A DNA stretch of 55,492 bases from a virus: the IMG/VR virus record IMGVR_UViG_3300010373_000056, positions 1-55,492 of that record, one strand, 5' to 3'. The notes under the pieces were generated by a model. The model ran no database searches. It saw only the letters and a list, made by a program, of their open reading frames with translations, and was not told where the DNA came from. This document shows positions 1 through 55,492 of the stretch, in pieces. Positions within the stretch are counted from its first letter, which is position 1; every line of letters begins with the position of its first letter. The translations under genes were made by a program, and so were the position numbers.

Positions 1-19
1 GGTCTAGCGTCCACCCGCA
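1..19. repeat. Terminal 19-bp direct repeat, left copy
   Basis: Bases 1-19 are identical to bases 55474-55492. Removing one copy joins two halves of a single open reading frame without a frame change. The repeat is best read as the overlap of a circular or circularly permuted contig, giving a unit of 55,473 bp, rather than as a biological long terminal repeat. Confidence 0.9.
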
Positions 20-650
20 CGTCCGGCTCGGTGCAGATCCCGACGAACTGGTCCTCGTCCCGGGCGTCGATCAAGAACCCGATCCGCTCCAGGCACGTCG
101 CCACGGCCCCGAAGAGCTCCCCAGCGGCCTCGTCCAGGCGGATCGAGGTCACCGCCCCGGCCAGCCAAGCGCAGAGGTCCCGGTCCGACCAGGCGCTTGA
201 GGACGCCAGATCCCTCACTGGGCGCTCCGGCTTCACGCCCCTGGTTTCGCACAGGTGCCGGATCCAGCCGGACAGATCTGCCCTAGCCTCCCAGAGCATC
301 TCCGAGGCGTTCCAGCCGATCTGCCACGGCGTCACCGGCAACGCAACCCGACCCGACGATGTCCTGAGGTGCGCCGGCAACTCCTCGTCGTAGTACAGGT
401 TCACCACAGGCTTGCCGTCCTCGTCGACCTCCCGGTAGGCCGTCACACCGTCCGGGGGGATCCAGAGCCGCTGCGAGTTCTGGGAGACGCCCGCGCCGTT
501 CAGACGATCCTGGCGGGTCAGGTTCACCTCGAGCTCGGCGAGCATGGCAGGTAGTGATGAGAGGCGTTGGACCAGGACGTCCGAGCAGGCGGCGCAAAGG
601 TAGCTGTCGGTCTTGGCGTGGCAGACGCGGCAGGTGGGGGACTCGCTCAC
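1..650 (-). CDS. Zinc-finger/helix-turn-helix protein, N-terminal 216 codons (continues at 55473)
   Basis: This is the N-terminal part of a gene cut by the contig ends. A GTG start at 650 overlaps the upstream stop as GTGA. The first residues hold a CxxC...CxxC zinc ribbon (CRVCHAK at about 6-12, then CAAC). A hydrophilic region with several tryptophans follows. The frame reaches base 1 open (ending VDARP) and continues exactly into the frame entering at 55473, which adds a second zinc ribbon and a MerR/excisionase-like helix-turn-helix. The full protein is about 357 residues and is probably a DNA-binding regulator or structural DNA-binding protein of the early block. The short overlapping ORFs in other frames here are shadows. 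Confidence 0.85.
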   Translation of the reverse strand, partial: MSESPTCRVCHAKTDSYLCAACSDVLVQRLSSLPAMLAELEVNLTRQDRLNGAGVSQNSQRLWIPPDGVTAYREVDEDGKPVVNLYYDEELPAHLRTSSGRVALPVTPWQIGWNASEMLWEARADLSGWIRHLCETRGVKPERPVRDLASSSAWSDRDLCAWLAGAVTSIRLDEAAGELFGAVATCLERIGFLIDARDEDQFVGICTEPDVRVDAR

Positions 651-946
651 TCGGCGCTCCATTCAGGACGAAAGTCAGGATGACCAGAAAAGGGCGCAGC
701 TAAGAAGCGGAGCAGTTCGTGGGGCACATCCCGGACCCACCGCTCATCAGATCCATGCCCCTCCCAATGGCCCATGGCTAGATCGGGTGCGGCTTCAAGT
801 TCGTCATCCTGCACCCATTCGATGATGCGGCGGCGGGCTGCGCACTCAGCCAACACCCGCTCATGCGGCCACCATGCCGAAGGCAACAAACCCCCAGCCT
901 CGTCCTCTTCGATCCGTTGCAGCAAAAACTCGACTAGGTCGCTCAT
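647..946 (-). CDS. DUF6221 family protein
   Basis: A 99-residue protein. An N-terminal acidic helix (MSDLVEFLLQRIEEDE) is followed by a segment VLAECAARRRIIEW and a C-terminal LLRFLAAPFSGHPDFRPEW. This is the arrangement I recall for DUF6221 proteins, common in Streptomyces and their phages and of unknown function. It overlaps both neighbours by 4 bp (ATGA and GTGA). Family assignment is from memory of the motif pattern. Confidence 0.75.
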   Translation of the reverse strand: MSDLVEFLLQRIEEDEAGGLLPSAWWPHERVLAECAARRRIIEWVQDDELEAAPDLAMGHWEGHGSDERWVRDVPHELLRFLAAPFSGHPDFRPEWSAE

Positions 947-1167
947 TCACTGCCTCCCGCGTGGGCCTGTATCCAATGCTCAGCAGCGACCCGCCACGGA
1001 TTGCCGACATCCACCCGCAGATGCTCGTCGAAATCACCCCACGACGCCGGGAACCCCAACTGGCAGTCCACGCAGAACACCTCCGGATACCAGCCCTCGA
1101 CGTCTTGGACCTCGACGTAATCGAGATGCTCGGCCATCACAGCCCGCAGATCGTCCTCGTCGCTCAT
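943..1167 (-). CDS. Hypothetical protein with a CxxC pair
   Basis: A 74-residue acidic protein with one CVDC motif near residue 32 and several aromatic residues. The ATG at 1167 overlaps the upstream stop (ATGA). The sequence just upstream includes GAGGGGACG, the same Shine-Dalgarno block found before the next two genes. No recognisable function. Confidence 0.7.
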   Translation of the reverse strand: MSDEDDLRAVMAEHLDYVEVQDVEGWYPEVFCVDCQLGFPASWGDFDEHLRVDVGNPWRVAAEHWIQAHAGGSE

Positions 1168-1334
1168 TGCGTCCCCTCAGGCGCTGGCTCAAGGAAGAAC
1201 ACATCGACGCATTCGCCGTCCCAATCGACGTAGACGATGCGGACATCCCCGTCTGGAACCTCGAACGGGTGGGTGAAGTTCATCTGCCCGTCGGCCCAGA
1301 GGACCATCTTCCGGCGCAGCCGGTACTGGCTCAT
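1164..1334 (-). CDS. Small hypothetical protein (56 aa)
   Basis: A short gene between two clear genes, overlapping both by 4 bp. Its ATG at 1334 follows GAGGGGACGAC, a strong ribosome binding site inside the end of the Fic gene. The product starts MSQYRLRRK and is rich in Asp/Glu, Val and Trp, with no transmembrane segment. Function unknown; supported by tiling, ribosome binding site and codon use. Confidence 0.65.
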   Translation of the reverse strand: MSQYRLRRKMVLWADGQMNFTHPFEVPDGDVRIVYVDWDGECVDVFFLEPAPEGTQ

Positions 1335-1840
1335 GTCGTCCCCTCAACCGGCAAAACAGACCTATTTACGCTAGAAGCGGCTACCGCGGTTGGCAGCCCA
1401 TCACGGCGCTCATCGGCCCAGAAGTTCGGGGCGAAAACCGGGGCGTCAAGAGACCCGCGCAGCCAGTTGTAGAGAATCTGGCCCGTGCGGCCGTTGCCGT
1501 CGCGGAACGGGTGGATCTCCTCGAACTCCCGGAAGAACTCCTCTGGTGACAGCAACTCGCCGTCCTCCAGCAGTGATGCCATCGCCACGGGCACCTGCTG
1601 CCACGGCATCTTCACCGAGTAGCCGACCCGCACACCTACCCGCCTATAGCCGTCACGGTTGACGACCGGCTCGACTAATCGCCCGATCTCGATGAGCCGT
1701 TCCTCGTCCAATGCCCCGACTTGGCACGCGAAGTCCCAGGCGTCGATCATCCAGCCGACACTCAACTCGCCCGAGCGTTGCAGCAGGCATTCCTGCGCGC
1801 AGAAGTTGACTACCTTCAGCTGCGGCGCACTGAACTTCAT
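1331..1840 (-). CDS. Fic/Doc-family protein
   Basis: A 169-residue protein with a Fic active-site loop HPFRDGNGRTGQ at about residues 109-120. The catalytic His, the Asp and the GNGR phosphate-binding turn are all present, but the final Arg of the usual HxFx(D/E)GNGRxxR is Gln. Fic proteins mostly transfer AMP, and Doc-type members phosphorylate EF-Tu. I see no clear (S/T)xxxE(G/N) inhibitory helix in the protein or a neighbouring antitoxin, so the activity is open. The last ~20 residues (TAVAASSVN...) are encoded by a REP-like repeat shared with two unrelated genes. ATG at 1840 after GAGGGGACGAC. Confidence 0.8.
   Translation of the reverse strand: MKFSAPQLKVVNFCAQECLLQRSGELSVGWMIDAWDFACQVGALDEERLIEIGRLVEPVVNRDGYRRVGVRVGYSVKMPWQQVPVAMASLLEDGELLSPEEFFREFEEIHPFRDGNGRTGQILYNWLRGSLDAPVFAPNFWADERRDGLPTAVAASSVNRSVLPVEGTT
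1352..1390 (-). repeat. REP-like hairpin repeat, copy A
   Basis: On the minus strand this reads GGTAGC, then the stem-loop CGCT-TCT-AGCG, then an AT-rich tail ATAGGTCTGTTTTG. It encodes the C-terminal VAASSVNRSVLP of the Fic protein. Copies B, C, D and E share the GTAG, the hairpin position and, in part, the tail. Confidence 0.75.
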
Positions 1841-2133
1841 GTCGTCCCCTCAAGAGCCGCCCGAAGCTTCTCGCCGCAATCAACCCGGGCCGCGCCTTGC
1901 TGCGTGTGAACTTCGATCGAAGCCCATTCGTCGGCTAGTGCTTGTACGCGAGACAGCCGAGCCGCGGCCTCACGAGCGAACGACAACGACACCAACTCAC
2001 CAGCGGCACCCCATGACGGGCGCTTCATCTGCCCATCGGTGTCACGCTCCACACCGAGCGCGGCAGCGAGGACGTCCTCGATCTCGCGGATGACGTCAGC
2101 GCGGGCGGCGGCCAGGATCTCGGATTCGCTCAT
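1837..2133 (-). CDS. Hypothetical alpha-helical protein
   Basis: A 98-residue protein starting MSESEILAAARADVIREIED, rich in Ala, Glu and Arg and predicted helical. The ATG at 2133 was chosen because it overlaps the upstream stop (ATGA). A longer ORF in this frame runs through the upstream gene and is not credible. It ends in EGTT with an embedded GAGGGGACGAC that serves the Fic start. Function unknown. Confidence 0.7.
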   Translation of the reverse strand: MSESEILAAARADVIREIEDVLAAALGVERDTDGQMKRPSWGAAGELVSLSFAREAAARLSRVQALADEWASIEVHTQQGAARVDCGEKLRAALEGTT

Positions 2134-2582
2134 GTGTTGCCTTTCCAGTTTTGGATGGCACGAGCAGTAGGACACGGCCACAGAGGAACGGTGACGTGAC
2201 AGTGGTTGCACGTCAGGGTGAACGTCGGCGCGTTGGTCGTTCCGCCGCTGATCGGGATCCTGCGCGGCTGGTGTAGCTGGTCTATTTCGGTTAGGGCCAG
2301 CCGAGCAGCATCCAGGTCGATTGAGACGGGTCCGCATTCGCCGCACTCGGACGCCTGTCCAGCGAAATAGCCCTGCCACCACGGGTCGTCGTCGCGTTCG
2401 TCGCCCCAGTGCGGGAGTCGGGCGGCTACCCGGATCGGGTCGACAGCGTCCGCAGCGGCCAGAGCGTTCCGCATCTCCGAGCGGCACATGGCGGCGTCCC
2501 CAGGATCGACGACGTCGTCGCCCCATTCGTAGTAGAACGCTTCGCATGCCGCTTCGATTCGCGGGTCGGCTGTGTCACTCAT
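2130..2582 (-). CDS. Hypothetical protein with C-terminal zinc motif
   Basis: A 150-residue protein. The N-terminal half is acidic with WGDDVVDP and PWWQGYFAGQ. CGEC lies at about 79-82, and the C-terminal part has LTCNHCHVTV and a second Cys, suggesting a zinc ribbon. ATG at 2582 overlaps the upstream stop and follows GGGGGTGGGGT, part of a junction sequence reused at 4603, 5610 and 6350. No recognised family. Confidence 0.7.
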   Translation of the reverse strand: MSDTADPRIEAACEAFYYEWGDDVVDPGDAAMCRSEMRNALAAADAVDPIRVAARLPHWGDERDDDPWWQGYFAGQASECGECGPVSIDLDAARLALTEIDQLHQPRRIPISGGTTNAPTFTLTCNHCHVTVPLWPCPTARAIQNWKGNT

Positions 2583-2956
2583 ACCCCACCCCCAAAACCA
2601 GACATATCTACGCTAGAAGCGGCTACCGAGGACTCGTGGGCAGCGGCGCGATCGGTGCCCGGCTCGGCAAGCCGGTCGTTTCCATCCGGTTCGGTGGGTA
2701 TTGCTGGTACAGCCCGAGCCGCCGCCAGAATGACTTCGATGAAGCGATCTACACCTGCTGCGAAGGCCTCGGTGCTGATTCGGTGTTCCTTCCATCGTCG
2801 GCGGTCTGTTCGGAGTAGGACGGCGTATTCGCTGAGTCGCCCGAGTACGTCTTGCGCCAGATCTCTCTCGGGCACTCCGGAGGACACGGCCCTGACCCAC
2901 AACAGATCAGCAGATTGTGCAACGGCGGGTCCGGGATCGTCACGCTGAACCTCCAT
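2579..2956 (-). CDS. Hypothetical protein (125 aa) ending in a repeat-encoded tail
   Basis: Starts MEVQRDDPGP at 2956, one base after the upstream stop, preceded by GAGGAGGAATGAC, a strong ribosome binding site. The longer in-frame ORF would overlap the previous gene by about 210 bp and was rejected. The body is helical and Arg/Glu-rich. The last residues (HESSVAASSVDMSGF) come from REP-like repeat B. Function unknown. Confidence 0.65.
   Translation of the reverse strand: MEVQRDDPGPAVAQSADLLWVRAVSSGVPERDLAQDVLGRLSEYAVLLRTDRRRWKEHRISTEAFAAGVDRFIEVILAAARAVPAIPTEPDGNDRLAEPGTDRAAAHESSVAASSVDMSGFGGGV
2594..2630 (-). repeat. REP-like hairpin repeat, copy B
   Basis: Minus strand: GGTAGC, stem-loop CGCT-TCT-AGCG, then ATATGTCTGGTTTTG running into the next ribosome binding site. 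It shares the hairpin with copy A, and with copy C it also shares flanking bases encoding HES before VAASSV. Confidence 0.75.
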
Positions 2957-2957
2957 G

Positions 2958-3365
2958 TCATTCCTCCTCAACGGTCGCATCTGCGCCCGCCTCGTGGCGT
3001 ATATGAGCATTTTGATCTTGTGGTGTCTCCCCTGATAGAGCACCGGATCCGTCGCATTCGCCGCAGCGCCATCGGTCGGCGTCGAAGATGACGTAGCCAC
3101 TGCATCCGTCGTGACGCCACTGACCGTCGTGATTCGGGTGGATTCCGTCCCGGTCAGCCAGCGCGGCACGTAGTTGGCCGCGCAACTCGCGCGCTTCGTG
3201 GTAGTGCTGCGTCGCCAGCGTCTCGAAGTTCGATGCTTCGGCGGTTAGTGTGGCGACCCTGGCCAGCGCCTGGTCACGGGTCTCGACGGCGGCAATGTAG
3301 GCAAGCTCCAGTTGGTCGCGCTTGAGCTTGCTGATGTGTGTCCAGCCGTGGTCGATGATGCTCAC
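2958..3365 (-). CDS. Hypothetical protein with coiled coil and zinc ribbon
   Basis: A 135-residue protein with a GTG start overlapping the upstream stop (GTGA). Residues ~15-70 form a probable coiled coil (repeated Leu/Ala with Glu/Arg). The C-terminal half has WRHDGCSGY and WRCGECDGSG, a likely single zinc site. Typical of small phage early proteins; function not assigned. Confidence 0.65.
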   Translation of the reverse strand: MSIIDHGWTHISKLKRDQLELAYIAAVETRDQALARVATLTAEASNFETLATQHYHEARELRGQLRAALADRDGIHPNHDGQWRHDGCSGYVIFDADRWRCGECDGSGALSGETPQDQNAHIRHEAGADATVEEE

Positions 3366-3664
3366 GTCTGCTCCAAGTAGTGTCGGGCGAGCCTTGCCCG
3401 TGAGGTGTCGTCTTGGCCGCCTTGGAACAGCGCCGCTCGAATGTTCGCGAGCTTGGCGTCTTTGGTGGCGTTGTCGGCCCGGAGACGCACCAACTCAGAC
3501 TGCAACGCCTTGTAGACCAAGACGGCTTCGGCTAGGCAGTCAGCCGGGAAATGCCACTCGCCCCTGCGCGCAGCTTCGGAGGCAGCCGTCCATTTCGCCG
3601 CCAACACCGCTGCCGCTTCGATCTCGTCGTCTGTTCGGGTGTCCGCTACTACGTCGTCAGCCAC
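3362..3664 (-). CDS. Hypothetical helical protein (100 aa)
   Basis: The GTG at 3664 is chosen because GGAGG lies six bases upstream; the frame is open to a TTG at 3670 but that start is badly spaced. The product is acidic at the N terminus, then helical with a coiled-coil stretch (ALQSELVRLRADNATKDAKL). No known domain. Confidence 0.65.
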   Translation of the reverse strand: MADDVVADTRTDDEIEAAAVLAAKWTAASEAARRGEWHFPADCLAEAVLVYKALQSELVRLRADNATKDAKLANIRAALFQGGQDDTSRARLARHYLEQT

Positions 3665-3905
3665 GGCCAACCTCCTCCGATTTCGGGACGATCTTGAATC
3701 CGCGCTGGTCGAGCCCTTTGATTAACTCGTCGGCTTTCGCGAACATCGGGTGGGTGGCGTGCGGCAGCGCGTCCATCACGGCGGTCTGGATGTCATACGG
3801 CTCGTCGCCGTCATCGGCTTCGTAGTCGCATTCCTCGCATGTCCAGCAGGAATCGTCTGGGTCGTCCGGGTCGCATCCGCAGTGCGCGCAGCCGTAGCAG
3901 CTCAT
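3657..3905 (-). CDS. Small zinc-binding protein
   Basis: An 82-residue protein whose first 30 residues carry CYGCAHCGC and CWTCEEC, enough ligands for one or two zinc ions, within a very acidic stretch. The C-terminal part is helical. ATG at 3905 is preceded by GGGGGAGGCACACCAAC. Probably a small DNA- or protein-binding accessory factor; function unknown. Confidence 0.7.
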   Translation of the reverse strand: MSCYGCAHCGCDPDDPDDSCWTCEECDYEADDGDEPYDIQTAVMDALPHATHPMFAKADELIKGLDQRGFKIVPKSEEVGRG

Positions 3906-3981
3906 GTTGGTGTGCCTCCCCCAACCGCAGGTCCATGTACGCCGTCGTCACAGAATCCGGGCGCTTGGTGTGCCTCCCTGC
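3906..3981 (-). other. Gene-free 76-bp spacer with a duplicated ribosome-binding block
   Basis: Between the stop at 3982 and the start at 3905 the block GGGAGGCACACCAA occurs twice on the minus strand, about 60 bases apart. Only the second copy serves a visible gene. A closely related block, GGAGGCACGCC, precedes the nested gene at 15476. Confidence 0.5.
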
Positions 3982-4239
3982 TCAGCCCGAGCCCCGCAAA
4001 AGCTCGACGGATGCTTTGCGCTCGCCGAGATGAAGCGCCTGAATAGCGTCGGCGGCGGCATGAAGTGCTCGCTGTTCGACGGCCCTGTCGTGTTCAGCGA
4101 GCCACGACGACGACAAGATGCGATCGGCGATTGTGAAGTCCTGCCGATTCAGGGCCGGAAACACCTTGCCGCCGTACCTCTGCGCTTGAACCAGCGCGGC
4201 GAGGGCGTCTCGGTCCGCTACCACACCCAAATCAGACAT
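3982..4239 (-). CDS. Hypothetical protein (85 aa)
   Basis: Starts MSDLGVVADRDALAALV at 4239, overlapping the HNH stop as ATGTCTGA. An ATG at 4257 is possible but lies deeper inside the HNH gene. The product is a small helical protein with no Cys cluster or membrane segment. Function unknown. Confidence 0.6.
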   Translation of the reverse strand: MSDLGVVADRDALAALVQAQRYGGKVFPALNRQDFTIADRILSSSWLAEHDRAVEQRALHAAADAIQALHLGERKASVELLRGSG

Positions 4240-4603
4240 CAAGATCACAACCCTCATTCACGCTAGAAGCGGCTACCGCGGATTCGTGGAAAGCGTTACG
4301 CGACGCTTTGCCGATGTGCCACTCGTCGCACTTACGGCAGCGCCAGCACGCGAGGACGATGTTGCCGCCACCTTTGCCGCCCCACGAGCGCGGCACCAGG
4401 TGGTCACGAGTGGCGTGGGAGATGTTCGGCTTGCGCGGCTCACAAACTCGGCAATGGACACGCCTGCCGCAGTGCTGGCAGGTCCAGCCGCGGGCGTCGC
4501 CGAGCTTGTGCATCTGGCCGTGCTTTGAGCCTTTGCTGAATCGCAGGTTGGCTTCAGCCGCGTCTTCGCGGTTATCGGTTTGCCTGTCAGGGTTGGGGCT
4601 CAT
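4232..4603 (-). CDS. HNH endonuclease
   Basis: A 123-residue protein. CQHC and CRVC zinc pairs at about 42-55 precede the HNH core: HATRDHLVPRSWGG, then GNIVLACWRCRKCDEWH. The Asp-His, the Asn and the final Cys pair match the HNH fold (DNA nicking/cleavage with a metal ion). It sits next to two DNA methyltransferases. The C-terminal HESAVAASSVN is encoded by REP-like repeat C. Whether it is a homing enzyme or an early DNA-processing enzyme cannot be decided. Confidence 0.85.
   Translation of the reverse strand: MSPNPDRQTDNREDAAEANLRFSKGSKHGQMHKLGDARGWTCQHCGRRVHCRVCEPRKPNISHATRDHLVPRSWGGKGGGNIVLACWRCRKCDEWHIGKASRNAFHESAVAASSVNEGCDLDV
4259..4281 (-). repeat. REP-like hairpin repeat, copy C
   Basis: Minus strand: CCGCGGTAGC followed by CGCT-TCT-AGCG. 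The AT-rich tail seen in A, B and E is missing. It forms the 3' end of the HNH gene. Confidence 0.7.
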
Positions 4604-5610
4604 ACCGACCCCCCAAAATCGAAAGGCGTGTCCCCGATGCGCTGGACAGCGATATCGAGATACGCGGGGTTGAGGTCTATGCCGATCGCTTTGCGGCCCA
4701 ACCGGCGGGCGACCATCGCCGTCGTGCCGGAGCCGTTGAACGGGTCCAGCACGGTTCCGCCTTCGGGGCAGCCAGCGAGGATGCAGCGCCTAGCTAATTC
4801 AGGTGGCATGGTGGCGAAGTGCGCGCCAGGGAACGGGGCGGTTGGGATCGACCAGACGTCTCCGGGATTCTTACCCAGCGGGTTCGCATCAATCTTCCCA
4901 CCGTCCTTAAGCATGTTCGATTTGAGCTGAGCATGGTGCGTAGCGCCGCCCTGCTGGAACTCGCTCTCATATCGCTTCAACGAGATGGCGCTGTATGGCT
5001 CTCGGATGGCATCTAGATCGAACCAATAGTTGCGGTTCTTACTGAGCAGAAAAACGTTTTCATGGGTAGAGCTGACGCGGTCCGTGACGCTCTCAGGCAT
5101 CGCGTTCGGCTTGTGCCAGATGATCTCCTTGCGCAGCGTCCACCCCCTATCCTGGAGGGCGAAAGCGACCTTCCATGGGATTCCGATGAGGTTCTTCGGA
5201 CGCCCCCATTCCTGCGCCACGTCAACGGGCCGAACAAATCCGCGCCTCGCTGGTTGTTTCCTGTCCGGTCCGACTGCCGCGCCCTTGCCGCTGAAGTAGG
5301 TGTCGCCCAGATTGAGCCACATGACGCCATCGTTCGTCATCGCATCACCTGCAAGGTCAAGGATGTCGACCAGCTTTTCGACGTACTCACCCGGTGACGC
5401 CTCTAAGCCAACCTGGCCGTCCACCCCGTAGTCGCGGAGACCGAAATAGGGCGGCGATGTGACAACGCAGTTCACCGAGCCTGGTGCGAGGGTGGCGAGC
5501 ACTTCCCGTGCGTCACCGAGCAGCAGCGTCACGTCGTGGTCCTCGAAGTACGGAACCGCGGTAGCCGCATCTTGCGTAGATAGATTTTCTGTTCCCTGGT
5601 TGGGGCTCAT
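4600..5610 (-). CDS. DNA methyltransferase (N4-cytosine or N6-adenine), TSPPY type
   Basis: A 336-residue enzyme. The catalytic TSPPYFGLRDYG is near residue 51 and the S-adenosylmethionine site DPFNGSGTTA follows near 293, the order of the beta class. The central region (residues ~110-270) is probably the target-recognition part. TSPPY is usual for N4-cytosine enzymes but also occurs in N6-adenine ones. No restriction partner is adjacent, so it is likely an orphan enzyme protecting phage DNA. Residues ~7-18 (ENLSTQDAATAV) come from an inverted REP-like repeat (copy D). ATG at 5610 overlaps the next methyltransferase's stop. Confidence 0.9.
   Translation of the reverse strand: MSPNQGTENLSTQDAATAVPYFEDHDVTLLLGDAREVLATLAPGSVNCVVTSPPYFGLRDYGVDGQVGLEASPGEYVEKLVDILDLAGDAMTNDGVMWLNLGDTYFSGKGAAVGPDRKQPARRGFVRPVDVAQEWGRPKNLIGIPWKVAFALQDRGWTLRKEIIWHKPNAMPESVTDRVSSTHENVFLLSKNRNYWFDLDAIREPYSAISLKRYESEFQQGGATHHAQLKSNMLKDGGKIDANPLGKNPGDVWSIPTAPFPGAHFATMPPELARRCILAGCPEGGTVLDPFNGSGTTAMVARRLGRKAIGIDLNPAYLDIAVQRIGDTPFDFGGSV
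5552..5592 (+). repeat. REP-like hairpin repeat, copy D (inverted)
   Basis: Plus strand: GCGGTAGC, stem-loop CGCA-TCT-TGCG, then TAGATAGATTTTCTG. It lies in the opposite orientation to the other copies and at the 5' end of a gene. The fourth stem pair is A-T here, T-A in A/B/C and C-G in E, so pairing is kept while sequence changes. Confidence 0.7.
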
Positions 5611-6350
5611 ACCGACCCCCCAAAATCGAGAACGTCCTGAGCAAGCCGCTTGGCCGCTATTTCGCAGTACCGCTCATCTACCTCGATGCCGATCGAGCGA
5701 AATCCGAGTTGCTTAGCCGTGACGAGCGTGGTTCCGCTGCCCATGAATGGATCAAGGATCAGAGCGGCAGGCGGCACGACCTGTAACGCCCACAGCATGA
5801 CCGGCTCAGGCTTCTGGGCTATGTGGTCGCGGTCCCCGTCGATCTTGCACGACACGACGTTCTGAGGGCTCCCGCCGCCATCGATGACCGGACCGTTAGT
5901 CGCATAGACCACGTACTCGGCTGAGGATGAGAAACGACCCTTCTGCATCCGGACACCGGGCTTCCACCAGGTGCCGAGGTTGCGCCAGACCCATCCGCCA
6001 GCCTGGACCGCGTCGGTGAGAACGGGCAGATTGCGCCAGTCGATGAACGAGACGAGCACCGCCCCAGGCTCTGACGCATTGCGTGCGGCGTTCAGCCAAA
6101 GCGTCGCCCAGGCCATGAACGAGCGCTGGTCACGGTTGTCCCCAGCGAACTCCGGCCGATAAGCGTACGTGTCGCTGTTGACGTACTTCGTCGTCGTCGC
6201 CTGTGCTCTGTCGCCCCGGAATGCGCCACCCGACGAATACGGAGGATCCGTTATCACAGCGCCGACGCCCGACAGGTCATGCAGGATGTCGAAGCAGTCG
6301 CCGTGGTAGAGGGTTACGAAGTCGTCGGTGTAGTACGGGTTGGGGCTCAT
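5607..6350 (-). CDS. DNA adenine methyltransferase-like protein, DPPY type
   Basis: A 247-residue protein with the catalytic TDPPYSSGG near residue 34 and the cofactor motif LDPFMGSGTTL near residue 198. This fits a small beta-class N6-adenine (or N4-cytosine) methyltransferase. The catalytic half resembles the adjacent enzyme only in motifs, so they probably have different targets. It ends in DFGGSV, as does the next gene, and the shared stop/start joint TTTTGGGGGGTCGGTATGAG supplies the downstream ribosome binding site. Confidence 0.9.
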   Translation of the reverse strand: MSPNPYYTDDFVTLYHGDCFDILHDLSGVGAVITDPPYSSGGAFRGDRAQATTTKYVNSDTYAYRPEFAGDNRDQRSFMAWATLWLNAARNASEPGAVLVSFIDWRNLPVLTDAVQAGGWVWRNLGTWWKPGVRMQKGRFSSSAEYVVYATNGPVIDGGGSPQNVVSCKIDGDRDHIAQKPEPVMLWALQVVPPAALILDPFMGSGTTLVTAKQLGFRSIGIEVDERYCEIAAKRLAQDVLDFGGSV

Positions 6351-6547
6351 AGAGACCCCCCCAAAACAGACCTATCAACGCCAGGAGGCGTGCTACCGCC
6401 GAGTTCCAGCGTCGTGAATCGGCCACGCTCATCGCGCGCCCGCACGAGACCGTCGCCACGGCACTCCGAGCAGTCGCGAGGCCCGTTCATCGCGTCTTCC
6501 ATGCCAGAACCCCGGCACCAGGAGCAACGCTCGTAGGCCGTCCTCAT
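6347..6547 (-). CDS. Small DnaJ-type zinc-finger protein
   Basis: A 66-residue protein with two CxxCxGxG-type motifs (CSWCRGSG and CSECRGDG), the pattern of a single DnaJ cysteine-rich zinc site. ATG at 6547 overlaps the upstream stop and follows GAGGCGGCG. The last third (GGSTPPGVDRSVLGGSL) is encoded by REP-like repeat E and the shared junction. Probably a protein- or nucleic-acid-binding accessory factor. Confidence 0.65.
   Translation of the reverse strand: MRTAYERCSWCRGSGMEDAMNGPRDCSECRGDGLVRARDERGRFTTLELGGSTPPGVDRSVLGGSL
6362..6400 (-). repeat. REP-like hairpin repeat, copy E
   Basis: Minus strand: GGTAGC, stem-loop ACGCC-TCCT-GGCGT, then TGATAGGTCTGTTTTG. The most divergent stem of the five, still fully paired. 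The tail matches copy A almost base for base. Confidence 0.7.
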
Positions 6548-6768
6548 GACGCCGCCTCGTCGTCGCATTCCTCGCCAGTGACGTTCGTGGCGTAGGCCAG
6601 CATCCCCAGGTAATCCCACGGGGTCAGGTCCCGGGAGGCGATCACGCTCAACCCGCTGACCCCGTCGGTGTCCATCGTCTCCATGATCACGATGAACCGG
6701 GTGGCCATCTCGGGCCGCACCGACTGGCTGAGGGCCGTTGTCACCCGGTCTCGCAAAGCCTCGGTCAT
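6544..6768 (-). CDS. Hypothetical protein (74 aa)
   Basis: Starts MTEALRDRVTTALSQ at 6768 with an ATGA overlap; the longer ORF would lie wholly inside the upstream gene. Helical N terminus, then a mixed segment FIVIMETMD and an acidic end. Function unknown. Confidence 0.65.
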   Translation of the reverse strand: MTEALRDRVTTALSQSVRPEMATRFIVIMETMDTDGVSGLSVIASRDLTPWDYLGMLAYATNVTGEECDDEAAS

Positions 6769-7088
6769 CGGAGTTTCGCCTCCGTCTCCAGGTAGGCGAA
6801 GATGTTCCACACGACCGCGATGGCGTGGTCCTCGTCGGTCTCCCCCGCCCGCCACTGATGCAGGTGCCGGAGCGCGGAGGCCATGAACCGCTCAAGCTCC
6901 TCCGGGGAGTTCGCCAGTTCCCAGTTGTGGTCGCCATATTTCTCGGCCCCCCGGGCATAGAGCTCGGCGAGGCGCAACTGCGGCCCCAGTGGGATCAGGT
7001 CGAAGCGGGGCTTGCCCTCGGTGCTGTCCCGCCGGAAACCAGACGGGTACTCGACCCGCTGCCCCGAGTCCAGGGTCTCGAATGTCAT
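6765..7088 (-). CDS. dATP/dGTP diphosphohydrolase-like protein (DUF5664, MazG-related)
   Basis: A 107-residue all-helical protein. SGFRRDSTEGKPRFDLIPLGP, then ELYARGAEKYGDHNWE, then SALRHLHQWRAGETDEDHAIAVVWN match the family now described as dATP/dGTP diphosphohydrolase N-terminal, a MazG-like fold that removes pyrophosphate from nucleotides. The Glu/Asp/His cluster (GAEKYG, HLHQW, DEDH) is the expected metal site. The family includes MazZ of 2-aminoadenine phages, but no PurZ-like gene is visible here, so a general nucleotide-pool role is more likely. Confidence 0.8.
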   Translation of the reverse strand: MTFETLDSGQRVEYPSGFRRDSTEGKPRFDLIPLGPQLRLAELYARGAEKYGDHNWELANSPEELERFMASALRHLHQWRAGETDEDHAIAVVWNIFAYLETEAKLR

Positions 7089-8113
7089 GCCAGCTCGATT
7101 CGATATTGAGCGGTCACTCGACCCTTATCGGGGTCGATGAAATGCAAGCGCTGCGACGGAATAGCGGCGGCGGCGACAAACTCCCGTGCGTACTCGTTGT
7201 CGCTTTCGGGACTTCCCGTCATAAACACGGATCCGCCGGCCGCTAAAGTCAGGTCGTTGTGGTTATGAAAGTGTCCCACGTAGATATCTTGGAATCCACC
7301 CTTTATCACACCGGATTTCCAGGCGTTCGACTTCCGAAGAATGCCGAACATGGGCGTCTGGCCGCCGAATCCTTTGAACTCGTCGCCATGCACCAGAATG
7401 CCGTGGTAGTTGCCGATCGAGAACCTCTGATGCCAACTGTCGGCGTTCACGTAGGTGAACCTCGGCTCGGTCGCGAAGCGGTCCGTGACCACCTTGTAGA
7501 GCACCCGGTCCCAGTTGTCGCCGCGAGGCGCGTCGCCGGGCCTGCCGACCCGCCCGTGGTTGCCGGGCTCCCCGATCACCTGCACCGTCTCGAACGTCTC
7601 CAGCGCCACTCGGATCACTGCTTCGAGCGTCGCCCCGGCGGTGAACATCTGCTCGAAGGTGTGCGCCTCCACCTCCCACTCCTGCCCCGGGAACGTCGTC
7701 GTGTTCTCCACGAAGTCCCCGCCGAGCAGGATGATGCAGTGCCGCACCGGGTGGTCGGCCCGCTGAATGTCCGCGATATGCACGGCCTTGGTGGCGAACC
7801 GGCGCACCCGCTCGTCCATCACAGCCATGTCGTACGACGCGGTCTTCTTCCCGCACTGCCAGTCCGTCAGATGCCAGAGGGCAACCTCGGGCTTCCCCTT
7901 CTTCCGCCGGTCAGCCGGCGGGGGGACGATCGGCTTGTACCCGCCGTGCGCCAGATAAGCGTGCCGGGCGGCCGCGTAGGTGGCCTCCACGAACCCCGCC
8001 GACTTCGCCCTCGACTGAGACACGGCCCGCTGAGCCTTCGACAGGGCGGCGCGGAGCTCGTTGATCTCCGACTGCGCGGCCACGTCTGCGGCGACGTCCT
8101 TTATCGAGGACAT
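7085..8113 (-). CDS. Calcineurin-like metallophosphoesterase
   Basis: A 342-residue protein. The start MSSIKDVAADV at 8113 is taken because the upstream extension overlaps another gene. An N-terminal coiled coil (residues ~10-50) is followed by a metallophosphoesterase core: HLTDWQCG, LLGGDFVEN, GEPGNHGRVG, VHGDEFKGFGG and GHFHNHNDL. These give the Asp, His and Asn ligands of a two-metal site. Related actinophage proteins are annotated as Mre11-type nucleases or phosphoesterases; a DNA repair/recombination role is inferred from its place beside the helicase. Confidence 0.85.
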   Translation of the reverse strand: MSSIKDVAADVAAQSEINELRAALSKAQRAVSQSRAKSAGFVEATYAAARHAYLAHGGYKPIVPPPADRRKKGKPEVALWHLTDWQCGKKTASYDMAVMDERVRRFATKAVHIADIQRADHPVRHCIILLGGDFVENTTTFPGQEWEVEAHTFEQMFTAGATLEAVIRVALETFETVQVIGEPGNHGRVGRPGDAPRGDNWDRVLYKVVTDRFATEPRFTYVNADSWHQRFSIGNYHGILVHGDEFKGFGGQTPMFGILRKSNAWKSGVIKGGFQDIYVGHFHNHNDLTLAAGGSVFMTGSPESDNEYAREFVAAAAIPSQRLHFIDPDKGRVTAQYRIELA

Positions 8114-8367
8114 GAGCACCCGCCAGCCTGACGCTTGCGGTGCCGGAGAATGGCGTTCGCCGCGACCGGCTTCCCATGCACGTTGTACTCGTTGGGGTAT
8201 TTCGCCAACGCCGCCGCGATCTCCGACGCTTTGTTGTCGTGATCGTCGATCAGGCGGACGAGCTCTTTGGACTCGTTCTTGTCCAGGCGCAGCAGCAGAA
8301 TGCCGACCGTGCATTGAGGGATTTTCGATCCCTTGGTCTCCGCGAGCGCTTCACTCAATCTCGTCAT
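8101..8367 (-). CDS. Hypothetical protein, possible DNA-binding
   Basis: An 88-residue protein. It is predicted helical with a central acidic/basic segment (LDKNESKELVRLIDDHD) and a basic C terminus (ILRHRKRQAGG). The pattern ASEIAAALAKYPNEYNVHGKPVAANAILRHR could be a helix-turn-helix, but this is weak. It precedes and overlaps the phosphoesterase gene by 13 bp. Confidence 0.6.
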   Translation of the reverse strand: MTRLSEALAETKGSKIPQCTVGILLLRLDKNESKELVRLIDDHDNKASEIAAALAKYPNEYNVHGKPVAANAILRHRKRQAGGCSCPR

Positions 8368-8404
8368 GAAATCTCATACCTTCCCGTAGCCCCGAGAAAT
8401 GTGG

Positions 8405-9667
8405 TCATTGCGCCGCCTCGGTGAGAATCTCCAACTCGCCGGGATCGTGGATAGCCGTCCAGGGCAGCTTTCCGCCGCGATAGAACCCGACAGGGGCGTC
8501 CCGCTTGCCTCGGTCGCCCCGGAATGGGGCGCGGAACACGAACGGCGAGGCTGGGTTGTCGACGGCGCGGGACAGCACCCGGCCGTGCGTCGCCCACGCG
8601 GCCCAGATCATCGACCCGTAGGGCGACTCGCTGGCGGTGCCCATGACCGCCTTGGCCATGTGGTGCTCCAGCCACAGGGCGCAGCCGTAACGCTTGCGGA
8701 TGCTGTTGAACACCGCCCTCACCTCGTCGGCGCAGGTGTCCCAATCGGAGCCTCCCTTGCTGTAGACGTTGTTCAGCGAGCCGAGGCAGACGATGTCCGG
8801 CCGGGCCTGCGCGACCGCCCGCTCGAGCAACTGAGCCCCGGCCCGCGTGCGGACGTTCAGGCCTTCGACGTGAGACCAGACCTGCGCCCGGTCCGGGTCG
8901 AAGTCGCCCAGCCGCTTCACCTGCGCCAGGTAGGACGAAGACTCGTCCGCCGCCTCGCCTGGGTCGTTCTCCAGGTCGACCACAAGAGACCGCTTAGGCT
9001 CGAACCGCTCCAGTGGATTGAACGGGTTGATTCCCGCCGCCGCGCACCAGGCGACCTGGCGCGAGAGGGTCGTCTTGCCGGCACCCATCGGGGCCAGGAT
9101 CATCCAGACGTCGCTGGACGAGATCACACCGGGGATGACCCACTTGCGGGCCACGCCGCCGTGTCGGTTGATGAAGTCGTCCCACGATTGCAGATCCTCG
9201 ACAGGCGCGTCGGATCCCTGGTCGTTGACGAACAGATCCAGCGCGATCGACTCCCGCGCCAGGGCGTCCGCCATCCGGTCGGGGTCGGCGATCTCGGCGG
9301 CGATCTGCTGGATCCGCTGGCCGAGCTTCCACGCCGAGCGGCGGCGGGATGCATCCCGGACAAGCTCGGCGTGGTACTCGACGTTGGCGGGCGTGACCAC
9401 GCTCGACGTCAACTCGTGCAGGTACAGCGCGCCCCCGGACTCACGCCCGAACCCGAGCGCAGCGGCCTCAGCGTCCACCGTGAGCGCGTCGATCGCCTTC
9501 CCGGCCGCCCTCATTCCGGTGAGCACATTCCAGAGCTTCTGATGGCGGTGGTCGGCGAAGTCGAGCTCGGTCAACATCCGCTCGACCGCCGGGAGGTACT
9601 TCGGGGCGATCAGAACCGACCCGATCACCTGCTGCTCAGAGGTCAGCGCCTCGGCCACTTGGGTCAC
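8405..9667 (-). CDS. DnaB-like replicative helicase
   Basis: About 420 residues. The N-terminal 110 residues resemble a DnaB N-terminal domain (SEQQVIGSVLI, LWNVLTGM, GGALYLHELTSSV). A RecA-like domain follows, with Walker A APMGAGKTTLS near residue 193 and Walker B-like DIVCLGSL near 290. Expected to form a hexamer unwinding phage DNA. GTG at 9667 is preferred because it overlaps the initiator stop as GTGA; a GTG one codon upstream exists. The gene follows a replication initiator, the usual phage order. Confidence 0.85.
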   Translation of the reverse strand: MTQVAEALTSEQQVIGSVLIAPKYLPAVERMLTELDFADHRHQKLWNVLTGMRAAGKAIDALTVDAEAAALGFGRESGGALYLHELTSSVVTPANVEYHAELVRDASRRRSAWKLGQRIQQIAAEIADPDRMADALARESIALDLFVNDQGSDAPVEDLQSWDDFINRHGGVARKWVIPGVISSSDVWMILAPMGAGKTTLSRQVAWCAAAGINPFNPLERFEPKRSLVVDLENDPGEAADESSSYLAQVKRLGDFDPDRAQVWSHVEGLNVRTRAGAQLLERAVAQARPDIVCLGSLNNVYSKGGSDWDTCADEVRAVFNSIRKRYGCALWLEHHMAKAVMGTASESPYGSMIWAAWATHGRVLSRAVDNPASPFVFRAPFRGDRGKRDAPVGFYRGGKLPWTAIHDPGELEILTEAAQ

Positions 9668-10371
9668 CACCCACCGCCTGCCGCAACCGCCACGGAAGCG
9701 CCGCCTTCGAGGGATGCCCAGTGCTTCGCCAATGCGGTCGGCGTCAACTCAGCGCCGGGGAACTTGGCGCGGTAGTTGCGGGCGCGGAGTTGGATCTGCG
9801 CGGCGGTAGCCCCGACTGCCTTGAGATCACGAACAGCGACGGAGACAGGACCTCGGCCTGACTTGGTGATTTGGGCGTCGTTGATGCTGCACACCGTGAC
9901 GACGGCGTCCCAGATCGGGTCCCTCTCACGCGGCTTCGCCGCAAGGGTTTGATCTTTCTCTTTCTCTAACTCTTTCTCTGCTACCGATTTGCTAGCGCCG
10001 CTGTCATGACCGACGCCTAGCAAGCGGCTAGCACTTGCTAGGGCTTTTGCTTGCCCCCCCTTGGCTCCCGCAGTGGCCCGCTTCTCCTTTAGCGCGGCCT
10101 TCTGTGCGAGCGACCGCTGGTGCTCGAGGAAGTCGTGGCACGTCCAGTCGCTGCCCGCCGGCCGGAGCAAACCAGCCTTCTCCAGCTCGGTGACGGCCTT
10201 GCGGCTCTCCTTCAACGCGACCACGCCGGGCACCTTCCCGTCGGTGTTGTTCCGGTCGCAGTAGCACCAGAGCGAGACCAGTGCGCGGAACGCCCGGTCT
10301 GATAGGCCGACAACCTTGGGGTGCTCCGGCATCCCGTTGTGGACCTTGATGTAAAGGCGGTCATCAGGCAT
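9664..10371 (-). CDS. Replication initiation-like DNA-binding protein
   Basis: A 235-residue protein starting MPDDRLYIKVHNGMPEHPK at 10371 (TGATG overlap). The first ~80 residues form a winged helix-like domain (GLSDRAFRALVSLWCYCDRNN) of the kind found in phage replication initiators. A basic, Lys/Ala-rich linker and a C-terminal helical domain that may bind helicase follow. The position directly upstream of the helicase supports an origin-binding/helicase-loading role. Confidence 0.75.
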   Translation of the reverse strand: MPDDRLYIKVHNGMPEHPKVVGLSDRAFRALVSLWCYCDRNNTDGKVPGVVALKESRKAVTELEKAGLLRPAGSDWTCHDFLEHQRSLAQKAALKEKRATAGAKGGQAKALASASRLLGVGHDSGASKSVAEKELEKEKDQTLAAKPRERDPIWDAVVTVCSINDAQITKSGRGPVSVAVRDLKAVGATAAQIQLRARNYRAKFPGAELTPTALAKHWASLEGGASVAVAAGGGW

Positions 10372-10727
10372 CAATCCGCCTTGGAGACGTGCCGGCCGTT
10401 GGACTCGGGCAGGTTGCACGCCAGGCAATAGCTAGACGTCGCGTCCGCAACGAACCAGTGGCGCTCCAGTGGAACCGACGCGGTCGTCTTGATATCCATC
10501 AGGGCGGCGATGACCATGGGCCAGTTCCGGGCGTCGCAGCCAGAGCGGACTCGGGCGAGCACTGCGTGCAGCCGTTCGGCGTCCGCCTTGTAAGCCTTCT
10601 TGTCGGCCGCCACATGGGCCAGATTCGCCTCAGCCGCAGCCAAGCGGTCCGCCAGGTCGTCTGCGCCGCTCGGGGGGATGTCGACCCGCTGAGGGAATGT
10701 GAGGGCCGACTCGACAGGCGTGGTCAT
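10371..10727 (-). CDS. Hypothetical coiled-coil protein with zinc motif
   Basis: A 118-residue protein. Residues 25-60 form a coiled coil (LADRLAAAEANLAHVAADKK). The C-terminal CLACNLPESNGRH is a possible CxxC...H metal site. Function unknown. Confidence 0.65.
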   Translation of the reverse strand: MTTPVESALTFPQRVDIPPSGADDLADRLAAAEANLAHVAADKKAYKADAERLHAVLARVRSGCDARNWPMVIAALMDIKTTASVPLERHWFVADATSSYCLACNLPESNGRHVSKAD

Positions 10728-10897
10728 GACTCCTCCGCATCGAGCAGCAGACGCAGGTCCCCGAGGGATTCGCAGATCGCCTTAGCCGCCGGATTCCCCA
10801 CCAGAACCCATGCGGCGGCGTACCGCTCGGACAGCTCTAGGCGCTCCCTGATGTGCCGGGGCGCATATCGGTGGTTGTTGGCCAAGGGGTCGGTCAT
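10724..10897 (-). CDS. Small hypothetical protein (57 aa)
   Basis: Reads MTDPLANNHRYAPRHIRERL and ends LLLDAEES. It overlaps both neighbours as ATGA. A small, charged helical protein; function unknown. Confidence 0.65.
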   Translation of the reverse strand: MTDPLANNHRYAPRHIRERLELSERYAAAWVLVGNPAAKAICESLGDLRLLLDAEES

Positions 10898-11253
10898 GAC
10901 GCCTCGCTCGGGACGTGGAGGATCAGATGAACGCCCTCGCAGTGCTCGAACACCATGCCGTCAGCGGCCAGCCTCCGGGCGTAGTCCAGGGCGGCGTCGA
11001 GCGAGAGCTTCAAGTCGAGCAACTGGACAGCCAGGCGGATGACTTGGACCTCGGACTTGTCCCAGCGACGCAGGTAGCCGCTCCCGTGCCCGTCCCCGTC
11101 CGCCGGGCGGATGCGGCGAGTGCGCGACCAGAAGTCCAACTGGCGGTATGTGCAGCCAGTCGCGGAGACGACCTCGGGCGAGGTGAGCCACTCCCGGTCG
11201 TCTGGCAGGTGATTGCCGTGCGTGCTCGCGAACAACTGCGTCACGGTGCTCAT
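10894..11253 (-). CDS. MerR-like helix-turn-helix protein
   Basis: A 119-residue protein. Residues ~22-70 form a MerR-type winged helix (WLTSPEVVSATGCTYRQLDFWSR, then GSGYLRRWDKSEV). A helical region that may dimerise follows. There is no effector-binding domain, so it resembles phage excisionase/regulator-type MerR folds. It could be an early regulator or the recombination directionality factor for the integrase; the evidence does not separate these. Confidence 0.8.
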   Translation of the reverse strand: MSTVTQLFASTHGNHLPDDREWLTSPEVVSATGCTYRQLDFWSRTRRIRPADGDGHGSGYLRRWDKSEVQVIRLAVQLLDLKLSLDAALDYARRLAADGMVFEHCEGVHLILHVPSEAS

Positions 11254-11702
11254 GACTCGTCCAGCGGGTAGATGGAGATAAGTGCCCCGGTCCAGTCGCC
11301 CTTACCGACATAGACCTTCGTGGCCTCTATGTGAGCGATCCTGGCGTCATCCGCGATGACGTCCGCCGCCTTGAGCGCGTCGCCGATCGCCCGGGCGAGC
11401 TTGTCAAGGTCGGGGGCGGTCGCCTTGAACCTTGGCGCGTTCGGTTTCAACAGGTGAGCGAACCGGCCACCCCGGTAGTGCTTCTCTGGCCGCTGGAACC
11501 GGAAGGTCATGACGCACCCGATAGACCGAGCCGGAGCCACTCGCCAGTTGCATCGAATCGCGGCGGCCTTCGCGGCGACAACGACCGAGTCCCGCCACGG
11601 CTTGTGGTTCTTGCTCGTCTCGTAGATGGCCCCATACCGCGACGTCCGGTGATTCCCTTGAGGGGACGGCTGGCCGATCACCTCGAAGTCCAGAGTGGTC
11701 AT
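11250..11702 (-). CDS. RusA-like Holliday junction resolvase
   Basis: A 150-residue protein from the ATG at 11702. GQPSPQGNHR near the start, ATAPDLDKLARAIGDALKAADVIADDARI and HIEATKVYV reproduce the RusA pattern: conserved acidic residues (PDLDKL, ADDARI) bind the catalytic metal. RusA dimers cut four-way DNA junctions, which would process recombination or replication intermediates before packaging. It lies among the recombination and replication genes. Confidence 0.85.
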   Translation of the reverse strand: MTTLDFEVIGQPSPQGNHRTSRYGAIYETSKNHKPWRDSVVVAAKAAAIRCNWRVAPARSIGCVMTFRFQRPEKHYRGGRFAHLLKPNAPRFKATAPDLDKLARAIGDALKAADVIADDARIAHIEATKVYVGKGDWTGALISIYPLDES

Positions 11703-12112
11703 GCCGCCTTCTTCCGTCGTTGCCGACGAAGGGACTCCGCTAACCGGGCGGCCTCTTTGCACACTTGGCAGGTTTCGCCCCGGCGGAGGTGGCGGCGGTT
11801 GGAGGCCTCCGTGCCGCATGGCAGAAGGTCCTGCGGAGCGGGGGTGCACTCCTCGCACGTCTCGCCGTTCGCCCGGTGACGGTCCCGGGCACCCTTGGTC
11901 CCGCACGGGGCCAGGCGGTGGCCGTGCTTCGAGAGTCGCGGCGGCGGGTCGTGGTCGACGTGCCGGTTCGCCTTGTCCAGATAGCGGTGACGGCTGGCGA
12001 TGAACTCCTGGGTCACTCCGAGCTTCTCGACCATCCAGTCCGGGGACCGTCCGAACGCGATGGCCTGATCGACCCGGAGTGCGTCGCCGGAAGGTGTGGG
12101 TGCGCTGGTCAT
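11699..12112 (-). CDS. Probable DNA-binding protein with two CGT...CxxC modules
   Basis: A 137-residue protein. An N-terminal helix-turn-helix-like segment (ALRVDQAIAFGRSPDWMVEKLGVT) is followed by two related motifs, APCGTKGARDRHRANGETCEEC and LPCGTEASNRRHLRRGETCQVC, each a candidate zinc site, and a basic C terminus. A similar HGT...GCKCEEC module heads the endonuclease VII gene at 42372. Function unknown; a regulator is inferred. Confidence 0.65.
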   Translation of the reverse strand: MTSAPTPSGDALRVDQAIAFGRSPDWMVEKLGVTQEFIASRHRYLDKANRHVDHDPPPRLSKHGHRLAPCGTKGARDRHRANGETCEECTPAPQDLLPCGTEASNRRHLRRGETCQVCKEAARLAESLRRQRRKKAA

Positions 12113-12492
12113 GACGCTTCCTCCCATGAGTGCAGGGACAGGTGGGGGGCGAGCTCGGCGTGCTTCAAGTCGTGGCATTCGCGGCAGATGATCTGGATGT
12201 TCGCCGGGTCCGTGATCGAGCCGCCCCGAGCTCGGGACTTGATCTCGTCCGGGTCCAGGGGCACGCCCGTGCGACCGCAGTTCGCGCACCACGGCTGGGA
12301 TTCCACAAGCGCGGCCACGACTTCAGTACGCTGACGTAGCTCCGCCCGGCGCTTCTTCGACGTCGGGCGGATTCCTGAGGAACGGGTGAGGTTAGGTTCA
12401 CCTGGATTTCGGGTAAGCGGGGGATGACCTGAGGTCTGGGGAAAGCCGGTCCGGGTCAACGGCGTCTTACGGGTCATCGCGGAGCGCTTCAT
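12109..12492 (-). CDS. HNH endonuclease
   Basis: A 127-residue protein with a very basic N terminus (MKRSAMTRKTPLTRTGF) and a C-terminal HNH core: WCANCGRTGVPLDPDEIKSRARGG, then NIQIICRECHDLKH. The usual DH is replaced by DPDEIKSRARGG, so the first catalytic His is not obvious. It resembles the numerous small phage HNH proteins of early regions. ATG at 12492 overlaps the upstream stop. Confidence 0.8.
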   Translation of the reverse strand: MKRSAMTRKTPLTRTGFPQTSGHPPLTRNPGEPNLTRSSGIRPTSKKRRAELRQRTEVVAALVESQPWCANCGRTGVPLDPDEIKSRARGGSITDPANIQIICRECHDLKHAELAPHLSLHSWEEAS

Positions 12493-12650
12493 CGCTCGAC
12501 CACCAGGCCCAGCATCAGCAGGAACTCGCGGGCCTCGGCGATGTCCACGGCTCGTTTGCACGTCTCGATGGCCGCCCGGTAACGCCCCTCGATCGAGACC
12601 TTCGGCAGGACGATCGGCGAATGGTCCATCTGCAGCATGGGATCGCTCAT
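12489..12650 (-). CDS. Small hypothetical protein (53 aa)
   Basis: Reads MSDPMLQMDHSPIVLPKVSI and ends LLMLGLVVER, with ATGA overlaps on both sides. Helical and amphipathic. Function unknown. Confidence 0.65.
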   Translation of the reverse strand: MSDPMLQMDHSPIVLPKVSIEGRYRAAIETCKRAVDIAEAREFLLMLGLVVER

Positions 12651-12877
12651 GCGATCACACTCAGAGTCCGGTAGGAGCCGCTCCGGCCACGCTTGACGTA
12701 GCCGCGAGCCTCCAGCGCGTTCAGCTGGTGCGAGATCGAAGACGTGGACTTGAGTCCGCAGGCCGCACCGATCTCCCGGTAGTTCGGAGCCCAGCCGTAG
12801 GTGTCGATGTAGAGGGCGATGAAGGAATAGATCCGGTATTGCCGAGCCGATAAAGGGGGACGCTCGGTAATGGTCAT
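12647..12877 (-). CDS. LexA-like winged-helix DNA-binding protein
   Basis: A 76-residue protein corresponding to only the LexA N-terminal domain: SARQYRIYSFIALYID, GWAPNYREIGAACGLKSTSSISHQLNALEARGYVKR. The helix-turn-helix residues are well kept, while the LexA peptidase domain is absent, so it cannot self-cleave. It could bind host SOS-box-like sites or an early phage operator. ATG at 12877 abuts the upstream TAA. Confidence 0.85.
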   Translation of the reverse strand: MTITERPPLSARQYRIYSFIALYIDTYGWAPNYREIGAACGLKSTSSISHQLNALEARGYVKRGRSGSYRTLSVIA

Positions 12878-13261
12878 TTAGCCTCTCCCGGCCATCTCGT
12901 AACTAGCGCGGACAGACGAACCCAGGGACCGGAGGATCTCGGCGTCGGCCAACTTCACCCGCAACGCCTCCTGTGCGATCTCCCGCAACGTGGTCGCCTG
13001 CTCCAACTCCTGCCAGGGGGTCACGCACCGCTCGAAGATCGCCTCTTTGCGGGCGTCCGCGTTGCTGATGTCGCTCCCCCGCTTCACGGGTGGCACGTCA
13101 TGGGCGGCGACGATCTCGGCCCGTTTCAATGCGACCTTCGCTTTCGTCTCGGCGATTCGGGCGGCGCGTAAGTCGCCCTGAGCACGCGTGATCTCGTTGC
13201 GGACGGCGTTCAGTTGCGCCTCGATGTCGAGTGGCGTCATTGCCTCGTAGGCAGCGTTCAC
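12878..13261 (-). CDS. Hypothetical coiled-coil protein
   Basis: About 127 residues from a GTG at 13261 that overlaps the upstream stop (GTGA). An ATG at 13240 preceded by CGAGG is a reasonable alternative. Long helices with repeated Ala/Glu/Arg suggest a coiled coil over most of the length. It lies in the recombination gene group; function unknown. Confidence 0.6.
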   Translation of the reverse strand: MNAAYEAMTPLDIEAQLNAVRNEITRAQGDLRAARIAETKAKVALKRAEIVAAHDVPPVKRGSDISNADARKEAIFERCVTPWQELEQATTLREIAQEALRVKLADAEILRSLGSSVRASYEMAGRG

Positions 13262-13431
13262 CGGGTCAACTCCCAGTCGCGGATCGTCGCCTGGAGCGAT
13301 TCGTTCTCGTCCCACAACTTCGCGGCCACACTCCGGGCCAGGTCGCGCTGACGGAGAGCCATGTCCCGCTCGCGGATGAGACGCATGTACTCGTCCACCT
13401 GGATCTCGCGGGCTTCCTCGGTGGCGGTCAT
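13258..13431 (-). CDS. Small helical protein (57 aa)
   Basis: Reads MTATEEAREIQVDEYMRLIR and is helical throughout (RQRDLARSVAAKLWDENESL). It overlaps the exonuclease stop as ATGA. Function unknown, possibly an accessory of the neighbouring recombinase pair. Confidence 0.65.
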   Translation of the reverse strand: MTATEEAREIQVDEYMRLIRERDMALRQRDLARSVAAKLWDENESLQATIRDWELTR

Positions 13432-13982
13432 GCGGCCAGCGCCTCTCGGAGGGCCTCGCGATAGTCGGCCATGAACTTCTCCAACTTGGGCATCACCGAG
13501 GGCAGCCACGCGGGGTCGTGCTCGACGCGGGAGACCGAGATTCCCGACGGCCTCCAGACGACGAAATCGCACCAGGAGCGGCCGGCGCATTCGAGCTGCA
13601 GCCGGATCTGCGCCTCGTACTCGGGCTTCTGGTCGATGTGGTCGTACTTCGCCGATGGCGGGCACTTCACCTCGACCATGCCGTCCAGGCCGACGTAGCC
13701 GTCCGGGGTGGAGGCGAGGAACGGGTGTAGCGGGTGGATGAGGAAAGCCTGTCCGCCCCAGACCATCACGCCGCGTTCGCGCTCGTAGTCGGCCAGCGCG
13801 TCCCGCTCGTGCTTGTGTCCGTAGGCGGTGTGCTCGTTGCCTTGGAACTCGGCGGGCAAACCCTTCGCCTGCTGGATCATCTCGGCCAGCACCTTCGCCC
13901 GAGACTGGTAACGGTTAAGACCCAGCACGGCCCCGATGCGCGAGCCCGTGATGCGGCCTTCCCTGAGCGGGCTCAGCGTCAC
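13428..13982 (-). CDS. YqaJ/lambda-exonuclease family recombination nuclease
   Basis: A 184-residue protein. TGSRIGAVLGLNRYQS near the start, GHKHERDALADYERE, ASTPDGYVG, GMVEVKCPPSAKY and YEAQIRLQLECAGRSWCDFVVW give the acidic/Lys catalytic set (E, D, E-V-K, Q) of this family. It should degrade one strand of double-stranded ends to expose single strands for the annealing protein encoded just upstream. Length matches the family. Confidence 0.9.
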   Translation of the reverse strand: MTLSPLREGRITGSRIGAVLGLNRYQSRAKVLAEMIQQAKGLPAEFQGNEHTAYGHKHERDALADYERERGVMVWGGQAFLIHPLHPFLASTPDGYVGLDGMVEVKCPPSAKYDHIDQKPEYEAQIRLQLECAGRSWCDFVVWRPSGISVSRVEHDPAWLPSVMPKLEKFMADYREALREALAA

Positions 13983-14752
13983 GCGGACACCTGCTCCCGC
14001 AATGCCTGCATCTTGGCCGCGTAGTCCACGCGCAACGGCTCCCGCTGGGCGGCGCTCAACTTGGACTTGGCCATCTGCTCGCCGACCTTGTTGAGCTCGG
14101 CCATCGTCTCCGACATGGCGATCGACGCCGCGAAGTCGGCAGCGAGCAGCGGATCTTCCGGCTCTTCGTCCGGCACGACCTTCTGGGACTCGTGCTCGAT
14201 CTCGTCGTTGCCGAGGCTGACCTGCTGAGCGACGCCCTCCTGGACGTCCTCCGGGGCTTCGTCCTCGACGCCGACCAGCGTGGCCTTGACCAGCGCGCTC
14301 GTCTGGCCCTTGTTGTAGAGGGAGAGGCCGAACTGGTCCCCGAGGTTGATCGCGGCCCGCTTCTTGGCCAGCGAGATCGCCGACTTATAGGCCAGGTCGT
14401 GCCCGTCGCCCCGGGTTTGGTTCTGCGCCGTGGCCGTCGATCCGTCTTCGTACTGGCATATCACCTTGCCGGTCTCGTCCCGGATCGAGAGACGCAGCAG
14501 AGCCCGGTAGCAGACGTCGAAGCGGTTTGGATCTGGCTCGGTCTTACCCTTGGACACCGACGTTGTCGGCATCTCGAAGACGCACTCGACTTGCAGCACC
14601 TCTGTGTCGAATCCGCCGAACCCGAACATGCGGATCAAGTGCGCCGTGATGTCCTGCTGGGAGACGTGAGAGTGTCCCTGCGCCTGCAGGACGCGCTGCG
14701 GAGCGATCGGTTTCAGGAGTTGGGCAACTTGCTTCTGATTGAACTGGCTCAT
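13979..14752 (-). CDS. Rad52-family single-strand annealing protein
   Basis: A 257-residue protein starting MSQFNQKQVAQLLKPIAPQR at 14752. The N-terminal 170 residues hold the annealase core: ITAHLIRMFGFGGFDTE, then GHDLAYKSAISLAKKRAAINLGDQFGLSLYN. An acidic C-terminal tail follows, as in single-strand-binding partners. Together with the YqaJ nuclease (4-bp overlap) it forms a Red-like recombination pair used for replication-linked repair and genome mosaicism. Confidence 0.9.
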   Translation of the reverse strand: MSQFNQKQVAQLLKPIAPQRVLQAQGHSHVSQQDITAHLIRMFGFGGFDTEVLQVECVFEMPTTSVSKGKTEPDPNRFDVCYRALLRLSIRDETGKVICQYEDGSTATAQNQTRGDGHDLAYKSAISLAKKRAAINLGDQFGLSLYNKGQTSALVKATLVGVEDEAPEDVQEGVAQQVSLGNDEIEHESQKVVPDEEPEDPLLAADFAASIAMSETMAELNKVGEQMAKSKLSAAQREPLRVDYAAKMQALREQVSA

Positions 14753-14946
14753 TCTTCTGTCCCCCATGAAAGAAAGTCCGGCACATACCCGTGACGGCGG
14801 ACCATGCTCGACGCCGACAACCCGTTGCGGTGCCGAGCGCCCGACTGCATGGCGTAGTAGCGGTGGCGGGCGTTGGAGCGGCGCTCGCCCCAGAACATCC
14901 CGACGAGAAGCGAGACGATCGCGATGACGAAGTCCAGGCTGTTCAC
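14749..14946 (-). CDS. Small membrane-anchored protein (65 aa)
   Basis: GTG at 14946 overlaps the upstream stop (GTGA). One transmembrane segment (FVIAIVSLLVGMFWG, residues ~5-20) is followed by a basic region (ERRSNARHRYY). Expected topology: cytosolic C terminus. It belongs with the next two membrane/secreted genes. Function unknown. Confidence 0.6.
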   Translation of the reverse strand: MNSLDFVIAIVSLLVGMFWGERRSNARHRYYAMQSGARHRNGLSASSMVRRHGYVPDFLSWGTEE

Positions 14947-15026
14947 GACTCGTCCTCGATCCCGTCGAGCCAGAGCCAGAGCGCGACAGCCCAGGCGGCG
15001 GACATGGCAAGCCAGAGGTAAGTCAC
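14943..15026 (-). CDS. Very small membrane peptide (27 aa)
   Basis: Reads MTYLWLAMSAAWAVALWLWL and ends DGIEDES: a single hydrophobic helix plus an acidic tail. GTG at 15026 and stop at 14943 overlap both neighbours by 4 bp, the main support for its being translated. Function unknown. Confidence 0.45.
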   Translation of the reverse strand: MTYLWLAMSAAWAVALWLWLDGIEDES

Positions 15027-15565
15027 TGGTGCTCACCCCGCCGACGCATGACCCGGGAGAACCCGAGAAGTAAGAGCCCGGCAGCCGCGCTAGCCACCCC
15101 CGTGAGAAGCGCGACTGCCGGGTGAGCGCCCGTCAACGCCAGGCCGGGGGCGGCACTAGCGGTGGGCGCGGCCGACACGACGGGAGAAGACGTGTCGGGG
15201 CTGGTGATCGACAAGGCCGGGCCGATGCTGGCCTCAGCGCTCGTCGCGGTGCCCAAGGAGATAGGCGACGACGACGGAACGGCGGACGAAAGCGTGCCAC
15301 TTGGGATGGCTGGCCCGGTTGCCGATGTAGTAGACGACGCCGAAGGCGACGAGGAAGACGACGGAGTCGCCGAGACCGAAGGCGAGCCAGACGACGACGG
15401 CGAGGAGGACGACAGCGGCGGCGTAGGCCAGGTCGAATGCGTCTCGCTTGAGCGGGTATTGCTTGGCTTTGGGCATGGCGTGCCTCCGATGGTTCCGGCG
15501 GCGGCGACACCGCTACCGGCGAGGATGAGGAACCCGGCAGCGACCGGGAGGGCGAAGCGGTTCAT
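15023..15565 (-). CDS. Secreted, probably wall-anchored Ser/Pro-rich protein with LAXTG sorting signal
   Basis: A 180-residue protein. Signal peptide at 1-25 (FALPVAAGFLILAGSGVAAAG), a low-complexity Ser/Thr/Pro/Ala stalk to about residue 140, then LALTG, a hydrophobic segment and RRRGEHQ. LAXTG followed by a membrane span and basic tail is the substrate signal of class E sortases of high-GC actinobacteria. Expected fate is covalent attachment to host peptidoglycan. No folded domain is seen. A second gene is nested in another frame at 15234-15476. It could alter the host surface, but being in the lytic early block argues against a purely lysogenic role. Confidence 0.75.
   Translation of the reverse strand: MNRFALPVAAGFLILAGSGVAAAGTIGGTPCPKPSNTRSSETHSTWPTPPLSSSSPSSSGSPSVSATPSSSSSPSASSTTSATGPAIPSGTLSSAVPSSSPISLGTATSAEASIGPALSITSPDTSSPVVSAAPTASAAPGLALTGAHPAVALLTGVASAAAGLLLLGFSRVMRRRGEHQ
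15234..15476 (-). CDS. Nested gene: two-helix membrane protein (80 aa)
   Basis: It lies entirely inside the LAXTG gene in another frame of the same strand. The ATG at 15476 is preceded by GGAGGCACGCC, one of the best ribosome binding sites in the window. The product has a basic N terminus (MPKAKQYPLKRD), two transmembrane segments (YAAAVVLLAVVVWLAFGL and VVFLVAFGVVYYIG) and a basic C terminus. Holins are sometimes encoded this way, but position far from the lysin makes that only a possibility. The Ser-rich stalk of the outer gene is what a hydrophobic frame gives when read out of phase. Confidence 0.6.
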   Translation of the reverse strand: MPKAKQYPLKRDAFDLAYAAAVVLLAVVVWLAFGLGDSVVFLVAFGVVYYIGNRASHPKWHAFVRRSVVVAYLLGHRDER

Positions 15566-16026
15566 CGAGCACCGCCTAGGAGTGAGCCGCAGTCCCACTC
15601 GACGACATCCTCTTTGACCTCTCGGTCTTCGAACGCCGTCGCGACCTGCTTCACGACCGTCCTTGTCCCGATGACCCGCCGCTCGCACACCGCCTCACGG
15701 TCGGCCGCGATCTGCAAGTGGAGGCCGCGCATCGCGGACTGGGCGTAGAAGTAGACCGTCGCGGACTTGTCCCATGTGCCGCCGAGTTCGCGGATAATGC
15801 CGGCGGCAGTTTCACGCTGCGCCTCGTCGCCGAGCAGGTTCCAGCCCAATGGGTTCCACGGCTGCCCGTGGATCGGCAACGGCACGGTTGGATGGGCTTC
15901 GAGGGCGTCAGCGAGGGCGCGCAGTCCAGCGATGTACTCGGCGCGCTCCCGATCCTGGCGGGCGTCATCTATCGAATCCCTGAGCGCCTTCATGAGGTCT
16001 TTGGGCTCGCTCTTTTTGGCGGTCAT
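15562..16026 (-). CDS. Hypothetical protein (154 aa)
   Basis: A helical N terminus (MTAKKSEPKDLMKALRDSID) leads to a mixed domain with PWNPLGWNLLGDEAQRETAAGIIRELGG and aromatic TVYFYAQ. Similar proteins occur in streptomycete phages and genomes as unknowns. It overlaps both neighbours by 4 bp. Confidence 0.7.
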   Translation of the reverse strand: MTAKKSEPKDLMKALRDSIDDARQDRERAEYIAGLRALADALEAHPTVPLPIHGQPWNPLGWNLLGDEAQRETAAGIIRELGGTWDKSATVYFYAQSAMRGLHLQIAADREAVCERRVIGTRTVVKQVATAFEDREVKEDVVEWDCGSLLGGAR

Positions 16027-16388
16027 CGGCGTGCCGCCTGCGCGAGCATCCGCCGGTTAGCGGCCTGGACGTCGAGGTGCGCCTGATGCCAGTCGCACGC
16101 CACCGAGCCCGGAGTGGCGATCGGGTCGCCGCACGCCTGCCCAGCGAGCGGGACGGGGCAGAGCAGCTCGTTGTCGTACGCGCCGAACAGGACGTGCTGG
16201 CCCTTGGCGCACATGTCCCGCTTGAAGTGCTCCATCCGCAGGGTCGCGGTCATCTCGCCGTCGACCCATTGGCGACCGCACTGGATGCAGAACGCGATCT
16301 GCTTGCGGGTGTCGCAGGACAGGCAACCGTCGACTGGTTCATCGCGGTGCCAGTCTTCGCAGTGGGTGTAGTACTCGTCCTCGGTCAT
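16023..16388 (-). CDS. Cysteine/histidine-rich zinc-binding protein
   Basis: A 121-residue protein with CLSC, CIQC and further CPV...C...CDWH positions, enough for two zinc sites. It is the first gene after the Cro-like gene, with a hairpin between them, so its expression may depend on read-through or antitermination. Function unknown. Confidence 0.7.
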   Translation of the reverse strand: MTEDEYYTHCEDWHRDEPVDGCLSCDTRKQIAFCIQCGRQWVDGEMTATLRMEHFKRDMCAKGQHVLFGAYDNELLCPVPLAGQACGDPIATPGSVACDWHQAHLDVQAANRRMLAQAARR

Positions 16389-16455
16389 GCGGCTTCACAC
16401 CGACTTAGTCCGGCGTCTGAAATACTCATTGGTGTCGATCCCTTCCGATCGGCTT

Positions 16456-16486
16456 GAACGGCTCCGGGTGCATTCCGGGGCCGTTC
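16456..16486 (-). terminator. Strong hairpin directly after the Cro-like gene
   Basis: A 12-bp stem (GAACGGCTCCGG with its complement, one G-T pair) and a 7-base loop lie two bases beyond the TAG at 16488. No T-run follows, which is common for actinobacterial terminators. It would attenuate rightward-promoter transcription between the Cro-like gene and the early block. Confidence 0.6.
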
Positions 16487-16487
16487 G

Positions 16488-16721
16488 CTATTTGGTGGTC
16501 GTCAGTTCGCCGGGTAGCAGCGAGGTCGGAGCAATGTCCAGGACTTCGGCTGCCCGGTAGATCTCGTCCACGGTGAACGGCACGTCGCCGTTGAGCCGCC
16601 GGGTGGCCGCCGAGAGGGACATGTCCAACGAGTCAGCGAACGACTGGCGCGATATGCGCAGACGGGCTAAGTTGGCACGGACCTCAGCGGCTACCCTCTG
16701 AGCGGTGGGGTTGGTCGCCAT
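16488..16721 (-). CDS. Cro-like helix-turn-helix protein
   Basis: A 77-residue protein with a central helix-turn-helix (SRQSFADSLDMSLSAATRRLNG) and flanking helices. Without gaps it aligns with the divergently encoded repressor from VAAEVR through the last helix (VDEIYRAAEVLDI against VDDLERLSGLLEL), so the two are paralogues. Context (divergent, first gene toward the lytic block, short) suggests the Cro role: shutting off repressor synthesis. The ATG is six bases after a -10 element, so its mRNA is probably leaderless. Confidence 0.8.
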   Translation of the reverse strand: MATNPTAQRVAAEVRANLARLRISRQSFADSLDMSLSAATRRLNGDVPFTVDEIYRAAEVLDIAPTSLLPGELTTTK

Positions 16722-16725
16722 AGGA

Positions 16726-16734
16726 CTAACTTAG
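16726..16734. promoter_or_regulatory. Palindrome CTAACTTAG over the Cro -10 element
   Basis: A 9-bp perfect palindrome around a central C overlaps the -10 of the Cro-like promoter. Half-site-like CTAA/TTAG strings also occur near 16403, 16667 and 16802. It is a candidate operator for the repressor or Cro; only sequence symmetry supports this. Confidence 0.4.
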
Positions 16735-16757
16735 GACATGAGCGGCACGCATGTCAA
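16728..16757 (-). promoter_or_regulatory. Leftward leaderless promoter of the Cro-like gene
   Basis: Minus strand TTGACA (16757-16752), 18-base spacer, TAAGTT (16733-16728), six bases, then ATG at 16721. A start site seven bases after the -10 would be the A of the ATG, so no leader or ribosome binding site exists. Confidence 0.75.
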
Positions 16758-16805
16758 CCCGTGCGCGCATAACTTTTTCGGCCAGCGGCAAACGTCCGCG
16801 CTAAT

Positions 16806-16836
16806 TTGACAAAACCAGCCGCGTAGTGGTTATTCT
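16806..16836 (+). promoter_or_regulatory. Rightward leaderless promoter of the repressor
   Basis: TTGACA (16806-16811), 19-base spacer, TATTCT (16831-16836), six bases, then ATG at 16843. Predicted transcription start coincides with the start codon. Confidence 0.7.
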
Positions 16837-16842
16837 CGTCGC

Positions 16843-17232
16843 ATGACGAAAGCCATCGTTTCCGAGATGCCCGATCGTGGGGACTCTCTGCGGGCGCAAG
16901 TGGCCGCCGAGGTCCGTTCCGAGCTCAGCCGCAAGAAGATCACGGTCAACAAGCTGCCCGGGCTGATCGGCGAGAGCCAGTCGTACTGGTCTCGACGCAT
17001 CGGGTCGGCCCAGGTTGCGCTCTCGGTCGACGACCTAGAGCGACTGTCGGGGTTGCTTGAGTTGCCGCCGTGGCGGTTCCTGACGACGCGGCCGCAGAAC
17101 GGCGCTCCGCCGCCTTCGTGGGGCTCGGGGTGGGCCCCGCGGGGCTCGAACCCGCAACCTACGGATTACAAGGTGGACGGATCGGTCGCGCTGGCCGATG
17201 TCATCCCGCTTACTCGTCGGCGAACAGGGTGA
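16843..17232 (+). CDS. Immunity repressor-like HTH protein with attP core in its 3' end
   Basis: A 129-residue protein. Helix-turn-helix at about residues 30-55 (KKITVNKLPGLIGESQSYWSRRIG), then a helix VDDLERLSGLL; it is a paralogue of the Cro-like protein. Residues ~97-110 (WAPRGSNPQPTDYK) are the reverse complement of a tRNA-Thr 3' half read as protein, the presumed attP core. Integration would exchange everything after about residue 110 for host-encoded residues or an early stop. This is the layout of mycobacteriophage BPs, where the viral repressor form is unstable and the shortened prophage form is active. Confidence 0.8.
   Translation: MTKAIVSEMPDRGDSLRAQVAAEVRSELSRKKITVNKLPGLIGESQSYWSRRIGSAQVALSVDDLERLSGLLELPPWRFLTTRPQNGAPPPSWGSGWAPRGSNPQPTDYKVDGSVALADVIPLTRRRTG
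17131..17172 (-). other. Putative attP core: 3' half of tRNA-Thr(UGU)
   Basis: On the minus strand, reading from 17172: anticodon loop CTTGTAA, stem TCCGT, variable AGGTT, T-stem/loop GCGGG-TTCGAGC-CCCGC, acceptor 3' strand GGGGCCC and discriminator A. The 5' partner of the anticodon stem is not present beyond 17172, so this is a half tRNA. Tyrosine integrases commonly cross over in the anticodon loop of such sites, and integration would rebuild an intact host tRNA. Confidence 0.8.
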
Positions 17233-17247
17233 CCAGTCCACTCCGTA

Positions 17248-17264
17248 AGTTGCCATCGGCAACT
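17248..17264 (+). other. Short hairpin between repressor and integrase
   Basis: Inverted repeat AGTTGCC-ATC-GGCAACT, 16 bases after the repressor stop. It could be a weak terminator or part of the attP arm region. No T-run follows. Confidence 0.4.
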
Positions 17265-17312
17265 AATGTCTTCCCCTTCCCTCGTTGTGTGCCCGCTGTT
17301 AACTTGTCCGGC

Positions 17313-18137
17313 ATGCCGGGGTCCCGCTTAACAGAGTGGGAACAATGGATGCGAGCCGCGAGCCTCGCCCCGCGCACCATTCAGGCCCGCATTGACCTGG
17401 TCCTGCTCTTCGCCGAGCGGACCGGACTCGACCCCACCGGGGCCAGTTGGCAAGACCTCACGATGTTCCTTGCCGCGCTGGCTGGGGCCGGGACCCGCCA
17501 GACCTACCAGGGCCACTTCCGAGCCTGGTATCAATGGCTCGTCCGCATGGAGTACCGACCAGACGACCCGACGCAGAAACTCCACAAACAGCGCGTGCCG
17601 CGACGCAGCCCCCGCCCGTTCACCATCGGCCAGGTCTCGAAGATCCTCAGCCAAAGGATGCACCGACGGACCCGGGCCATGGTGCTCCTCGGCGCATACG
17701 AGGGCTTCCGGGTCAGCGAGATCGCCAAGGTCGCCGGCCCGCACATCGAAGGCCCCAACATCTGGGTCGAGGGCAAGGGCGGCGTGGTCGACAAGGTCCC
17801 GCTCCATCCGCTGGTCGCCGAGGTCGCCGAGACATTCCCAGCCCGCGACTTCTGGTTCCCGTCGCACGTCCGGCCTGGCCCGATGACAGGTAACTCCGCG
17901 TCACGGATTATCTCCGATCTGATCGCCCGGGCTGGTGTCGACGGGACCGCGCATCAGCTCCGGCACTTCTTTCTCACCGAGGCTCTCCGAGCGTCAGGCG
18001 GCAACTTGAAGGTCGCCCAGGAACTGGGCCGACATGCGTCCATCGCGACGACGGCCGGTTACACCAAGGTCGACGACGAGGAGCGGCGTGCGGCGGTGTT
18101 CGCGTTGCCGCGACCGCTCCGGCTGATCTCCAGTTAG
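17313..18137 (+). CDS. int: Tyrosine-family site-specific integrase
   Basis: A 274-residue enzyme from ATG 17313; the frame is open further upstream but those residues overlap the repressor and tRNA-like core. A SAM-like core-binding domain occupies ~10-95. The catalytic domain has Arg in YEGFRVSEI, Lys in VEGKGGVVDK, HQLRH, GRHASIATT and the nucleophile Tyr in GYTKVD. All R-K-H-R-H-Y residues are present. There is no obvious N-terminal arm-binding domain, so it is short for a phage integrase. A TAACTT lies seven bases before the ATG, a possible leaderless start with a weak -35. Confidence 0.9.
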   Translation: MPGSRLTEWEQWMRAASLAPRTIQARIDLVLLFAERTGLDPTGASWQDLTMFLAALAGAGTRQTYQGHFRAWYQWLVRMEYRPDDPTQKLHKQRVPRRSPRPFTIGQVSKILSQRMHRRTRAMVLLGAYEGFRVSEIAKVAGPHIEGPNIWVEGKGGVVDKVPLHPLVAEVAETFPARDFWFPSHVRPGPMTGNSASRIISDLIARAGVDGTAHQLRHFFLTEALRASGGNLKVAQELGRHASIATTAGYTKVDDEERRAAVFALPRPLRLISS

Positions 18138-18211
18138 CTCGGTAACCAACCTATGGACCTAACGCAGAGTTGACGCTACGCTGCCCCGCATATCAGTTGA
18201 GGAGATCAACA

Positions 18212-18844
18212 ATGACCACGATCGACGACTACGCCAGGGAGAATATCGCCCAAGAGGAGGCCGAGCGCGACCCGTTCACCGTCGAGCGCTACCAGCAGTT
18301 CGTCCGCCACCTGCCACCGGACCCGAGGGTCGTCCTCGACGTCGGTTGCTCCACCGGGCGCGGGGGCCAGGAACTCGTCACCGCCCGCCCCGACATCGAA
18401 CTGTGGGGAATCGACGTCCTCCAATCCCGCCTCGACGCCCTCCCCGACGCCTACGCGAAGCGGGTGCTGGGCCTCTCCACCGACATCCCGCTCGAAGACG
18501 GCACGGTGGATGTCATCGTCGCCGGGGAGTTCCTCGAGCACCTCCGGCCCCGCGACGTCGACCCGACGCTGTGCGAGTTCCAGCGCGTCCTCCGCGTCGG
18601 CGGCCGGCTGATCCTGACCACGCCCAACCCGAGCTCGCTGCGCCTCCGCTTGCAGCACCTGACCGTCTACACGCCCGGGCACCTGACCCAGCACCATGTG
18701 TCGACGTTGCGCCGCCGGTTGAAGATGCACGGATTCCGCAACGTGCGGACCTGGGGCACCGGCAAGATGAGCCGCAAGATCGGCACCAACGTCCCGCTCA
18801 TGCCGCTCTACGGCAGCTACCTGATGCGGGCGGACAAGAAGTGA
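18212..18844 (+). CDS. SAM-dependent methyltransferase, class I
   Basis: A 210-residue protein starting MTTIDDYARENIAQEEAE after TTGAGGAGATCAACA. Cofactor motifs: VVLDVGCSTGRGGQ (motif I), IELWGIDVL (acidic end of beta 2) and VIVAGEFLEHL; then RVLRVGGRLILTTPNP. This is the pattern of small-molecule or glycan/lipid methyltransferases rather than DNA ones. The gene follows the integrase on the same strand and overlaps a lipoprotein gene, so it may be expressed in lysogens and modify the host envelope. Confidence 0.8.
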   Translation: MTTIDDYARENIAQEEAERDPFTVERYQQFVRHLPPDPRVVLDVGCSTGRGGQELVTARPDIELWGIDVLQSRLDALPDAYAKRVLGLSTDIPLEDGTVDVIVAGEFLEHLRPRDVDPTLCEFQRVLRVGGRLILTTPNPSSLRLRLQHLTVYTPGHLTQHHVSTLRRRLKMHGFRNVRTWGTGKMSRKIGTNVPLMPLYGSYLMRADKK

Positions 18845-19347
18845 AGCGCCTGCTGATTGGAGTTCCAGCGCTCTGTCTGCTGGCCGCGTGCGGCGGATCC
18901 AAGACGACCGCGAATCCGCCCGCTGCGCCAGGCACCACGGCGGCGGCAGTCGTGGCGTCCAGCAGTGCGACCGCCTGGACGACGCAGGAGGCTGGGCAGC
19001 AATACCTCGCCATGATCGCCGAGCCCAACAAGGACATCACTGCGCTCCGAGCCCTGCCCGACACCGCCACGGCGGCCCAGTACACCGCCATCGCCAAGCA
19101 ACTGACGACCGACCTGGCGACGTTCGCGACCGCGCTCAACGCCGGGAAGTGGCCGAGCCAGGTGCAGGCGAAGGTCGACGCCGACGAGACCAGTGTTCTG
19201 GCAGAGCGATCCATCTTTCAATCTATCTCACAGGCCACGTCGACCGCAGACATCAACAGCATCCTGTCGGCCAACCAGGCGACGCTCACCACGGCCACGG
19301 CCAACTCCGAGGCCCTGCGCATAGCCTTGGGGCTGGCCAGCAACTGA
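18841..19347 (+). CDS. Secreted lipoprotein
   Basis: A 168-residue protein with GTG start overlapping the methyltransferase stop (GTGA). Signal peptide MKRLLIGVPALCLLAAC has a lipobox LAAC with Cys at 17. An Ala/Thr-rich linker and a helical Ala/Thr-rich domain follow. It would be a membrane-anchored outer-face lipoprotein. Linkage to int suggests a prophage-expressed surface factor such as superinfection exclusion, which is inference from position. Confidence 0.75.
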   Translation: MKRLLIGVPALCLLAACGGSKTTANPPAAPGTTAAAVVASSSATAWTTQEAGQQYLAMIAEPNKDITALRALPDTATAAQYTAIAKQLTTDLATFATALNAGKWPSQVQAKVDADETSVLAERSIFQSISQATSTADINSILSANQATLTTATANSEALRIALGLASN

Positions 19348-19360
19348 GAACGCGGAAAGC

Positions 19361-19396
19361 GCCCCGCCCACCGTCATGGGGAACGGTGGGCGGGGC
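19361..19396. terminator. Bidirectional terminator between convergent blocks
   Basis: A perfect 14-bp GC-rich stem (GCCCCGCCCACCGT and complement) with an 8-base loop, 13 bases after the lipoprotein stop and 20 bases beyond the end of the late minus-strand block. It separates the lysogeny and late operons. Confidence 0.85.
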
Positions 19397-19416
19397 AGCG
19401 TGCGGGCCGTGAAGGG

Positions 19417-19782
19417 CTAGACGAAGACGATCTGAGAGCCGCGCCGGATGACGGCGGTGGCGGGGTTGGCTCCGAGCTTCGCCCACACATACCAAGTGCC
19501 GGTCACGGGGACGAAGTTAGAGCCGCCGATCAGGACGGCGGCCTCCAGCCAATGCAACGTGGTGCCGGAGATGCTGGACGTGGTGCCGGACTGGGTGAGC
19601 AGGTTCCCGCCCGTGATCCAACCCCCGGCCATGGTGGCGGCTTCGACGTCGGTGCCGAACGAGAGCGCGATCGTGTCGCTGGAGATGTCGACGCCGGTCT
19701 GCTCGGTGAACCGCTCCCAGTAGGTCGGCTCGTTCGCCCCCGAGGAGACCCAGATCGTTTGCGGTTTGACGGGCTGCGTCAT
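19417..19782 (-). CDS. Hypothetical accessory virion protein (121 aa)
   Basis: A beta-rich protein (IWVSSGANEPTYWERFTEQTG, GTWYVWAKLGANPATAVIRRG) resembling small head-fibre or tail-fibre accessory proteins. The last gene of the late block, two bases after the end of the repeat protein's reading direction start. Virion location is inferred. Confidence 0.6.
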   Translation of the reverse strand: MTQPVKPQTIWVSSGANEPTYWERFTEQTGVDISSDTIALSFGTDVEAATMAGGWITGGNLLTQSGTTSSISGTTLHWLEAAVLIGGSNFVPVTGTWYVWAKLGANPATAVIRRGSQIVFV

Positions 19783-19783
19783 G

Positions 19784-19950
19784 TCAGCTCCTGGTCGTCA
19801 GTAGCCACTGGTCGTCGCCCGTGGTCAAGTGGTAGGCGTCGGTCCCGCTGGTCAGGGGCCATTGGTCCGTCTCGGTCGCGAGCGGCCAGCGGTCGCCTTG
19901 GGTCGTGAGCAGCCATTGGTCCGGCTGGGTCGCGAGGACCACGTCGATGT
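19784..19950 (-). repeat. Five short Trp-rich repeats at the C terminus of the fibre-like protein
   Basis: Codes for PDQWLLTTQ, GDRWPLATE, TDQWPLTSG, TDAYHLTTG and DDQWLLTTR, each about 9-10 residues. It is a second, unrelated repeat array next to the 18-residue one. Confidence 0.75.
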
Positions 19951-22468
19951 TGCGGCGCGGATGCGGGGCGGATGCGGTGAGGCTGCCAAGGAAGCCCAGG
20001 ACCGCGCTGACACCCTTGCCGATGCGCTTGGGGATGGACCCTGTGAACGAGAGACCGGCGGCTAGGCCGTGCGTGATGCGGCGGGGCATTGAGCCGGTGA
20101 AGGTCACTCCAGCGGAGAGGGCCTTGCCTATTTGCTTCACCTGCGAGCCGGTGAAGGACAGGCCCCCCGACAGTCCCTTGCCTATCGAGCGCGTCTGCGA
20201 CCCGGTGAAGCTGAGGCTGGCACTGAGGGACTGCACGAAATGATGCACCGACGCGGTGGCCAGGCTGCCGGTGAAGGACAGTCCGGCGCTGAGCGCGTGT
20301 TTGGTGTTGCGCGTGAGCGAACCCGTGAACGACAACCCAGCTGTCAGTCCATGCTTGACGTTGCGGGGCATTGAGCCGACGAACGAGAGCCCGGCGCTCA
20401 GTTGCTTCCCGATGGTCCGGGGAAGCGCCCCCGCGAAGCTGAGGCCCGCCGCGAGGCTCTTGCCGACCGAGCGGGCCTGAGAGCCTGTGAACGAGAGGCT
20501 TGCGCTGAACGACTGGATGTAGTGGTGGACCGACGCGGTGGCAAGCGACCCGGTGAACGACAGACCGGCGGAGATCGTGCGTGCCGTGGCCCGAGTCAGG
20601 GAGCCCGTGAAGCTCAGTCCCGCGCTGATGCCGTGCGCGATATTGCGGACAATCGCTCCAGTGAAGGACAGGCCAGCCGTGAGGGCTTTGCCGATCGACT
20701 TGGGGAGCGCCCCGGTGAACAAGAGCCCGCCCGCGAGCCCCTTGCCGACCGACTTAACCTGCGAGCCGGTGAAGGACAGGCCCCCCGACAGGTTCTGTAC
20801 ATAGCGGTGGACCACGGCGGTGGTCAGGGACCCGGTGAAGCTGAGCCCTGCCGCGATGGCGTGAGCGGTTGAGCGGGTGAGGCTGCCGGTGAAGGACAGT
20901 CCGGCCGCTATTCCCTTGGTGATCGCCCGGGACTGGCTGCCAGTGAAGGAGAGTCCGGCGCTGAGGGCTTTGCCGATGGCCCGAGTCTGGCTGCCGGTGA
21001 ACGACAAGCCGCCGGATAGTCCCTTGCCAATTGCCCGGGATTGCGATCCAGTGAAACTCAGACCTGCTGTGAGGATCTTGGCGGTTCGGCGCGTCACGGA
21101 CCCCGCGAAGGACAGCCCGGCGGCCAGGGTCTTCACGGTGGCCCGGGTGAGCGCGCCTGTGAACGAAAGGCCAGCGGTGACGGTTTTCGCGGTTGCCTTG
21201 GATTGCGAGCCCGTGAAGCTGAGACCCGCCGAGAGATTCTGGGTGTAAGCCGTCCCGCCGGATGGCTTGATGAACATGAGCAGCGCGGCCCATGAGCCAG
21301 AGCCCGCGTTGGCGTACCAGTTGGCGTTCAGCGAGCCGGTGGTCCGGGCGACAGCGGTGGCGAGGTAGGACTGGTGGAACGCCGAGCCCGAGCCGACCGT
21401 GGTGGTCGCCCCGAAGGGGTAGTCCGCGATCGGCTGAAGGTTGTTGGAGTTGTTCGAGGACAGGAACGACAGGACGAGGTCGCCGACGGTCGCCACGGTC
21501 CCGGATGGACCCGAGGGGGTCGTGCCGCCACTGGCCGTCGCGGTCGTGATGTCGAGGAACGTCGAGTTGCCGCCGGATATCTCCAGCAGAACGCCGTTGA
21601 TGATGTCGCCCGTCGTCGTGACGGTCCAGGTGTTCGACGCGGCGTCCCCGGTCGTGGTGTCCCCCGTGGTGACCGGGCGGGTCCAGGACGTGACCTGCCC
21701 GCCACCCGCGTCGCTGGCCGTCGCGTCGGATGTGAACGCTACCGTCGTGGCCGGGGCGGACGGGGTGAACGACTGCCGGGAGCCGACCAGCAGGACGAAG
21801 GTGTTGCCGACAGTCGGAGTCGAGGGCAGCGTGAAGGTGATCGAGTTGCCCGAGACCGTCGAGCCCTGGATGTTCTGCTGGACGATGACCGGCGAGGTCG
21901 GCAAGTATTCGGCGAACGTGTCGACAAAGGTGATCGTCGTCAGACCGGTCGACGTCGGGCCGTTGACCGTGTTGGTGACCGTGAACGGGCCGCCCATTGT
22001 GCCGACGTTGCGGACCTTGAAAGTGACCTTGATCCAGTCGCCGGACGTGATCGACGTGGAGGTCGGGGCCACGGCGGCGAGGGCCTTGGCCGCGTCGGAC
22101 GTGCTGTACTCGGTGATCGTCGAGGGCACCGTGCGGTCGGACAGGATCGTGCCGAGGTTCGTGGTGCCCGTCGAGTCGTAGTGCTCGATCAGGATCCCTG
22201 CGCCCGCGTTGGCCGACGTCGAGGACTCCTTGCCTCGGATCGAGGCGGAGATGTTGCCGGACAGGGTGAACGAGGTGCCGACCTGATACCACCAAGTGAC
22301 GGCGGTGCCGCCGCCCGTGATGGTCAAGGGGATGTTGGTCCCGCTCGCCACGGTGTTCGTGACGATCGGGGAACCGGAGGTGTTGGGACCGGCTAGCGAG
22401 GCTAGGGCATATTGACCAGCGCCCCCGAGCGGGCAGACGGACGCACGCGCATAAAGCGTGGTGCTCAT
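19784..22468 (-). CDS. Large fibre-like protein with 22-23 AGLSFTGS repeats
   Basis: An 894-residue protein. Residues ~1-210 and 210-410 are Thr/Ser/Gly-rich beta domains (TITFVDTFAEY, PSTPTVGNTFVLLVGS; GDLVLSFLSSNNSNN) typical of tail-tip adhesins. Residues ~411-834 are an array of 18-residue units based on L(S/T/A)AGLSFTGSxxRxxxKx. The C-terminal ~55 residues hold five short DQWxLTT-type repeats. The array should form a regular beta structure, perhaps a long shaft or multivalent display. No enzymatic motif is seen. It lies beyond the lysis genes, so it may be an accessory fibre. Confidence 0.75.
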   Translation of the reverse strand: MSTTLYARASVCPLGGAGQYALASLAGPNTSGSPIVTNTVASGTNIPLTITGGGTAVTWWYQVGTSFTLSGNISASIRGKESSTSANAGAGILIEHYDSTGTTNLGTILSDRTVPSTITEYSTSDAAKALAAVAPTSTSITSGDWIKVTFKVRNVGTMGGPFTVTNTVNGPTSTGLTTITFVDTFAEYLPTSPVIVQQNIQGSTVSGNSITFTLPSTPTVGNTFVLLVGSRQSFTPSAPATTVAFTSDATASDAGGGQVTSWTRPVTTGDTTTGDAASNTWTVTTTGDIINGVLLEISGGNSTFLDITTATASGGTTPSGPSGTVATVGDLVLSFLSSNNSNNLQPIADYPFGATTTVGSGSAFHQSYLATAVARTTGSLNANWYANAGSGSWAALLMFIKPSGGTAYTQNLSAGLSFTGSQSKATAKTVTAGLSFTGALTRATVKTLAAGLSFAGSVTRRTAKILTAGLSFTGSQSRAIGKGLSGGLSFTGSQTRAIGKALSAGLSFTGSQSRAITKGIAAGLSFTGSLTRSTAHAIAAGLSFTGSLTTAVVHRYVQNLSGGLSFTGSQVKSVGKGLAGGLLFTGALPKSIGKALTAGLSFTGAIVRNIAHGISAGLSFTGSLTRATARTISAGLSFTGSLATASVHHYIQSFSASLSFTGSQARSVGKSLAAGLSFAGALPRTIGKQLSAGLSFVGSMPRNVKHGLTAGLSFTGSLTRNTKHALSAGLSFTGSLATASVHHFVQSLSASLSFTGSQTRSIGKGLSGGLSFTGSQVKQIGKALSAGVTFTGSMPRRITHGLAAGLSFTGSIPKRIGKGVSAVLGFLGSLTASAPHPRRNIDVVLATQPDQWLLTTQGDRWPLATETDQWPLTSGTDAYHLTTGDDQWLLTTRS
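19964..21235 (-). repeat. 54-bp tandem coding repeats in five-unit superrepeats
   Basis: Twenty-two full units of 18 codons plus one partial. Units 8, 13 and 18 are longer by four codons (RYVQN, HYIQS, HFVQS). They fall every fifth unit, giving a superrepeat of about 94 codons (282 bp) seen in units 4-8, 9-13, 14-18 and 19-23. Confidence 0.85.
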
Positions 22469-22518
22469 CCGCTACTCCGCTCGGGGCCGAAGGTCTAGAT
22501 CAGAGGAGTGCGTCGCGG

Positions 22519-23700
22519 TTAGCTGGGTTCGGGCAGGGTCGTGCCGTCGTCCCACTTGTTGTTCGTCCACGAGTTGTGGTTCGCCGCGTCTTTGCTGGAC
22601 GTCCAGTCGGCCATCGGCCCGTACTGGCCGCACTTGCCGTTCGGCCCGCGCTGGAATGTGTCGTTGCTGAACGTCATGTAGGACGCGGACGGGTACGCCT
22701 TGCCCGTGTTGCCGATATTGGAGTAGGCGCAGAACGAGGGCCGGTAGGGGTCGGCGTTGATGCCGGTCCCGGACGCGGCGAGGAACAGGCTGTTGTTGAC
22801 GGTGACGTGGGCGATGGCCGAGAAGTCGCCGAATAGACCGAGGTCGCCCGAGCAGCCGCCAGTAGCGCCGGACACTTGGCTGACGAAGTTGCAGCCGATC
22901 GAGTCGTGCTCGAGATCCATCCCGACCGTTGCGCCGTTGAGACCGTTGGACCCGATCCCGTCGTAGTGGGTCGCGCCCTTGTCGATGAAGTCGTGCGTCC
23001 ACGAATCGGTGACGACGCAGTTGCCGTCGCACTGGATGCCGCCGTACGCGCCGCCGTGGACGTTGACCCGCGTCAGGTAGTAGTTGCCGCCGACGACCGC
23101 GTCCCGCTGGGAGTTGACGGTCGGCGCGAACTCGTCATCGGTGAGGACAAGTGGTCCGCTACCGGACGCATTATCGCCAGCGGTGTGGACGGTGCCAACG
23201 ATCAGCGAGTCCTGGATGGTGACGCATGGCGTGGATGCGGATGTGGTGCCGTTGCCGCCCGTGATCTCAATATCGCCCGTGATCTTGTAGCCGACCAGGA
23301 CCGTGCCGCACCCGAGGTTCAGCGAGCCCGAGTAGGTCGCGAGCGTCGTCCCGGCTGGGACCCCGGTGTTGGTCGCGTTGGGGAACGCGGCGGGCGGCGG
23401 GGGGGTCGTCGTCGTGGCACTGGGCGTCGGGGACGGAGACGGCGTGGTCGCAGTGGCTGTCACGGTGACGGTGGGACCGGGGGAAGTGACCGTGACCGTC
23501 GATGTGACCGTGCTTGTCACCTGGGGGACGACGCAACTGATCGAGAAGTTCGTCCCGTCATACGACGGCGACGAGCAGGACGCGGCGACCGATGTGGCGG
23601 CGGACGCGCCCGCCACGTATGCGACGATGCCGACCGCTGCCGCTGCGGCGAGGGCTGCGGCCGCGACGGCGGGCCGCTTGACGGCTGCTGGAATGCGCAT
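22519..23700 (-). CDS. Secreted parallel beta-helix protein
   Basis: A 393-residue protein. Signal peptide at 1-35 (AVAAAALAAAAAVGIVAYVAGASA), a small Cys-containing segment, a Val/Thr/Ser/Pro linker at ~58-105, then a right-handed beta-helix-like domain with repeated short strands (VTIQDSLIVG, LVLTDDEF, YYLTRVNVHGGAYGG, CVVTDSWTHDF, VTVNNSLFL). Such domains bind or cleave polysaccharides, but no catalytic set is certain. A cleavable signal peptide is unusual for a virion protein and suggests export from the infected cell. Confidence 0.75.
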   Translation of the reverse strand: MRIPAAVKRPAVAAAALAAAAAVGIVAYVAGASAATSVAASCSSPSYDGTNFSISCVVPQVTSTVTSTVTVTSPGPTVTVTATATTPSPSPTPSATTTTPPPPAAFPNATNTGVPAGTTLATYSGSLNLGCGTVLVGYKITGDIEITGGNGTTSASTPCVTIQDSLIVGTVHTAGDNASGSGPLVLTDDEFAPTVNSQRDAVVGGNYYLTRVNVHGGAYGGIQCDGNCVVTDSWTHDFIDKGATHYDGIGSNGLNGATVGMDLEHDSIGCNFVSQVSGATGGCSGDLGLFGDFSAIAHVTVNNSLFLAASGTGINADPYRPSFCAYSNIGNTGKAYPSASYMTFSNDTFQRGPNGKCGQYGPMADWTSSKDAANHNSWTNNKWDDGTTLPEPS

Positions 23701-23703
23701 AGG

Positions 23704-24600
23704 TCAGCCGCCCGAGTTGACGAGAAGCTGGTAGATGAACTGGATCGAGTCTCCGCTGGACACGTTGATCACCGAGAAGATCTTGTGGTCCCACATCACT
23801 GGCTTGATTGAGAAGGTTTCAGTGGCACCGGGGGTCGAGCCCGCCGCGCCGTTAGACTGGTTGAACCAGCCCGTGCTGCCGTTGGTAACCAGCGTGCCGA
23901 CGTGCGTGGTGTTGGATGCGTTCAAACCCCACACGGCGGTCGTGCCTGGGACGACGATCGACTGCTGCAAGCCACGCACGGTCGCCGACGACGCCGTCTG
24001 GGCCGAGCCCGTGTCCGTCCATGTCGTCGCCGTCGTGGCGGTGAACGGAGAGCCCGTCGTCGAGGACAGTGTCGCCTGAGAGAACAGGCCCCACTCGGTG
24101 ATCGCCAGCGAGCCGCCTGCGGTGATGGTCGCGGTCGTCTGGTACTTCGGAGCAGTGCCCGACCCGATGATCGACGCCGTGCCGGTCGCCGCAGTGGCGT
24201 TGGTGGGCGACGCCGGAGTCTGCATCTGGAAGTCGGTGACGGCGGCCGCCGTTCCCCCGGTGCCCCAGGCGTGGAAGTTCTGCGTGGTGAGCGTCGCGAG
24301 GTTGAGCTGCGCCGACCAGAACGGGTCGTTGGCCATGGCGAGCACGCCGACGTTGGTCACGAGGCCGGACCCCAGGTCGTGCTCGTGGATGACCTTGCCC
24401 GCCGGATCGCGGTGGATCGCGAACAATTCAGTGGAGAAAACCTCGCTGGCGAGGATGGTGGACTGGCCGGGGTCGTCGGTGAGGATGACCCGCTTGCCGC
24501 CGGGGAGGCGGATGCTGCGCGCCTTGTGCGGTTGCGGGGCCCGCAGCACGCGAGTCTTCAGAGTGCCGGTGAATCCGGCGCTACCTTCGTGAGTCGGCAT
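23704..24600 (-). CDS. Tail-fibre-like structural protein
   Basis: A 298-residue protein starting MPTHEGSAGFTGTLKTRVLR at 24600 after GAGAAGGAGCCCCTGTA. The N-terminal third is mixed; the rest is Thr/Ser/Ala-rich beta sequence (ITAGGSLAITEWGLFSQ, FTATTATTWTDTGSAQT) as in tail-fibre or baseplate accessory proteins. A terminator lies just upstream, so this gene and those after it may have their own promoter. Confidence 0.65.
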   Translation of the reverse strand: MPTHEGSAGFTGTLKTRVLRAPQPHKARSIRLPGGKRVILTDDPGQSTILASEVFSTELFAIHRDPAGKVIHEHDLGSGLVTNVGVLAMANDPFWSAQLNLATLTTQNFHAWGTGGTAAAVTDFQMQTPASPTNATAATGTASIIGSGTAPKYQTTATITAGGSLAITEWGLFSQATLSSTTGSPFTATTATTWTDTGSAQTASSATVRGLQQSIVVPGTTAVWGLNASNTTHVGTLVTNGSTGWFNQSNGAAGSTPGATETFSIKPVMWDHKIFSVINVSSGDSIQFIYQLLVNSGG

Positions 24601-24628
24601 TACAGGGGCTCCTTCTCGGGGGCACAGC

Positions 24629-24655
24629 AAAAAACCCCGGGGGTTGACCGGGGCT
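24629..24655 (-). terminator. Intrinsic terminator after the lysis cassette
   Basis: Minus strand CCCCGG-loop-CCGGGG followed by six T residues, 20 bases after the holin-like stop. This is the only classical hairpin-plus-T-run in the late block and divides lysis genes from the distal accessory genes. Confidence 0.85.
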
Positions 24656-24674
24656 CGAAAGAGGGAGTGCTGGG

Positions 24675-25052
24675 TTAGGCGGCGGGCGGTGCGGGCGGAG
24701 CAGCTGGCGCGGCGTGAGCGCCCTTGGTCGTGATGGAGATCCCGAACGGCAGACGCGGCAGCGAGAGCAGGAACTTGTCCAGATCGGGATCCTTGAAGAT
24801 GCCGACCCGGCCGAGCACGGCCAGCACGTAGGAGACGCCTGCGACCGCGAGGGCGGACTTCCAGTCGTAGTGGTGGATGTCCGTGGCGTTCCACCAGTCC
24901 AGCACGAAGCCGTTGACCGTCGAGATCGCGAGCGTGATCAGGCCGACGACCCAGCCTTTCCAGTGCTCGCGGGCGACCAGCGCCGACAGGCCAGGGATAA
25001 AGACGGACAGTGTCAGTGCGAGGACTAGCGCGGTGTCGATGTGGATGCTCAT
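24675..25052 (-). CDS. Putative holin (multi-span membrane protein)
   Basis: A 125-residue protein with hydrophobic segments at ~8-26 (ALVLALTLSVFIPGLSALV), ~34-50 (VVGLITLAISTVNGFVL) and ~66-84 (SALAVAGVSYVLAVLG), then an Ala/Pro tail. Size, three spans and position immediately after the lysin fit a class I holin that permeabilises the membrane. Confidence 0.7.
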   Translation of the reverse strand: MSIHIDTALVLALTLSVFIPGLSALVAREHWKGWVVGLITLAISTVNGFVLDWWNATDIHHYDWKSALAVAGVSYVLAVLGRVGIFKDPDLDKFLLSLPRLPFGISITTKGAHAAPAAPPAPPAA

Positions 25053-25059
25053 GCTTCCC

Positions 25060-25809
25060 CTAGTGAGGCTGGTTGTTCGACGGTTTGGTGGCAGTCGACT
25101 GAGCCCAGTCCGCTGCGATGTCCATCCGGTCGCCGGTCACGTCGTCGTGCCCCTCGAAGCCGGGCATCGCCTTGACGGAGTTCCAGATATCGGGGTTCGC
25201 TATCCAGCGCCACCCGAGTCCCGAGAAGTTGTAGGCGTAGACGTTTGCGTTGCGTTCGGGGCAACGGATCGTTCGGAACATCTCGTCCTCCGGGATGACA
25301 GCAGGTGGAGTGATGGGTGTGCCGCCGCCTTGGGGCGTGAGGCCGTCGATGGTGGGCCAGTAGTCGGCGACGATCGAGCGGTCGAAGCCGGGCGGCACGT
25401 CGAGTTGGTCCTGGAGCGCGTAGGCGACGCCGAGGGGCAGGGTTGGGATCTGCCACTTCGTGCCATCGGCTATCCAGTAACCCGGCTGGGCGACGCCCGC
25501 GTTGCGGATCGCCTGCGAAATAGCGGGATACCAGGTGTTCAGGCCGCAGTAGATGGTGGGCACGTAGCCAGCGGCTCGGGAGATGTTCACCCAGTTGACG
25601 CCGTCGGACGCTGAGCCGTTGCCTGGCTCGCAGTCGTACACCTGCGCGGGGACGGACGGGTCGATGGTGATCCCGATGTACAGCTTCCCTGGGTGCAGGG
25701 CCTTCATCGTGGCCATATTGGAGTACAAGCCGTTGACATAGCCGGCGTAGATGTCGCCGTCGGTCGGCAGGTGTGCGGGGGTGACCCCGTCGTACATGAC
25801 TCGGGTCAT
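25060..25809 (-). CDS. Endolysin, glycoside-hydrolase (GH25/DUF1906)-like
   Basis: A 249-residue protein, ATG at 25809 overlapping the upstream stop. The N-terminal ~165 residues (MYDGVTPAHLP, IYAGYVNGLYSN, LYIGITIDPS, QVYDCEPGN, YVPTIYCGLNTW, PGYWIADGTK) follow the TIM-barrel pattern of lysozyme-like hydrolases; D/E in YDCEPG are likely catalytic. The C-terminal ~65 residues (MFRTIRCPERNANVYAYN) are probably a wall-binding domain. No signal peptide, so export depends on a holin. Confidence 0.7.
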   Translation of the reverse strand: MTRVMYDGVTPAHLPTDGDIYAGYVNGLYSNMATMKALHPGKLYIGITIDPSVPAQVYDCEPGNGSASDGVNWVNISRAAGYVPTIYCGLNTWYPAISQAIRNAGVAQPGYWIADGTKWQIPTLPLGVAYALQDQLDVPPGFDRSIVADYWPTIDGLTPQGGGTPITPPAVIPEDEMFRTIRCPERNANVYAYNFSGLGWRWIANPDIWNSVKAMPGFEGHDDVTGDRMDIAADWAQSTATKPSNNQPH

Positions 25810-26171
25810 GCCGGAAGCCCCCCGCCGGAAAGGGGCGGTGTCTTGGTGACCATGCCCTTGATCTCGTGGACAGTGCGGGAGAGTTCTTCGACGCCCTTGG
25901 TCGTCTCGGCGAGGTGCTCGGCCTGGGACACCTGCGATTGGCGCAGTTGGACGTGCGACTCTTCGAGCTTGCCGACGCGCTCCACGACTCCGGGGCGTGC
26001 CGGGACGCCTGGACGGGCGGGTTCGCCGAGCAGGTCGTCGCGCAACTGGTCGACGCCTCGGGCTATGCGCCACAGAGAGCGGGCGGAGGCGATGACGAGC
26101 CCGCCGATGGCGGAGATGGTCACTACGGCGGCAGCGACGAACTCCGTGTTGGAGGCCAGCGAGGAACTCAT
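25806..26171 (-). CDS. Membrane/coiled-coil lysis accessory protein (holin-like)
   Basis: A 121-residue protein from ATG 26171, preceded by GGAGTTGCGT; ATG 26183 is an in-frame alternative. One transmembrane segment (FVAAAVVTISAIGGLVIASA) precedes a basic stretch and a coiled coil (LEESHVQLRQSQVSQAEHLAETTKGVEEL). Single-span proteins with a coiled coil are common beside actinophage lysins and are regarded as candidate holins or holin regulators. Confidence 0.65.
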   Translation of the reverse strand: MSSSLASNTEFVAAAVVTISAIGGLVIASARSLWRIARGVDQLRDDLLGEPARPGVPARPGVVERVGKLEESHVQLRQSQVSQAEHLAETTKGVEELSRTVHEIKGMVTKTPPLSGGGLPA

Positions 26172-26238
26172 ACGCAACTCCATGGCGATTTCGGGGGTGT
26201 GAGTTGGACGGCCCTGTTTGCCTGTTGTCCGGTTCGTG

Positions 26239-26763
26239 CTAGGCGTGCATCCACATGATTCGCATGCCTGCCGTGAGCGTGGTGAGCGAGCCGCCCGTGG
26301 ACTGGTAGCCCAGCGTCTCGATGTAGTCGCCGACGTTGAGGAACGCCAGGTGCGCCGTGGTGAGCGCGGTGAACCCGATCGACCCGGAGGGCACCGTCGA
26401 CTGGGTGTTGGTGATGATGCCGCCGCCGTTGATCTGGAAGCCGACCGACCGCTGCCCCGCACCCGCGTTGGAGCCGAAGTTCACGGTCGCCAACGCCAGG
26501 TAGTAGCCGGAGACGACAGCGGTGTACCGGGAGTTGTTGACGGTCGTCGAGTGACCTGAGTAGGTGTCGATGACGTTCGTGTCAAAGGCGATGGGCGTGA
26601 ACGTCGTGGAGGTGAGCGACTGCCCGGTGCCCTGCGTCGTCAGGCAGAGGGGCACGTTCAACAGGAAGTTGAGGCCATCGCGGAGGTTGGAGTTCAGGAG
26701 CGCGGCGGTCGCGAGGTCGTTGGTCGACCAAGTGCGCTCGATGGGGACAGGCAGGTTGGACAA
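26239..26763 (-). CDS. Minor tail protein with C1q/TNF-like head domain
   Basis: A 174-residue protein. A helical N terminus (TWSTNDLATAALLNSNLRDGLNFLL) probably trimerises. The rest (AFDTNVIDTYSGHSTTVNNSRYTAVVSGYYLALATVNFGSN, VGFQINGG) matches the jelly-roll C1q-like fold used at fibre tips for receptor binding. Confidence 0.75.
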   Translation of the reverse strand: MSNLPVPIERTWSTNDLATAALLNSNLRDGLNFLLNVPLCLTTQGTGQSLTSTTFTPIAFDTNVIDTYSGHSTTVNNSRYTAVVSGYYLALATVNFGSNAGAGQRSVGFQINGGGIITNTQSTVPSGSIGFTALTTAHLAFLNVGDYIETLGYQSTGGSLTTLTAGMRIMWMHA

Positions 26764-26772
26764 GTCCGTCTC

Positions 26773-29742
26773 CTAGTAGCCGCAGATGGTCGAGACGCCC
26801 ACGGTGCAGAGCGAGTCGAGAGCGCCGGCAGGGTTGATGTAGGGGGCGAGCGCGGCGGAAACCTGGCTGTAAGTCAGCCCATAGGCCGAGTAGTAGCCGC
26901 CGATGTCCTGGACGGTGGAGTTGATGGCGTGGACGAACCGGAACCCGGTGCCGGTCGCCCCGGTGTCCAGCCGCATGCAGGTGCCGACGGTCAAGGTGGC
27001 CGTCGAGTAGCCGAGCGTCGTCGTGGGGACGGCCGTGATGGTGATCAGCTCCGCCTGCGCGGTTCCGTAGCCGACGATCCAGAAGTACTGGTCCCCGGCG
27101 CGGGAGATGTTCGCCGCGAGGACGTTCGTCGCCGCGTCAGCCAGCGCGTCGATGACCAGCGACGTGCCGTTGACGGTGGTCGCGGTGTGGACGTTGAGCC
27201 GGGTCGAGCCGACCGTCCAGTAGCTCAGGGTGCCCTGCGGGGATATCTGCAGCGTGCAGGAGGCGTTTCCCTGGTCGTCGTTCGTCCAGCCGATCTGCTC
27301 CACGAACCCCGGGTAGGAGATCGCTTGAGCGCCTGCCGGGCGTCGGTTGACCTGCACCAGGAGCCCGAGCTCCATCTGGAGCATCTCGGTCCACGCCAGG
27401 GACGCCGCTGCGCCGCTCTCGGTGTAGGACGAAACGGGGATAGTGATGGACTGCAGTCGCTGCTTGGGGGCCTCGTAGCGCTGCACCAGGAACGTGGCCG
27501 CGTCGTCCACTTCGAGCAGGTTGAGGGTGTTGACGTTGCGCTGGATCTGGATGTCGCCGTAGTTGGCGAACGCCGTCGAGTTGGGGTCGATGTAGCGGAC
27601 CACGGACCCGGTCGGGGTCTGGGTCAGTTGGGCGTCTGTGGTGATCTGCAGCGGGTCGTAGGCGAACGCGGCGGGGTTGTAGTGGACCTCGCCGTTGTTC
27701 TCGCCGAACGTGGTGGCCGCCGTGGTCAGGTTGTAGCGGGCGCGTCGGCCTTTGAGGGTGATCGCGCCGTTGCGGGCGACGTAGTCCATGCCGTTCTCGG
27801 TGTCGACCACGGTCTGCAACGCGGAGACGACGTCGGTGCCGGTCTGGTCGCGGGAGGCGAGCAGCTCGGTCGCGGGTCCGTAGGTGACGGTCGAGCCCGT
27901 CAGGTAGTTGTCCTCGGCTTGCGAGCCGTTCCATTGCGCCCAGCGGAGGATGTCGGCGAACCGCGAGGCTGAGGATGCCGTGCCGAGCCCGGAGCCGCCG
28001 TAGCGGAACGTGGAATAGAGCAGCGACACCTGCGCGGCGGACAGCGCCACCGACAAGCCGCCGACGTAGGCGAGGTCTCCGGTGTAGCCGGACTGGATCG
28101 TCTGACCCGGGTAGACCTCGGCCCCGAGGAACTCGACCCCCGGGTAGGAGCAGTTGATGCGCAGATCCGACGCGGAGGTGACCGGGGTGAGCGCCGACCC
28201 GTCGTAGTAGCCGGTGATCGTCTTGCCGTCCGACGCGCAGGTCACAATCGCCAGGTGCCAGTAGCCGTCGAGCACCGATATGGAGCTGGACAGGCTGATC
28301 GTGTTGAACGTCGAACTGCCGAAGTTGTTGATGGAGAACTGCAGGTCGCCCTGGAACGACCCGCCGATGGCGAGGGTGTAGCCGGAGAACCCCACGGTGG
28401 GGTCGCCGGGCGCGAACGCCCCCCAGATGCCCTGGCCTTTCGCAGCGGGAGATCCGACGGGGGCGCGGAACGCCCAGATGCGGGTCCAGGCGCTGTTCGA
28501 CGGCGGGCCGACTTGCGAGCCTGCGTCGCCGAGGTCGAGGACGGTCGCTCCCCCGGTGCCGTAGTTGGCGAAGGTGGCGACCGGTCCGCCGATGCCCCGA
28601 GGCGGGTAGGCGTCCGACCAGTCGCCCTTCGGCGCGTTGGTCCCGCCGAGCGTGGTGCCGACGACCCCGGACCCGCCCGACTGGATGTCTTGGAATGTGA
28701 TCGGATTCTGGTTGCTGGTGGCGTCCACCACCGACGACGCGGTCTGCGGCTCGTCGAGGAAATAGGCGAACGTCGGACTCAGCACGAGCAACTCGTGATA
28801 GGCCGGGGAGTGCAGCTTCTGGTTGGCGAACCACCCGAAGGCGTCGATGATCGAGACCGTGGTGAGCCCGTTGGTGCCGCCGTCGGTCCAGGTCTGCGGG
28901 AACTGCTGGATGTAGCCGGTGAAGATCGGGTACCACGGTCCCGGGGTGGCGTAGGTGGCGAGGGATCCCGCGTTGACCTGCACCTTCGACGTCGACAAGG
29001 TGGCGGACGCCGAGCCGGACACGAGCAGCAGGCCGAGCTCGAGGCCGATGATGTTCGTCGGGGTCGTGTAGTTCGAGGAGACGACCTGTGGCGAGCCGGA
29101 TGCGGTGACCGTCGAGCCGACTGCGCCTGTGGTGGTCGTGGTGCCGTTGGTGAACGTGGTCCGCCAGATCACCTGGACGACGCACGAGGCGGTCGAGGTG
29201 ACTGTGACCTGCCCGGTGTAGTTCGTGCCCGGGGCGAACGAGAACCCGGAGAACCACATGAGCTGCGTGTTGGCCGCCGGGGACGAGGGAATCGCCGAGG
29301 TGTAGTGCCCGGAGCCGTCCGTGGACAGCGCGTAGCTCGCGCCCTGGCTGACATAAGCGGGAAGAACCCCGGCGGCCAGAGTGGTGGAGACGCCGAAGTC
29401 GTCGTAGGTGGTCACGCCTGCGGTGGCCTGGGACGCGGTGAGCCGGTTGACGGTCGCCGGATATTGCGCCCGCTTGCGGTACCCCCGGTAGGGCAGCACC
29501 AGCGGGTAGAACTGGGAGCTGGTGTTGTCCGGGTTGAACGCGCCATCGGCGTTGCGGAGCGTGAGCGTGCCCGTGCCGGTCTGGGTCTGGGCCTTCTCGT
29601 ACTGCCTGCCCCGGGTGACCGTGGCGGAGCCTTGGGTGCGGCTGGTGACGTCGACCCATGTCTTCGGGTTGGGCGTCGAGGTGGGCGTGTTCAGGAAGGA
29701 GATAGCTTCTTCCCAGTTTGGCCAGTTTGGGTTGGTGCTCAA
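26773..29742 (-). CDS. Large minor tail protein with LamG-like domain
   Basis: A 989-residue tail-tip protein. The start is TTG at 29742, supported by AGGAGG upstream. The N terminus (WVDVTSRTQGSATVTRGRQYEKAQTQTGTGTLTLRN) is the usual first domain of actinophage minor tail proteins that contact the tail tip. Residues ~390-560 hold a concanavalin/LamG-type sugar-binding domain (GYTLAIGGSFQGDLQFSINNF, GYWHLAIVTCASDGKTITGYYDG). The C-terminal third is a further tail-hub region (VNRRPAGAQAISYPGFVEQIGW). Confidence 0.85.
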   Translation of the reverse strand: MSTNPNWPNWEEAISFLNTPTSTPNPKTWVDVTSRTQGSATVTRGRQYEKAQTQTGTGTLTLRNADGAFNPDNTSSQFYPLVLPYRGYRKRAQYPATVNRLTASQATAGVTTYDDFGVSTTLAAGVLPAYVSQGASYALSTDGSGHYTSAIPSSPAANTQLMWFSGFSFAPGTNYTGQVTVTSTASCVVQVIWRTTFTNGTTTTTGAVGSTVTASGSPQVVSSNYTTPTNIIGLELGLLLVSGSASATLSTSKVQVNAGSLATYATPGPWYPIFTGYIQQFPQTWTDGGTNGLTTVSIIDAFGWFANQKLHSPAYHELLVLSPTFAYFLDEPQTASSVVDATSNQNPITFQDIQSGGSGVVGTTLGGTNAPKGDWSDAYPPRGIGGPVATFANYGTGGATVLDLGDAGSQVGPPSNSAWTRIWAFRAPVGSPAAKGQGIWGAFAPGDPTVGFSGYTLAIGGSFQGDLQFSINNFGSSTFNTISLSSSISVLDGYWHLAIVTCASDGKTITGYYDGSALTPVTSASDLRINCSYPGVEFLGAEVYPGQTIQSGYTGDLAYVGGLSVALSAAQVSLLYSTFRYGGSGLGTASSASRFADILRWAQWNGSQAEDNYLTGSTVTYGPATELLASRDQTGTDVVSALQTVVDTENGMDYVARNGAITLKGRRARYNLTTAATTFGENNGEVHYNPAAFAYDPLQITTDAQLTQTPTGSVVRYIDPNSTAFANYGDIQIQRNVNTLNLLEVDDAATFLVQRYEAPKQRLQSITIPVSSYTESGAAASLAWTEMLQMELGLLVQVNRRPAGAQAISYPGFVEQIGWTNDDQGNASCTLQISPQGTLSYWTVGSTRLNVHTATTVNGTSLVIDALADAATNVLAANISRAGDQYFWIVGYGTAQAELITITAVPTTTLGYSTATLTVGTCMRLDTGATGTGFRFVHAINSTVQDIGGYYSAYGLTYSQVSAALAPYINPAGALDSLCTVGVSTICGY

Positions 29743-29757
29743 ACCGGCCTCCTGAAT

Positions 29758-30252
29758 CTATTGGCGCTTGGCGGCCATCCGCTTGACGTGCCGGGCATGG
29801 GCGGTGGCTGCATCGCAGGCGCGACAACGACGGCTACGGCCGACCACGATGTAGGTGTTCGCCTCATCGAAGAGGTGGCCCTTGTTGCAATGCGTTTTGC
29901 GGGCGTTGTATTGGGTTCCGTGTCGGATCGAGTCTTGGACGTTCTCGCTCTGCGTCCCGTACTGAAGGTTGACGAGCGCATTGTTTGACTGATCGCCGTC
30001 GAGGTGTCGGGCAACAAGGTCATTGGGTTCGCCCACAAATGCCAGCAGGACGAGTTGATGCACTCGCCGGTCGTGCTGGCGTCCCTCATGGTGGAGGCAG
30101 ACCTTCAAGTAGCCCTTTTTGTCACGCACAAGGCGCAGGATTCGCGGCTTAGCGGGGTCGGCGAGGTGGTACCAAGAGCGAATCCGCCCCTCGTTGCTGG
30201 CTTCGTACATTGGGAAGCCGGGGATCGGACGCCATTGCTCTGCAATACTCAC
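29758..30252 (-). CDS. NUMOD4/HNH homing endonuclease
   Basis: A 164-residue protein with GTG start. NUMOD4-type DNA-binding motif WRPIPGFPMYEASNEGRIRS at the N terminus, then an HNH core with VHQLVLLAFVG, ARHLDGDQSNNALVNLQYGT, and a C-terminal CNKGHLF...CRACD zinc site. This is the standard free-standing homing nuclease. It interrupts the tail gene series, and its base composition looks less GC-rich than neighbours, which fits a mobile origin. Confidence 0.9.
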   Translation of the reverse strand: MSIAEQWRPIPGFPMYEASNEGRIRSWYHLADPAKPRILRLVRDKKGYLKVCLHHEGRQHDRRVHQLVLLAFVGEPNDLVARHLDGDQSNNALVNLQYGTQSENVQDSIRHGTQYNARKTHCNKGHLFDEANTYIVVGRSRRCRACDAATAHARHVKRMAAKRQ

Positions 30253-30290
30253 GGGAGCCTGCCTTCTCGGTGAAGTCGAGTGGTGGGTCA

Positions 30291-30325
30291 GGCACCACGA
30301 CGGAGTTAGCGCTCCTCGTGGTGCC
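30291..30325. terminator. Hairpin upstream of the homing endonuclease
   Basis: A 10-bp stem (GGCACCACGA and complement) with a 15-base loop lies between the second tail-tube gene and the homing nuclease. It may reduce transcription of the nuclease or mark the insertion edge. Confidence 0.5.
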
Positions 30326-30347
30326 GCTCTATTCTACCGAGTTTCCC

Positions 30348-31322
30348 TTACGCATAAGTGCCCGATGTGACCTGGTTCTTCAGCACGATCTGGATGGGCG
30401 ACAGTCCGCCTGACGCGCCGACGTCGGTCGAGTTCGCGTCCGCTTTCCAGTCGACCGTCATGAGCATGTATTTGTTGCCCTGGTAGCCACGGTCGACGTT
30501 GGTCAAGATCACGTCCGAGCAGCGCCACTTCACCTGCTGGGCGGACGCCCCCGCGCCTTGCGCGTAGGTGGCCTCCATCGACGTCTGACTGCCCGCCGTA
30601 TAAGCCGCCCGGAGGGCGTCGGACTCCAGCAGGAGCACCCACGTCCCCGTGACGGAGACGACGCCCCGCAAGTACATGTAGGGCTGTTGGGAGCCGTCCA
30701 CGTTCCGCAACGGAGTCACGACCCGAGTGATCGTCACCGAGGAGGAGAGGACGCCCGTGACAGGGGACCCGCCGATCTTCGGCGACCCGACCCACGCGGG
30801 CATCAGGCCCACGCTGGTGTAGTTGGTGGACGGTGTCGTCGTGGTGACGGCGTTGAGCCCGACCGTCTGCGCCGACCACGTCAGCGCGTTGGAGGCCGAC
30901 GCGGTCAGCGTGCACGTCGTGAACACCGACCCGGGCCAGCGCAGCGACTGCACCGGGTCGAAGGTGGAGATCGTGTACGACGGCGGCTGCAGAGTGCCCG
31001 AGTTCAATAGGGCCATCGTCGTCGTGACCGGGCCGGACCCCGACGCCACGACGTCACCGAGCAACCCAGCGAGCGGGAAGCCGATGGTGTCGGCGTGGAC
31101 GTTCCCGCCGAGCGCCACCGTGGACCCGAGAGGGCCTTGGGCGTGCCCGAACGAGTCCCCCGGGGAGGTGCGCCACCCGGTGTCCGGGATGACGCCGTGC
31201 GTGTCGTCGGGGTTGGGGCCGATGACCGGGATCGAGTAGGACGGGGAGACGCCTGTGCCGAAGGTGGTCTCTTTGCCGATGCCGACCTGGACGGCCGAGA
31301 CCGGATAGATCGGGGCGGTCAC
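30348..31322 (-). CDS. Second tail-tube-like protein
   Basis: A 324-residue paralogue of the major tail protein at 35099. Shared landmarks in order: VGIGKETTFGTG / LGVGKEGTRGTA; GGNVHADTI / KGDVHLDTF; LLNSGTLQPPSYTI / LLNSASTGSQPPSYTL; and a C-terminal NSTDVGASGGLSPIQIV / NSTDASSGFAPVKFV. GTG at 31322 overlaps the tape-measure stop. It lies on the distal side of the tape measure, so it may form the tail end, tip ring or a specialised tube segment. Confidence 0.8.
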   Translation of the reverse strand: MTAPIYPVSAVQVGIGKETTFGTGVSPSYSIPVIGPNPDDTHGVIPDTGWRTSPGDSFGHAQGPLGSTVALGGNVHADTIGFPLAGLLGDVVASGSGPVTTTMALLNSGTLQPPSYTISTFDPVQSLRWPGSVFTTCTLTASASNALTWSAQTVGLNAVTTTTPSTNYTSVGLMPAWVGSPKIGGSPVTGVLSSSVTITRVVTPLRNVDGSQQPYMYLRGVVSVTGTWVLLLESDALRAAYTAGSQTSMEATYAQGAGASAQQVKWRCSDVILTNVDRGYQGNKYMLMTVDWKADANSTDVGASGGLSPIQIVLKNQVTSGTYA

Positions 31323-33907
31323 CGGCTCGGGGTGGGCTGGCCGGAGAAGACGCTATTCACGAAGCCCGGGCCGTGGCTGTTCGTCAACTGCTGGACGCTG
31401 GAGACGATCGCCTGCTGCAGACCTTGCTGGTCGAGCAGGGAGCCTTGCACGGTGAAGTTGTAGGTGTTGCTGACCATGCCGCCACTAACGCTCGCCGTGG
31501 CAGGAGAGACCGTGGCTTGAGCCGAGCCCCTGGCGATCGCGGCGATGACCCGGGGGTCGACCGGCTGCGAGCCGGAGAGCATCGCGTTGGACAGCACGTA
31601 CTCGTTGCCGTGGGCGATGATCGGCACCGGGCCGGTGCCTGGCACGAAACCGCCGTCCGCGAAAATGCCGCCGATGGCCGACAATCCTGAGCTGATACCG
31701 CCCGTGATCTTGCCGATCGCCCCAGTGACCCCGCCGACCGCGTCTTTGATCGTGTTGATGATGGGACGAATGAAATCCCACACGGCCTTGACCGCGTTGC
31801 CCATGCCGTTCCAGACGGCGTGCCAGACGTCCTCGAGGCCCTGCGCTTCGAGCTTGAGCGGCTCGATGGCCAGCGTCTTGATGGCGTTCCAGACGTCGAG
31901 GATGACGTCTTTAGCGCCTGAGACCACGGACTTGATCCCCGACCAGGCCGACGACCACACGGACTCGGCCACTTTGACTTCGGCCTTCATCGGGGCCATG
32001 AACACGGTCTCGATCAGGTCCCAGGCGGCCTTGAAGAAACCGACGACGTCGTTCCAGAGGGCGGAAAAGAAGCCGCTCACGGCGGACCAGTGTTGGTAGA
32101 TCAGCAGAGGCAGGCCGATAAACGGCGCGACGGCAACGAGGATCAACGGCCCCCACTGCTTGAGGAAGCCCCAGATGTCGTTGAAGATGCCGATGATGAA
32201 GTTTTTGGCCGCTTCGGCGGCGGACTTGATCGCGCTCCACACGGTGGTCCAGTGCTCGTAGAGTTCGTAGATCCCGGCGGCGAGCAACGCGGCGGCGGCC
32301 ACGAGCGCGATGATGGGCGCGGCGGCTATCAGGGTCTCGGCGGCTGCGATGGCCATGGCGCTGGCCCAGGCGTAGATCGCAGGCACGAAGACGGCGACGA
32401 TCCCAGCGGCGACCGCAAGGATCAGGCCCTTGTGCTCCTTGGCCCAGTTGGCCCACTGAACGCCGACCTTGATGACCTGGGTGATGATCGGAATCAGCTT
32501 CTCGCCGATCGTGATGAACATGGCCTGCAGCCCGGCTTTGGCCTGGTCGACCTGGAAGCCGAAGTCTTTGGTCGTCTCCGACCAGCCCTGGACATTGCCC
32601 TTGGCGTCGGTCGTCGCGCCGGAGATGTTCTTGACGTTGTTGGCGAACGTGGCCGCGTTGGTGCCCGTCAGGGCGAGGGCCGTGTTCATGCCGGTCGCGC
32701 CGCCCGTGACCCCGGCGAGGGCGGCGGAGAACGTCTCCGCGTCCGGGCCGCCTGTCTTGATCAGGTCATTGAAGCCCTGCCCTCGCTGGATGGTGGCCGC
32801 GAACTGCTGGGCGAGCTGCTTCTGGTCGGTGGTCATGCCCTTGAGCGCGGTCCGCCACTGGGTGCTGGTCAGCTGCCCGTTCATGAACGAGGTGGCGATC
32901 TTCTGCATCGACGCAGGCATGGCGGCGAGCTCGGTCTTGGCGTCGGCGGCGGCGGTTTGGGACTTCTTGAAAGTGTCCTCGATGACCGTTCCGGCTGGAC
33001 CCATGTGCTGCGTGATCGCCTGCACGAGGGTGTCCATGGTACCGGTCAGGCCGTTCTTGCCGAGGTTCTGGGCGACCGTGAGGGAGTTGAGGCCGAGGGC
33101 CTGCATGGCTGCGGTCTGGGCCTCACTGGGGGCCTGTAGGGACCGGATGGTGCCCGCGAGGTCCTGGGACGCCTGCTGGGCGGAGATGCCCTCTCCGGTC
33201 ATGGTGGCCATCGCGCCGAGCACTTGGTCGAGCCCGACCCCGGCGGCCTTGGCGGAGGGCAGCACGTTGGACAGCGAGCCGGACAGGTCCTGCATCGTGG
33301 TCTTGCCGGAGGCGACGGTCTCGACGAGCTTCGACGTGGTGGCCGCCGCTTGGGACGCGGGGATCGCGTAGTCGACCATGGCCGTGGTGAGGCCGTTGGC
33401 GACGACAGTGGCGTCCGCGCCGCCGATCTTCGCGCCCTCGGCCGCCGCCTTCATGACCGTGAGTCCGTCGGCGGCGTGGAACCCGGCGGACTCGACCGTG
33501 AACATCGACTTGGCCAGAGCGTCCGGTCCAATGCCGACAGCGGGAGCCATCTTCAGCAGGCCGTCAGAGACCATCTTGATCTTGTCGGCCGACTCGCCTG
33601 CGCCCGTGACAAGCTGGGTCGTCAAAGTGTCATAGGCGGTGGCGGACTTGATGGCCTCGAAGCCGATGGCGGCGACGCCCACGGCAGCTCCGGCGACGGC
33701 TAGCTTGACCGCGCCGCTCATCTTGGACAACGCCGCGCCGGAGGCTGAGGACGATTTCGCCGAGGACGCCTCGACTTCTGCGGCTGCAGTGTCCGCCTCA
33801 GTTGCGGTGGCTTTCAGGTCCGTGCGGGCCGTGGCCAGCTTCGCTGAGAGATCCGTGGTGTTGGCCAGGAAGGTGGCGACGACTGGGGGAAGGAGACTGC
33901 CCGCCAT
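31319..33907 (-). CDS. Tape measure protein
   Basis: An 862-residue protein. The N-terminal region is Ala/Thr/Ser-rich and helical (ATARTDLKATATEADTAAAEVEA), followed by a TP901-type tail domain (SAGFHAADGLTVMKAAAEGAKIGG, MQDLSGSLSNVLPSAKAAGVGLDQVLGAM). Central hydrophobic segments occur at about 490-560. The C terminus is Gly-rich with FVPGTGPVPIIAHGNEYVLS, a usual ending for this family. By the rough 1.5 angstrom-per-residue rule the tail would be about 130 nm. Confidence 0.9.
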   Translation of the reverse strand: MAGSLLPPVVATFLANTTDLSAKLATARTDLKATATEADTAAAEVEASSAKSSSASGAALSKMSGAVKLAVAGAAVGVAAIGFEAIKSATAYDTLTTQLVTGAGESADKIKMVSDGLLKMAPAVGIGPDALAKSMFTVESAGFHAADGLTVMKAAAEGAKIGGADATVVANGLTTAMVDYAIPASQAAATTSKLVETVASGKTTMQDLSGSLSNVLPSAKAAGVGLDQVLGAMATMTGEGISAQQASQDLAGTIRSLQAPSEAQTAAMQALGLNSLTVAQNLGKNGLTGTMDTLVQAITQHMGPAGTVIEDTFKKSQTAAADAKTELAAMPASMQKIATSFMNGQLTSTQWRTALKGMTTDQKQLAQQFAATIQRGQGFNDLIKTGGPDAETFSAALAGVTGGATGMNTALALTGTNAATFANNVKNISGATTDAKGNVQGWSETTKDFGFQVDQAKAGLQAMFITIGEKLIPIITQVIKVGVQWANWAKEHKGLILAVAAGIVAVFVPAIYAWASAMAIAAAETLIAAAPIIALVAAAALLAAGIYELYEHWTTVWSAIKSAAEAAKNFIIGIFNDIWGFLKQWGPLILVAVAPFIGLPLLIYQHWSAVSGFFSALWNDVVGFFKAAWDLIETVFMAPMKAEVKVAESVWSSAWSGIKSVVSGAKDVILDVWNAIKTLAIEPLKLEAQGLEDVWHAVWNGMGNAVKAVWDFIRPIINTIKDAVGGVTGAIGKITGGISSGLSAIGGIFADGGFVPGTGPVPIIAHGNEYVLSNAMLSGSQPVDPRVIAAIARGSAQATVSPATASVSGGMVSNTYNFTVQGSLLDQQGLQQAIVSSVQQLTNSHGPGFVNSVFSGQPTPSR

Positions 33908-33923
33908 GGCGTGCTCCTTCCGG

Positions 33924-34364
33924 TCAGATGTTGAGCGCCGCGCCGAATTCCTCGGCCTGAATGGCGGAGAACTTCTCGCCCAGCGCGTCCTGCGTCGGCT
34001 TGACGTACGGGCGTGCGGGCAGCGTCGTGGCGTGTCCGCGCCCGGTTTGGCCGCCGAGCTCTTGAATGCGGGAGTAGACCGTCGTGGGTCCGCTGCGCCC
34101 GGACCACAGGCCAGGGCCGGAGGCGGTCGGCGACTCGGAAAGAACGCTTCGGGCCAAGGTCCCGGACACCTTCGATGGGACTCCGCCGGGCGGCGAGTTC
34201 GTCGGCGTGCCCCGTTGGTGGGCTTGCGCCGACAATGCCGTTTTCAGCCCGGCCTCGAACGCGACCTGCGACCGGGTGACGATCCGCTTCCCCGCATTGT
34301 CCGCTGCCGCCACGATCGCGGACAGGGCGGCGTCAAGGCCGGAGACGTCCATTCCACCGGGCAT
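33924..34364 (-). CDS. HK97 gp10-like minor structural protein
   Basis: A 146-residue protein with an N-terminal helix and a C-terminal VYSRIQELGGQTGRGHATTLPARPYVKPTQDALG. The ELGG...LPARPYVKP pattern is that of HK97 gp10/DUF646 head-tail joining proteins. Its position between chaperones and tape measure is unusual for that class, so a tail-completion role is also possible. Confidence 0.7.
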   Translation of the reverse strand: MPGGMDVSGLDAALSAIVAAADNAGKRIVTRSQVAFEAGLKTALSAQAHQRGTPTNSPPGGVPSKVSGTLARSVLSESPTASGPGLWSGRSGPTTVYSRIQELGGQTGRGHATTLPARPYVKPTQDALGEKFSAIQAEEFGAALNI

Positions 34365-34367
34365 GGG

Positions 34368-34610
34368 TCACCTCTGCTGAGCGGCCTGCTTGCGTTGGAG
34401 TTCGGCCTGGACTTCCTCGTCCATCCGCATGAACGCGGTCCACCAGTCGGCGCGATGGGCGGGCATGTCCTCGTAGGAGGAGCAGTAAGGGATACCGAAC
34501 TTTTCGCAGAGCTTGTACTCGCTGTAGAGGTCGGACAGATCTTGATCGACTCGGGTCTCTACGCCCAACCGAGCTTGCTTCAGTCGGACGAGTCGCCAGT
34601 AGGGTCCGTC
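34368..34610 (-). CDS. Tail assembly chaperone, frameshift extension (gpT-like)
   Basis: An open frame in -1 relation to the preceding chaperone. It has no good start codon of its own (the first is TTG at 34568) and reads sensibly upstream of it as GPYWRLVRLKQARLG. The 66 residues after TTG include DLYSEYKLCEKFGIPYCS and a helical Gln/Arg end. A short frameshift tail is the norm for tailed phages. I could not point to a textbook slippery heptamer; the shift should occur before 34588. The upper coordinate is approximate. Confidence 0.65.
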   Translation of the reverse strand, partial: DGPYWRLVRLKQARLGVETRVDQDLSDLYSEYKLCEKFGIPYCSSYEDMPAHRADWWTAFMRMDEEVQAELQRKQAAQQR

Positions 34611-35065
34611 TCGTTCGGTACCAGACTTTCGGGCTCGTCGGTCTTGATCCGCATGCCGGCCATCACCGCGTCCGCATACGGCTTCGCCACGGCAAGAATG
34701 GGCGCATACTCCACTTCGGTCATCTCATCGAACGTTTCCAGAGAAACCGGCTTGCCGAGCGACCATCGCGCTATCGCGACGACGAGCGCAACCTGCTCCA
34801 GTTGGAGCATGCGGTCCAACTCATCATCGGTCAGAGGCGGGTCGGCCTTCGCTTCCTTGATCGCCTCTGCGCGCTGCTCCTCCGTGGGCTGCTCGCCTTC
34901 GGGAAGGTTCAGTTTTGCCAGTTCGAGCTTCTGCGCGTCTTCCATGCGCTGCATGGCGCTCGATAGCGAGGAGAAGAACACGCCGACTTTGCGTCTGTGC
35001 TTGATGGTGATCTCGTGCGGCTCGCGCAAGTCGAGCCAGCCGCCGTCGAACGTCTCGTGCTTCAT
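34580..35065 (-). CDS. Tail assembly chaperone (gpG-like)
   Basis: A 161-residue acidic protein. FDGGWLDLREPHEITIKHRRKVG at the N terminus and a helical middle (LDRMLQLEQVALVVAIARWSLG) match actinophage tail chaperones. It lies between the tail-tube and tape-measure genes, where it would coat the tape measure during tail assembly. The frame ends DPTGDSSD while the -1 frame stays open into the next product. Confidence 0.8.
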   Translation of the reverse strand: MKHETFDGGWLDLREPHEITIKHRRKVGVFFSSLSSAMQRMEDAQKLELAKLNLPEGEQPTEEQRAEAIKEAKADPPLTDDELDRMLQLEQVALVVAIARWSLGKPVSLETFDEMTEVEYAPILAVAKPYADAVMAGMRIKTDEPESLVPNETDPTGDSSD

Positions 35066-35098
35066 TCCGTGCTCCCCATGATTGGCCGTGCGCTAGGA

Positions 35099-36076
35099 CT
35101 AGAACGCGGCAGATACCGCATTCGTGGTGACGAACTTGACCGGGGCAAACCCGGACGAGGCGTCGGTCGAGTTGGACGCGGCTTCCACGTTGCAGGTCAC
35201 CTGGACGTAGTTCTTGGAGCGGTCGTAGACCGAGGACTCCAGCTGCGCCTTGGTCATCTGCACGAGCATCGTGTGCGTCGAGGCCGGGTCGGTGAAGGTG
35301 AACGTGGTGGCCTGGAGGTTCTGCGTGGAGCCGAACGCGGCGGCGTAGATCGGGTCCGCCGTGACGGTCAGGAACGTGAACTTGCCGGTGACCTTGAGCG
35401 GGCCGGTGAAGATCGACCCGGGGGTCTGCTGGCTGATCACGGCGACGGCCTCGGTGGACCGCTCGAAGGTGAGCGACCCGCTGACCATCGTGGCGTTGCT
35501 GGATCCGCCGATGGACACGGCGCAGGACCAGGCCGGGATCAGCTTGTCCGTGGTCGCCCAGGTGCCGGTCGGGGTGGCGATGGTCGTGGGCGCGAATGCC
35601 ATGTATTTCGCGGTCCACTCGAGCGCGCCCGTAGTGGCGAAGTCGAGCTGCAGGGTGCCGATCTGCGCGCCGGTCAACTGCTGCGTGATGTAGCCGTTCA
35701 TGTCCTGCAACGTGTAGGACGGCGGCTGCGACCCGGTCGACGCGGAGTTGAGCAACGGCTGGGTGTGCGTGTACGGAGCGGCGGTGCCGGTGACGGTGTC
35801 GGTTCCGCCGAGCAGGGACTCGATCAGCGCCGGGAAGGTGTCCAGGTGGACGTCGCCCTTGGCGTCGAACTGGCCGTAGTTGGTGCCCGGCACGATGTCG
35901 TAGGTGGTGACCGGCGATCCGCGCATGCCCTCGTCGTTGAGGTACGTCTGGTTGTAGGTCGTGTTAGGCGACTTCACCGGGACGTAGACGTAAGTGGATG
36001 CGGCGGTGCCTCGGGTGCCTTCTTTGCCTACCCCGAGGAAGGACTGGTTCGTGGCGTAGAGAGTGGCGTCAGCCAT
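35099..36076 (-). CDS. Major tail (tube) protein
   Basis: A 325-residue beta-rich protein starting MADATLYATNQSFLGVGKEG. Position before the chaperones, length and Gly/Thr-rich beta composition identify the tail tube subunit. A paralogue lies beyond the tape measure at 30348. Confidence 0.85.
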   Translation of the reverse strand: MADATLYATNQSFLGVGKEGTRGTAASTYVYVPVKSPNTTYNQTYLNDEGMRGSPVTTYDIVPGTNYGQFDAKGDVHLDTFPALIESLLGGTDTVTGTAAPYTHTQPLLNSASTGSQPPSYTLQDMNGYITQQLTGAQIGTLQLDFATTGALEWTAKYMAFAPTTIATPTGTWATTDKLIPAWSCAVSIGGSSNATMVSGSLTFERSTEAVAVISQQTPGSIFTGPLKVTGKFTFLTVTADPIYAAAFGSTQNLQATTFTFTDPASTHTMLVQMTKAQLESSVYDRSKNYVQVTCNVEAASNSTDASSGFAPVKFVTTNAVSAAF

Positions 36077-36146
36077 GACAGGGTCTCCTTGGGACGGCGT
36101 CTAGCCCCGTGGCCACGGCGGCCAGGGGGCTGAGGTTCGGGGGTTG

Positions 36147-36563
36147 TTACTGGGTGGCGGGAAGTGTCGGGTCGACCTGTGCGGGGTCGTTCGACGCGGT
36201 CAACGTCTCCGACGGGGTGCCGTCGGCCGGGACGTCGGCTGAGCCAGCGAGAACGGGCGGCACGTCAGCGGGAGGGGCGGTCTGCTCGGCCAGCGCCTTC
36301 TCGACTGCGGCCTTCTCGGCGGCGAGCTCTTCCTCGGACTTCTGCACGACCGGGGCGACGGCCTTCTCGGTCACGGCCTCGTCGGTGGCGACGAGGTGCT
36401 CGGCTTCGAGGTGGAACTTCAGCGCCAGGTCGTGCGCCTCGCTCTTGCCCTCGTCGATCAGCCGGACGACGTCGCCCTGCGCCGCTTCGAGGGTGTGGCC
36501 CTCGTGGCGGATCAGCTCGGAGAAGACGTGGACGCCTTCGAGCAGGATCTTGTAGTTCGGCAT
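36147..36563 (-). CDS. Hypothetical structural-region protein
   Basis: A 138-residue protein. The N-terminal 60 residues (MPNYKILLEGVHVFSELIRHEGHTL) are a compact mixed domain; the rest is an acidic Ala/Glu coiled coil and a Pro/Ala/Thr-rich tail. It lies between connector and tail tube genes. Function unknown. Confidence 0.65.
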   Translation of the reverse strand: MPNYKILLEGVHVFSELIRHEGHTLEAAQGDVVRLIDEGKSEAHDLALKFHLEAEHLVATDEAVTEKAVAPVVQKSEEELAAEKAAVEKALAEQTAPPADVPPVLAGSADVPADGTPSETLTASNDPAQVDPTLPATQ

Positions 36564-36572
36564 GGCGGGCTC

Positions 36573-37115
36573 CTAGCTTTCGGGCGTGCCGGGTTTGACC
36601 GTCTCGTAGACGGGGAAGTCGATCGACCCGTGGACCAGCCAGTCCTGCGTCTCGGGGACCTGCGACGGGGCTTCGAGGATCGTGGTGATCGACGGGTTGC
36701 CGGATGGGAAGTCGTTGCCGGCGGAGAAGATCGTGGTCCAGCCCTGCCCGTAGGTGCCGAGCGTCGGGTCGGACCGGATCGCGACCTTCACCGACTCGAC
36801 CATGTCGTCGAGGGCGTCGAGCCAGGTGTCGTCGTCGGTGGACGGGGTGAGGACCATGAAGTCGAAGATCAGCGCGGCCCGGTAGGCGACCATGCGCCAT
36901 CCGTTCGGCTGGATGTTGTTCGGGGCTCCGGTGGAGATGACCGTCTCGTCGTCGGTGATCAACCAGATGTAACCGGCCGCGCCGGAGGAGCCGGACGGCA
37001 CGATCACCTCAGGAGGGGTCTCCATGATCATCGTCTTGGAGATCAGGTTGAGCCCGGGGGTGTTCGCGTTCTGTAGGAACGTCTGGATCGTCGACCGGAC
37101 GAACTTGGCGGTCAC
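36573..37115 (-). CDS. Tail terminator/head-tail joining protein
   Basis: A 180-residue protein from GTG 37115 (GTGA overlap); a longer ORF in this frame duplicates the upstream gene and was rejected. VRSTIQTFLQNANTPGLNLIS, YRAALIFDFMVLTP and VHGSIDFPVYETV give an alpha/beta fold with features of tail-terminator proteins. Assignment rests mainly on order. Confidence 0.65.
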   Translation of the reverse strand: MTAKFVRSTIQTFLQNANTPGLNLISKTMIMETPPEVIVPSGSSGAAGYIWLITDDETVISTGAPNNIQPNGWRMVAYRAALIFDFMVLTPSTDDDTWLDALDDMVESVKVAIRSDPTLGTYGQGWTTIFSAGNDFPSGNPSITTILEAPSQVPETQDWLVHGSIDFPVYETVKPGTPES

Positions 37116-38014
37116 CGGACCCGCGCATACGGGGCGAGCAGGGCTTGCGCCTCGGACATGTCGTCGTGCGCGCCGACGTCCTGCAGCTGCGTCTTCGAGG
37201 GAGCCCCTTGGAGCTTTCCGGCGACGATGGACAGCGAGCCCCGGGTCTTGATCAGCGCCGACGTGAGGTGGATGACGGCCTGTTTGATCGCGGGCGGCAG
37301 GCTGGAGACCGACACGCCTGCGGCATGCTGGAACTGCAGCCCGGTCGTGAGCGGGACGGTGGTCGACCCGATGGTGTAAGTGGAGGCGACGACCACGGGC
37401 TCGTTGCCGGGCGAGTCGTCGTAGACCTGCATCGGCGTGCCCGGGTAGATGCCGAGCGCGTCGGCGACGGTGATCGACGTGGCACTGGCGGAGGCGGGCG
37501 CGGCGAGGGTCGTGTTCGGCCAGCCGTTGACGTAGCCGACCTCGGCGAGGATCTGCCCGTAGCCGGGGGTGATCGGGTAGGTCGGGTAGTTCGGCGACGG
37601 GCTGACCGGGCTGATCCCGTTGATCGGGATCGAGACGACCTTGCGCTGAATCCACAGGCCGCTGAGGTCCGTGAGCGCCTGCATCGTGTTCGGATGCCAG
37701 CCGAGCGACACCGAGTTGACGGCGAGCAGCGGAGTGTTGTCGACCGGGACGCGGATGACGCCGTTGCGGATCCGGTAAGAGCCCGCCTGGACGTCGAGGG
37801 TGGCGGCGAGGATCTGGTGGCAGATCGTGTCGGCCATCGACGACGCCCGGGCGATGACATTGAACAGCTCATTGGTGTTCTGCGCTTGCGAGCCGCCCGC
37901 GACGAGGTTGGTGGCGTTGACGGCGGTCGGAGCGGCCGTGTACTCGGCGGGCGTGATGTACGGGGCGCGGGAGGCGTAGTACGGGACGTAGGGCGCGAGC
38001 GCGGGGGTCGTCAT
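37112..38014 (-). CDS. Head-tail connector (adaptor) protein
   Basis: A 300-residue protein. N-terminal helices (YITPAEYTAAPTAVNATNLVAGG, LFNVIARASSMADTICHQIL) resemble the gp6-like adaptor, followed by a beta-rich insertion and a helical C terminus (AIKQAVIHLTSALIKTRG). It lies after the capsid genes as expected for connectors. Confidence 0.7.
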   Translation of the reverse strand: MTTPALAPYVPYYASRAPYITPAEYTAAPTAVNATNLVAGGSQAQNTNELFNVIARASSMADTICHQILAATLDVQAGSYRIRNGVIRVPVDNTPLLAVNSVSLGWHPNTMQALTDLSGLWIQRKVVSIPINGISPVSPSPNYPTYPITPGYGQILAEVGYVNGWPNTTLAAPASASATSITVADALGIYPGTPMQVYDDSPGNEPVVVASTYTIGSTTVPLTTGLQFQHAAGVSVSSLPPAIKQAVIHLTSALIKTRGSLSIVAGKLQGAPSKTQLQDVGAHDDMSEAQALLAPYARVR

Positions 38015-38024
38015 CGCGTCCTCC

Positions 38025-38606
38025 TCACCATTGCGCTAGTCGCGGATGCACCGACGGGATGTGCTCGGCGAGGATGTCCTGCTCGTTCGGGTAGTGCTTG
38101 TGCCCGGCCGGGGGCTCGTGCGGGTGCGCCACATGGCCGAGGCTTTGCAGTTGGCAGGCGATCCGGGTGTCCATCCGCCGCCAGTCGCCCGCCGGAACTG
38201 CGCCGCCGTCCAGCGCCGGATCCATGCCGACCGCTTTGGCCATCAGGTCCGGGAGCGAGTTCTTCAGGTGGGCGGTGAACCGGACGCAGCCGAGGGAGTT
38301 GATCAGCATGTCGCTCGGCCCCGGGTAGGGGTGCGAGCACCACGGCTGACGGCAGGTCTGGAAGCCTTCGATGAACCCGGCGGGGACGTGGATGTCGTGC
38401 TCGACGACGACGAGGTCGCCGGGCCAGAGCCACGCCTCGCGGAGGATCTCCGAGTACTGGGTGGTCCTCGCTGGGTCGATCTCGCGCCACTCGATCACGA
38501 CGTCGTCCGGGACGTGCTCGTGCAGCAACCGGACGGTGTCGGGGTCGAGGCTTTGCCCGTTGGATCCGGGGACTTTGGTGTGCGGGACGAGGACGGTCGT
38601 GGTCAT
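38025..38606 (-). CDS. Glycosyltransferase-like protein (EHD motif)
   Basis: A 193-residue protein starting MTTTVLVPHTKVPGSNGQ at 38606. The core DLVVVEHDIHVPAGFIEGFQTCRQPWCSHPYP carries an acidic EHD at the place of a glycosyltransferase DxD, and Gly/Cys LGCVRFTAHL follows. It is related in pattern to the protein at 42861 (FAIVEHDVIVQPDLIDHLVACPADWCAYPIE). It probably sugars a virion protein; located between capsid and connector. Confidence 0.65.
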   Translation of the reverse strand: MTTTVLVPHTKVPGSNGQSLDPDTVRLLHEHVPDDVVIEWREIDPARTTQYSEILREAWLWPGDLVVVEHDIHVPAGFIEGFQTCRQPWCSHPYPGPSDMLINSLGCVRFTAHLKNSLPDLMAKAVGMDPALDGGAVPAGDWRRMDTRIACQLQSLGHVAHPHEPPAGHKHYPNEQDILAEHIPSVHPRLAQW

Positions 38607-38664
38607 GGCTCCCCTTGCCCGGCCCGGAGCCTCATCACTCCGGGCCGGGACTGTCAGGACTGGA

Positions 38665-40119
38665 CTAGCCGGCCGCGATCTCGGAGATGATTCCGCAGGC
38701 GACCGGTGCCCGGTTGACGAACGTCTCCACCGAGGAGAGGTCCCACACCTCGCGGGGGCCGCCGTTGTTGCCGGCCGTGGTGTCGAGCGAGGTCCCGTAG
38801 GGGAACTCGGCGACGTCACGCAGGCAGCGGGCCTCGAAGGTGTTCGCGATACCCGAGTTCGGGTAGTTGATCCGCTCCGTGACGAACACGATGCGGCCGG
38901 GCGGGAGGTGCGGGTCGACGACGATGTCGATCCGGTCGCCGCCGCTCGCGCCGTTGATGTACCCGGCGACCGAACCGCCGCCGATGACGCCTTCGCGGCT
39001 CGCGCCGTCCGGGGTCGTGTACATGATCGCCTGGTTGGACGCGAGGATCTTGCCCTTGATGTCCTGCGCTTCCTGGCCGTTGATGATCATCGCGGTCGGC
39101 GACAGCTGCGCCTGGTTGTAGATCGCCAGGAGCATGTTGTCGATCTCGGTCACGCCCTGCGACGTGGCCGTGAGGGTCGCGCCGTTGAGCGACGTGAACG
39201 TCGCGCCGCTCGAGGTTCCCGAGCCCGGGGTGACCAGGCCGGTCGAGGAGTAGTCCCCGGCCAGCGTCGCGATCAGCCCGTTGTAGGAGTTGGTCGAGTA
39301 GCTCGTGTCGGCCGTGGGGACGGCGGACGGCGCGGTCGGGTACAGGTCCGGCAGGTTCGGGACGGCCTGCGCGGCGGTCGGGATCGAGGTGATCGTGACC
39401 GTGTTGGTGACCGTCGTCGTGTAGTAGATGCCGTTGACGAACCAGTCGTAGGCGACCGCGCCCTTCACTGCGGCGACCGAGGTCGTCGCGGAGTTGGTCG
39501 AGGTCGTGGACGCCGTGGTGGCCGACGCCTGCGAGGACGCGACGCCGGAACCGCCCCAGTAGTAGTTGTAGGCGGAGCGGGCGGCGACCTTCACCGGGAC
39601 GGCGGTCGACGCGGCGATGGTTCCGCCTGTGGTCGAGAGCGTCGGGGTGGCCGGGGTGGCGATCGTCGGGAGGGCGAAGCCCTGGCCGCCGAGGAGGCCC
39701 TTGTTCTCCTGGATGCGCCACTGCATCAACGTGCCGGTGACGGCGAGAGCGCGGGTGTCCGCGTAGCCCTTCGAGAGGTCGATCGAGTCGTGCGACACGT
39801 AGCCCGACACACGGACGGGAACGTACTTCGCGAGGACGTCCTGCTCGTTGAACTTGACGTAGTTACCACCCTGGTCGAGACCCACGAACGGGTTGGGCTG
39901 CTGGTTGTTGATGTTCGTCAGCGCCTTCCAGTTCGCGGCCAGCGAGCCCTCGCCGGAGGTGCGGGCGACGCGGTCGAACCAGGGGGTGTTGACGGGGACG
40001 AGGGAGACCACGCCGGACAGGTCGTAGCCCACGACGCCCGTGGACGTGGTGAAGCCGTTGGTCTGCGCCTTCTTGATCTGCTCGATCGTCTCTTCGGTGA
40101 TGCCTTGGAACTGAGTCAT
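38665..40119 (-). CDS. Major capsid protein, HK97-like, with inserted Ig/FN3-like domain
   Basis: A 484-residue protein. The N-terminal arm (ITEETIEQIKKAQTNGFTTSTGVVGYDLSG) and residues ~45-150 are the HK97 fold (NTPWFDRVARTSGEG, GYADTRALAVTGTLMQWRI). Residues ~155-260 are a Thr/Ser/Ala-rich beta domain (PATPTLSTTGG, YDWFVNGIYYTTTVTNTVTITSIP) typical of an Ig or fibronectin type III insertion. The fold resumes with IDNMLLAIYNQAQLSPTAMIING and ends with VVDPHLPPGRIVFVTERINYP. The insertion probably lies on the capsid surface. Confidence 0.9.
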   Translation of the reverse strand: MTQFQGITEETIEQIKKAQTNGFTTSTGVVGYDLSGVVSLVPVNTPWFDRVARTSGEGSLAANWKALTNINNQQPNPFVGLDQGGNYVKFNEQDVLAKYVPVRVSGYVSHDSIDLSKGYADTRALAVTGTLMQWRIQENKGLLGGQGFALPTIATPATPTLSTTGGTIAASTAVPVKVAARSAYNYYWGGSGVASSQASATTASTTSTNSATTSVAAVKGAVAYDWFVNGIYYTTTVTNTVTITSIPTAAQAVPNLPDLYPTAPSAVPTADTSYSTNSYNGLIATLAGDYSSTGLVTPGSGTSSGATFTSLNGATLTATSQGVTEIDNMLLAIYNQAQLSPTAMIINGQEAQDIKGKILASNQAIMYTTPDGASREGVIGGGSVAGYINGASGGDRIDIVVDPHLPPGRIVFVTERINYPNSGIANTFEARCLRDVAEFPYGTSLDTTAGNNGGPREVWDLSSVETFVNRAPVACGIISEIAAG

Positions 40120-40191
40120 GGGAGGTGCCTTTCAGGCATGCCGACATGGCCCAGCGCCGGACGGCGGGGCCTATCGGGGAGCGGGGGTTTG

Positions 40192-41898
40192 CTACAGGGG
40201 CGGTGCTTGGCGAACCATCAGCGCGGCGATCTGCATGTCCAGATTCGCCCGCTCGTTCGGGTTCTTCGACGTGGCGCGACTCTTGACGAGCTCGGCGAGC
40301 TGGTCATGTCCGCCGTCCTGGCCCCGGAGCACGGGGCCTGCATTGCCGGGGATCGCGCCCTTGAGCATCGGGCCGGGCATGGGCTGAGACTCCACCTTGT
40401 CGAGTCGGTCCCGCAGCGGTGCGAGCGCTGCCTCTAGGGCCTCTTCGACGGTGCTCTTCATCAGTTCCGTGCTCTGCTCGACTGCCTTCTGCAGCAATCC
40501 GTTCTCGTCGACCGCAGGCGCTGGGGCCGGGGTCGCGTCGGCGGCCGGTGCGGCTGCCATGTCAGGGGCGGCGGCCTCGGGGGCCGCTGGGGGTTCGGTT
40601 TCGGCTCCGGTGGCCTCTCCGCCTTCAGGCGGGGCCGGTGCGGCGATCGGGGACAGGTCGTCCGGGGAGATCGTGCCCACGATGTTGCCGTCGGCGTCGA
40701 AGACGACCATCTGCGGGTCGCCCGCCTTGGCGAGGCCGATCTTGCCGCCGAGGGTGACGTGCGCGAACGCTTGCGCCTTCGTCACGACGGCGAGAGGGGC
40801 GGCGTTGAACGCGGCGCGGGTCTGCGCGGGGGTCTGCAGGAACTGCGGCGCGACCGTCCGCTTCGGGGCCTTCTCGGGCTCGATCAGGTCCTGGCCGGAG
40901 GCAGCTGCGGCGACGGCGGCAGCGTCGGACTTGGCGACCTCGATGGCCGGCGGGAGCGCTTCGGCCGCGTGGGCGTCGGCGGTCAGTTCGGGGGTTTCGA
41001 TGGAATCCACGGCGGGCTCCTCGCTCTTGGCGACCGGGGCCGCGTCGGGAATCGGGGCGGGCAGGGTGTTGAGGACGTTCTGCAGGGAGTCGACCGCGCC
41101 CCGGATGGCGGTCTCGTTCGCGGCGGACAAGACGCGACCGGCCTTGACGAGGACGCCGTAGCCTTCGAGAACGGCGAGCGCGTTGGGGTCGATCCCGGCG
41201 GCGGCCTTGGTCATGGCCTCCATCTGCTCGGCCTCAGCCTGCTCCCCTACCGCGTAGGCGGCGAGGGTGCCGATGGCGAAGTCGATGGCGCAGCAGGCGT
41301 CGTCGAGGTCCCAGGCGTTCTCGTTGTCGTCGTAGTCGCCCAGCGGGGACTCGCCTTCGACGCGCTCGCGGGTGGCGAGGACTTCGAGGGCGTTCTTGGC
41401 GCGTCCGAGGACGGCGGTCCACTTCATCGCGGAGTCGGCGTCGAGCTGCTCCCAGGCGGATGAGCCGGGCATGGATTCGGCGAGGACGTCGCTTGACGGG
41501 GCTAGCGGCTCGGTGAGGTCGATCTCGGCCGGGTCTGCGTCGACTGGCTCGTCGGCCTTGGCCACGGTTTCGGGCATAGTGGCCTCCAAGGCCTCGGGGG
41601 TTGGTGGGGCTTCCTTGGCGCGCTCGGCGGCCTGGGCGATCATCTTGGCGATAGCGGCGGGCGGTCCGGTCAGGGTGACGTCGTCGCGTCGCGGGAACAT
41701 GTCCATGTGGACGCCGCCCGTGAGCTTCTCGCTCGAAGGTCGAGCCCCGATTAGGTTGCGCACCTGCTCGTCGGAGAGCAGCCCGCCCTCGTTCTTGGCG
41801 ACCAGGAACGGCATGCCATTAGCGCCCTTGCCGACGAGGTCGACACGCGGGACGACGGCGTCGACCAGTTCGGTGAACTCGTCCTCGGGTGCGGTCAT
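40192..41898 (-). CDS. Capsid scaffold/protease C-terminal-type protein
   Basis: A 568-residue protein. The first ~35 residues (VDAVVPRVDLVGKGANGMPFLVAKNEG) look like the region following the protease domain in XkdF-type proteins. The long remainder is Ala/Glu/Pro-rich and helical, with a C-terminal coiled coil (LLQKAVEQSTELMKSTVEEALEAALAPLRDRLDKVE), as in scaffolds. It overlaps the protease gene by 4 bp and precedes the capsid gene. It is expected to be cleaved or expelled at maturation. Confidence 0.75.
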   Translation of the reverse strand: MTAPEDEFTELVDAVVPRVDLVGKGANGMPFLVAKNEGGLLSDEQVRNLIGARPSSEKLTGGVHMDMFPRRDDVTLTGPPAAIAKMIAQAAERAKEAPPTPEALEATMPETVAKADEPVDADPAEIDLTEPLAPSSDVLAESMPGSSAWEQLDADSAMKWTAVLGRAKNALEVLATRERVEGESPLGDYDDNENAWDLDDACCAIDFAIGTLAAYAVGEQAEAEQMEAMTKAAAGIDPNALAVLEGYGVLVKAGRVLSAANETAIRGAVDSLQNVLNTLPAPIPDAAPVAKSEEPAVDSIETPELTADAHAAEALPPAIEVAKSDAAAVAAAASGQDLIEPEKAPKRTVAPQFLQTPAQTRAAFNAAPLAVVTKAQAFAHVTLGGKIGLAKAGDPQMVVFDADGNIVGTISPDDLSPIAAPAPPEGGEATGAETEPPAAPEAAAPDMAAAPAADATPAPAPAVDENGLLQKAVEQSTELMKSTVEEALEAALAPLRDRLDKVESQPMPGPMLKGAIPGNAGPVLRGQDGGHDQLAELVKSRATSKNPNERANLDMQIAALMVRQAPPL

Positions 41899-42296
41899 GA
41901 GTCTCTCCTGGTGATTCGACGACGGCGGGCCTGTCCCTGGATGGAGACGCCGCCGATGTGCCCGGCCTTGTAGAGGTTCCAGGCGACCTCGTCGGGCAGG
42001 ATCCGCCCGAGCCAGTCGCCTTCCTTGATCACGACTTCCGAGCCGTCAGCGGCGACGACGTGCCAGTCGGGCGCGCCGTCCGGCCACAGGAAGCTCTCGA
42101 CGATCTGCCCGTGGCCGACGGTGCCGTCTGCGTGGAACAGTCCGACCTCGGGGACGCCGGACTGCATCAGCGACCAGCAGGCTTTGCGGAGCTCGTCCTT
42201 GGTGAAGTAGTCGCGGGATCCGTCCGCGCCCTTGACGATGCGCGGGTCCGGCCCGGCCTGGTGGAACACGGTGAGGAAGTAGTGAGGCTCGCTCAA
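41895..42296 (-). CDS. XkdF-like prohead protease
   Basis: A 133-residue protein. TTG start at 42296, supported by AGGAGGAAGCG six bases upstream. HADGTVGHGQIVESFLWPDG and GHIGGVSIQGQA match the Peptidase_S78_2 (XkdF) core, with a His and the Ser of GVSIQG as probable catalytic residues. It would cut scaffold and capsid precursors. It ends in a basic tail (ARRRRITRRDS) and is coupled to the scaffold gene by an ATGA overlap. Confidence 0.75.
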   Translation of the reverse strand: MSEPHYFLTVFHQAGPDPRIVKGADGSRDYFTKDELRKACWSLMQSGVPEVGLFHADGTVGHGQIVESFLWPDGAPDWHVVAADGSEVVIKEGDWLGRILPDEVAWNLYKAGHIGGVSIQGQARRRRITRRDS

Positions 42297-42371
42297 CGCT
42301 TCCTCCTATTAAGACTTAGAACACATCACGCAAAGAATGTATTGGCTATTGGCGCGACGTATCATTGATGA

Positions 42372-42965
42372 ATGGGACAGAAAAAGCCATTGCGTCACGG
42401 AACTGACGCCGGTTACCAGCGCGGATGCAAATGCGAAGAATGCCGCCGGGCGCACTCAACTAGGACCGCCGAATATGCCAGGCGTAACCCTGACAAGCGA
42501 AAAGCCACAGCCGCCGCGTACGCGATTAACCATGCCGAAGAGATTCGAGCTAGAAACGCTGCTAACTATGCGACGCGATCGGAGACGGTGCGAGCTCAGG
42601 ACGCCCTTCGGAACTACGGCGTCACTTCGGAAAACATGTCTCAGCGCCTAGTGGAGCAGGGCGATAGTTGCGCTATCTGCCGGAGGCCGTTTGACAGGGA
42701 TCAGAAGAGAACCAAACCCCACATTGACCATGATCACAGTTGCTGCGCTGCCCGTCCGACATGTGGTCACTGTGTCCGAGACCTTCTCTGTGGGATTTGC
42801 AATCATATGCTCGGATTGGCTGAAGACTCGCCAGACCGGCTCCGCGCTGCGGCCGAATATCTAGAGCGACACGCAGCCATGAGAGGGCTGCGGGGGACCC
42901 GCATAGGGACGGACATGGCGCAGAACGGGACTATGAACATGCATAGTCGCCCCATTGCGTCCTAA
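42372..42965 (+). CDS. Recombination endonuclease VII-like (HNH) protein
   Basis: A 197-residue protein on the strand opposite to the late genes. N-terminal LRHGTDAGYQRGCKCEECRRAH is a zinc-binding DNA-recognition segment. The nuclease core is CAICRRPF, HIDHDHSCCAARPTCGHCVRDLLCGICNHMLGLAEDS, with four Cys and DHDH at the metal site, followed by LRAAAEYLERH. This is the T4 endonuclease VII family often found as mobile genes. Its last ~105 bp overlap the 3' end of the convergent gene at 42861. The DNA is visibly less GC-rich than its surroundings. Confidence 0.85.
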   Translation: MGQKKPLRHGTDAGYQRGCKCEECRRAHSTRTAEYARRNPDKRKATAAAYAINHAEEIRARNAANYATRSETVRAQDALRNYGVTSENMSQRLVEQGDSCAICRRPFDRDQKRTKPHIDHDHSCCAARPTCGHCVRDLLCGICNHMLGLAEDSPDRLRAAAEYLERHAAMRGLRGTRIGTDMAQNGTMNMHSRPIAS

Positions 42966-43364
42966 AACCTGTTGGAGCCAAGCATCCAATCTACAAAAGT
43001 GCTTCGCCTCGTGACCCGCGTCAGACATTCCGCCGACCGCGTCGATGGCGAACGGGTTGCTGGAGATCAGGCCAGCGCCGAACTTCGCGCAGCCAAGGCC
43101 CGCATAGGGTCCGTTGAAGTATTCGATCGGATACGCGCACCAGTCCGCTGGGCAGGCGACGAGATGGTCGATCAGGTCGGGCTGGACGATGACGTCGTGC
43201 TCGACGATCGCGAAGGTGCGGCATTCGCGCCAGAGGTCGTCCAAGAGGTCCCAGTAGGCGCGAGGCGAGCCGGAGACGTCCACCGGATGCCAGGCCCAGC
43301 CGGTCGCGTCCAGGGCTTCTGCGACGCCCGGGGCAAACGCGGTGTACGGCGCAATGACCCGCAT
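42861..43364 (-). CDS. Glycosyltransferase-like protein (EHD motif)
   Basis: A 167-residue protein starting MRVIAPYTAFAPGVAEALDATG. FAIVEHDVIVQPDLIDHLVACPADWCAYPIE aligns with the EHD protein at 38025, and GLGCAKFGAGLI with LGCVRFTAHL. It is probably a sugar transferase acting on virion proteins. The 3' end overlaps the endonuclease VII gene, which may have replaced part of the original C terminus. Confidence 0.65.
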   Translation of the reverse strand: MRVIAPYTAFAPGVAEALDATGWAWHPVDVSGSPRAYWDLLDDLWRECRTFAIVEHDVIVQPDLIDHLVACPADWCAYPIEYFNGPYAGLGCAKFGAGLISSNPFAIDAVGGMSDAGHEAKHFCRLDAWLQQVLGRNGATMHVHSPVLRHVRPYAGPPQPSHGCVSL

Positions 43365-43516
43365 CAGGCTCGGTGCAGGCGCATGAGCGCCGCGTCGTGC
43401 CTATCGCACACCCAGCGGATCGAGCGGCGACGCGGGAGCAACTCGTGCAGGGCGGTGTCAAGGACGCACCAGTGGGAGCGCCATCCGCAGCAGAACCACC
43501 ACGGCTTGAGCTTCAC
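43364..43516 (-). CDS. Small Trp/Cys/Arg-rich protein (50 aa)
   Basis: Reads MKLKPWWFCCGWRSHWCVLD and ends DAALMRLHRA. GTG at 43516 overlaps the upstream stop (GTGA), and its stop overlaps the next ATG (TGATG). The composition is unusual (five Trp and four Cys in 50). Function unknown. Confidence 0.55.
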   Translation of the reverse strand: MKLKPWWFCCGWRSHWCVLDTALHELLPRRRSIRWVCDRHDAALMRLHRA

Positions 43517-43671
43517 GCCTCTCGGCCCAGATCGTGCCGACTGACCCGGCGGGTCTTGCCGATTTTTCGCAGTTCACTGAATGGCTTGCGGATGGCCTGC
43601 CCGTGGTCCATGTGCTTGTAGTACTTGCACATCGGGCAGCCCTTCGACTTGCGAGTGCTCGTGCGGGCCAT
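43513..43671 (-). CDS. Small basic zinc-knuckle-like protein (52 aa)
   Basis: Reads MARTSTRKSKGCPMCKYYKH and ends SRHDLGREA. CPMCKYYKHMDH is a candidate metal site in a very basic protein. It is tied to both neighbours by overlapping start/stop codons. Confidence 0.6.
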   Translation of the reverse strand: MARTSTRKSKGCPMCKYYKHMDHGQAIRKPFSELRKIGKTRRVSRHDLGREA

Positions 43672-43994
43672 CAAGCGATCTTCGCGCCGGCAAACCCGTC
43701 CGGGTCTTCGTCGTCTCGTCGGACGATCGAGAGTCCGCCGTTGATCGTGACCGTGCCGTTCGGGTGTTCAGCGGCGACGAATATGCCACTACCCGACGTC
43801 CACGTCGGCGTGGGCTGCACCCATGGCTTGTAAGGCTGAACGGCTGGTTGCACGTAGGGCTGCACAGCCGGCGGATAGACCGCGTACGGATAGGACGGCT
43901 TCGCCTGAATAGCGGCCATCAGCGCGTCCGTGAGACGCCGGTTCTGCTCCCGCAGTTCTTCGATCTGGGCTTCGAGTTCAGCTTTCGTCGCCAT
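43671..43994 (-). CDS. Coiled-coil protein with Pro/Tyr repeats
   Basis: A 107-residue protein: N-terminal coiled coil (KAELEAQIEELREQNRRLTDALMAAI), a Tyr/Pro/Val/Gln-rich stretch (YPPAVQPYVQPAVQPYKPWVQP) and a beta-like end. The stop overlaps the next start. Unknown function, perhaps a virion linker. Confidence 0.6.
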   Translation of the reverse strand: MATKAELEAQIEELREQNRRLTDALMAAIQAKPSYPYAVYPPAVQPYVQPAVQPYKPWVQPTPTWTSGSGIFVAAEHPNGTVTINGGLSIVRRDDEDPDGFAGAKIA

Positions 43995-44118
43995 CGTCTT
44001 CCCCCATTAGGTCAACACCGAACAGGTCGGCCACTTCGGCGAGGCTGTAGGACGTGCCGTCCCAGTTCGCGAGGCGCTCGGCTGCGAGCTTGTAGACGTC
44101 GCGGTCAGGCGCATGCAT
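43978..44118 (-). CDS. Small acidic protein (46 aa)
   Basis: Reads MHAPDRDVYKLAAERLANWD and ends GEDDGDES. The ATG at 44118 follows GGGGGGACAGAT. It overlaps the next gene's start by 17 bases. Function unknown. Confidence 0.55.
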   Translation of the reverse strand: MHAPDRDVYKLAAERLANWDGTSYSLAEVADLFGVDLMGEDDGDES

Positions 44119-44153
44119 ATCTGTCCCCCCAAGAATTCCCAGACTCTAGAACC

Positions 44154-44182
44154 TTGACGTTATAGAATCCAGGGGTTATGCT
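44154..44182 (+). promoter_or_regulatory. Leaderless promoter of the toxin-antitoxin pair
   Basis: TTGACG (44154-44159), exactly 17 bases, TATGCT (44177-44182), six bases, ATG at 44189. It is a near-consensus housekeeping promoter inside the late block but on the opposite strand. Confidence 0.8.
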
Positions 44183-44188
44183 TTGTTC

Positions 44189-44542
44189 ATGAGTTGGGAA
44201 GTCAGCCTGGTGAGCGAGGTCAGCGAGTGGCTGATCAACCTCAGCGAAGAAGACCCCAAGCTGGCCGACCTGGTCGCCGCCGCGATCGACATGCTCGAAG
44301 AGAACGGCCCGACGCTTGGACGCCCCCTGGTCGACACGATCAAGGGATCCAAGATTCACAACCTGAAAGAACTGCGGCCCAGCACAGTGCGCCTGCTGTT
44401 CGCGTTCGACCCCAAGCAAGAGGCGATCATCCTGGTCGCTGGCGACAAAGCAGGACAGTGGAAACAGTGGTACGCAGACAACATCCCAGTAGCCGAAGAA
44501 CGCTACGCCCAGTGGATCAACGGCTACTCGGTGGAGGAGTGA
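44189..44542 (+). CDS. RelE/HigB-type toxin (Gp49/DUF891-like)
   Basis: A 117-residue protein starting MSWEVSLVSEVSEWL. The earlier in-frame TTG is upstream of the predicted transcription start. LVAAAIDMLEENGPTLGRPLVDTIKGSKIHNLKELRP, TVRLLFAFDPKQEAIILVAGDKAG match phage-type RelE/HigB mRNA interferases, with the basic/aromatic residues in KELRP, RLLFAF and DKAGQWKQWY. The toxin precedes the antitoxin, the HigBA order. Confidence 0.85.
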   Translation: MSWEVSLVSEVSEWLINLSEEDPKLADLVAAAIDMLEENGPTLGRPLVDTIKGSKIHNLKELRPSTVRLLFAFDPKQEAIILVAGDKAGQWKQWYADNIPVAEERYAQWINGYSVEE

Positions 44543-44544
44543 CC

Positions 44545-44865
44545 ATGGACGACAAGCTACGCACCCGCAACTGGCGGAGCGTCCGGGCCGAGATGAAGCC
44601 CGACGAGGACGCCGTCGCGCAGCACAAGCGGAATCAGATGGACGAGGTCCGCGCCTACCGGCTGGCCGAGGTCCGCAAAAGCCAGGGGCGCACCCAGCAG
44701 GACGTCGCTGACAGTCTGCTGGTCGCTCAAGCGCGAGTGTCGAAGCTGGAGCGCGGCGATCTAGCCCGCTCCGAGGTGGGCACCATTCGGTCTTACGTCG
44801 AGGCTCTGGGCGGGCATCTGCGGATCGTCGCTGACTTCGGCGACGAGACGTTGACCCTGAGCTAA
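44545..44865 (+). CDS. XRE-family antitoxin
   Basis: A 106-residue protein, ATG two bases after the toxin stop, with GGAGG at the end of the toxin gene. Helix-turn-helix at ~50-75 (GRTQQDVADSLLVAQARVSKLERGD), then a helix VGTIRSYVEALGG and beta end. Neutralises the toxin and represses the shared promoter in known systems. Its TAA overlaps the TAG of the convergent methyltransferase. Confidence 0.85.
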   Translation: MDDKLRTRNWRSVRAEMKPDEDAVAQHKRNQMDEVRAYRLAEVRKSQGRTQQDVADSLLVAQARVSKLERGDLARSEVGTIRSYVEALGGHLRIVADFGDETLTLS

Positions 44866-45401
44866 GCGGTGTCTAGCTGGTAGAACGAGACGCCACGCGG
44901 GGTCCGCAACCGCAACCCGCTGAGGCCGTAGGGCTCGAACGTGCCGTGGACCGGATGCTGAGGGCCGGTGTCGTGCACGCCGACGACCGCGCCGGGCGAG
45001 AGGTGCTCCCGGAAGTGGGCGAACTCGCGGTGCCGGGCGAACAGGTCCGAGTCCAGCCATAGGAAGCCGACCGGCGCGGGGGGCGTCAGCTTCTCCCCTG
45101 TGGTCTCCAGGACAGCGACGGGCAGTCCGGCGCATTTCCGCTCGGTGGCCTCGATCATGGCTGGGTCGATGTCGCAGGTGATCAGCCGACCGTGGCCGTT
45201 GGCTTTGAGCGCCCGCCCGATGGCGGCGGACGTCTGGCCGGTGTTGCAGCCGGTCTCGATCGCGAGGTGCGGCTGCATGGCGCGGATGAACGCGGCGACG
45301 AGCTCGGTGACCTCGTGCTCGGTGGCGTCTGCGTCGGAGGCGTGCCAGTCCTCCGGGTGGTCGCACCAGGCGTTCGCGGGAGTCCAGCGGGCCTCGGTCA
45401 T
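44862..45401 (-). CDS. Class I methyltransferase (TylF/FkbM-like pattern)
   Basis: A 179-residue protein from ATG 45401. HLAIETGCNTGQTSAAIGRAL is the cofactor motif I, GRLITCDIDPAMIEATE motif II, and APVGFLWLDSDLFARHREFAHFREHLSPGAVVGVHDTGPQHP the later acidic and His motifs. It belongs with two other transferase genes here and may methylate a glycan on the virion or host. Confidence 0.8.
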   Translation of the reverse strand: MTEARWTPANAWCDHPEDWHASDADATEHEVTELVAAFIRAMQPHLAIETGCNTGQTSAAIGRALKANGHGRLITCDIDPAMIEATERKCAGLPVAVLETTGEKLTPPAPVGFLWLDSDLFARHREFAHFREHLSPGAVVGVHDTGPQHPVHGTFEPYGLSGLRLRTPRGVSFYQLDTA

Positions 45402-45877
45402 GGGGTCGCCAGGAAGGCGCACTGCCACTCGGCGGTCGACGGGTTCGGCCACTCGGGGCGGGTGATCGCCGAGACCGGCACGCCCGTCACGCGCAGGCCT
45501 GAGTTTTCCAGCGCTTCGCAGGTGAGGGCGGTTGTCGCGGTCCAGCGGTGGTCGCCGGGTCCGGTGTCGCCCCGCTCGGCGATGTTGTAGAGCAGGTCGG
45601 GGGCGTAGACCTTGGCGAGGTCGTAGCAGGGGCCGACGACGGCGATCCGCACACTGGGGGTGCTCACGGCCAGGATCGCGCCGATGACGTCGGGGATCTC
45701 GTCGTAGACGATGTGCTCAAGGAAGTGGCCCATGTAGACGTGGGTGAAGGTGTTGGCGTCGAACATGCAGGGCAGTTCTAGGGCGTCGGCGACGAGGTCG
45801 GTGCGCCATTGGGGGTCGATGTCGACGTTGAGCCACATGTCGGCGTAGTGCTCGCCGGAGCCGATGTGGAGCTTCAC
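45398..45877 (-). CDS. SAM-dependent methyltransferase-like protein
   Basis: A 159-residue protein from GTG 45877 (GTGA overlap). KLHIGSGEHYADMWLNVDIDP and YMGHFLEHIVYDEIPDVIGAIL follow the pattern of small methyltransferases that accompany glycosyltransferases. Motif I is GSGE rather than GxGxG. The longer in-frame ORF overlaps the upstream gene and was rejected. Confidence 0.75.
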   Translation of the reverse strand: MKLHIGSGEHYADMWLNVDIDPQWRTDLVADALELPCMFDANTFTHVYMGHFLEHIVYDEIPDVIGAILAVSTPSVRIAVVGPCYDLAKVYAPDLLYNIAERGDTGPGDHRWTATTALTCEALENSGLRVTGVPVSAITRPEWPNPSTAEWQCAFLATP

Positions 45878-46446
45878 CAGCGGGTCGCCAACCCTGAGGT
45901 GTTCTCGCCATCTACGTGCCAGATCCAGGTGACGTCTTCGTGGTGATAGAACGAGCCGCCAGCGTCGAGCATCGCGAGCCACGCTCCCCAATCGTCATAC
46001 TGCGAGCCCGGGGCCATCTGGAAGCCGCCCACGTCGAGCAGTAGCTCGCGGCGGACGAGGGCCGTGGTCTGGATGTAGGAGCGGCGGCGCAACTCGTCGG
46101 CGTCGAACGGGCCGGGCAGCGCGTTCGGGTCGCGCTGGTCTTCGCGCTCGGGGATCAGCGGGTCGGCGTAGACGACGTCCGCGCCGGTCTCGATCGCGGC
46201 GGCGTGCAGGTCGCGCAGGTGCCAGGGCAGGAACTCGTCGTCGTCGTCCAAGATGGCGACCCATTCGGTCGTCGCTGCCTTGACGGCGCGTGTCTTGGTA
46301 GCGCCCGCGCCCGTCTTGTGGGTGTCTTTCTCTACGACGATCTGGGCTGGCTTCAGGATCTGGTCGAGCACTGAGTCGATGGCGCGGACTAGTTTGGCCT
46401 CGCGGATGGGGATGTGAGCGATGCAGACCGTGATGTCGGCGGGCAT
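45874..46446 (-). CDS. Family 2 glycosyltransferase
   Basis: A 190-residue protein starting MPADITVCIAHIPIREAKLVRAI after GCGAGGAAGCC. A GT-A core: ITVCIAHIP...SVLDQILKPAQIVVEKD, TEWVAILDDDDEFLP (DxD metal/nucleotide-sugar site), ALVRRELLLDVGGFQ. It should transfer a sugar from a nucleotide donor. Three transferases in a row (with the two methyltransferases) suggest a methylated sugar decoration. Confidence 0.85.
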   Translation of the reverse strand: MPADITVCIAHIPIREAKLVRAIDSVLDQILKPAQIVVEKDTHKTGAGATKTRAVKAATTEWVAILDDDDEFLPWHLRDLHAAAIETGADVVYADPLIPEREDQRDPNALPGPFDADELRRRSYIQTTALVRRELLLDVGGFQMAPGSQYDDWGAWLAMLDAGGSFYHHEDVTWIWHVDGENTSGLATRW

Positions 46447-46464
46447 GGCTTCCTCGCCGTCAGA

Positions 46465-46483
46465 GTGGGACAATCCGGGAATG
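46465..46483 (+). repeat. Promoter-like direct repeat, copy 1
   Basis: GTGGGACAATCCGGGAATG; copy 2 at 46625-46643 differs at one base. In both, the last three bases are a start codon and GACAAT lies six bases before it, so the repeat may be a leaderless promoter. Confidence 0.6.
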
Positions 46484-46600
46484 AACGAGCGCTGGTATCA
46501 GGGGTGGCTCAAGCCGGGGGTCGTCGACAGTTGGGGGATGCTCATCCTGGGTATCGCGGTGATCGTTTTCGTCGTGATCGCGATCTGGCGGTTCGCGTGA
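46481..46600 (+). CDS. Small membrane protein (39 aa)
   Basis: Reads MNERWYQGWLKPGVVDSWGM, then a single strong membrane span (LILGIAVIVFVVIAIW) and RFA. It lies on the plus strand inside the late block, directly after the promoter-like repeat. Function unknown. Confidence 0.55.
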   Translation: MNERWYQGWLKPGVVDSWGMLILGIAVIVFVVIAIWRFA

Positions 46601-46692
46601 CGTCCTGGCGCGGCCCATATCAGGGTGGGACAATCTGGGAATGCGGTTCTACGCCCGGATCGGGACGAGCGTCCGACTCGGCAGCACCGTGA
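46597..46692 (+). pseudogene. Remnant copy of the TSWR zinc protein gene
   Basis: GTG overlaps the upstream stop, and the first residues VTSWRG copy the start VTSWRD of the gene at 46814. The frame then runs through the second promoter-like repeat and ends after 31 residues without the Cys motifs. It looks like a duplicate truncated by the second module. Confidence 0.45.
46625..46643 (+). repeat. Promoter-like direct repeat, copy 2
   Basis: GTGGGACAATCTGGGAATG, one base different from copy 1 at 46465-46483. Confidence 0.6.
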
Positions 46693-46817
46693 TCACCATC
46701 GGCTACCGACGCAAACCCCAGAGAGACTTCGCAGCCAAGACTCTGCTCGTGATCCACCGAGGCAGGCGCGTGTTCTCAATGCCAGTGACGTCCGAGCGTT
46801 ATGTGCTCGACCCGTGA
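46641..46817 (+). CDS. Small basic beta-rich protein (58 aa)
   Basis: Reads MRFYARIGTSVRLGSTVITI and ends SERYVLDP. The ATG is the end of promoter-like copy 2. No membrane segment. Function unknown; possibly expressed in lysogens. Confidence 0.55.
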   Translation: MRFYARIGTSVRLGSTVITIGYRRKPQRDFAAKTLLVIHRGRRVFSMPVTSERYVLDP

Positions 46818-46978
46818 CCTCGTGGCGCGACCTGCTGCCCTTGCCTAAGTGCGACGGCCCATGTGACTGGCAGGTGTCGGACCGGCTGAATGTCAGGTGC
46901 GGGTCGTGCGGGCTGGGGGACGCTCGGGCGTCACGCTTCTTCCGAGCCTTGTGGGCCAGGGTCGATCGGCGACGATGA
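46814..46978 (+). CDS. Small zinc-ribbon protein (54 aa)
   Basis: GTG overlaps the upstream stop. Reads MTSWRDLLPLPKCDGPCDWQ, then VRCGSCGLGDA and a basic end; four Cys suit one zinc. The 3' end overlaps the convergent MuF gene by 48 bp. Confidence 0.55.
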   Translation: MTSWRDLLPLPKCDGPCDWQVSDRLNVRCGSCGLGDARASRFFRALWARVDRRR

Positions 46979-47560
46979 GCACCGGCACGAGGGGTGCGCC
47001 GGCAGATCCGGGAAGTCGTCGAGCGTGTACGGCCCGCCATCGGCGTAGTCCTGGCATTCGTCGCAGGCGTCGGGGCTGACCAGCCAGTCAGCCATCTGCA
47101 CGCCCTGCTCGGCGTACTGGTCCATGCTCGCTGACTGAGTCGCCCTGGTGACCTCGGTGTCGGCGATCTGGTAGGCCCTATTTGGGTCGTCGAGGAAGTC
47201 CGACATGCTTGCGGCGATGGAGTCGATCGAGTCGCCGTTGAGGACGCCCTCGGCGAGTAGGGATCCCAGTCGGTCGAGCGTGGTGCCTTCGATGCCGTCG
47301 ATGGCTTGCCCGGCCTGGTCGAGCAGGGTCTGGAGGCCGCCGTCGGAGAGCTTGATCGCGGCGTCGAGGTTGCCGGGTTCCCAGGCGTCCCAGTCGACCG
47401 CGAGGCCGTTGATGACAGACTGGGCGCTGAGGGTTCCGGCTTGCCAGGAGTCGCCATAAGCGTCGGCCAGGGCGGTCTGGACGTCGGCCATGTTGAGCGA
47501 GAGGTTGTCGGCGGCGAAGGCTTGGGCGGCTGCCCGCTGCTCAGGGGTCGGGTCGGCCAT
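46931..47560 (-). CDS. MuF-like minor head protein
   Basis: A 209-residue protein with an N-terminal helical region and a C-terminal MuF pattern: ADTEVTRATQSASMDQYAEQGV, WLVSPDACDECQDYADGGPY, LPAHPSCRCSSSPI. The ACDEC...HPSCRC residues are the family signature. Such proteins sit inside the head beside the portal and may be ejected with DNA. Confidence 0.85.
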   Translation of the reverse strand: MADPTPEQRAAAQAFAADNLSLNMADVQTALADAYGDSWQAGTLSAQSVINGLAVDWDAWEPGNLDAAIKLSDGGLQTLLDQAGQAIDGIEGTTLDRLGSLLAEGVLNGDSIDSIAASMSDFLDDPNRAYQIADTEVTRATQSASMDQYAEQGVQMADWLVSPDACDECQDYADGGPYTLDDFPDLPAHPSCRCSSSPIDPGPQGSEEA

Positions 47561-47606
47561 CAGCCCGACCTTGTCATATGTGTACCGATAGCGGTACGCA
47601 TCTGAC

Positions 47607-49634
47607 TCACTTCGCCTGCTTGGCCATGTACGCCTCGACCAGGGACCGCAACTGAGCCTTGGTCACTGTGGACCGCATTGCGGCTTGGAGCTTCTCGGCG
47701 TGGTGGTCGATCAGCTTCTGCTCGATCTGGCGGACCGGGGCGGCGTGCCAGCGGGGGTCACCCGCTTTTGGGCCGCTCGGCCCTGCCTTCACCAGCGCTT
47801 TCGATATCAGCGAGTCCCGGGCGGTCTGGTTGACCAGCGCCGCCGTCTCCGCGTCGAGGACGGTGAACTCGAAGTCTCGCCACTTGCCCTCGCGGCGGCG
47901 CGCCTTGGCAAAGCGCTTGAACGCGGCGAGCTCGGACTTGATCACGTCCGTTCCGTCGTCCTCGTCGTAGGGCGGCAGGTCACCGCTGAGCACGTCGTAG
48001 CCTCGGTGCTCTTCCTCGTCGTCGATCAGGTCGTGGCCTTTCAGCCCCGAGTCCGCCGTGATACCAGCGGTGATCTCCTTGGTGACCGGGGCCGGGTTGA
48101 CGGCTTCCTGGATCGCGGCGATAGCGCTGGACGGGTTGTCTTGCGGGTAGCGCTGCACGGCGAGCGGGGGCGCGTTGGGAGGCGTCTGCGGGGCCGTGCC
48201 CTCCACGGGCGCGAACGGCTTGTGCGGCAGGGCCGCGCCGTCGGCGGGCGAGTACGTCTCGTTGTCCGTCGGACCCATGACCGCGTCGTAGGCGGACAGC
48301 GGGATCGGGCCGCCACGAGCGGTGTAGACGTAGCGCTGCACCGGCATCGACGGGTCGATCGGCAGGCCGTACTCGCGCTCGCGGACCTCGTCCGGGGAGA
48401 CGACGCCGTTCTGGATGTGGATCTGGTCGATCTGCGCGGACGTGAGCCGGTCCTGCACTTCCTGGCCCGTGTCGAAGGAGAACTCCACCGGGAGCTCGCG
48501 GTCGCGCTGCAGGTAGGAGTTGATGATGTCCTGGACGTGCTGCACCAACGGCAGGGTGCCGGTGCGGAACTGCACGTCGGCCTGCGTCTCGCCCGAGGCC
48601 TTGTTGACGTCCTCGGTGAAGCCCAGGTCGGCGGGGGTGACGTGGTAGGCGGCGGCGACCTTGCGCATCAGATACAGGGAGAACTCGGAGTTGAACTGCT
48701 TCTCCGGCGACCACTGGATCTGAGTGCCGTTCGCGATCATCTTCAGCTGGTGCTTCGCGGCCTCGTCGCCCGTCCACAGGGCGTCCATGTACTGCTGGTA
48801 CTCCTCCAGTTGGTCCGGGGTCGAGATGCCCTCGGGGGCGTCCATGTACCCGGCGGCCACTTGGCCCTCGCGGAACCAGTTCAGGAAATACGTCTGCATC
48901 CGCAGGTCTGTGTTCGCGGTCAGCAGGATCGCCTCAAGCGGGGCGAAGCCGTACGCGGAGTCCGGTTGCGGTCGCAGCGGCAGGTAGATGATGTCCTCGG
49001 TGGTGTATTCCTTCCACGGCAGCCCGTTCGCGAACTGCGTGTAGGCCACGGCGGGCGGCGCGGGGGTGTCGCCCCAGAAGTCGAGCGTCGGCGCGACCGT
49101 GATGCCGGACATGACCTTGAGTCCGATCACGCGGCCGATGCGGTCCCGGCGGCGGTAGAGGCAGCCCGCGTCGTAGCGCAGCACGTCTTCGAGGTAGGCG
49201 GCCAGCCAGGCGCGGAACGGGGTGATCGAGTCCGGCCCCTCGGGGTAGGCGAGGACTTCCTTGGCCTTGGAGATCGCGGCGTCGGCGTCCCCGGTGTAGC
49301 CCTTCTGGGCGACGATGTTGAAGTCCAGGGACCGGACGTCGTCGATGCGGTGCTCGATCGCCATCCGGGCGATGTCGTAGTTGTCGATGAGCGCTTTGAG
49401 CGTCTCGAAGCCGACACGTCCGTCCCGGGTGGGGCGGGTGACGATGTTGTAGCCGGTCTGGAATCCCCAGCGGCGCGGCTCCCCTCCGTACCCCAGGTAG
49501 GGGCTGAGCGGCGCTCCCGGTGAGAATGGGGAGTTGTAGGCGAGGCCCTGCTGGGTCATGGCCGCTTGGACGGCTGGCGGGGGCGGGGGGTTCGTCTGCG
49601 ACTTGCGGACGATGCTGAAGGGGAAGCGCGGCAC
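47607..49634 (-). CDS. Portal protein
   Basis: A 675-residue protein with GTG start after AGGAGGAAGCCCC. The core (YNIVTRPTRDGRVGFETLKALIDNYDIARMAIEHR, YFLNWFREGQVAAGYMDAPEG, YHVTPADLGFTEDVNKASGETQADVQFRTGTLPLVQHVQDIIN) is the HK97/SPP1-type portal fold. It is longer than most, with an extra ~200-residue C-terminal region (FKRFAKARRREGKWRDFEF, LVKAGPSGPKAGDPRWH). Twelve copies form the DNA channel. Confidence 0.9.
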   Translation of the reverse strand: MPRFPFSIVRKSQTNPPPPPAVQAAMTQQGLAYNSPFSPGAPLSPYLGYGGEPRRWGFQTGYNIVTRPTRDGRVGFETLKALIDNYDIARMAIEHRIDDVRSLDFNIVAQKGYTGDADAAISKAKEVLAYPEGPDSITPFRAWLAAYLEDVLRYDAGCLYRRRDRIGRVIGLKVMSGITVAPTLDFWGDTPAPPAVAYTQFANGLPWKEYTTEDIIYLPLRPQPDSAYGFAPLEAILLTANTDLRMQTYFLNWFREGQVAAGYMDAPEGISTPDQLEEYQQYMDALWTGDEAAKHQLKMIANGTQIQWSPEKQFNSEFSLYLMRKVAAAYHVTPADLGFTEDVNKASGETQADVQFRTGTLPLVQHVQDIINSYLQRDRELPVEFSFDTGQEVQDRLTSAQIDQIHIQNGVVSPDEVREREYGLPIDPSMPVQRYVYTARGGPIPLSAYDAVMGPTDNETYSPADGAALPHKPFAPVEGTAPQTPPNAPPLAVQRYPQDNPSSAIAAIQEAVNPAPVTKEITAGITADSGLKGHDLIDDEEEHRGYDVLSGDLPPYDEDDGTDVIKSELAAFKRFAKARRREGKWRDFEFTVLDAETAALVNQTARDSLISKALVKAGPSGPKAGDPRWHAAPVRQIEQKLIDHHAEKLQAAMRSTVTKAQLRSLVEAYMAKQAK

Positions 49635-49649
49635 GGGGCTTCCTCCTGG

Positions 49650-51200
49650 TCAGCTGGCTACGGGGTCGGCGGACCGCTCCTCAGCGGCACGCGCGGCCTT
49701 GCGTTTCATGTACTCCAGGAAGACAGCGCCGGAGTTGGGCTTGAGCAACAGGCGGCCGAGCGCTTGCGACGCGGCGTCCACTTGGTCGTCATGGGCGGCG
49801 TTGGGGAAGCCTGCGGCCTCGTCGATGAACGCCTCGACGTCGAACAACTGAATCGCCGGGGTCGGCAGGAGCACGTTGCCTGCTTCGACGAACGGGGCGA
49901 CCGCGTTGGCGCGGGCGTACTTCGACTCGTGCGGGCTGATCGGCACGATGCCGGGGATCGTCCGCTTGAGGGAGTCGATCACGGCGGTGCCGTTGGCCTT
50001 GTCCTCCACCAGCTTCGCGACGGCCTGCGGCCACAGCTTGCACTGGGCGGTGAACGCGGTCATCGTGTCGGTGAAGGACAGGCGCTTGTGGACTTGGTCG
50101 AGCAGGTAGACCTCGGCCCCACGGCGTGCCCAGACTTGGCCGACGACGTAGTCGGAGCCTCGGGTGTCTTTGAACGCCATGTCCCAGGACAGGACCATCT
50201 CGTCGCAGTCGACGCGCCAGGAGCCGTCATCGGCCATCGTCCAGAGCGGCTGCTCGTACCTGCGCCACCAGGTCCGCTGCCACACGTTGCCCGTCTCGGG
50301 GCTAGGGCGGCCTTGGTACATCGCTGACCACAGCCGGGCGGAGGTGACCGTCTTGGTCGTCTCCCACTGCTCCCGGGACCGGCCACGGGCTGAGACCATG
50401 AACTCGCCGGGCTCGCGGCCCAACGGATCGGTCTGGCCCTTCGCGGGGTCGTGGTCGGCCTGCGCGGGGATGTTCACGACGCGCCACTTGTCGTAATGCT
50501 CAGCCCCGGCGGCCTCGTCCTCGGCCTGCTTCTTCAGTAAGCGTCCGGCGAGGTCGTTCTCGTGCCAGCGCGTCAGCACCAGCACCACGGGCGCGCCAGG
50601 GGCGAGGCGAGTGCGCCCGACGCTCATCCACCACTGCCAGGACATCTCAGACAGCAACTCGGAGTCGGCGGCCCTCGGGTCCTTCACGGGGTCGTCGATG
50701 ACCATCAGGTCGACCGCTCGGCCGGTCAACGCCGAGCCGATGCCGATGGCGTAGACGCCGCCCTTGTGCGGGTGCTGCAGGAACCAGCGCGAGGCGGCCT
50801 TGGAGTCGCGCCTCAGCCGCAGACCCAGGTCGACGTTCTCGTCCGTGCCGTCGAAAGTCGAGATGTCGTGCCGTAGCGCATAAGAGAACTGCTGGGCGAT
50901 GTCGTCGGCGTAGGACACGATCGCCACCCGCAGGTTGGGGTTGCGCATCAGCATCTGCAGCACCCAGAAGCGGGTGATCCGGCTGGACTTGCCCTCTTGC
51001 GGCGGCATGGAGACGATCAGCTTGTTGCAACGCCCCTCGGAGACGTCCAGCAACGCGGCGTCGATCAGGTCCAGAGCGGGCGTCTGCACGTTGCCCGGAT
51101 CAAGCTCGGCGGCCAGGTCTCCGGCGGTCTTCCAGTCAGGGCGCTCGTCAGGCTCCGACAGAAGGTCAGCTAGCGATGCTGCGAAGGTGTCGGACGGCAC
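49650..51200 (-). CDS. terL: Terminase large subunit
   Basis: A 516-residue protein, GTG start overlapping terS. ATPase: Walker A MPPQEGKS at about 65-72, Walker B VDLMVIDDP near 160, coupling motif VLTRWHENDLAG. Nuclease: MVLSWDMAFKDT, EDKANG and AHDDQVDA supply the RNase H-like acidic residues. The MPPQxGKS / SWDMAFK type is seen in phages that package by headful cutting, which agrees with the circular permutation inferred from the ends. Confidence 0.95.
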   Translation of the reverse strand: MPSDTFAASLADLLSEPDERPDWKTAGDLAAELDPGNVQTPALDLIDAALLDVSEGRCNKLIVSMPPQEGKSSRITRFWVLQMLMRNPNLRVAIVSYADDIAQQFSYALRHDISTFDGTDENVDLGLRLRRDSKAASRWFLQHPHKGGVYAIGIGSALTGRAVDLMVIDDPVKDPRAADSELLSEMSWQWWMSVGRTRLAPGAPVVLVLTRWHENDLAGRLLKKQAEDEAAGAEHYDKWRVVNIPAQADHDPAKGQTDPLGREPGEFMVSARGRSREQWETTKTVTSARLWSAMYQGRPSPETGNVWQRTWWRRYEQPLWTMADDGSWRVDCDEMVLSWDMAFKDTRGSDYVVGQVWARRGAEVYLLDQVHKRLSFTDTMTAFTAQCKLWPQAVAKLVEDKANGTAVIDSLKRTIPGIVPISPHESKYARANAVAPFVEAGNVLLPTPAIQLFDVEAFIDEAAGFPNAAHDDQVDAASQALGRLLLKPNSGAVFLEYMKRKAARAAEERSADPVAS

Positions 51201-51729
51201 CGCCGATCACCTTCGCTCTCAGTTCCCCCGTAATGCCCGCCTCGTCCAAACCGGCCACCAACGCGGCGTGAGCCAGGGCGGCTTGCTTCTCGGCGACGGC
51301 GACCATGCGCTCAGCCAAACCAGCGGCCACAGCCTTGGATGCGAAGCCGGCGAGCCGATCCCGTTCCTGCGCCTCTAGCTGCGCCAGGCCACGGATGTAC
51401 TCCCCCGCCTTGTACGTGTCGCCCTTCTCAGTGGCGACCCACGTCTCGCCCACCAGGGCGTCTCGGAGGTTGGGCTCCTCTAGGACCAGTTGCTCTAGCT
51501 CGTCGGCCAGAGCGTCGGCCCGGCGACGGGACTGCGTGATCAACCGGAGGAGGGTCTCGGCTGGGTCGTCCAGCGCGTCCCCGAGCTTCCACGTCATCAG
51601 CTCAGCCCGGACAGCTGCCTTGGCTTTCACTTGAGGCGCTGAGCCGCCGTGCTTGTTGCAGACGGTGCCGCCTTTGATCGACCAGGCGTTGCAGTCGCCG
51701 TATGAGCACTTGCGAGACACCGGGCTCAT
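51166..51729 (-). CDS. terS: Terminase small subunit-like protein
   Basis: A 187-residue protein with ATG after ACGGAGCCACCC. N-terminal CSYGDCNAWSIKGGTVCNKHGG is a zinc-binding DNA-recognition motif common in actinophage small terminases. The rest is helical (LLRLITQSRRRADALADELEQLV) and probably oligomerises. It overlaps terL by 35 bp. Confidence 0.85.
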   Translation of the reverse strand: MSPVSRKCSYGDCNAWSIKGGTVCNKHGGSAPQVKAKAAVRAELMTWKLGDALDDPAETLLRLITQSRRRADALADELEQLVLEEPNLRDALVGETWVATEKGDTYKAGEYIRGLAQLEAQERDRLAGFASKAVAAGLAERMVAVAEKQAALAHAALVAGLDEAGITGELRAKVIGGAVRHLRSIAS

Positions 51730-51755
51730 GGGTGGCTCCGTCTCATGGGTCGGGC

Positions 51756-51790
51756 TGGACTTCTGATATGACGATTGCTATCATGATAGC
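51756..51790 (+). promoter_or_regulatory. Promoter/operator of the RHH operon
   Basis: A perfect 14-bp palindrome GCTATCATGATAGC (51777-51790) contains a -10-like TATCAT seven bases before the ATG at 51792; a weak TGGACT lies 17 bases upstream. The palindrome is a natural operator for a dimeric ribbon-helix-helix protein, suggesting self-repression and leaderless translation. It also lies in the divergent terminase promoter region. Confidence 0.65.
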
Positions 51791-51791
51791 T

Positions 51792-51953
51792 ATGGTGAAG
51801 CAGCACGCGCTACGTCTGCCTGAGGAACTGGCCGATGCGATCGACAAGCGAGCGGAGCTGGTTGGCCTGTCCCGCAACGCATGGATCGTCAAGGCGCTGG
51901 CATGGGCGATTGAGCAGCCGATCCGAGAAACTGTCGTCAAGGAGCGGTTGTGA
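51792..51953 (+). CDS. Ribbon-helix-helix DNA-binding protein
   Basis: A 53-residue protein starting MVKQHALRLPEELADAIDKR. HALRLPEELADAIDKRAELVGLSRNAWIVKALAWAIEQ is the RHH (Arc/CopG) pattern: one strand and two helices. An in-frame ATG at 51783 would start inside the operator. It probably represses its own operon and perhaps the terminase side. It ends VVKERL with an embedded GGAG for the next gene. Confidence 0.8.
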   Translation: MVKQHALRLPEELADAIDKRAELVGLSRNAWIVKALAWAIEQPIRETVVKERL

Positions 51954-52321
51954 CCCGCGCCTGGCTTGATCTGTGGCGCGTCGTCCGTGACATCTGGCCG
52001 CTGGTCTTCGCGTTCCTCGGATGCCTGCTGGCCGGATTTGCCGTCTGGCTGGCCATGCGCTCAACAGCCTCGGCGGCGTCGAGCCAGTCGCCTGACCAGC
52101 AGTTCGTCGCGGCAGTCCACCAGCACGTCCCCGCTGTCCAAGCCAAGCCTGTGGCGATAGCTGGCTATGGTCATGAAGCGTGTGCGGATATGGACGCAGG
52201 ATGGACAGAGCGGCAGTTAGACGAAAGCGGGTTTCAGCCTGAGTTGTCTAGTCCGGCTAGACATGTTCTGGTCGAGCTTTCGGCGCAGTACCTGTGCCCT
52301 CAGAACAAGGAGCGGTTATGA
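51950..52321 (+). CDS. Membrane-anchored DUF732-like exported protein
   Basis: A 123-residue protein with GTG start (GTGA overlap). One membrane span (WPLVFAFLGCLLAGFAVWLAM) precedes an extracytoplasmic helical domain: QQFVAAVHQHVP, AGYGHEACADMDAGW, LVELSAQYLCPQN. Two Cys may form a disulphide. The FVAAVH...G...C...LCP pattern is that of DUF732, common in actinobacteria. A surface or exclusion function is possible. Confidence 0.7.
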   Translation: MTRAWLDLWRVVRDIWPLVFAFLGCLLAGFAVWLAMRSTASAASSQSPDQQFVAAVHQHVPAVQAKPVAIAGYGHEACADMDAGWTERQLDESGFQPELSSPARHVLVELSAQYLCPQNKERL

Positions 52322-52635
52322 AGGAGCCGGAAACGGACGAGGAATGGCGCGAGGCCGTCATGGAGGGCCTCAAGAGCCCCAACCAGTACCGAATCTGGGC
52401 TGGCCTACCAACGCCCGTTGAGTCCGCTCCAGCGCCAGAGCTTGAAGGACTGGCCAGTCTCGTCACTGATCGCGACCACTTGGAGTACGCGATCGGGTCC
52501 CTGAGAGCCGCGATCACATCTCTGGAAACTGCGCAGGATCAGGTCGACCCGTTCTGGACGGCGCATCTGCGCAGCCAAGCCAGGGTCTATATGGGGCAGG
52601 CGCATCTCGCGCTGAATCTGCCAGCCAGTAAGTAG
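52318..52635 (+). CDS. Hypothetical hydrophilic protein (105 aa)
   Basis: Reads MKEPETDEEWREAVMEGLKS with an acidic helical N terminus, a Pro-rich link and a long helix (LEYAIGSLRAAITSLETAQDQVDPFWTAHLRSQARVYMG in segments). The ATG overlaps the previous stop after GGAGCGGTT, the same joint as the previous gene. Function unknown. Confidence 0.65.
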   Translation: MKEPETDEEWREAVMEGLKSPNQYRIWAGLPTPVESAPAPELEGLASLVTDRDHLEYAIGSLRAAITSLETAQDQVDPFWTAHLRSQARVYMGQAHLALNLPASK

Positions 52636-52822
52636 TAGGCGCTCGACGGGGAGTCCCGATTCTCCACCCCGTACAACCCGGGAGGCCCCGATCGTGGGCT
52701 CACGCGCGTTCGCAGCGGGTCATGGCTGAGTTTGTTGATCGTCTCTGTTACCACCACGAGCGCCGTGGTCGAACCGCTGGGATCAGCCCTCGGGGGTTAG
52801 GCGTCACCCAGCGGCCCGAGTC
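52636..52822. other. Gene-free, highly structured 187-bp segment
   Basis: No convincing gene on either strand. Three inverted repeats occur in a row: 52646-52672 (ACGGGG stem), 52753-52769 (ACCACG stem, 5-base loop) and 52774-52814 (CCGCTGGG stem). The first may terminate the plus-strand operon. The others could be a structured RNA, a pac-like site or a second terminator for the minus-strand block. Confidence 0.5.
52646..52672 (+). terminator. Candidate terminator of the RHH operon
   Basis: Stem ACGGGG/CCCCGT with a 15-base loop, ten bases after the TAG of the last gene. No T-run. Confidence 0.45.
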
Positions 52823-52933
52823 TTAGGGTTTGACCGGATGCACCCAAATGCACTGGTCGGGCATCATCAGCCATACGGCCTCAGAGTGGACCTCGAGGCG
52901 GTAATCGAAATCGGGCACTTTGTCGTTAGACAT
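52823..52933 (-). CDS. Very small protein (36 aa)
   Basis: Reads MSNDKVPDFDYRLEVHSEAV and ends VHPVKP. The ATG overlaps the upstream stop as ATGTCTAA, and the residue pattern resembles a folded beta hairpin. It is the last gene of the early minus-strand block before the structured segment. Confidence 0.5.
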   Translation of the reverse strand: MSNDKVPDFDYRLEVHSEAVWLMMPDQCIWVHPVKP

Positions 52934-53048
52934 CGGCTAGGACCTCGTCCATCTCACAGCCGAACAGGAACCACACCAAGCCCGACGCCATGCCCAGGAA
53001 CGAGGCCAGCGCGGCGCACAGAACAGGTCGCCAGTAGCGCTTGATCAT
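52926..53048 (-). CDS. Small membrane protein (40 aa)
   Basis: Reads MIKRYWRPVLCAALASFLGM, continuing as one membrane span (ASGLVWFLFG) and an acidic tail (CEMDEVLADV). ATG at 53048 overlaps the upstream stop (ATGA); longer versions in this frame overlap the neighbour and were rejected. Confidence 0.6.
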   Translation of the reverse strand: MIKRYWRPVLCAALASFLGMASGLVWFLFGCEMDEVLADV

Positions 53049-53344
53049 GGCCGGGCCAGATGGTCGGGGACAGCGCCGACGTGCTTCTCGTGAATCGCGG
53101 TCAGCAGGCCGTGAACCTTCACCGTATCCTCGTGGTGCGCCTGCGCTTGGGCCATCCGCTCGGCGTGGTGCCGCTCGGCCTGCTCGCTCAGGTGCTCCTT
53201 GACGCCGTCGATCTTGCGGCGGAGCCACTTGATCCCGAAGTGGCCGGCGATGAAGCCCAGCGTCAGGCAGACGACGTCGTCGACCCAGTTGCCCCAGACC
53301 GACCCGTCGGGCCAGTGGAAGAGGACGTAGTACCAGGAGTTCAT
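53045..53344 (-). CDS. Membrane-anchored coiled-coil protein (99 aa)
   Basis: Starts MNSWYYVLFHWPDGSVWGNW at 53344. A membrane-like segment (VVCLTLGFIAGHFGI) is followed by a His/Glu/Arg coiled coil (HLSEQAERHHAERMAQAQAHHEDTV). Might contact the inner membrane face. Function unknown. Confidence 0.65.
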   Translation of the reverse strand: MNSWYYVLFHWPDGSVWGNWVDDVVCLTLGFIAGHFGIKWLRRKIDGVKEHLSEQAERHHAERMAQAQAHHEDTVKVHGLLTAIHEKHVGAVPDHLARP

Positions 53345-53547
53345 GTCGACGAGTAGGTGATCGTGTAGTCGAGGATCAAGCATTCGCCGTTAGCGAGGCG
53401 GAGCGGCTCGACCTTCCATTGACGTCGGCGATCAGATGGCGAGGTGGTCTCCACGGCTTCCAGTTGGGTCACGCCGTCCGCTTGGAGCACGGTGACCTTG
53501 TCCAGGCCGAACTCGAGCCCCTCGATCCCGTACTGGTAGAGGTCCAT
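53341..53547 (-). CDS. Hypothetical beta-rich protein (68 aa)
   Basis: Reads MDLYQYGIEGLEFGLDKVTV and ends LDYTITYSST; all beta, no Cys. It overlaps both neighbours by start/stop codons. Function unknown. Confidence 0.65.
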   Translation of the reverse strand: MDLYQYGIEGLEFGLDKVTVLQADGVTQLEAVETTSPSDRRRQWKVEPLRLANGECLILDYTITYSST

Positions 53548-54026
53548 TACGACCAGCCCTTAGCAGCCATAGCGGGGTGGATCTCGGGGAACGGCCACGC
53601 CGAAGGCTCAGGCGGCACAGTCTCGCACGCGCAGGTGTCTGATGTCAGACAGTCTGATTGGTGCAGGTGGGACGCCTTCTCGGCGTCGATCAGGTGGTCC
53701 TCGCAGGCGAACACCGCCACCGTGCCGGGCGCGGGTGGGCGCTCGACCGGGTCGGGGATTCGATCGTGGGCGGCTTGCTCGTCGGCGGCTTGGCCGTCCA
53801 GCAGGCGGGCTTCCCGGTCGCCGTCCGTCGTCTTCAGCTCGCGGGCCTGCTCGGCCATCAGCCGCATCTCGGCGATGGCGATCTGGTGCCGCACCCGCCG
53901 AGCCGCAGTGGCATCTAGGGCGCGCTCGTGCTGGCCGTGGGCGTGCGTCGCGGACTCGTCGGCGGTCATGGCGCGCTGCCACTGGCCGAGGGCCGTCTTG
54001 GAGCACTGAGGGTGCGAGCAGTTCAC
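53547..54026 (-). CDS. Hypothetical helical protein with Cys/His positions
   Basis: A 159-residue protein from GTG 54026 (GTGA overlap). The N-terminal CSHPQCSKT may bind zinc; a long helix (HQIAIAEMRLMAEQARELK) is in the middle. CEDHLIDAEKASHLHQSDCLTSDTCACE near the end is a second Cys/His group. Function unknown. Confidence 0.65.
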   Translation of the reverse strand: MNCSHPQCSKTALGQWQRAMTADESATHAHGQHERALDATAARRVRHQIAIAEMRLMAEQARELKTTDGDREARLLDGQAADEQAAHDRIPDPVERPPAPGTVAVFACEDHLIDAEKASHLHQSDCLTSDTCACETVPPEPSAWPFPEIHPAMAAKGWS

Positions 54027-54250
54027 CGGAAGTATCCGAACACGAGGTGGATGAGCAGCCAGATCATGAACCCCGCCACGAAGAAGTGGAGCGCGGTCCA
54101 CGTCGCGATCGTCGAGCCCGGCGACGTCTTGCACGCCCACCAGACGAACTCGCTCAAGGTGTCCTGATCGCGGCGGCGGATGAGCGCGGTGAACTCCAGG
54201 ACCAGGAAGATCCCGCCCCACGCCACCCAGAGCCAGCGATACCCGGACAA
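54023..54250 (-). CDS. Two-span membrane protein (75 aa)
   Basis: Two hydrophobic helices (WLWVAWGGIFLVLEFTALI and ALHFFVAGFMIWLLIHLVFGYF) around a short charged loop (RRRDQDTLSEF). The frame opens at TTG 54250, four bases after the upstream stop, without a clear ribosome binding site, so the exact start is uncertain. Small two-span proteins can be holins, but this one is far from the lysin. Confidence 0.6.
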   Translation of the reverse strand: MSGYRWLWVAWGGIFLVLEFTALIRRRDQDTLSEFVWWACKTSPGSTIATWTALHFFVAGFMIWLLIHLVFGYFR

Positions 54251-54254
54251 TGGA

Positions 54255-54635
54255 CTAGGCGGTTGCGGCGGGGTTGTCCGGGTTGGCCGGAACCAGAGCG
54301 GGAGCGGCGTCGGGCACCGTGGCCGCCGGGACGTCGGTCGGAGTCGCCACTGCGGCGGCTGCCGCGTCAGCGATCGGAGTGGGCTCGGCTGCAGCCAGGG
54401 CAGGAGCCGGAGCGGGCGCAGGGGCTGGGATGTCCGCTGCCGCGTCTGCCGTGACCGCCGTGGTCTGAGCCCCGACCGCCGCCGTGAGCTTCGACAGGTC
54501 CAAGCTGGACGCCGGGGCTCCCGGGTTGGAGGCGATCTGCGCCTGCAGGGCGACGACCTCGGTCTGGATGTTCGCCAGGGTGGCCGTGTTGGCCTCGACC
54601 TGAGTGGTGAGAGCGTCTACGTCTGCCTGAGTCAT
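54255..54635 (-). CDS. Coiled-coil protein with Ala/Pro-rich tail
   Basis: A 126-residue protein from ATG 54635 after GAAGGACTGATC. N-terminal coiled coil (VDALTTQVEANTATLANIQTEVVALQAQI), then a low-complexity Ala/Pro tail (PAPAPAPAPALAAAEP). This layout is common for short phage structural or decoration-like proteins. Function unknown. Confidence 0.65.
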   Translation of the reverse strand: MTQADVDALTTQVEANTATLANIQTEVVALQAQIASNPGAPASSLDLSKLTAAVGAQTTAVTADAAADIPAPAPAPAPALAAAEPTPIADAAAAAVATPTDVPAATVPDAAPALVPANPDNPAATA

Positions 54636-54734
54636 GATCAGTCCTTCGAGTATGAGATGGAGCAAGTCGTCGGAGTCGCAATCCGGGACGCATGCGTGAC
54701 GACGAAGCGACATCACTGACCCCCGGACATGACA

Positions 54735-54768
54735 AAGGCCCAACCCACGCGGAACGGGGTCGGGCCTT
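54735..54768 (-). terminator. Hairpin terminator in the early block
   Basis: An 11-bp stem with one internal mismatch (AAGGCCC and ACCC pairing with complements), 9-base loop, followed on the minus strand by TTTGTC. It lies between the gene at 54767-55053 and the one at 54255-54635. Confidence 0.65.
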
Positions 54769-55053
54769 ATGAGGACGTGCAGAACCTACAGTAGATAACG
54801 CTAACGTTCCCGACTGTCGGGATCCACCCAAGCGGGTGTGATCTACGTTGGCGCGGGCAGCCATCAGCTGAAGCGTGACCACGCCATCCGTGTCGTGGCG
54901 GGTGTCTGTCACCCAGAAGTCCTCGCCGTTCACTCTGACGATCTCGCCCTTGCCGGGGATGTAGACAGCCGAGCTGCCACGTATTTCGAGGTAACCCGTC
55001 GTGCGCATCGGCGGCTCGGCGACGAACGGCTCAGTCCACTCGGGGGCACTCAT
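54767..55053 (-). CDS. Hypothetical beta-rich protein, 3' end uncertain
   Basis: ATG at 55053 overlaps the stop of the joint-spanning gene (ATGA). About 80 residues are convincing (MSAPEWTEPFVAEPP, TTGYLEIRGSSAVYIPGKGEIVRVNGEDFWVTDTRHD in segments). The frame then fails to stop: it runs through the hairpin and 269 bases into the next gene, to 54367. In the -1 frame a TAA at 54767 sits right at the hairpin. Either a frameshift (real or assembly error) or an unusual read-through exists. The lower coordinate marks the -1 frame stop, so the span is not a multiple of three. Confidence 0.5.
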
Positions 55054-55473
55054 GCCACTGCTCTCCCGTGTTTGGCTTTCTTCTCCCGACGGACGGCCAG
55101 GACGGCCCGGACATCGGCCAGCCGGTACAGCTTCACCCCGTCGAGGCTCGTCCCCACGGGGTAGATGTACCCCGAGTAGGCCATCTTGCGGATCATCGAC
55201 GGAGTCACCGGGTCGTCCGGCGAGGTGAGGGCGTTGGCGATGTCGACGGTCTCCATCAGCTCGGGCAGGTGGCTCAGCATCTCCTCCCGGCGCTCGGCCA
55301 CCTCGTACACGATCCCGCACGCCTGGCACTTCACCTCAGGGTCGTGCAGCTTCCCGTACAGAGGAGCGCCGCACTTCCCCGGCACTGGGTGCAGGTCGTA
55401 GATGCCGTTGCGGATAGCGAGGCACGAGTCGTGCTGGCAGGGCTCCAGGCCGGTGCAGAGCGGGCCGATCAGC
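55050..55473 (-). CDS. Zinc-finger/helix-turn-helix protein, C-terminal part (continues from base 1)
   Basis: This completes the gene that starts at 650. Residues after the joint: LIGPLCTGLEPCQHDSC, GKCGAPLYGKLHDPEVKCQACG (zinc ribbon), then a winged-helix segment with DPVTPSMIRKMAYSGYIYPVG, KLYRLADVRAVL and a basic end. The last part is the excisionase/MerR-type helix-turn-helix pattern. An ATG-less start (MDARP) drawn at the contig end is an artefact of linearisation. Confidence 0.85.
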
Positions 55474-55492
55474 GGTCTAGCGTCCACCCGCA
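55474..55492. repeat. Terminal 19-bp direct repeat, right copy
   Basis: Identical to bases 1-19; see the left copy. Confidence 0.9.

Follow-up and report, generated by a model that had tools for sequence, protein, structure and literature searches.

The locus analysed here raises the question of whether a phage repressor gene that contains the attachment site changes its product upon integration, and which host sequence brings about the change. The window, i.e. the whole stretch of DNA under analysis, is a 55,492-base virus record with 66% G+C, in which a cassette at 16.5-18.1 kb comprises a Cro-like helix-turn-helix (HTH) gene on the minus strand and the genes for a repressor and a tyrosine integrase on the plus strand (Table 1). 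The original prediction proposed an integration-dependent immunity switch with the gene order of phages BPs, Brujita, and Charlie, in which an antisense tRNA-Thr(UGU) 3' half serves as attP. No near relative of the phage was found at the DNA level in the phage collection, nor did scans of viral contigs with its integrase, repressor, and terminase reveal a close one. The large terminase of the phage (49653-51200, minus strand) shares 53% identity with the protein of Microcystis phage MinS1 and 49-51% with those of Arthrobacter phages.

The repressor frame was confirmed at its predicted length of 129 residues. Residues 19-125 align with positions 15-120 of the 128-position profile of PHROG 2328 (transcriptional repressor, E 4.6e-6), and residues 11-125 match the immunity repressor of Gordonia phage PhrostedPhlake (tblastn, E 7e-5), while the identity to characterised members is low (22-31%). 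The divergent Cro-like gene is present as predicted, and its product is paralogous to the repressor (BLASTP, 32% over 62 aa, E 2e-8). In the region between these two genes, weak promoter-like hexamers were noted by eye on both strands near each start codon; a consensus scan of the same region found no promoter. A palindrome, AGTTGCC-ATC-GGCAACT, is located at 17250-17265 just before int, and GCCATCGGCAA at this position is similar to GCCAGCGGCAA at 16781-16791 in the control region; the two would make a possible operator pair. A second XRE-type HTH protein, possibly an antitoxin, is encoded at 44194-44865 on the plus strand (PHROG 2339, E 1e-11).

The integrase matches Pfam PF00589 (E 8.9e-16) and PHROG 1 (E 2.2e-35) and retains the catalytic residues R-K-HxxR-H-Y; the catalytic domain is the only Pfam domain detected in it, and its best annotated hit is from mycobacteriophage Rem711 (45% identical). 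The start of this gene had been placed 80 bases downstream of the repressor. The GTG at 17229, which would give a 4-base overlap with the repressor stop, is probably the true start, because the same overlap is found in Rem711 and PhrostedPhlake. The repressor and the integrase are probably cotranscribed. No excisionase was found among the ten other window proteins scanned. Accessory genes are often found directly downstream of integrase genes, and the gene located directly 3' of this one (18212-18841, plus strand) encodes a SAM-dependent methyltransferase (Pfam Methyltransf_11, E 3.8e-13). Elsewhere in the window, the minus strand encodes a 169-aa protein with HPFRDGNGR, a typical Fic/Doc motif (1331-1840), two adjoining open reading frames with the DNA methyltransferase-like motifs TSPPYF and DPPYSS (4600-6350), and an 894-aa protein with some 25 degenerate 'SAGLSFTGS'-type repeats, probably a repeat-rich tail protein or adhesin (19784-22468).

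Table 1. Coordinates of the immunity and integration cassette in the window.
Feature	Position	Strand	Basis
Cro-like HTH protein, 77 aa	16488..16721	-	PHROG 4583 E 6.9e-18; Pfam BetR E 1.1e-8
Control region between the divergent cro-like and repressor genes (tentative)	16722..16842	.	sequence
Immunity repressor, viral form, 129 aa, C-terminus -TRRRTG	16843..17232	+	PHROG 2328; tblastn
Predicted attP core, tRNA-Lys 3' half, antisense to the repressor	17131..17168	-	37/38 identity; shuffles
Codon 109 at the junction: Tyr (TAC) in the phage, stop (TAA) after joining to tRNA-Lys	17167..17169	+	attL simulation
Repressor tail of 21 residues predicted to be lost on integration: YKVDGSVALADVIPLTRRRTG	17167..17229	+	translation
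Tyrosine integrase, 302 aa from GTG 17229 or 274 aa from ATG 17313, C-terminus -LISS	17229..18137	+	Pfam, PHROG

The 38-bp core, which reads TAATCCGTAGGTTGCGGGTTCGAGCCCCGCGGGGCCCA on the minus strand, spans codons 97-108 of the repressor and extends two bases into codon 109, so that 17169 is the first phage-specific base. A 38-base tRNA-Lys query matched the window once, with 1 mismatch, and none of 100 shuffled sequences was matched at up to 3 mismatches. Although the searched genomes yielded no prophage, attL, or attL/attR pair of this phage, it is scarcely credible that the stretch is a chance resemblance or a decayed fragment with no attachment function, given the result of the shuffles, its location just upstream of an integrase with intact catalytic residues, and the occurrence of a core at the same place in characterised relatives.

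The original prediction was correct in recognising an antisense tRNA 3' half that starts at 17131; the shared core, however, stops at 17168 rather than at 17172, and it belongs to tRNA-Lys rather than to tRNA-Thr(UGU). When 148 genomes of one actinobacterial order were scanned, 37 of the 38 core bases were identical in 5 genomes, in every case in tRNA-Lys(TTT); no genome of this set was found to carry all 38. The proposed search for a matching host tRNA-Thr(TGT) was carried out, and the genes recovered from related genomes differ from the core at 10 or more of the 38 bases, as against 1 for tRNA-Lys(TTT). Moreover, their acceptor stems start with GCC or GCT, which would not pair with the GGGGCCC of the core. 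Though the patterns used to collect the tRNA-Lys loci were built from the phage core, the first such pattern favoured TGT over TTT; in 395 genomes of an actinobacterial class, a TGT-containing pattern found almost only tRNA-Lys(TTT) among the matches listed. Because of the 37/38 match, the divergence of tRNA-Thr(TGT), and its unpaired acceptor stems, a tRNA-Lys gene almost certainly serves as attB.

The competing assignment, with a tRNA-Thr(UGU) gene as attB, a core extending to 17172, and a repressor tail swapped for a host-encoded one upon integration, arose because the bases after the core read CTTG, giving the anticodon TGT. The phage sequence CTTGTAA does match a TGT anticodon loop, and the repressor frame stays open past the junction when joined in silico to five tRNA-Thr(TGT) genes, as in published prophages whose repressors gain host-encoded residues (PMC8092301). 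However, the threonine anticodon depends on a single phage base, C17169, and the mismatches over the core together with the acceptor-stem pairing led us to reject this assignment as highly improbable.

Neither the core nor the phage-specific junction was found in viral contigs. The record with the highest DNA similarity to the core, MT838127.1, is named 'Bacteriophage sp.' and was discarded as a phage attP, since it contains a complete tRNA-Lys and its contig is bacterial-looking in gene content; it is probably host contamination. Isolated tRNA-Lys halves with the same change of the anticodon base (CTTGTAATCC) occur in two bacterial genomes (G651:C29, 14021-14062, and G541:C17, 258-299). These sites were considered as attR and rejected, the same cassette being present at neither locus. 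The G651 locus is an ordinary prophage end at tRNA-Lys, where the core does not interrupt the repressor. Both halves may be att remnants left by other integrated elements.

The assignment of attB to tRNA-Lys exposes how the prophage form of the repressor would be made, namely through a stop codon created at the junction. In the phage, the frame runs through GAT-TAC, with Tyr109, and continues to 129 aa, whereas tRNA-Lys reads GAT-TAA in the same frame. Position 35 of the anticodon is U in tRNA-Lys, and codon 109 in an antisense tRNA-Lys is therefore TAA. The translation across attL, suggested as a check on the switch, was run in silico by joining the repressor to real tRNA-Lys genes, and a protein of 108 aa was obtained in 36 of 36 cases, including one with the anticodon CTT. 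Read antisense, tRNA-Lys gives a stop at the junction in just one of its three frames, the one used here. Because every join to tRNA-Lys gives 108 aa, integration should delete 21 residues of the repressor by an immediate stop, instead of replacing about the last 20 as initially expected. Selection should also keep the crossover to the left of 17169, since a crossover to the right would put the phage base into the anticodon of the rebuilt tRNA. Had the phage retained the tRNA base at 17169, the viral repressor itself would end at residue 108; as the phage codon leaves the tRNA sequence exactly at this base, the phage appears to maintain the longer form.

These features can be compared with those of published integration-dependent systems. 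Of the traits of the type of Broussard et al. 2013, as given in later papers, the window has an attP core within the repressor frame, an adjacent tyrosine integrase on the same strand, and a divergent Cro-like gene; its core is a tRNA-Lys half (37/38 in five genomes), and the shorter prophage repressor produced by a stop in attL was obtained in silico. An integrase without arm-type sites and the lack of a directionality factor are further traits of the type, while ssrA-like tags are typical of such systems and not universal. Among annotated phages, the core is matched best at the DNA level by immunity repressors of cluster N, including those of Charlie and Butters. Phages of this cluster use tRNA-Lys MSMEG_5758 as their integration site (PMC7542560), and integration-dependent immunity is listed for them (PMC9262239). 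Charlie and Butters share with the window phage the gene order, an antisense tRNA-Lys 3' half in the repressor, the frame in which it is read (GSNxxPxDY), and GAT TAC at the junction, and their integrases are related to that of the window (about 39-40%). In contrast, their repressors are only about 24% identical to the window repressor, the body of the tRNA-Lys differs (82-83% over the core), as does the host, and their viral repressors end in -SAA or -EVA instead of -RTG (...GSNQRPADYQTVV...DSAA in Charlie; ...GSNLRPADYQTVI...DEVA in Butters).

Further parallels are provided by Rem711, PhrostedPhlake, and Gudmit, which have the same Cro-like/repressor/integrase order and an antisense tRNA half in the repressor. 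Unlike in the window phage, these are halves of other tRNAs, the one in Rem711 being read in another frame, and the repressors end in -DAA, -AAA, and -VAA, respectively. In phage BPs, a Cys codon is converted to TGA by the first host base (PMC9262239), and the prophage repressor has 103 residues against 136 in the viral form, the short form being stable and active and the long form degraded (PMC4557955). According to this published comparison, BPs resembles the window phage in the location of attP within the repressor and in the third-base stop supplied by the host (Cys to TGA and Tyr to TAA, respectively); it differs in its attB, a tRNA-Arg gene, and in the loss of 33 residues (gp33-136 to gp33-103) instead of 21. 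In several M. abscessus prophages, the stop also comes from the first host base, with 20-35 residues lost (PMC8092301).

Similar cassettes also exist in the actinobacterial order that contains the matching tRNA-Lys genes. Integrase searches of this order revealed a 41-kb prophage (G575:C24, about 42.6-83.9 kb) bounded by a half tRNA-Arg (attR) and an intact tRNA-Arg(CCG) (attL). At its attR, a repressor remnant ending in -TSPVAA lies just upstream of int; at its attL, an HTH repressor reads into the tRNA and ends in ...FCSGGRRSIP. The second example, a 6208-base phage contig (G855:C539) that was binned with a bacterial genome, carries an integration-dependent cassette with an intact viral repressor ending in ...DSNQKPFDYWMAA (-DYWMAA). 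In both, the attP core is inside the repressor and beside a related integrase, and the second has GAT TAC at the edge of the tRNA half, as in the window phage. They differ from it in having other repressor sequences and the tags -VAA and -WMAA; the prophage differs further in its tRNA-Arg site and in gaining about 8 host-encoded residues before the stop. The anatomy of the system thus exists in this order. At three other integrase loci (G486, G780, and G874), no clear repressor remnant was found. The architecture that had been likened to BPs, Brujita, and Charlie is supported by the PHROG 2328 match, the frame and codon shared with Charlie and Butters, the attL simulation, and the two natural relatives.

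As originally noted, neither the repressor (-RRTG) nor the integrase (-RLISS) ends in an ssrA-like tag, so that the usual inactivating signal is missing, and the short tail of 21 residues contains no recognised motif. Both observations are compatible with an alternative in which integration trims the tail without regulatory effect, the two repressor forms repress equally, and the overlap reflects compact packing. We regard this explanation as unlikely, though it survives better than the others. The departure of the phage codon from the tRNA at precisely the base that would shorten the repressor speaks against it, as does the presence of this TAC codon in Charlie and Butters, phages of a published system. 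Besides, four prophage clusters of M. abscessus lack ssrA-like tags and are presumed to use other signals (PMC8092301), so that such a tag does not define the class; by the description in that paper, MabC, MabH, MabN, and MabO combine an attP in the repressor with the absence of such a tag from both the repressor and the integrase, as in the window phage, and lose 20-35 residues.

The preferred reading remains that of a temperate actinobacterial phage whose cassette would constitute an immunity and integration module of the integration-dependent type. In the phage state, TAC at codon 109 would be read through to give the 129-residue repressor. Upon integration at a host tRNA-Lys, host DNA would supply the third base of this codon, converting it to TAA, and an intact tRNA-Lys would be rebuilt with its anticodon still host-derived. 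The prophage would then produce a repressor of 108 residues that lacks the C-terminal 21; as a likely consequence, the long form would be weak or unstable, and the short form would be stable and confer immunity. We are highly confident of the anatomy, i.e. an attP within the repressor, a tRNA-Lys target, and a 108-residue prophage form, and consider the full switch, including the change of repressor activity, to be probable. We infer the exact attB, the position of the crossover, and the difference in activity between the two forms. The tail may be another kind of degron, a direct inhibitor of the repressor, or neutral. A more specific version is put forward tentatively and is rather doubtful at present: the tail would silence the repressor without an ssrA-like tag, either as a different degron or by preventing oligomerisation or DNA binding, and the releasing stop would come from the tRNA-Lys anticodon, which the genetic code keeps conserved. 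If this were true, the switch would rest on an anticodon that the host cannot easily change.

The design is similar to that of published systems, to which the analysis adds the corrected tRNA identity and the stop codon at the junction. They also point to a simple rule: in the frame used by the window phage, Charlie, and Butters, TAA is obtained whenever a tRNA-Lys anticodon is read backwards, and TAG would likewise be expected from a tRNA-Arg with the anticodon NCU. We did not find this rule stated in the cited literature. The analysis places a probable integration-dependent switch in a phage for which the phage collection contains no close relative; its tagless viral repressor is a candidate for learning how such repressors stay inactive without an ssrA-like tag.

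Follow-up and report, generated by a model that had tools for sequence, protein, structure and literature searches.

Several described systems invite comparison with the phage repeat protein analysed here. In collagen-like phage fibres, the number of repeats sets the length of the fibre; RTX repeats are Asp-rich, calcium-binding nonapeptides, and the beta-helical antifreeze protein 3p4g likewise binds calcium via Asp-rich repeats. The ice nucleation proteins of bacteria are described as built of 16-residue coil repeats with TxT and Tyr motifs, with arginine-rich R-coils at the C-terminal end only, in which basic residues at position 12 of 16 matter for assembly (PMC10727499). In crAss-like phages, a survey of viral contigs uncovered tandem arrays of BACON domains near tail genes, which are reported to have arisen by successive duplications in one lineage and for which host binding has been proposed (PMC6949934).

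How does the present locus compare? The window, the whole stretch of 55,492 nucleotides of viral DNA that was analysed, carries a repeat array gene (Table 1) which, judged from its sequence and surroundings, most likely encodes a length-variable, polycationic fibre of the virion. The array proper (about 19976-21229, residues 414-831) consists of 22 full AGLSFTGS units and a partial 23rd, just as an earlier note on this DNA had counted them; in the 894-residue protein it is flanked by an N-terminal region and a C-terminal tail. Nineteen units are 18 residues long and three are 22, the latter being exactly units 8, 13 and 18, where the same note had seen four-residue insertions. The 18-residue spacing of 19 of the 22 units is the regular repeat length expected of a beta-solenoid. 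A short repeat for each coil, as we propose here, long arrays and a basic residue at a fixed position are shared with the ice nucleation proteins, which differ, however, in their 16-residue spacing, whereas the window protein is phage-borne, has a basic residue in all of its regular units and matches no Pfam family. BACON is a named, carbohydrate-binding-associated domain, whereas the window unit comprises 18 residues and the protein finds no Pfam family at E values up to 0.1. With 39 Lys/Arg and no Asp/Glu in 431 residues, the array is unlike RTX repeats, and unlike 3p4g, which is calcium-dependent by its title; nor do its units have the Gly-X-Y pattern of collagen-like fibres.

Table 1. Features of the array locus in the window
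Feature	Position	Strand	Remarks
Partner gene p295, conserved upstream, 295 aa	23704..24591	-	
393-aa ORF between p295 and array gene	22519..23700	-	no relatives from searches made
Whole array protein, 894 aa	19784..22468	-	
N-terminal region, residues 1-405	21254..22468	-	no relatives from searches made
Array-start motif TAYTQN	21236..21253	-	
Units 1-3	21068..21229	-	only units outside the five-unit order
Block A, units 4-8, 94 aa	20786..21067	-	HRYVQN in unit 8
Block B, units 9-13, 94 aa	20504..20785	-	HHYIQS in unit 13
Block C, units 14-18, 94 aa	20222..20503	-	HHFVQS in unit 18
Block D (partial fourth), units 19-22 and partial unit 23	19976..20221	-	
C-terminal tail, about five 9-residue repeats, DQWLLTTQG type	19787..19933	-	27-nt tandem repeat 19857-19936
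Small gene after array, 121 aa	19417..19782	-	like genes right after L027 and L002 arrays

The proposal that unit types recur in a fixed order of five withstood scoring over all units: at a lag of five the mean protein identity is 0.663, compared with 0.545 (sd 0.022) in shuffled unit order, a value reached in none of 20,000 shuffles. Among lags 1-12 only lag 10 (p = 0.019) otherwise falls below p = 0.05, and DNA identity at lag 5 is raised as well (0.631 versus 0.575, p = 0.00015). As the four extra residues of the long units were stripped before the test, the signal is not created by them. The order starts at unit 4 and runs through three full blocks of 94 residues and a partial fourth. Growth by duplication of a five-unit block, also proposed in the earlier note, is supported by the order of unit types, but neither by the synonymous codons, whose identity at lag 5 (0.438) shows no excess over a codon-shuffle expectation of 0.420 ± 0.030, nor by the longest two exact DNA matches in the array (35 and 26 nt), which lie 11 units apart and thus out of the five-unit register. 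Since synonymous sites hold no trace of it, block duplication in the window would be old, or is one that we infer. An active scrambling of codons between adjacent units was considered and rejected: the low identity at lag 1 in the window (0.364 versus 0.428, p = 0.013) does not recur as a trend among relatives.

The array belongs to a family. A DNA pattern of three units occurs at 63 viral loci, of which 56 also show three units in frame in an ORF when the protein pattern is applied and 7 do not; after exclusion of a further ten as low-complexity or chance matches (L005, L009, L013, L014, L022, L024, L038, L049, L052, L061), 46 carry arrays with E < 1e-15 to a profile that was built from those same loci and the window. 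Arrays outside the profile match it too, namely L094 and those first reached via the partner gene (for example L173, L175, L199, L221 and L222). A match to the L-S-F-x-G pattern by itself does not make a relative: 17 of the 63 viral loci and 102 of the 104 stretches from a genome scan miss the threshold, the best rejected genome loci being L117 (5.9e-11) and L100 (7.7e-9). Over 337 units of the window and its relatives, columns 10, 12, 16 and 18 are conserved in register, as in a beta-solenoid, although, unlike columns 4, 5, 6 and 8, they did not serve to pick the units. The unit counts of L183 and L230, and of divergent arrays such as L172, L179, L188, L191, L194, L196, L198 and L200, were left unused.

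By its sequence, the 'insertion' of the long units resembles the motif that opens arrays. With the window included, identical proteins excluded, and a near-copy (L045) and the other end of the L026 contig (L043) retained, a YxQ motif is found at 13 of 42 array starts and in 19 of 35 units of at least 22 residues, being absent from the other 16, and in none of 446 regular units. The earlier note mentions neither this likeness nor the spread of the family and its partner gene. Intervals of four to five units between long units are commoner than chance (24 of 62, 20% expected, p = 0.001; L045, L054, L058 and L043 omitted), but long-unit spacing is not significantly less variable than in shuffled arrays (p = 0.085) and units of at least 22 residues alone show no such enrichment (4 of 14, p = 0.19). 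In a survey of 30 arrays, from which L045, L054, L058 and any array of under 10 contiguous units were omitted, lag 4 or 5 was significant (p < 0.01) in six and neither lag in the other 24, while lags 1-3 and 6-8 gave two significant results in 180 tests.

That copy number varies, as the earlier note had supposed for isolates, holds among relatives, where of two orthologous arrays L178 has 10 units and L199 has 21; a second isolate of the window phage was searched for and not found. The DNA of L199 contains duplications of four-unit blocks with 75-81% identity; its block-sized self-matches have offsets of 79 and 74 residues. Comparison of this pair shows that array length changes by gain and loss of units and blocks, and the window array would have changed likewise. 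The five-unit order could instead have arisen without block duplication and be maintained by positional selection, as when every joint requires the same number of coils. The lack of excess synonymous identity at lag 5 agrees with this, as do other arrays, in which long units stand four to five units apart more often than in shuffled ones; however, units 13 and 18 are identical at 17 of 18 aligned residues and the block duplications in L199 are real, so that we regard selection on position as the sole cause as rather unlikely.

Database searches left the window protein without a named family: PHROGs and NCBIfam gave no match, nor did the PDB by sequence, and the whole protein retrieved no related loci. 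In tblastn searches of 50,697 phage records, whose low-complexity filter may hide repeats, the whole protein and a stretch of L048 found nothing and a five-unit stretch found three matches only, with E values of 0.3 to 9. Seven array proteins gave a single NCBIfam match, serB, far under its cut-off. When ten more proteins, all but one of them array proteins, were compared with PHROGs, the best match was to the N-terminal part of L034 (E = 0.0002); within the arrays, matches were weak, with two small families of unknown function for L008 (E = 0.002) and one each for L048 and L044 (E = 0.03). A full-text literature search that included peptide strings returned, among the matches listed, no title or abstract start on such a repeat, in a corpus largely outside subscription journals.

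What fold might the array adopt? Hydrophobic columns 4, 6, 10 and 18 lie beside basic columns 12 and 16. In the window, both basic columns are occupied in all 19 regular units (His being counted at column 16), and among relatives column 12 is Lys or Arg in 92% of 420 regular units versus 16% of 102 long units. AlphaFold2 models of units 1-8 and of seven units place a beta element every 18 residues at low confidence, with a best mean pLDDT of 64.9 and pTM of 0.42, and 58.2 and 0.40 for seven units with 24 sequences. VIA-align gave this weak model its highest Z score, 16.8, with 3p4g (rmsd 3.8, 256 residues aligned), but leucine-rich and hexapeptide proteins also reach 12-14, and the best Foldseek match in the PDB had an E value of 0.36. 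Two viral Foldseek matches with E values of about 6e-4, and with TM-scores of at most 0.33 among the matches listed, were set aside. The solenoid stacking considered in the earlier note is suggested by the coil-like model, at the weak confidence just given. Alternatively, the array could form a homotrimeric beta fibre, with units as hairpins of a three-chain spiral and long units as kinks, instead of a one-chain solenoid. Phage fibres are usually trimeric, and triple beta-spirals or intertwined strands occur in adenovirus and many phage fibres. The conserved columns are the even ones, as in extended strands, although columns 4, 5, 6 and 8 picked the units, and a weak monomer prediction is what a fold requiring three chains should give. 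The alignment of the monomer model with beta-helices speaks against a trimer, with which a monomer run is nonetheless compatible; we consider the trimer unlikely.

The surroundings of the array point to a structural role. Of the 19 array loci whose upstream flank spans 3 kb or more, 17 have the gene p295 upstream and in the same orientation, in a count that omitted a copy of the window and duplicates of other loci, eight in all, and in which 14 of the remaining 41 were too short upstream to judge. Exceptions are L003, where none was seen, L004, with p295 on the opposite strand, and L030 and L222, where it follows the array; no array accompanies p295 at seven partner loci whose downstream flank spans 4 kb or more. 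We take p295 as a co-inherited and probably structural partner. Its profile retrieved only chaperonins from the PDB (E = 0.042 or worse), which we take as chance. The small gene behind the window array has no Pfam match and groups with those after the L027 and L002 arrays (phmmer 1.8e-7 and 7.2e-6). Small genes of some relatives resemble the BppU N-terminal domain (PF10651): of ten small post-array genes scanned, that of L008 exceeds the curated cut-off (30.1 versus 23.1 bits), with matches below it in L029, L064, L016 and L015.

The module directly precedes connector genes in L048 and L040; in L025 it stands before genes of the tail and the tail tube, while in L175 a portal gene comes after the array. 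In L034 and L178 it lies between the genes for the major head protein and head-tail adaptors, a position which, with the basic, acid-free array and a weak match of one partner homolog to a PHROG head protein (E = 0.0016), would also suit a basic protein internal to the head, or an array that binds DNA, in the capsid or at the portal. Such a role appears quite improbable, given the Laminin_G_3 (ConA-like lectin) domains in two of nine array proteins scanned, the tail-fibre-like neighbor in L029, and the window array gene itself, which stands beyond the tail genes. The same ConA-like domains, together with the gene context, support the putative fibre of the earlier note. An adhesive or membrane-active amphipathic polymer, whose units coat the bacterial envelope or enter it, with no role as a rigid rod, would use the juxtaposed hydrophobic and basic columns, but is very improbable, as the block structure and a spacing that stays regular for tens of units indicate a regular scaffold.

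Our characterization returns to a virion fibre, and the full scenario of a surface fibre with a beta-rich, basic-laddered rod, joints at the long units, tunable length and p295 as partner is one to which we give moderate credence. Each 18-residue unit would add a turn or a hairpin to a beta-rich rod, with a core from the conserved L4, F6, G8 and L18, and Lys/Arg at column 12 and Lys/Arg/His at column 16 would stack as two basic ladders. The long units, mostly without the column-12 base, would split the array into blocks, often of four to five units; in the window phage and several others they carry the array-opening motif, and they may act as joints or restarts. Attached or capped by the N-terminal region and small neighbors, the basic rod could extend to anionic polymers in the envelope or slime of the host, and gain and loss of units and blocks would make reach and charge tunable. 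Against this scenario count the ladders of like charge, which would need a counter-ion, and the position of the array gene, far from the capsid genes in the window and variable among relatives.

As none of the three family libraries searched matched the window protein, arrays of this kind may be annotated as hypothetical where present. The LSFxG family has strong internal rules, of unit, block, restart and charge ladder, and a conserved partner. Tentatively, and with more doubt than for the single fibre, a widespread, unnamed module of two to three genes in environmental phages (p295, the basic LSFxG array and a small beta protein) could build modular polycationic fibres that grow and shrink by units and by blocks of four to five, whose stacked Lys/Arg ladders grip anionic host polymers and whose block number sets reach and avidity. 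The orthologs with 10 and 21 units make block-wise growth testable, and a basic, acid-free rod yields a plain prediction, binding to anionic surface polymers. Length-variable repeat fibres of this kind would allow a phage to change its reach without inventing new folds.

Parsing the array gene of the window into units bears out the earlier note, which had counted 22 units and a partial one: 19 of the full units measure 18 residues, whereas three (units 8, 13 and 18) measure 22. The period of five that it had also described is present when all units are scored. With the four extra residues of the long units removed beforehand, identity between units five apart is 0.663 in the protein, against 0.545 (s.d. 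0.022) when the order of units is shuffled, a value that none of 20,000 shuffles reached, and 0.631 against 0.575 in the DNA (p = 0.00015). The five-unit order begins at unit 4, with units 4-8, 9-13 and 14-18 forming blocks of 94 residues (A, B and C) and units 19-23 a partial fourth. The C-terminal tail of the protein holds about five 9-residue repeats of the DQWLLTTQG type.

Coordinates of the features discussed
Feature	Locus	Position	Strand	Description
Small ORF	window	18841-19347	plus	
Array gene	window	19784-22468	minus	single ORF, 894 aa
C-terminal tail repeats	window	19787-19933	minus	
Exact repeat, 35 nt	window	20139-20173 and 20757-20791		offset 618 nt
Partner gene	window	23704-24591	minus	295 aa
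Partner homologue	L185	6866-7978		two neighbouring ORFs
Partner homologue	L184	4676-7321		two neighbouring ORFs
Partner homologue	L175	3664-4825		two neighbouring ORFs

What do the long units represent? The insertions in the window (HRYVQN, HHYIQS and HHFVQS) and the start of its array (TAYTQN) are all of a Y/F-x-Q type. With the window included throughout, this motif stands at -8 and -6 before the first unit in 13 of 42 arrays and occurs in 21 of 152 units of 19-30 residues (19 of 35 of at least 22 residues, 2 of 77 of 20 residues, 0 of 40 of 19 residues), as well as in 0 of 446 regular units. As the motif recurs at array starts and in units of at least 22 residues, the likeliest reading of the insertions is that the array start begins anew at them. 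A second long type, with 20 residues, mostly lacks the motif. Long units of at least 20 residues lie four or five units apart in 24 of 62 intervals, against 20% by shuffling (p = 0.001); the variability of their spacing is not significantly lower than in shuffled arrays (p = 0.085), and units of at least 22 residues taken alone give 4 of 14 intervals, no significant enrichment (p = 0.19). A similarity peak at lag 4 or 5 (p < 0.01) is found in six of 30 arrays, namely the window and loci L016, L031, L044, L040 and L064 of related contigs, while lags 1, 2, 3, 6, 7 and 8 gave two hits in 180 tests. Among six further arrays, chosen by the analyst from loci reached through the partner gene, L199 peaks at lag 4, L228 at lag 5 and L175 at lag 6, and L170, L221 and L222 have no significant lag; L228 shares a contig with L031, and L170 with L046, so that these are not independent.

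The earlier note had attributed growth of the array to duplication of a five-unit block. The order of the units speaks for this, but synonymous codons carry no trace of it, their agreement at lag 5 (0.438) showing no excess over codon-shuffled versions of the window (0.420 ± 0.030). The two longest exact repeats, of 35 and 26 nt, are both offset by 618 nt, or 11 units; only about one codon shuffle in 3,000 produced a repeat of 35 nt. DNA thus seems to have been exchanged at a spacing of 11 units, which does not fit the five-unit period, and the duplication of blocks in this phage would be old. Comparison of blocks B and C gives an identity of 70% for residues and 66% for bases; pN (0.24) is below pS (0.60), which points to purifying selection on the array protein.

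Copy number, which the earlier note had thought might vary between isolates, differs between related arrays. The partner proteins of L178 and L199 are 91% identical (the L178 contig being L201 in that comparison) and their array genes are orthologous, with about 78% DNA identity at both ends, yet they hold 10 and 21 units, respectively. Aligned to itself, the L199 array DNA matches at 80.6% when shifted by 237 nt and at 75.3% when shifted by 222 nt; these shifts equal blocks of four units, 79 and 74 residues long. Arrays closed at both ends whose partner is 49-100% identical to that of L055 have about 22, 24, 15, 15, 24, 34 and 49 units (L216, L219, L221, L222, L227, L228 and L229, respectively); the other loci with such a partner, in which the array is cut, not seen or uncounted, lie outside these seven counts. 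Adjacent-unit codon identity far above shuffles suggests recent single-unit duplication in L003, L032, L037, L057 and L021. In L003 the units of both array genes are very much alike, and one of the genes has a 95-nt exact repeat, which looks like a very recent amplification of single units.

The window array protein has no match in Pfam, PHROGs or NCBIfam at E up to 0.1. A DNA pattern of three L-[ST]-F-x-G units at 18-residue spacing retrieved 63 viral and 104 genome stretches. A profile of 175 three-unit segments from the window and viral loci matches, at E < 1e-15, 46 of the 63 viral loci, partly by construction as these contributed to it, and two of the 104 genome loci: L094, on a Deltaproteobacteria MAG contig, and L152, with ORF length and score identical to viral locus L010. 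Independent of the profile are L094 and the arrays reached via the partner gene, such as L173, L175, L199, L221 and L222. The consensus of 337 units is [TA][GA]xLSFxG[AS]LxK/RxTxK/RxL, of which L4, S5, F6 and G8 were used for picking units and the remaining columns were not. L013, L014, L022 and L052 were rejected as long low-complexity ORFs (YLGFHRFPEY-like) that fit the DNA pattern but are unrelated to this repeat.

Arrays are linked to the partner, a gene upstream of the array in the window, homologues of which occur in 30 further array loci. Linkage was scored in 27 of the 41 array loci that are distinct, each with a hit or with no less than 1.5 kb of sequence before the array. In 23 of them the partner precedes the array on the same strand; where 3 kb or more lies upstream, the figure is 17 of 19. 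The exceptions are L003; L004, where the partner is on the opposite strand; L030, where it follows the array, as it also does in L222; and L048, where the stretch examined ends just short of the partner that its contig carries (locus L219). When the partner is taken as the starting point, arrays are present in 16 of 31 confirmed loci; the 15 loci that have none comprise eight with less than 3 kb downstream and seven with about 4 kb or more. L036 has one partner gene flanked by array genes on both sides, and in three loci the partner homologue is present as two adjoining ORFs. A search of 50,697 phage records with the window partner gave no match. Shorter relatives match phrog_5417 (function unknown) with their C-terminal half in three of four scanned, the L183 homologue weakly matches a PHROG head protein (E 0.0016), and the L177 version has two weak matches (E 3e-4 and 7e-4), one annotated as a tail collar fiber protein. 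The first gene after the array is a closed ORF of 85-135 residues in 17 of 31 distinct neighbours; of 10 small neighbours scanned, one has a BppU_N match above the cut-off and four have one below.

The window, a virus record of 55,492 bases, encodes terminase, portal, tape measure and minor tail proteins, along with an integrase, DnaB helicase and DNA methylase. Its terminase is 48-53% identical to those of phages of Arthrobacter, Glutamicibacter and Brevibacterium and of one Microcystis phage (best 10 of 2,355 phage records), which makes an actinobacterial host likely. In L034 and L178 the module is flanked by major head protein and head-tail adaptor genes. It directly precedes connector genes in L048 and L040, comes before tail and tail tubular genes in L025, and is followed by a portal gene in L175. 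A Laminin_G_3 domain occurs in two of nine array proteins scanned. After the methyltransferase and integrase genes of the window, a small ORF starts VKRLLIGVPALCLLAACGG, which resembles a lipoprotein signal. Some phage lipoproteins block superinfection.

Among the 431 residues of the window array, 39 are K/R and none is D/E; the last 58 residues of the protein have 8 D/E and 4 K/R. All 19 regular units of the array have K/R in column 12 and K/R/H in column 16 (14 K/R, 5 H). Among relatives, K/R fills column 12 in 92% of 420 regular units versus 16% of 102 long ones, and block ends thus interrupt the basic ladder. AlphaFold2 gave pLDDT 64.9 and pTM 0.42 for the array (17 sequences; units 1-8 mostly 64-78), and 58.2 and 0.40 for seven units (24 sequences). 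For the first, low-confidence model, VIA-align placed a beta-helical antifreeze protein nearest (Z 16.8, rmsd 3.8, 256 aligned); proteins of the curli, leucine-rich and hexapeptide kinds scored Z 12-14. Foldseek against the PDB returned nothing below E 0.36. The basic column resembles the R-coils of ice nucleation proteins (PMC10727499). For tandem arrays close to tail genes, the nearest parallel found is the BACON arrays of crAssphage (PMC6949934). Tested against named repeat families, the window array showed the sequence hallmarks of none. The array may be likened in how it works to other length-variable repeat fibres. It would form a rod or solenoid, carried by a protein at the virion surface, and may bind anionic polymers.
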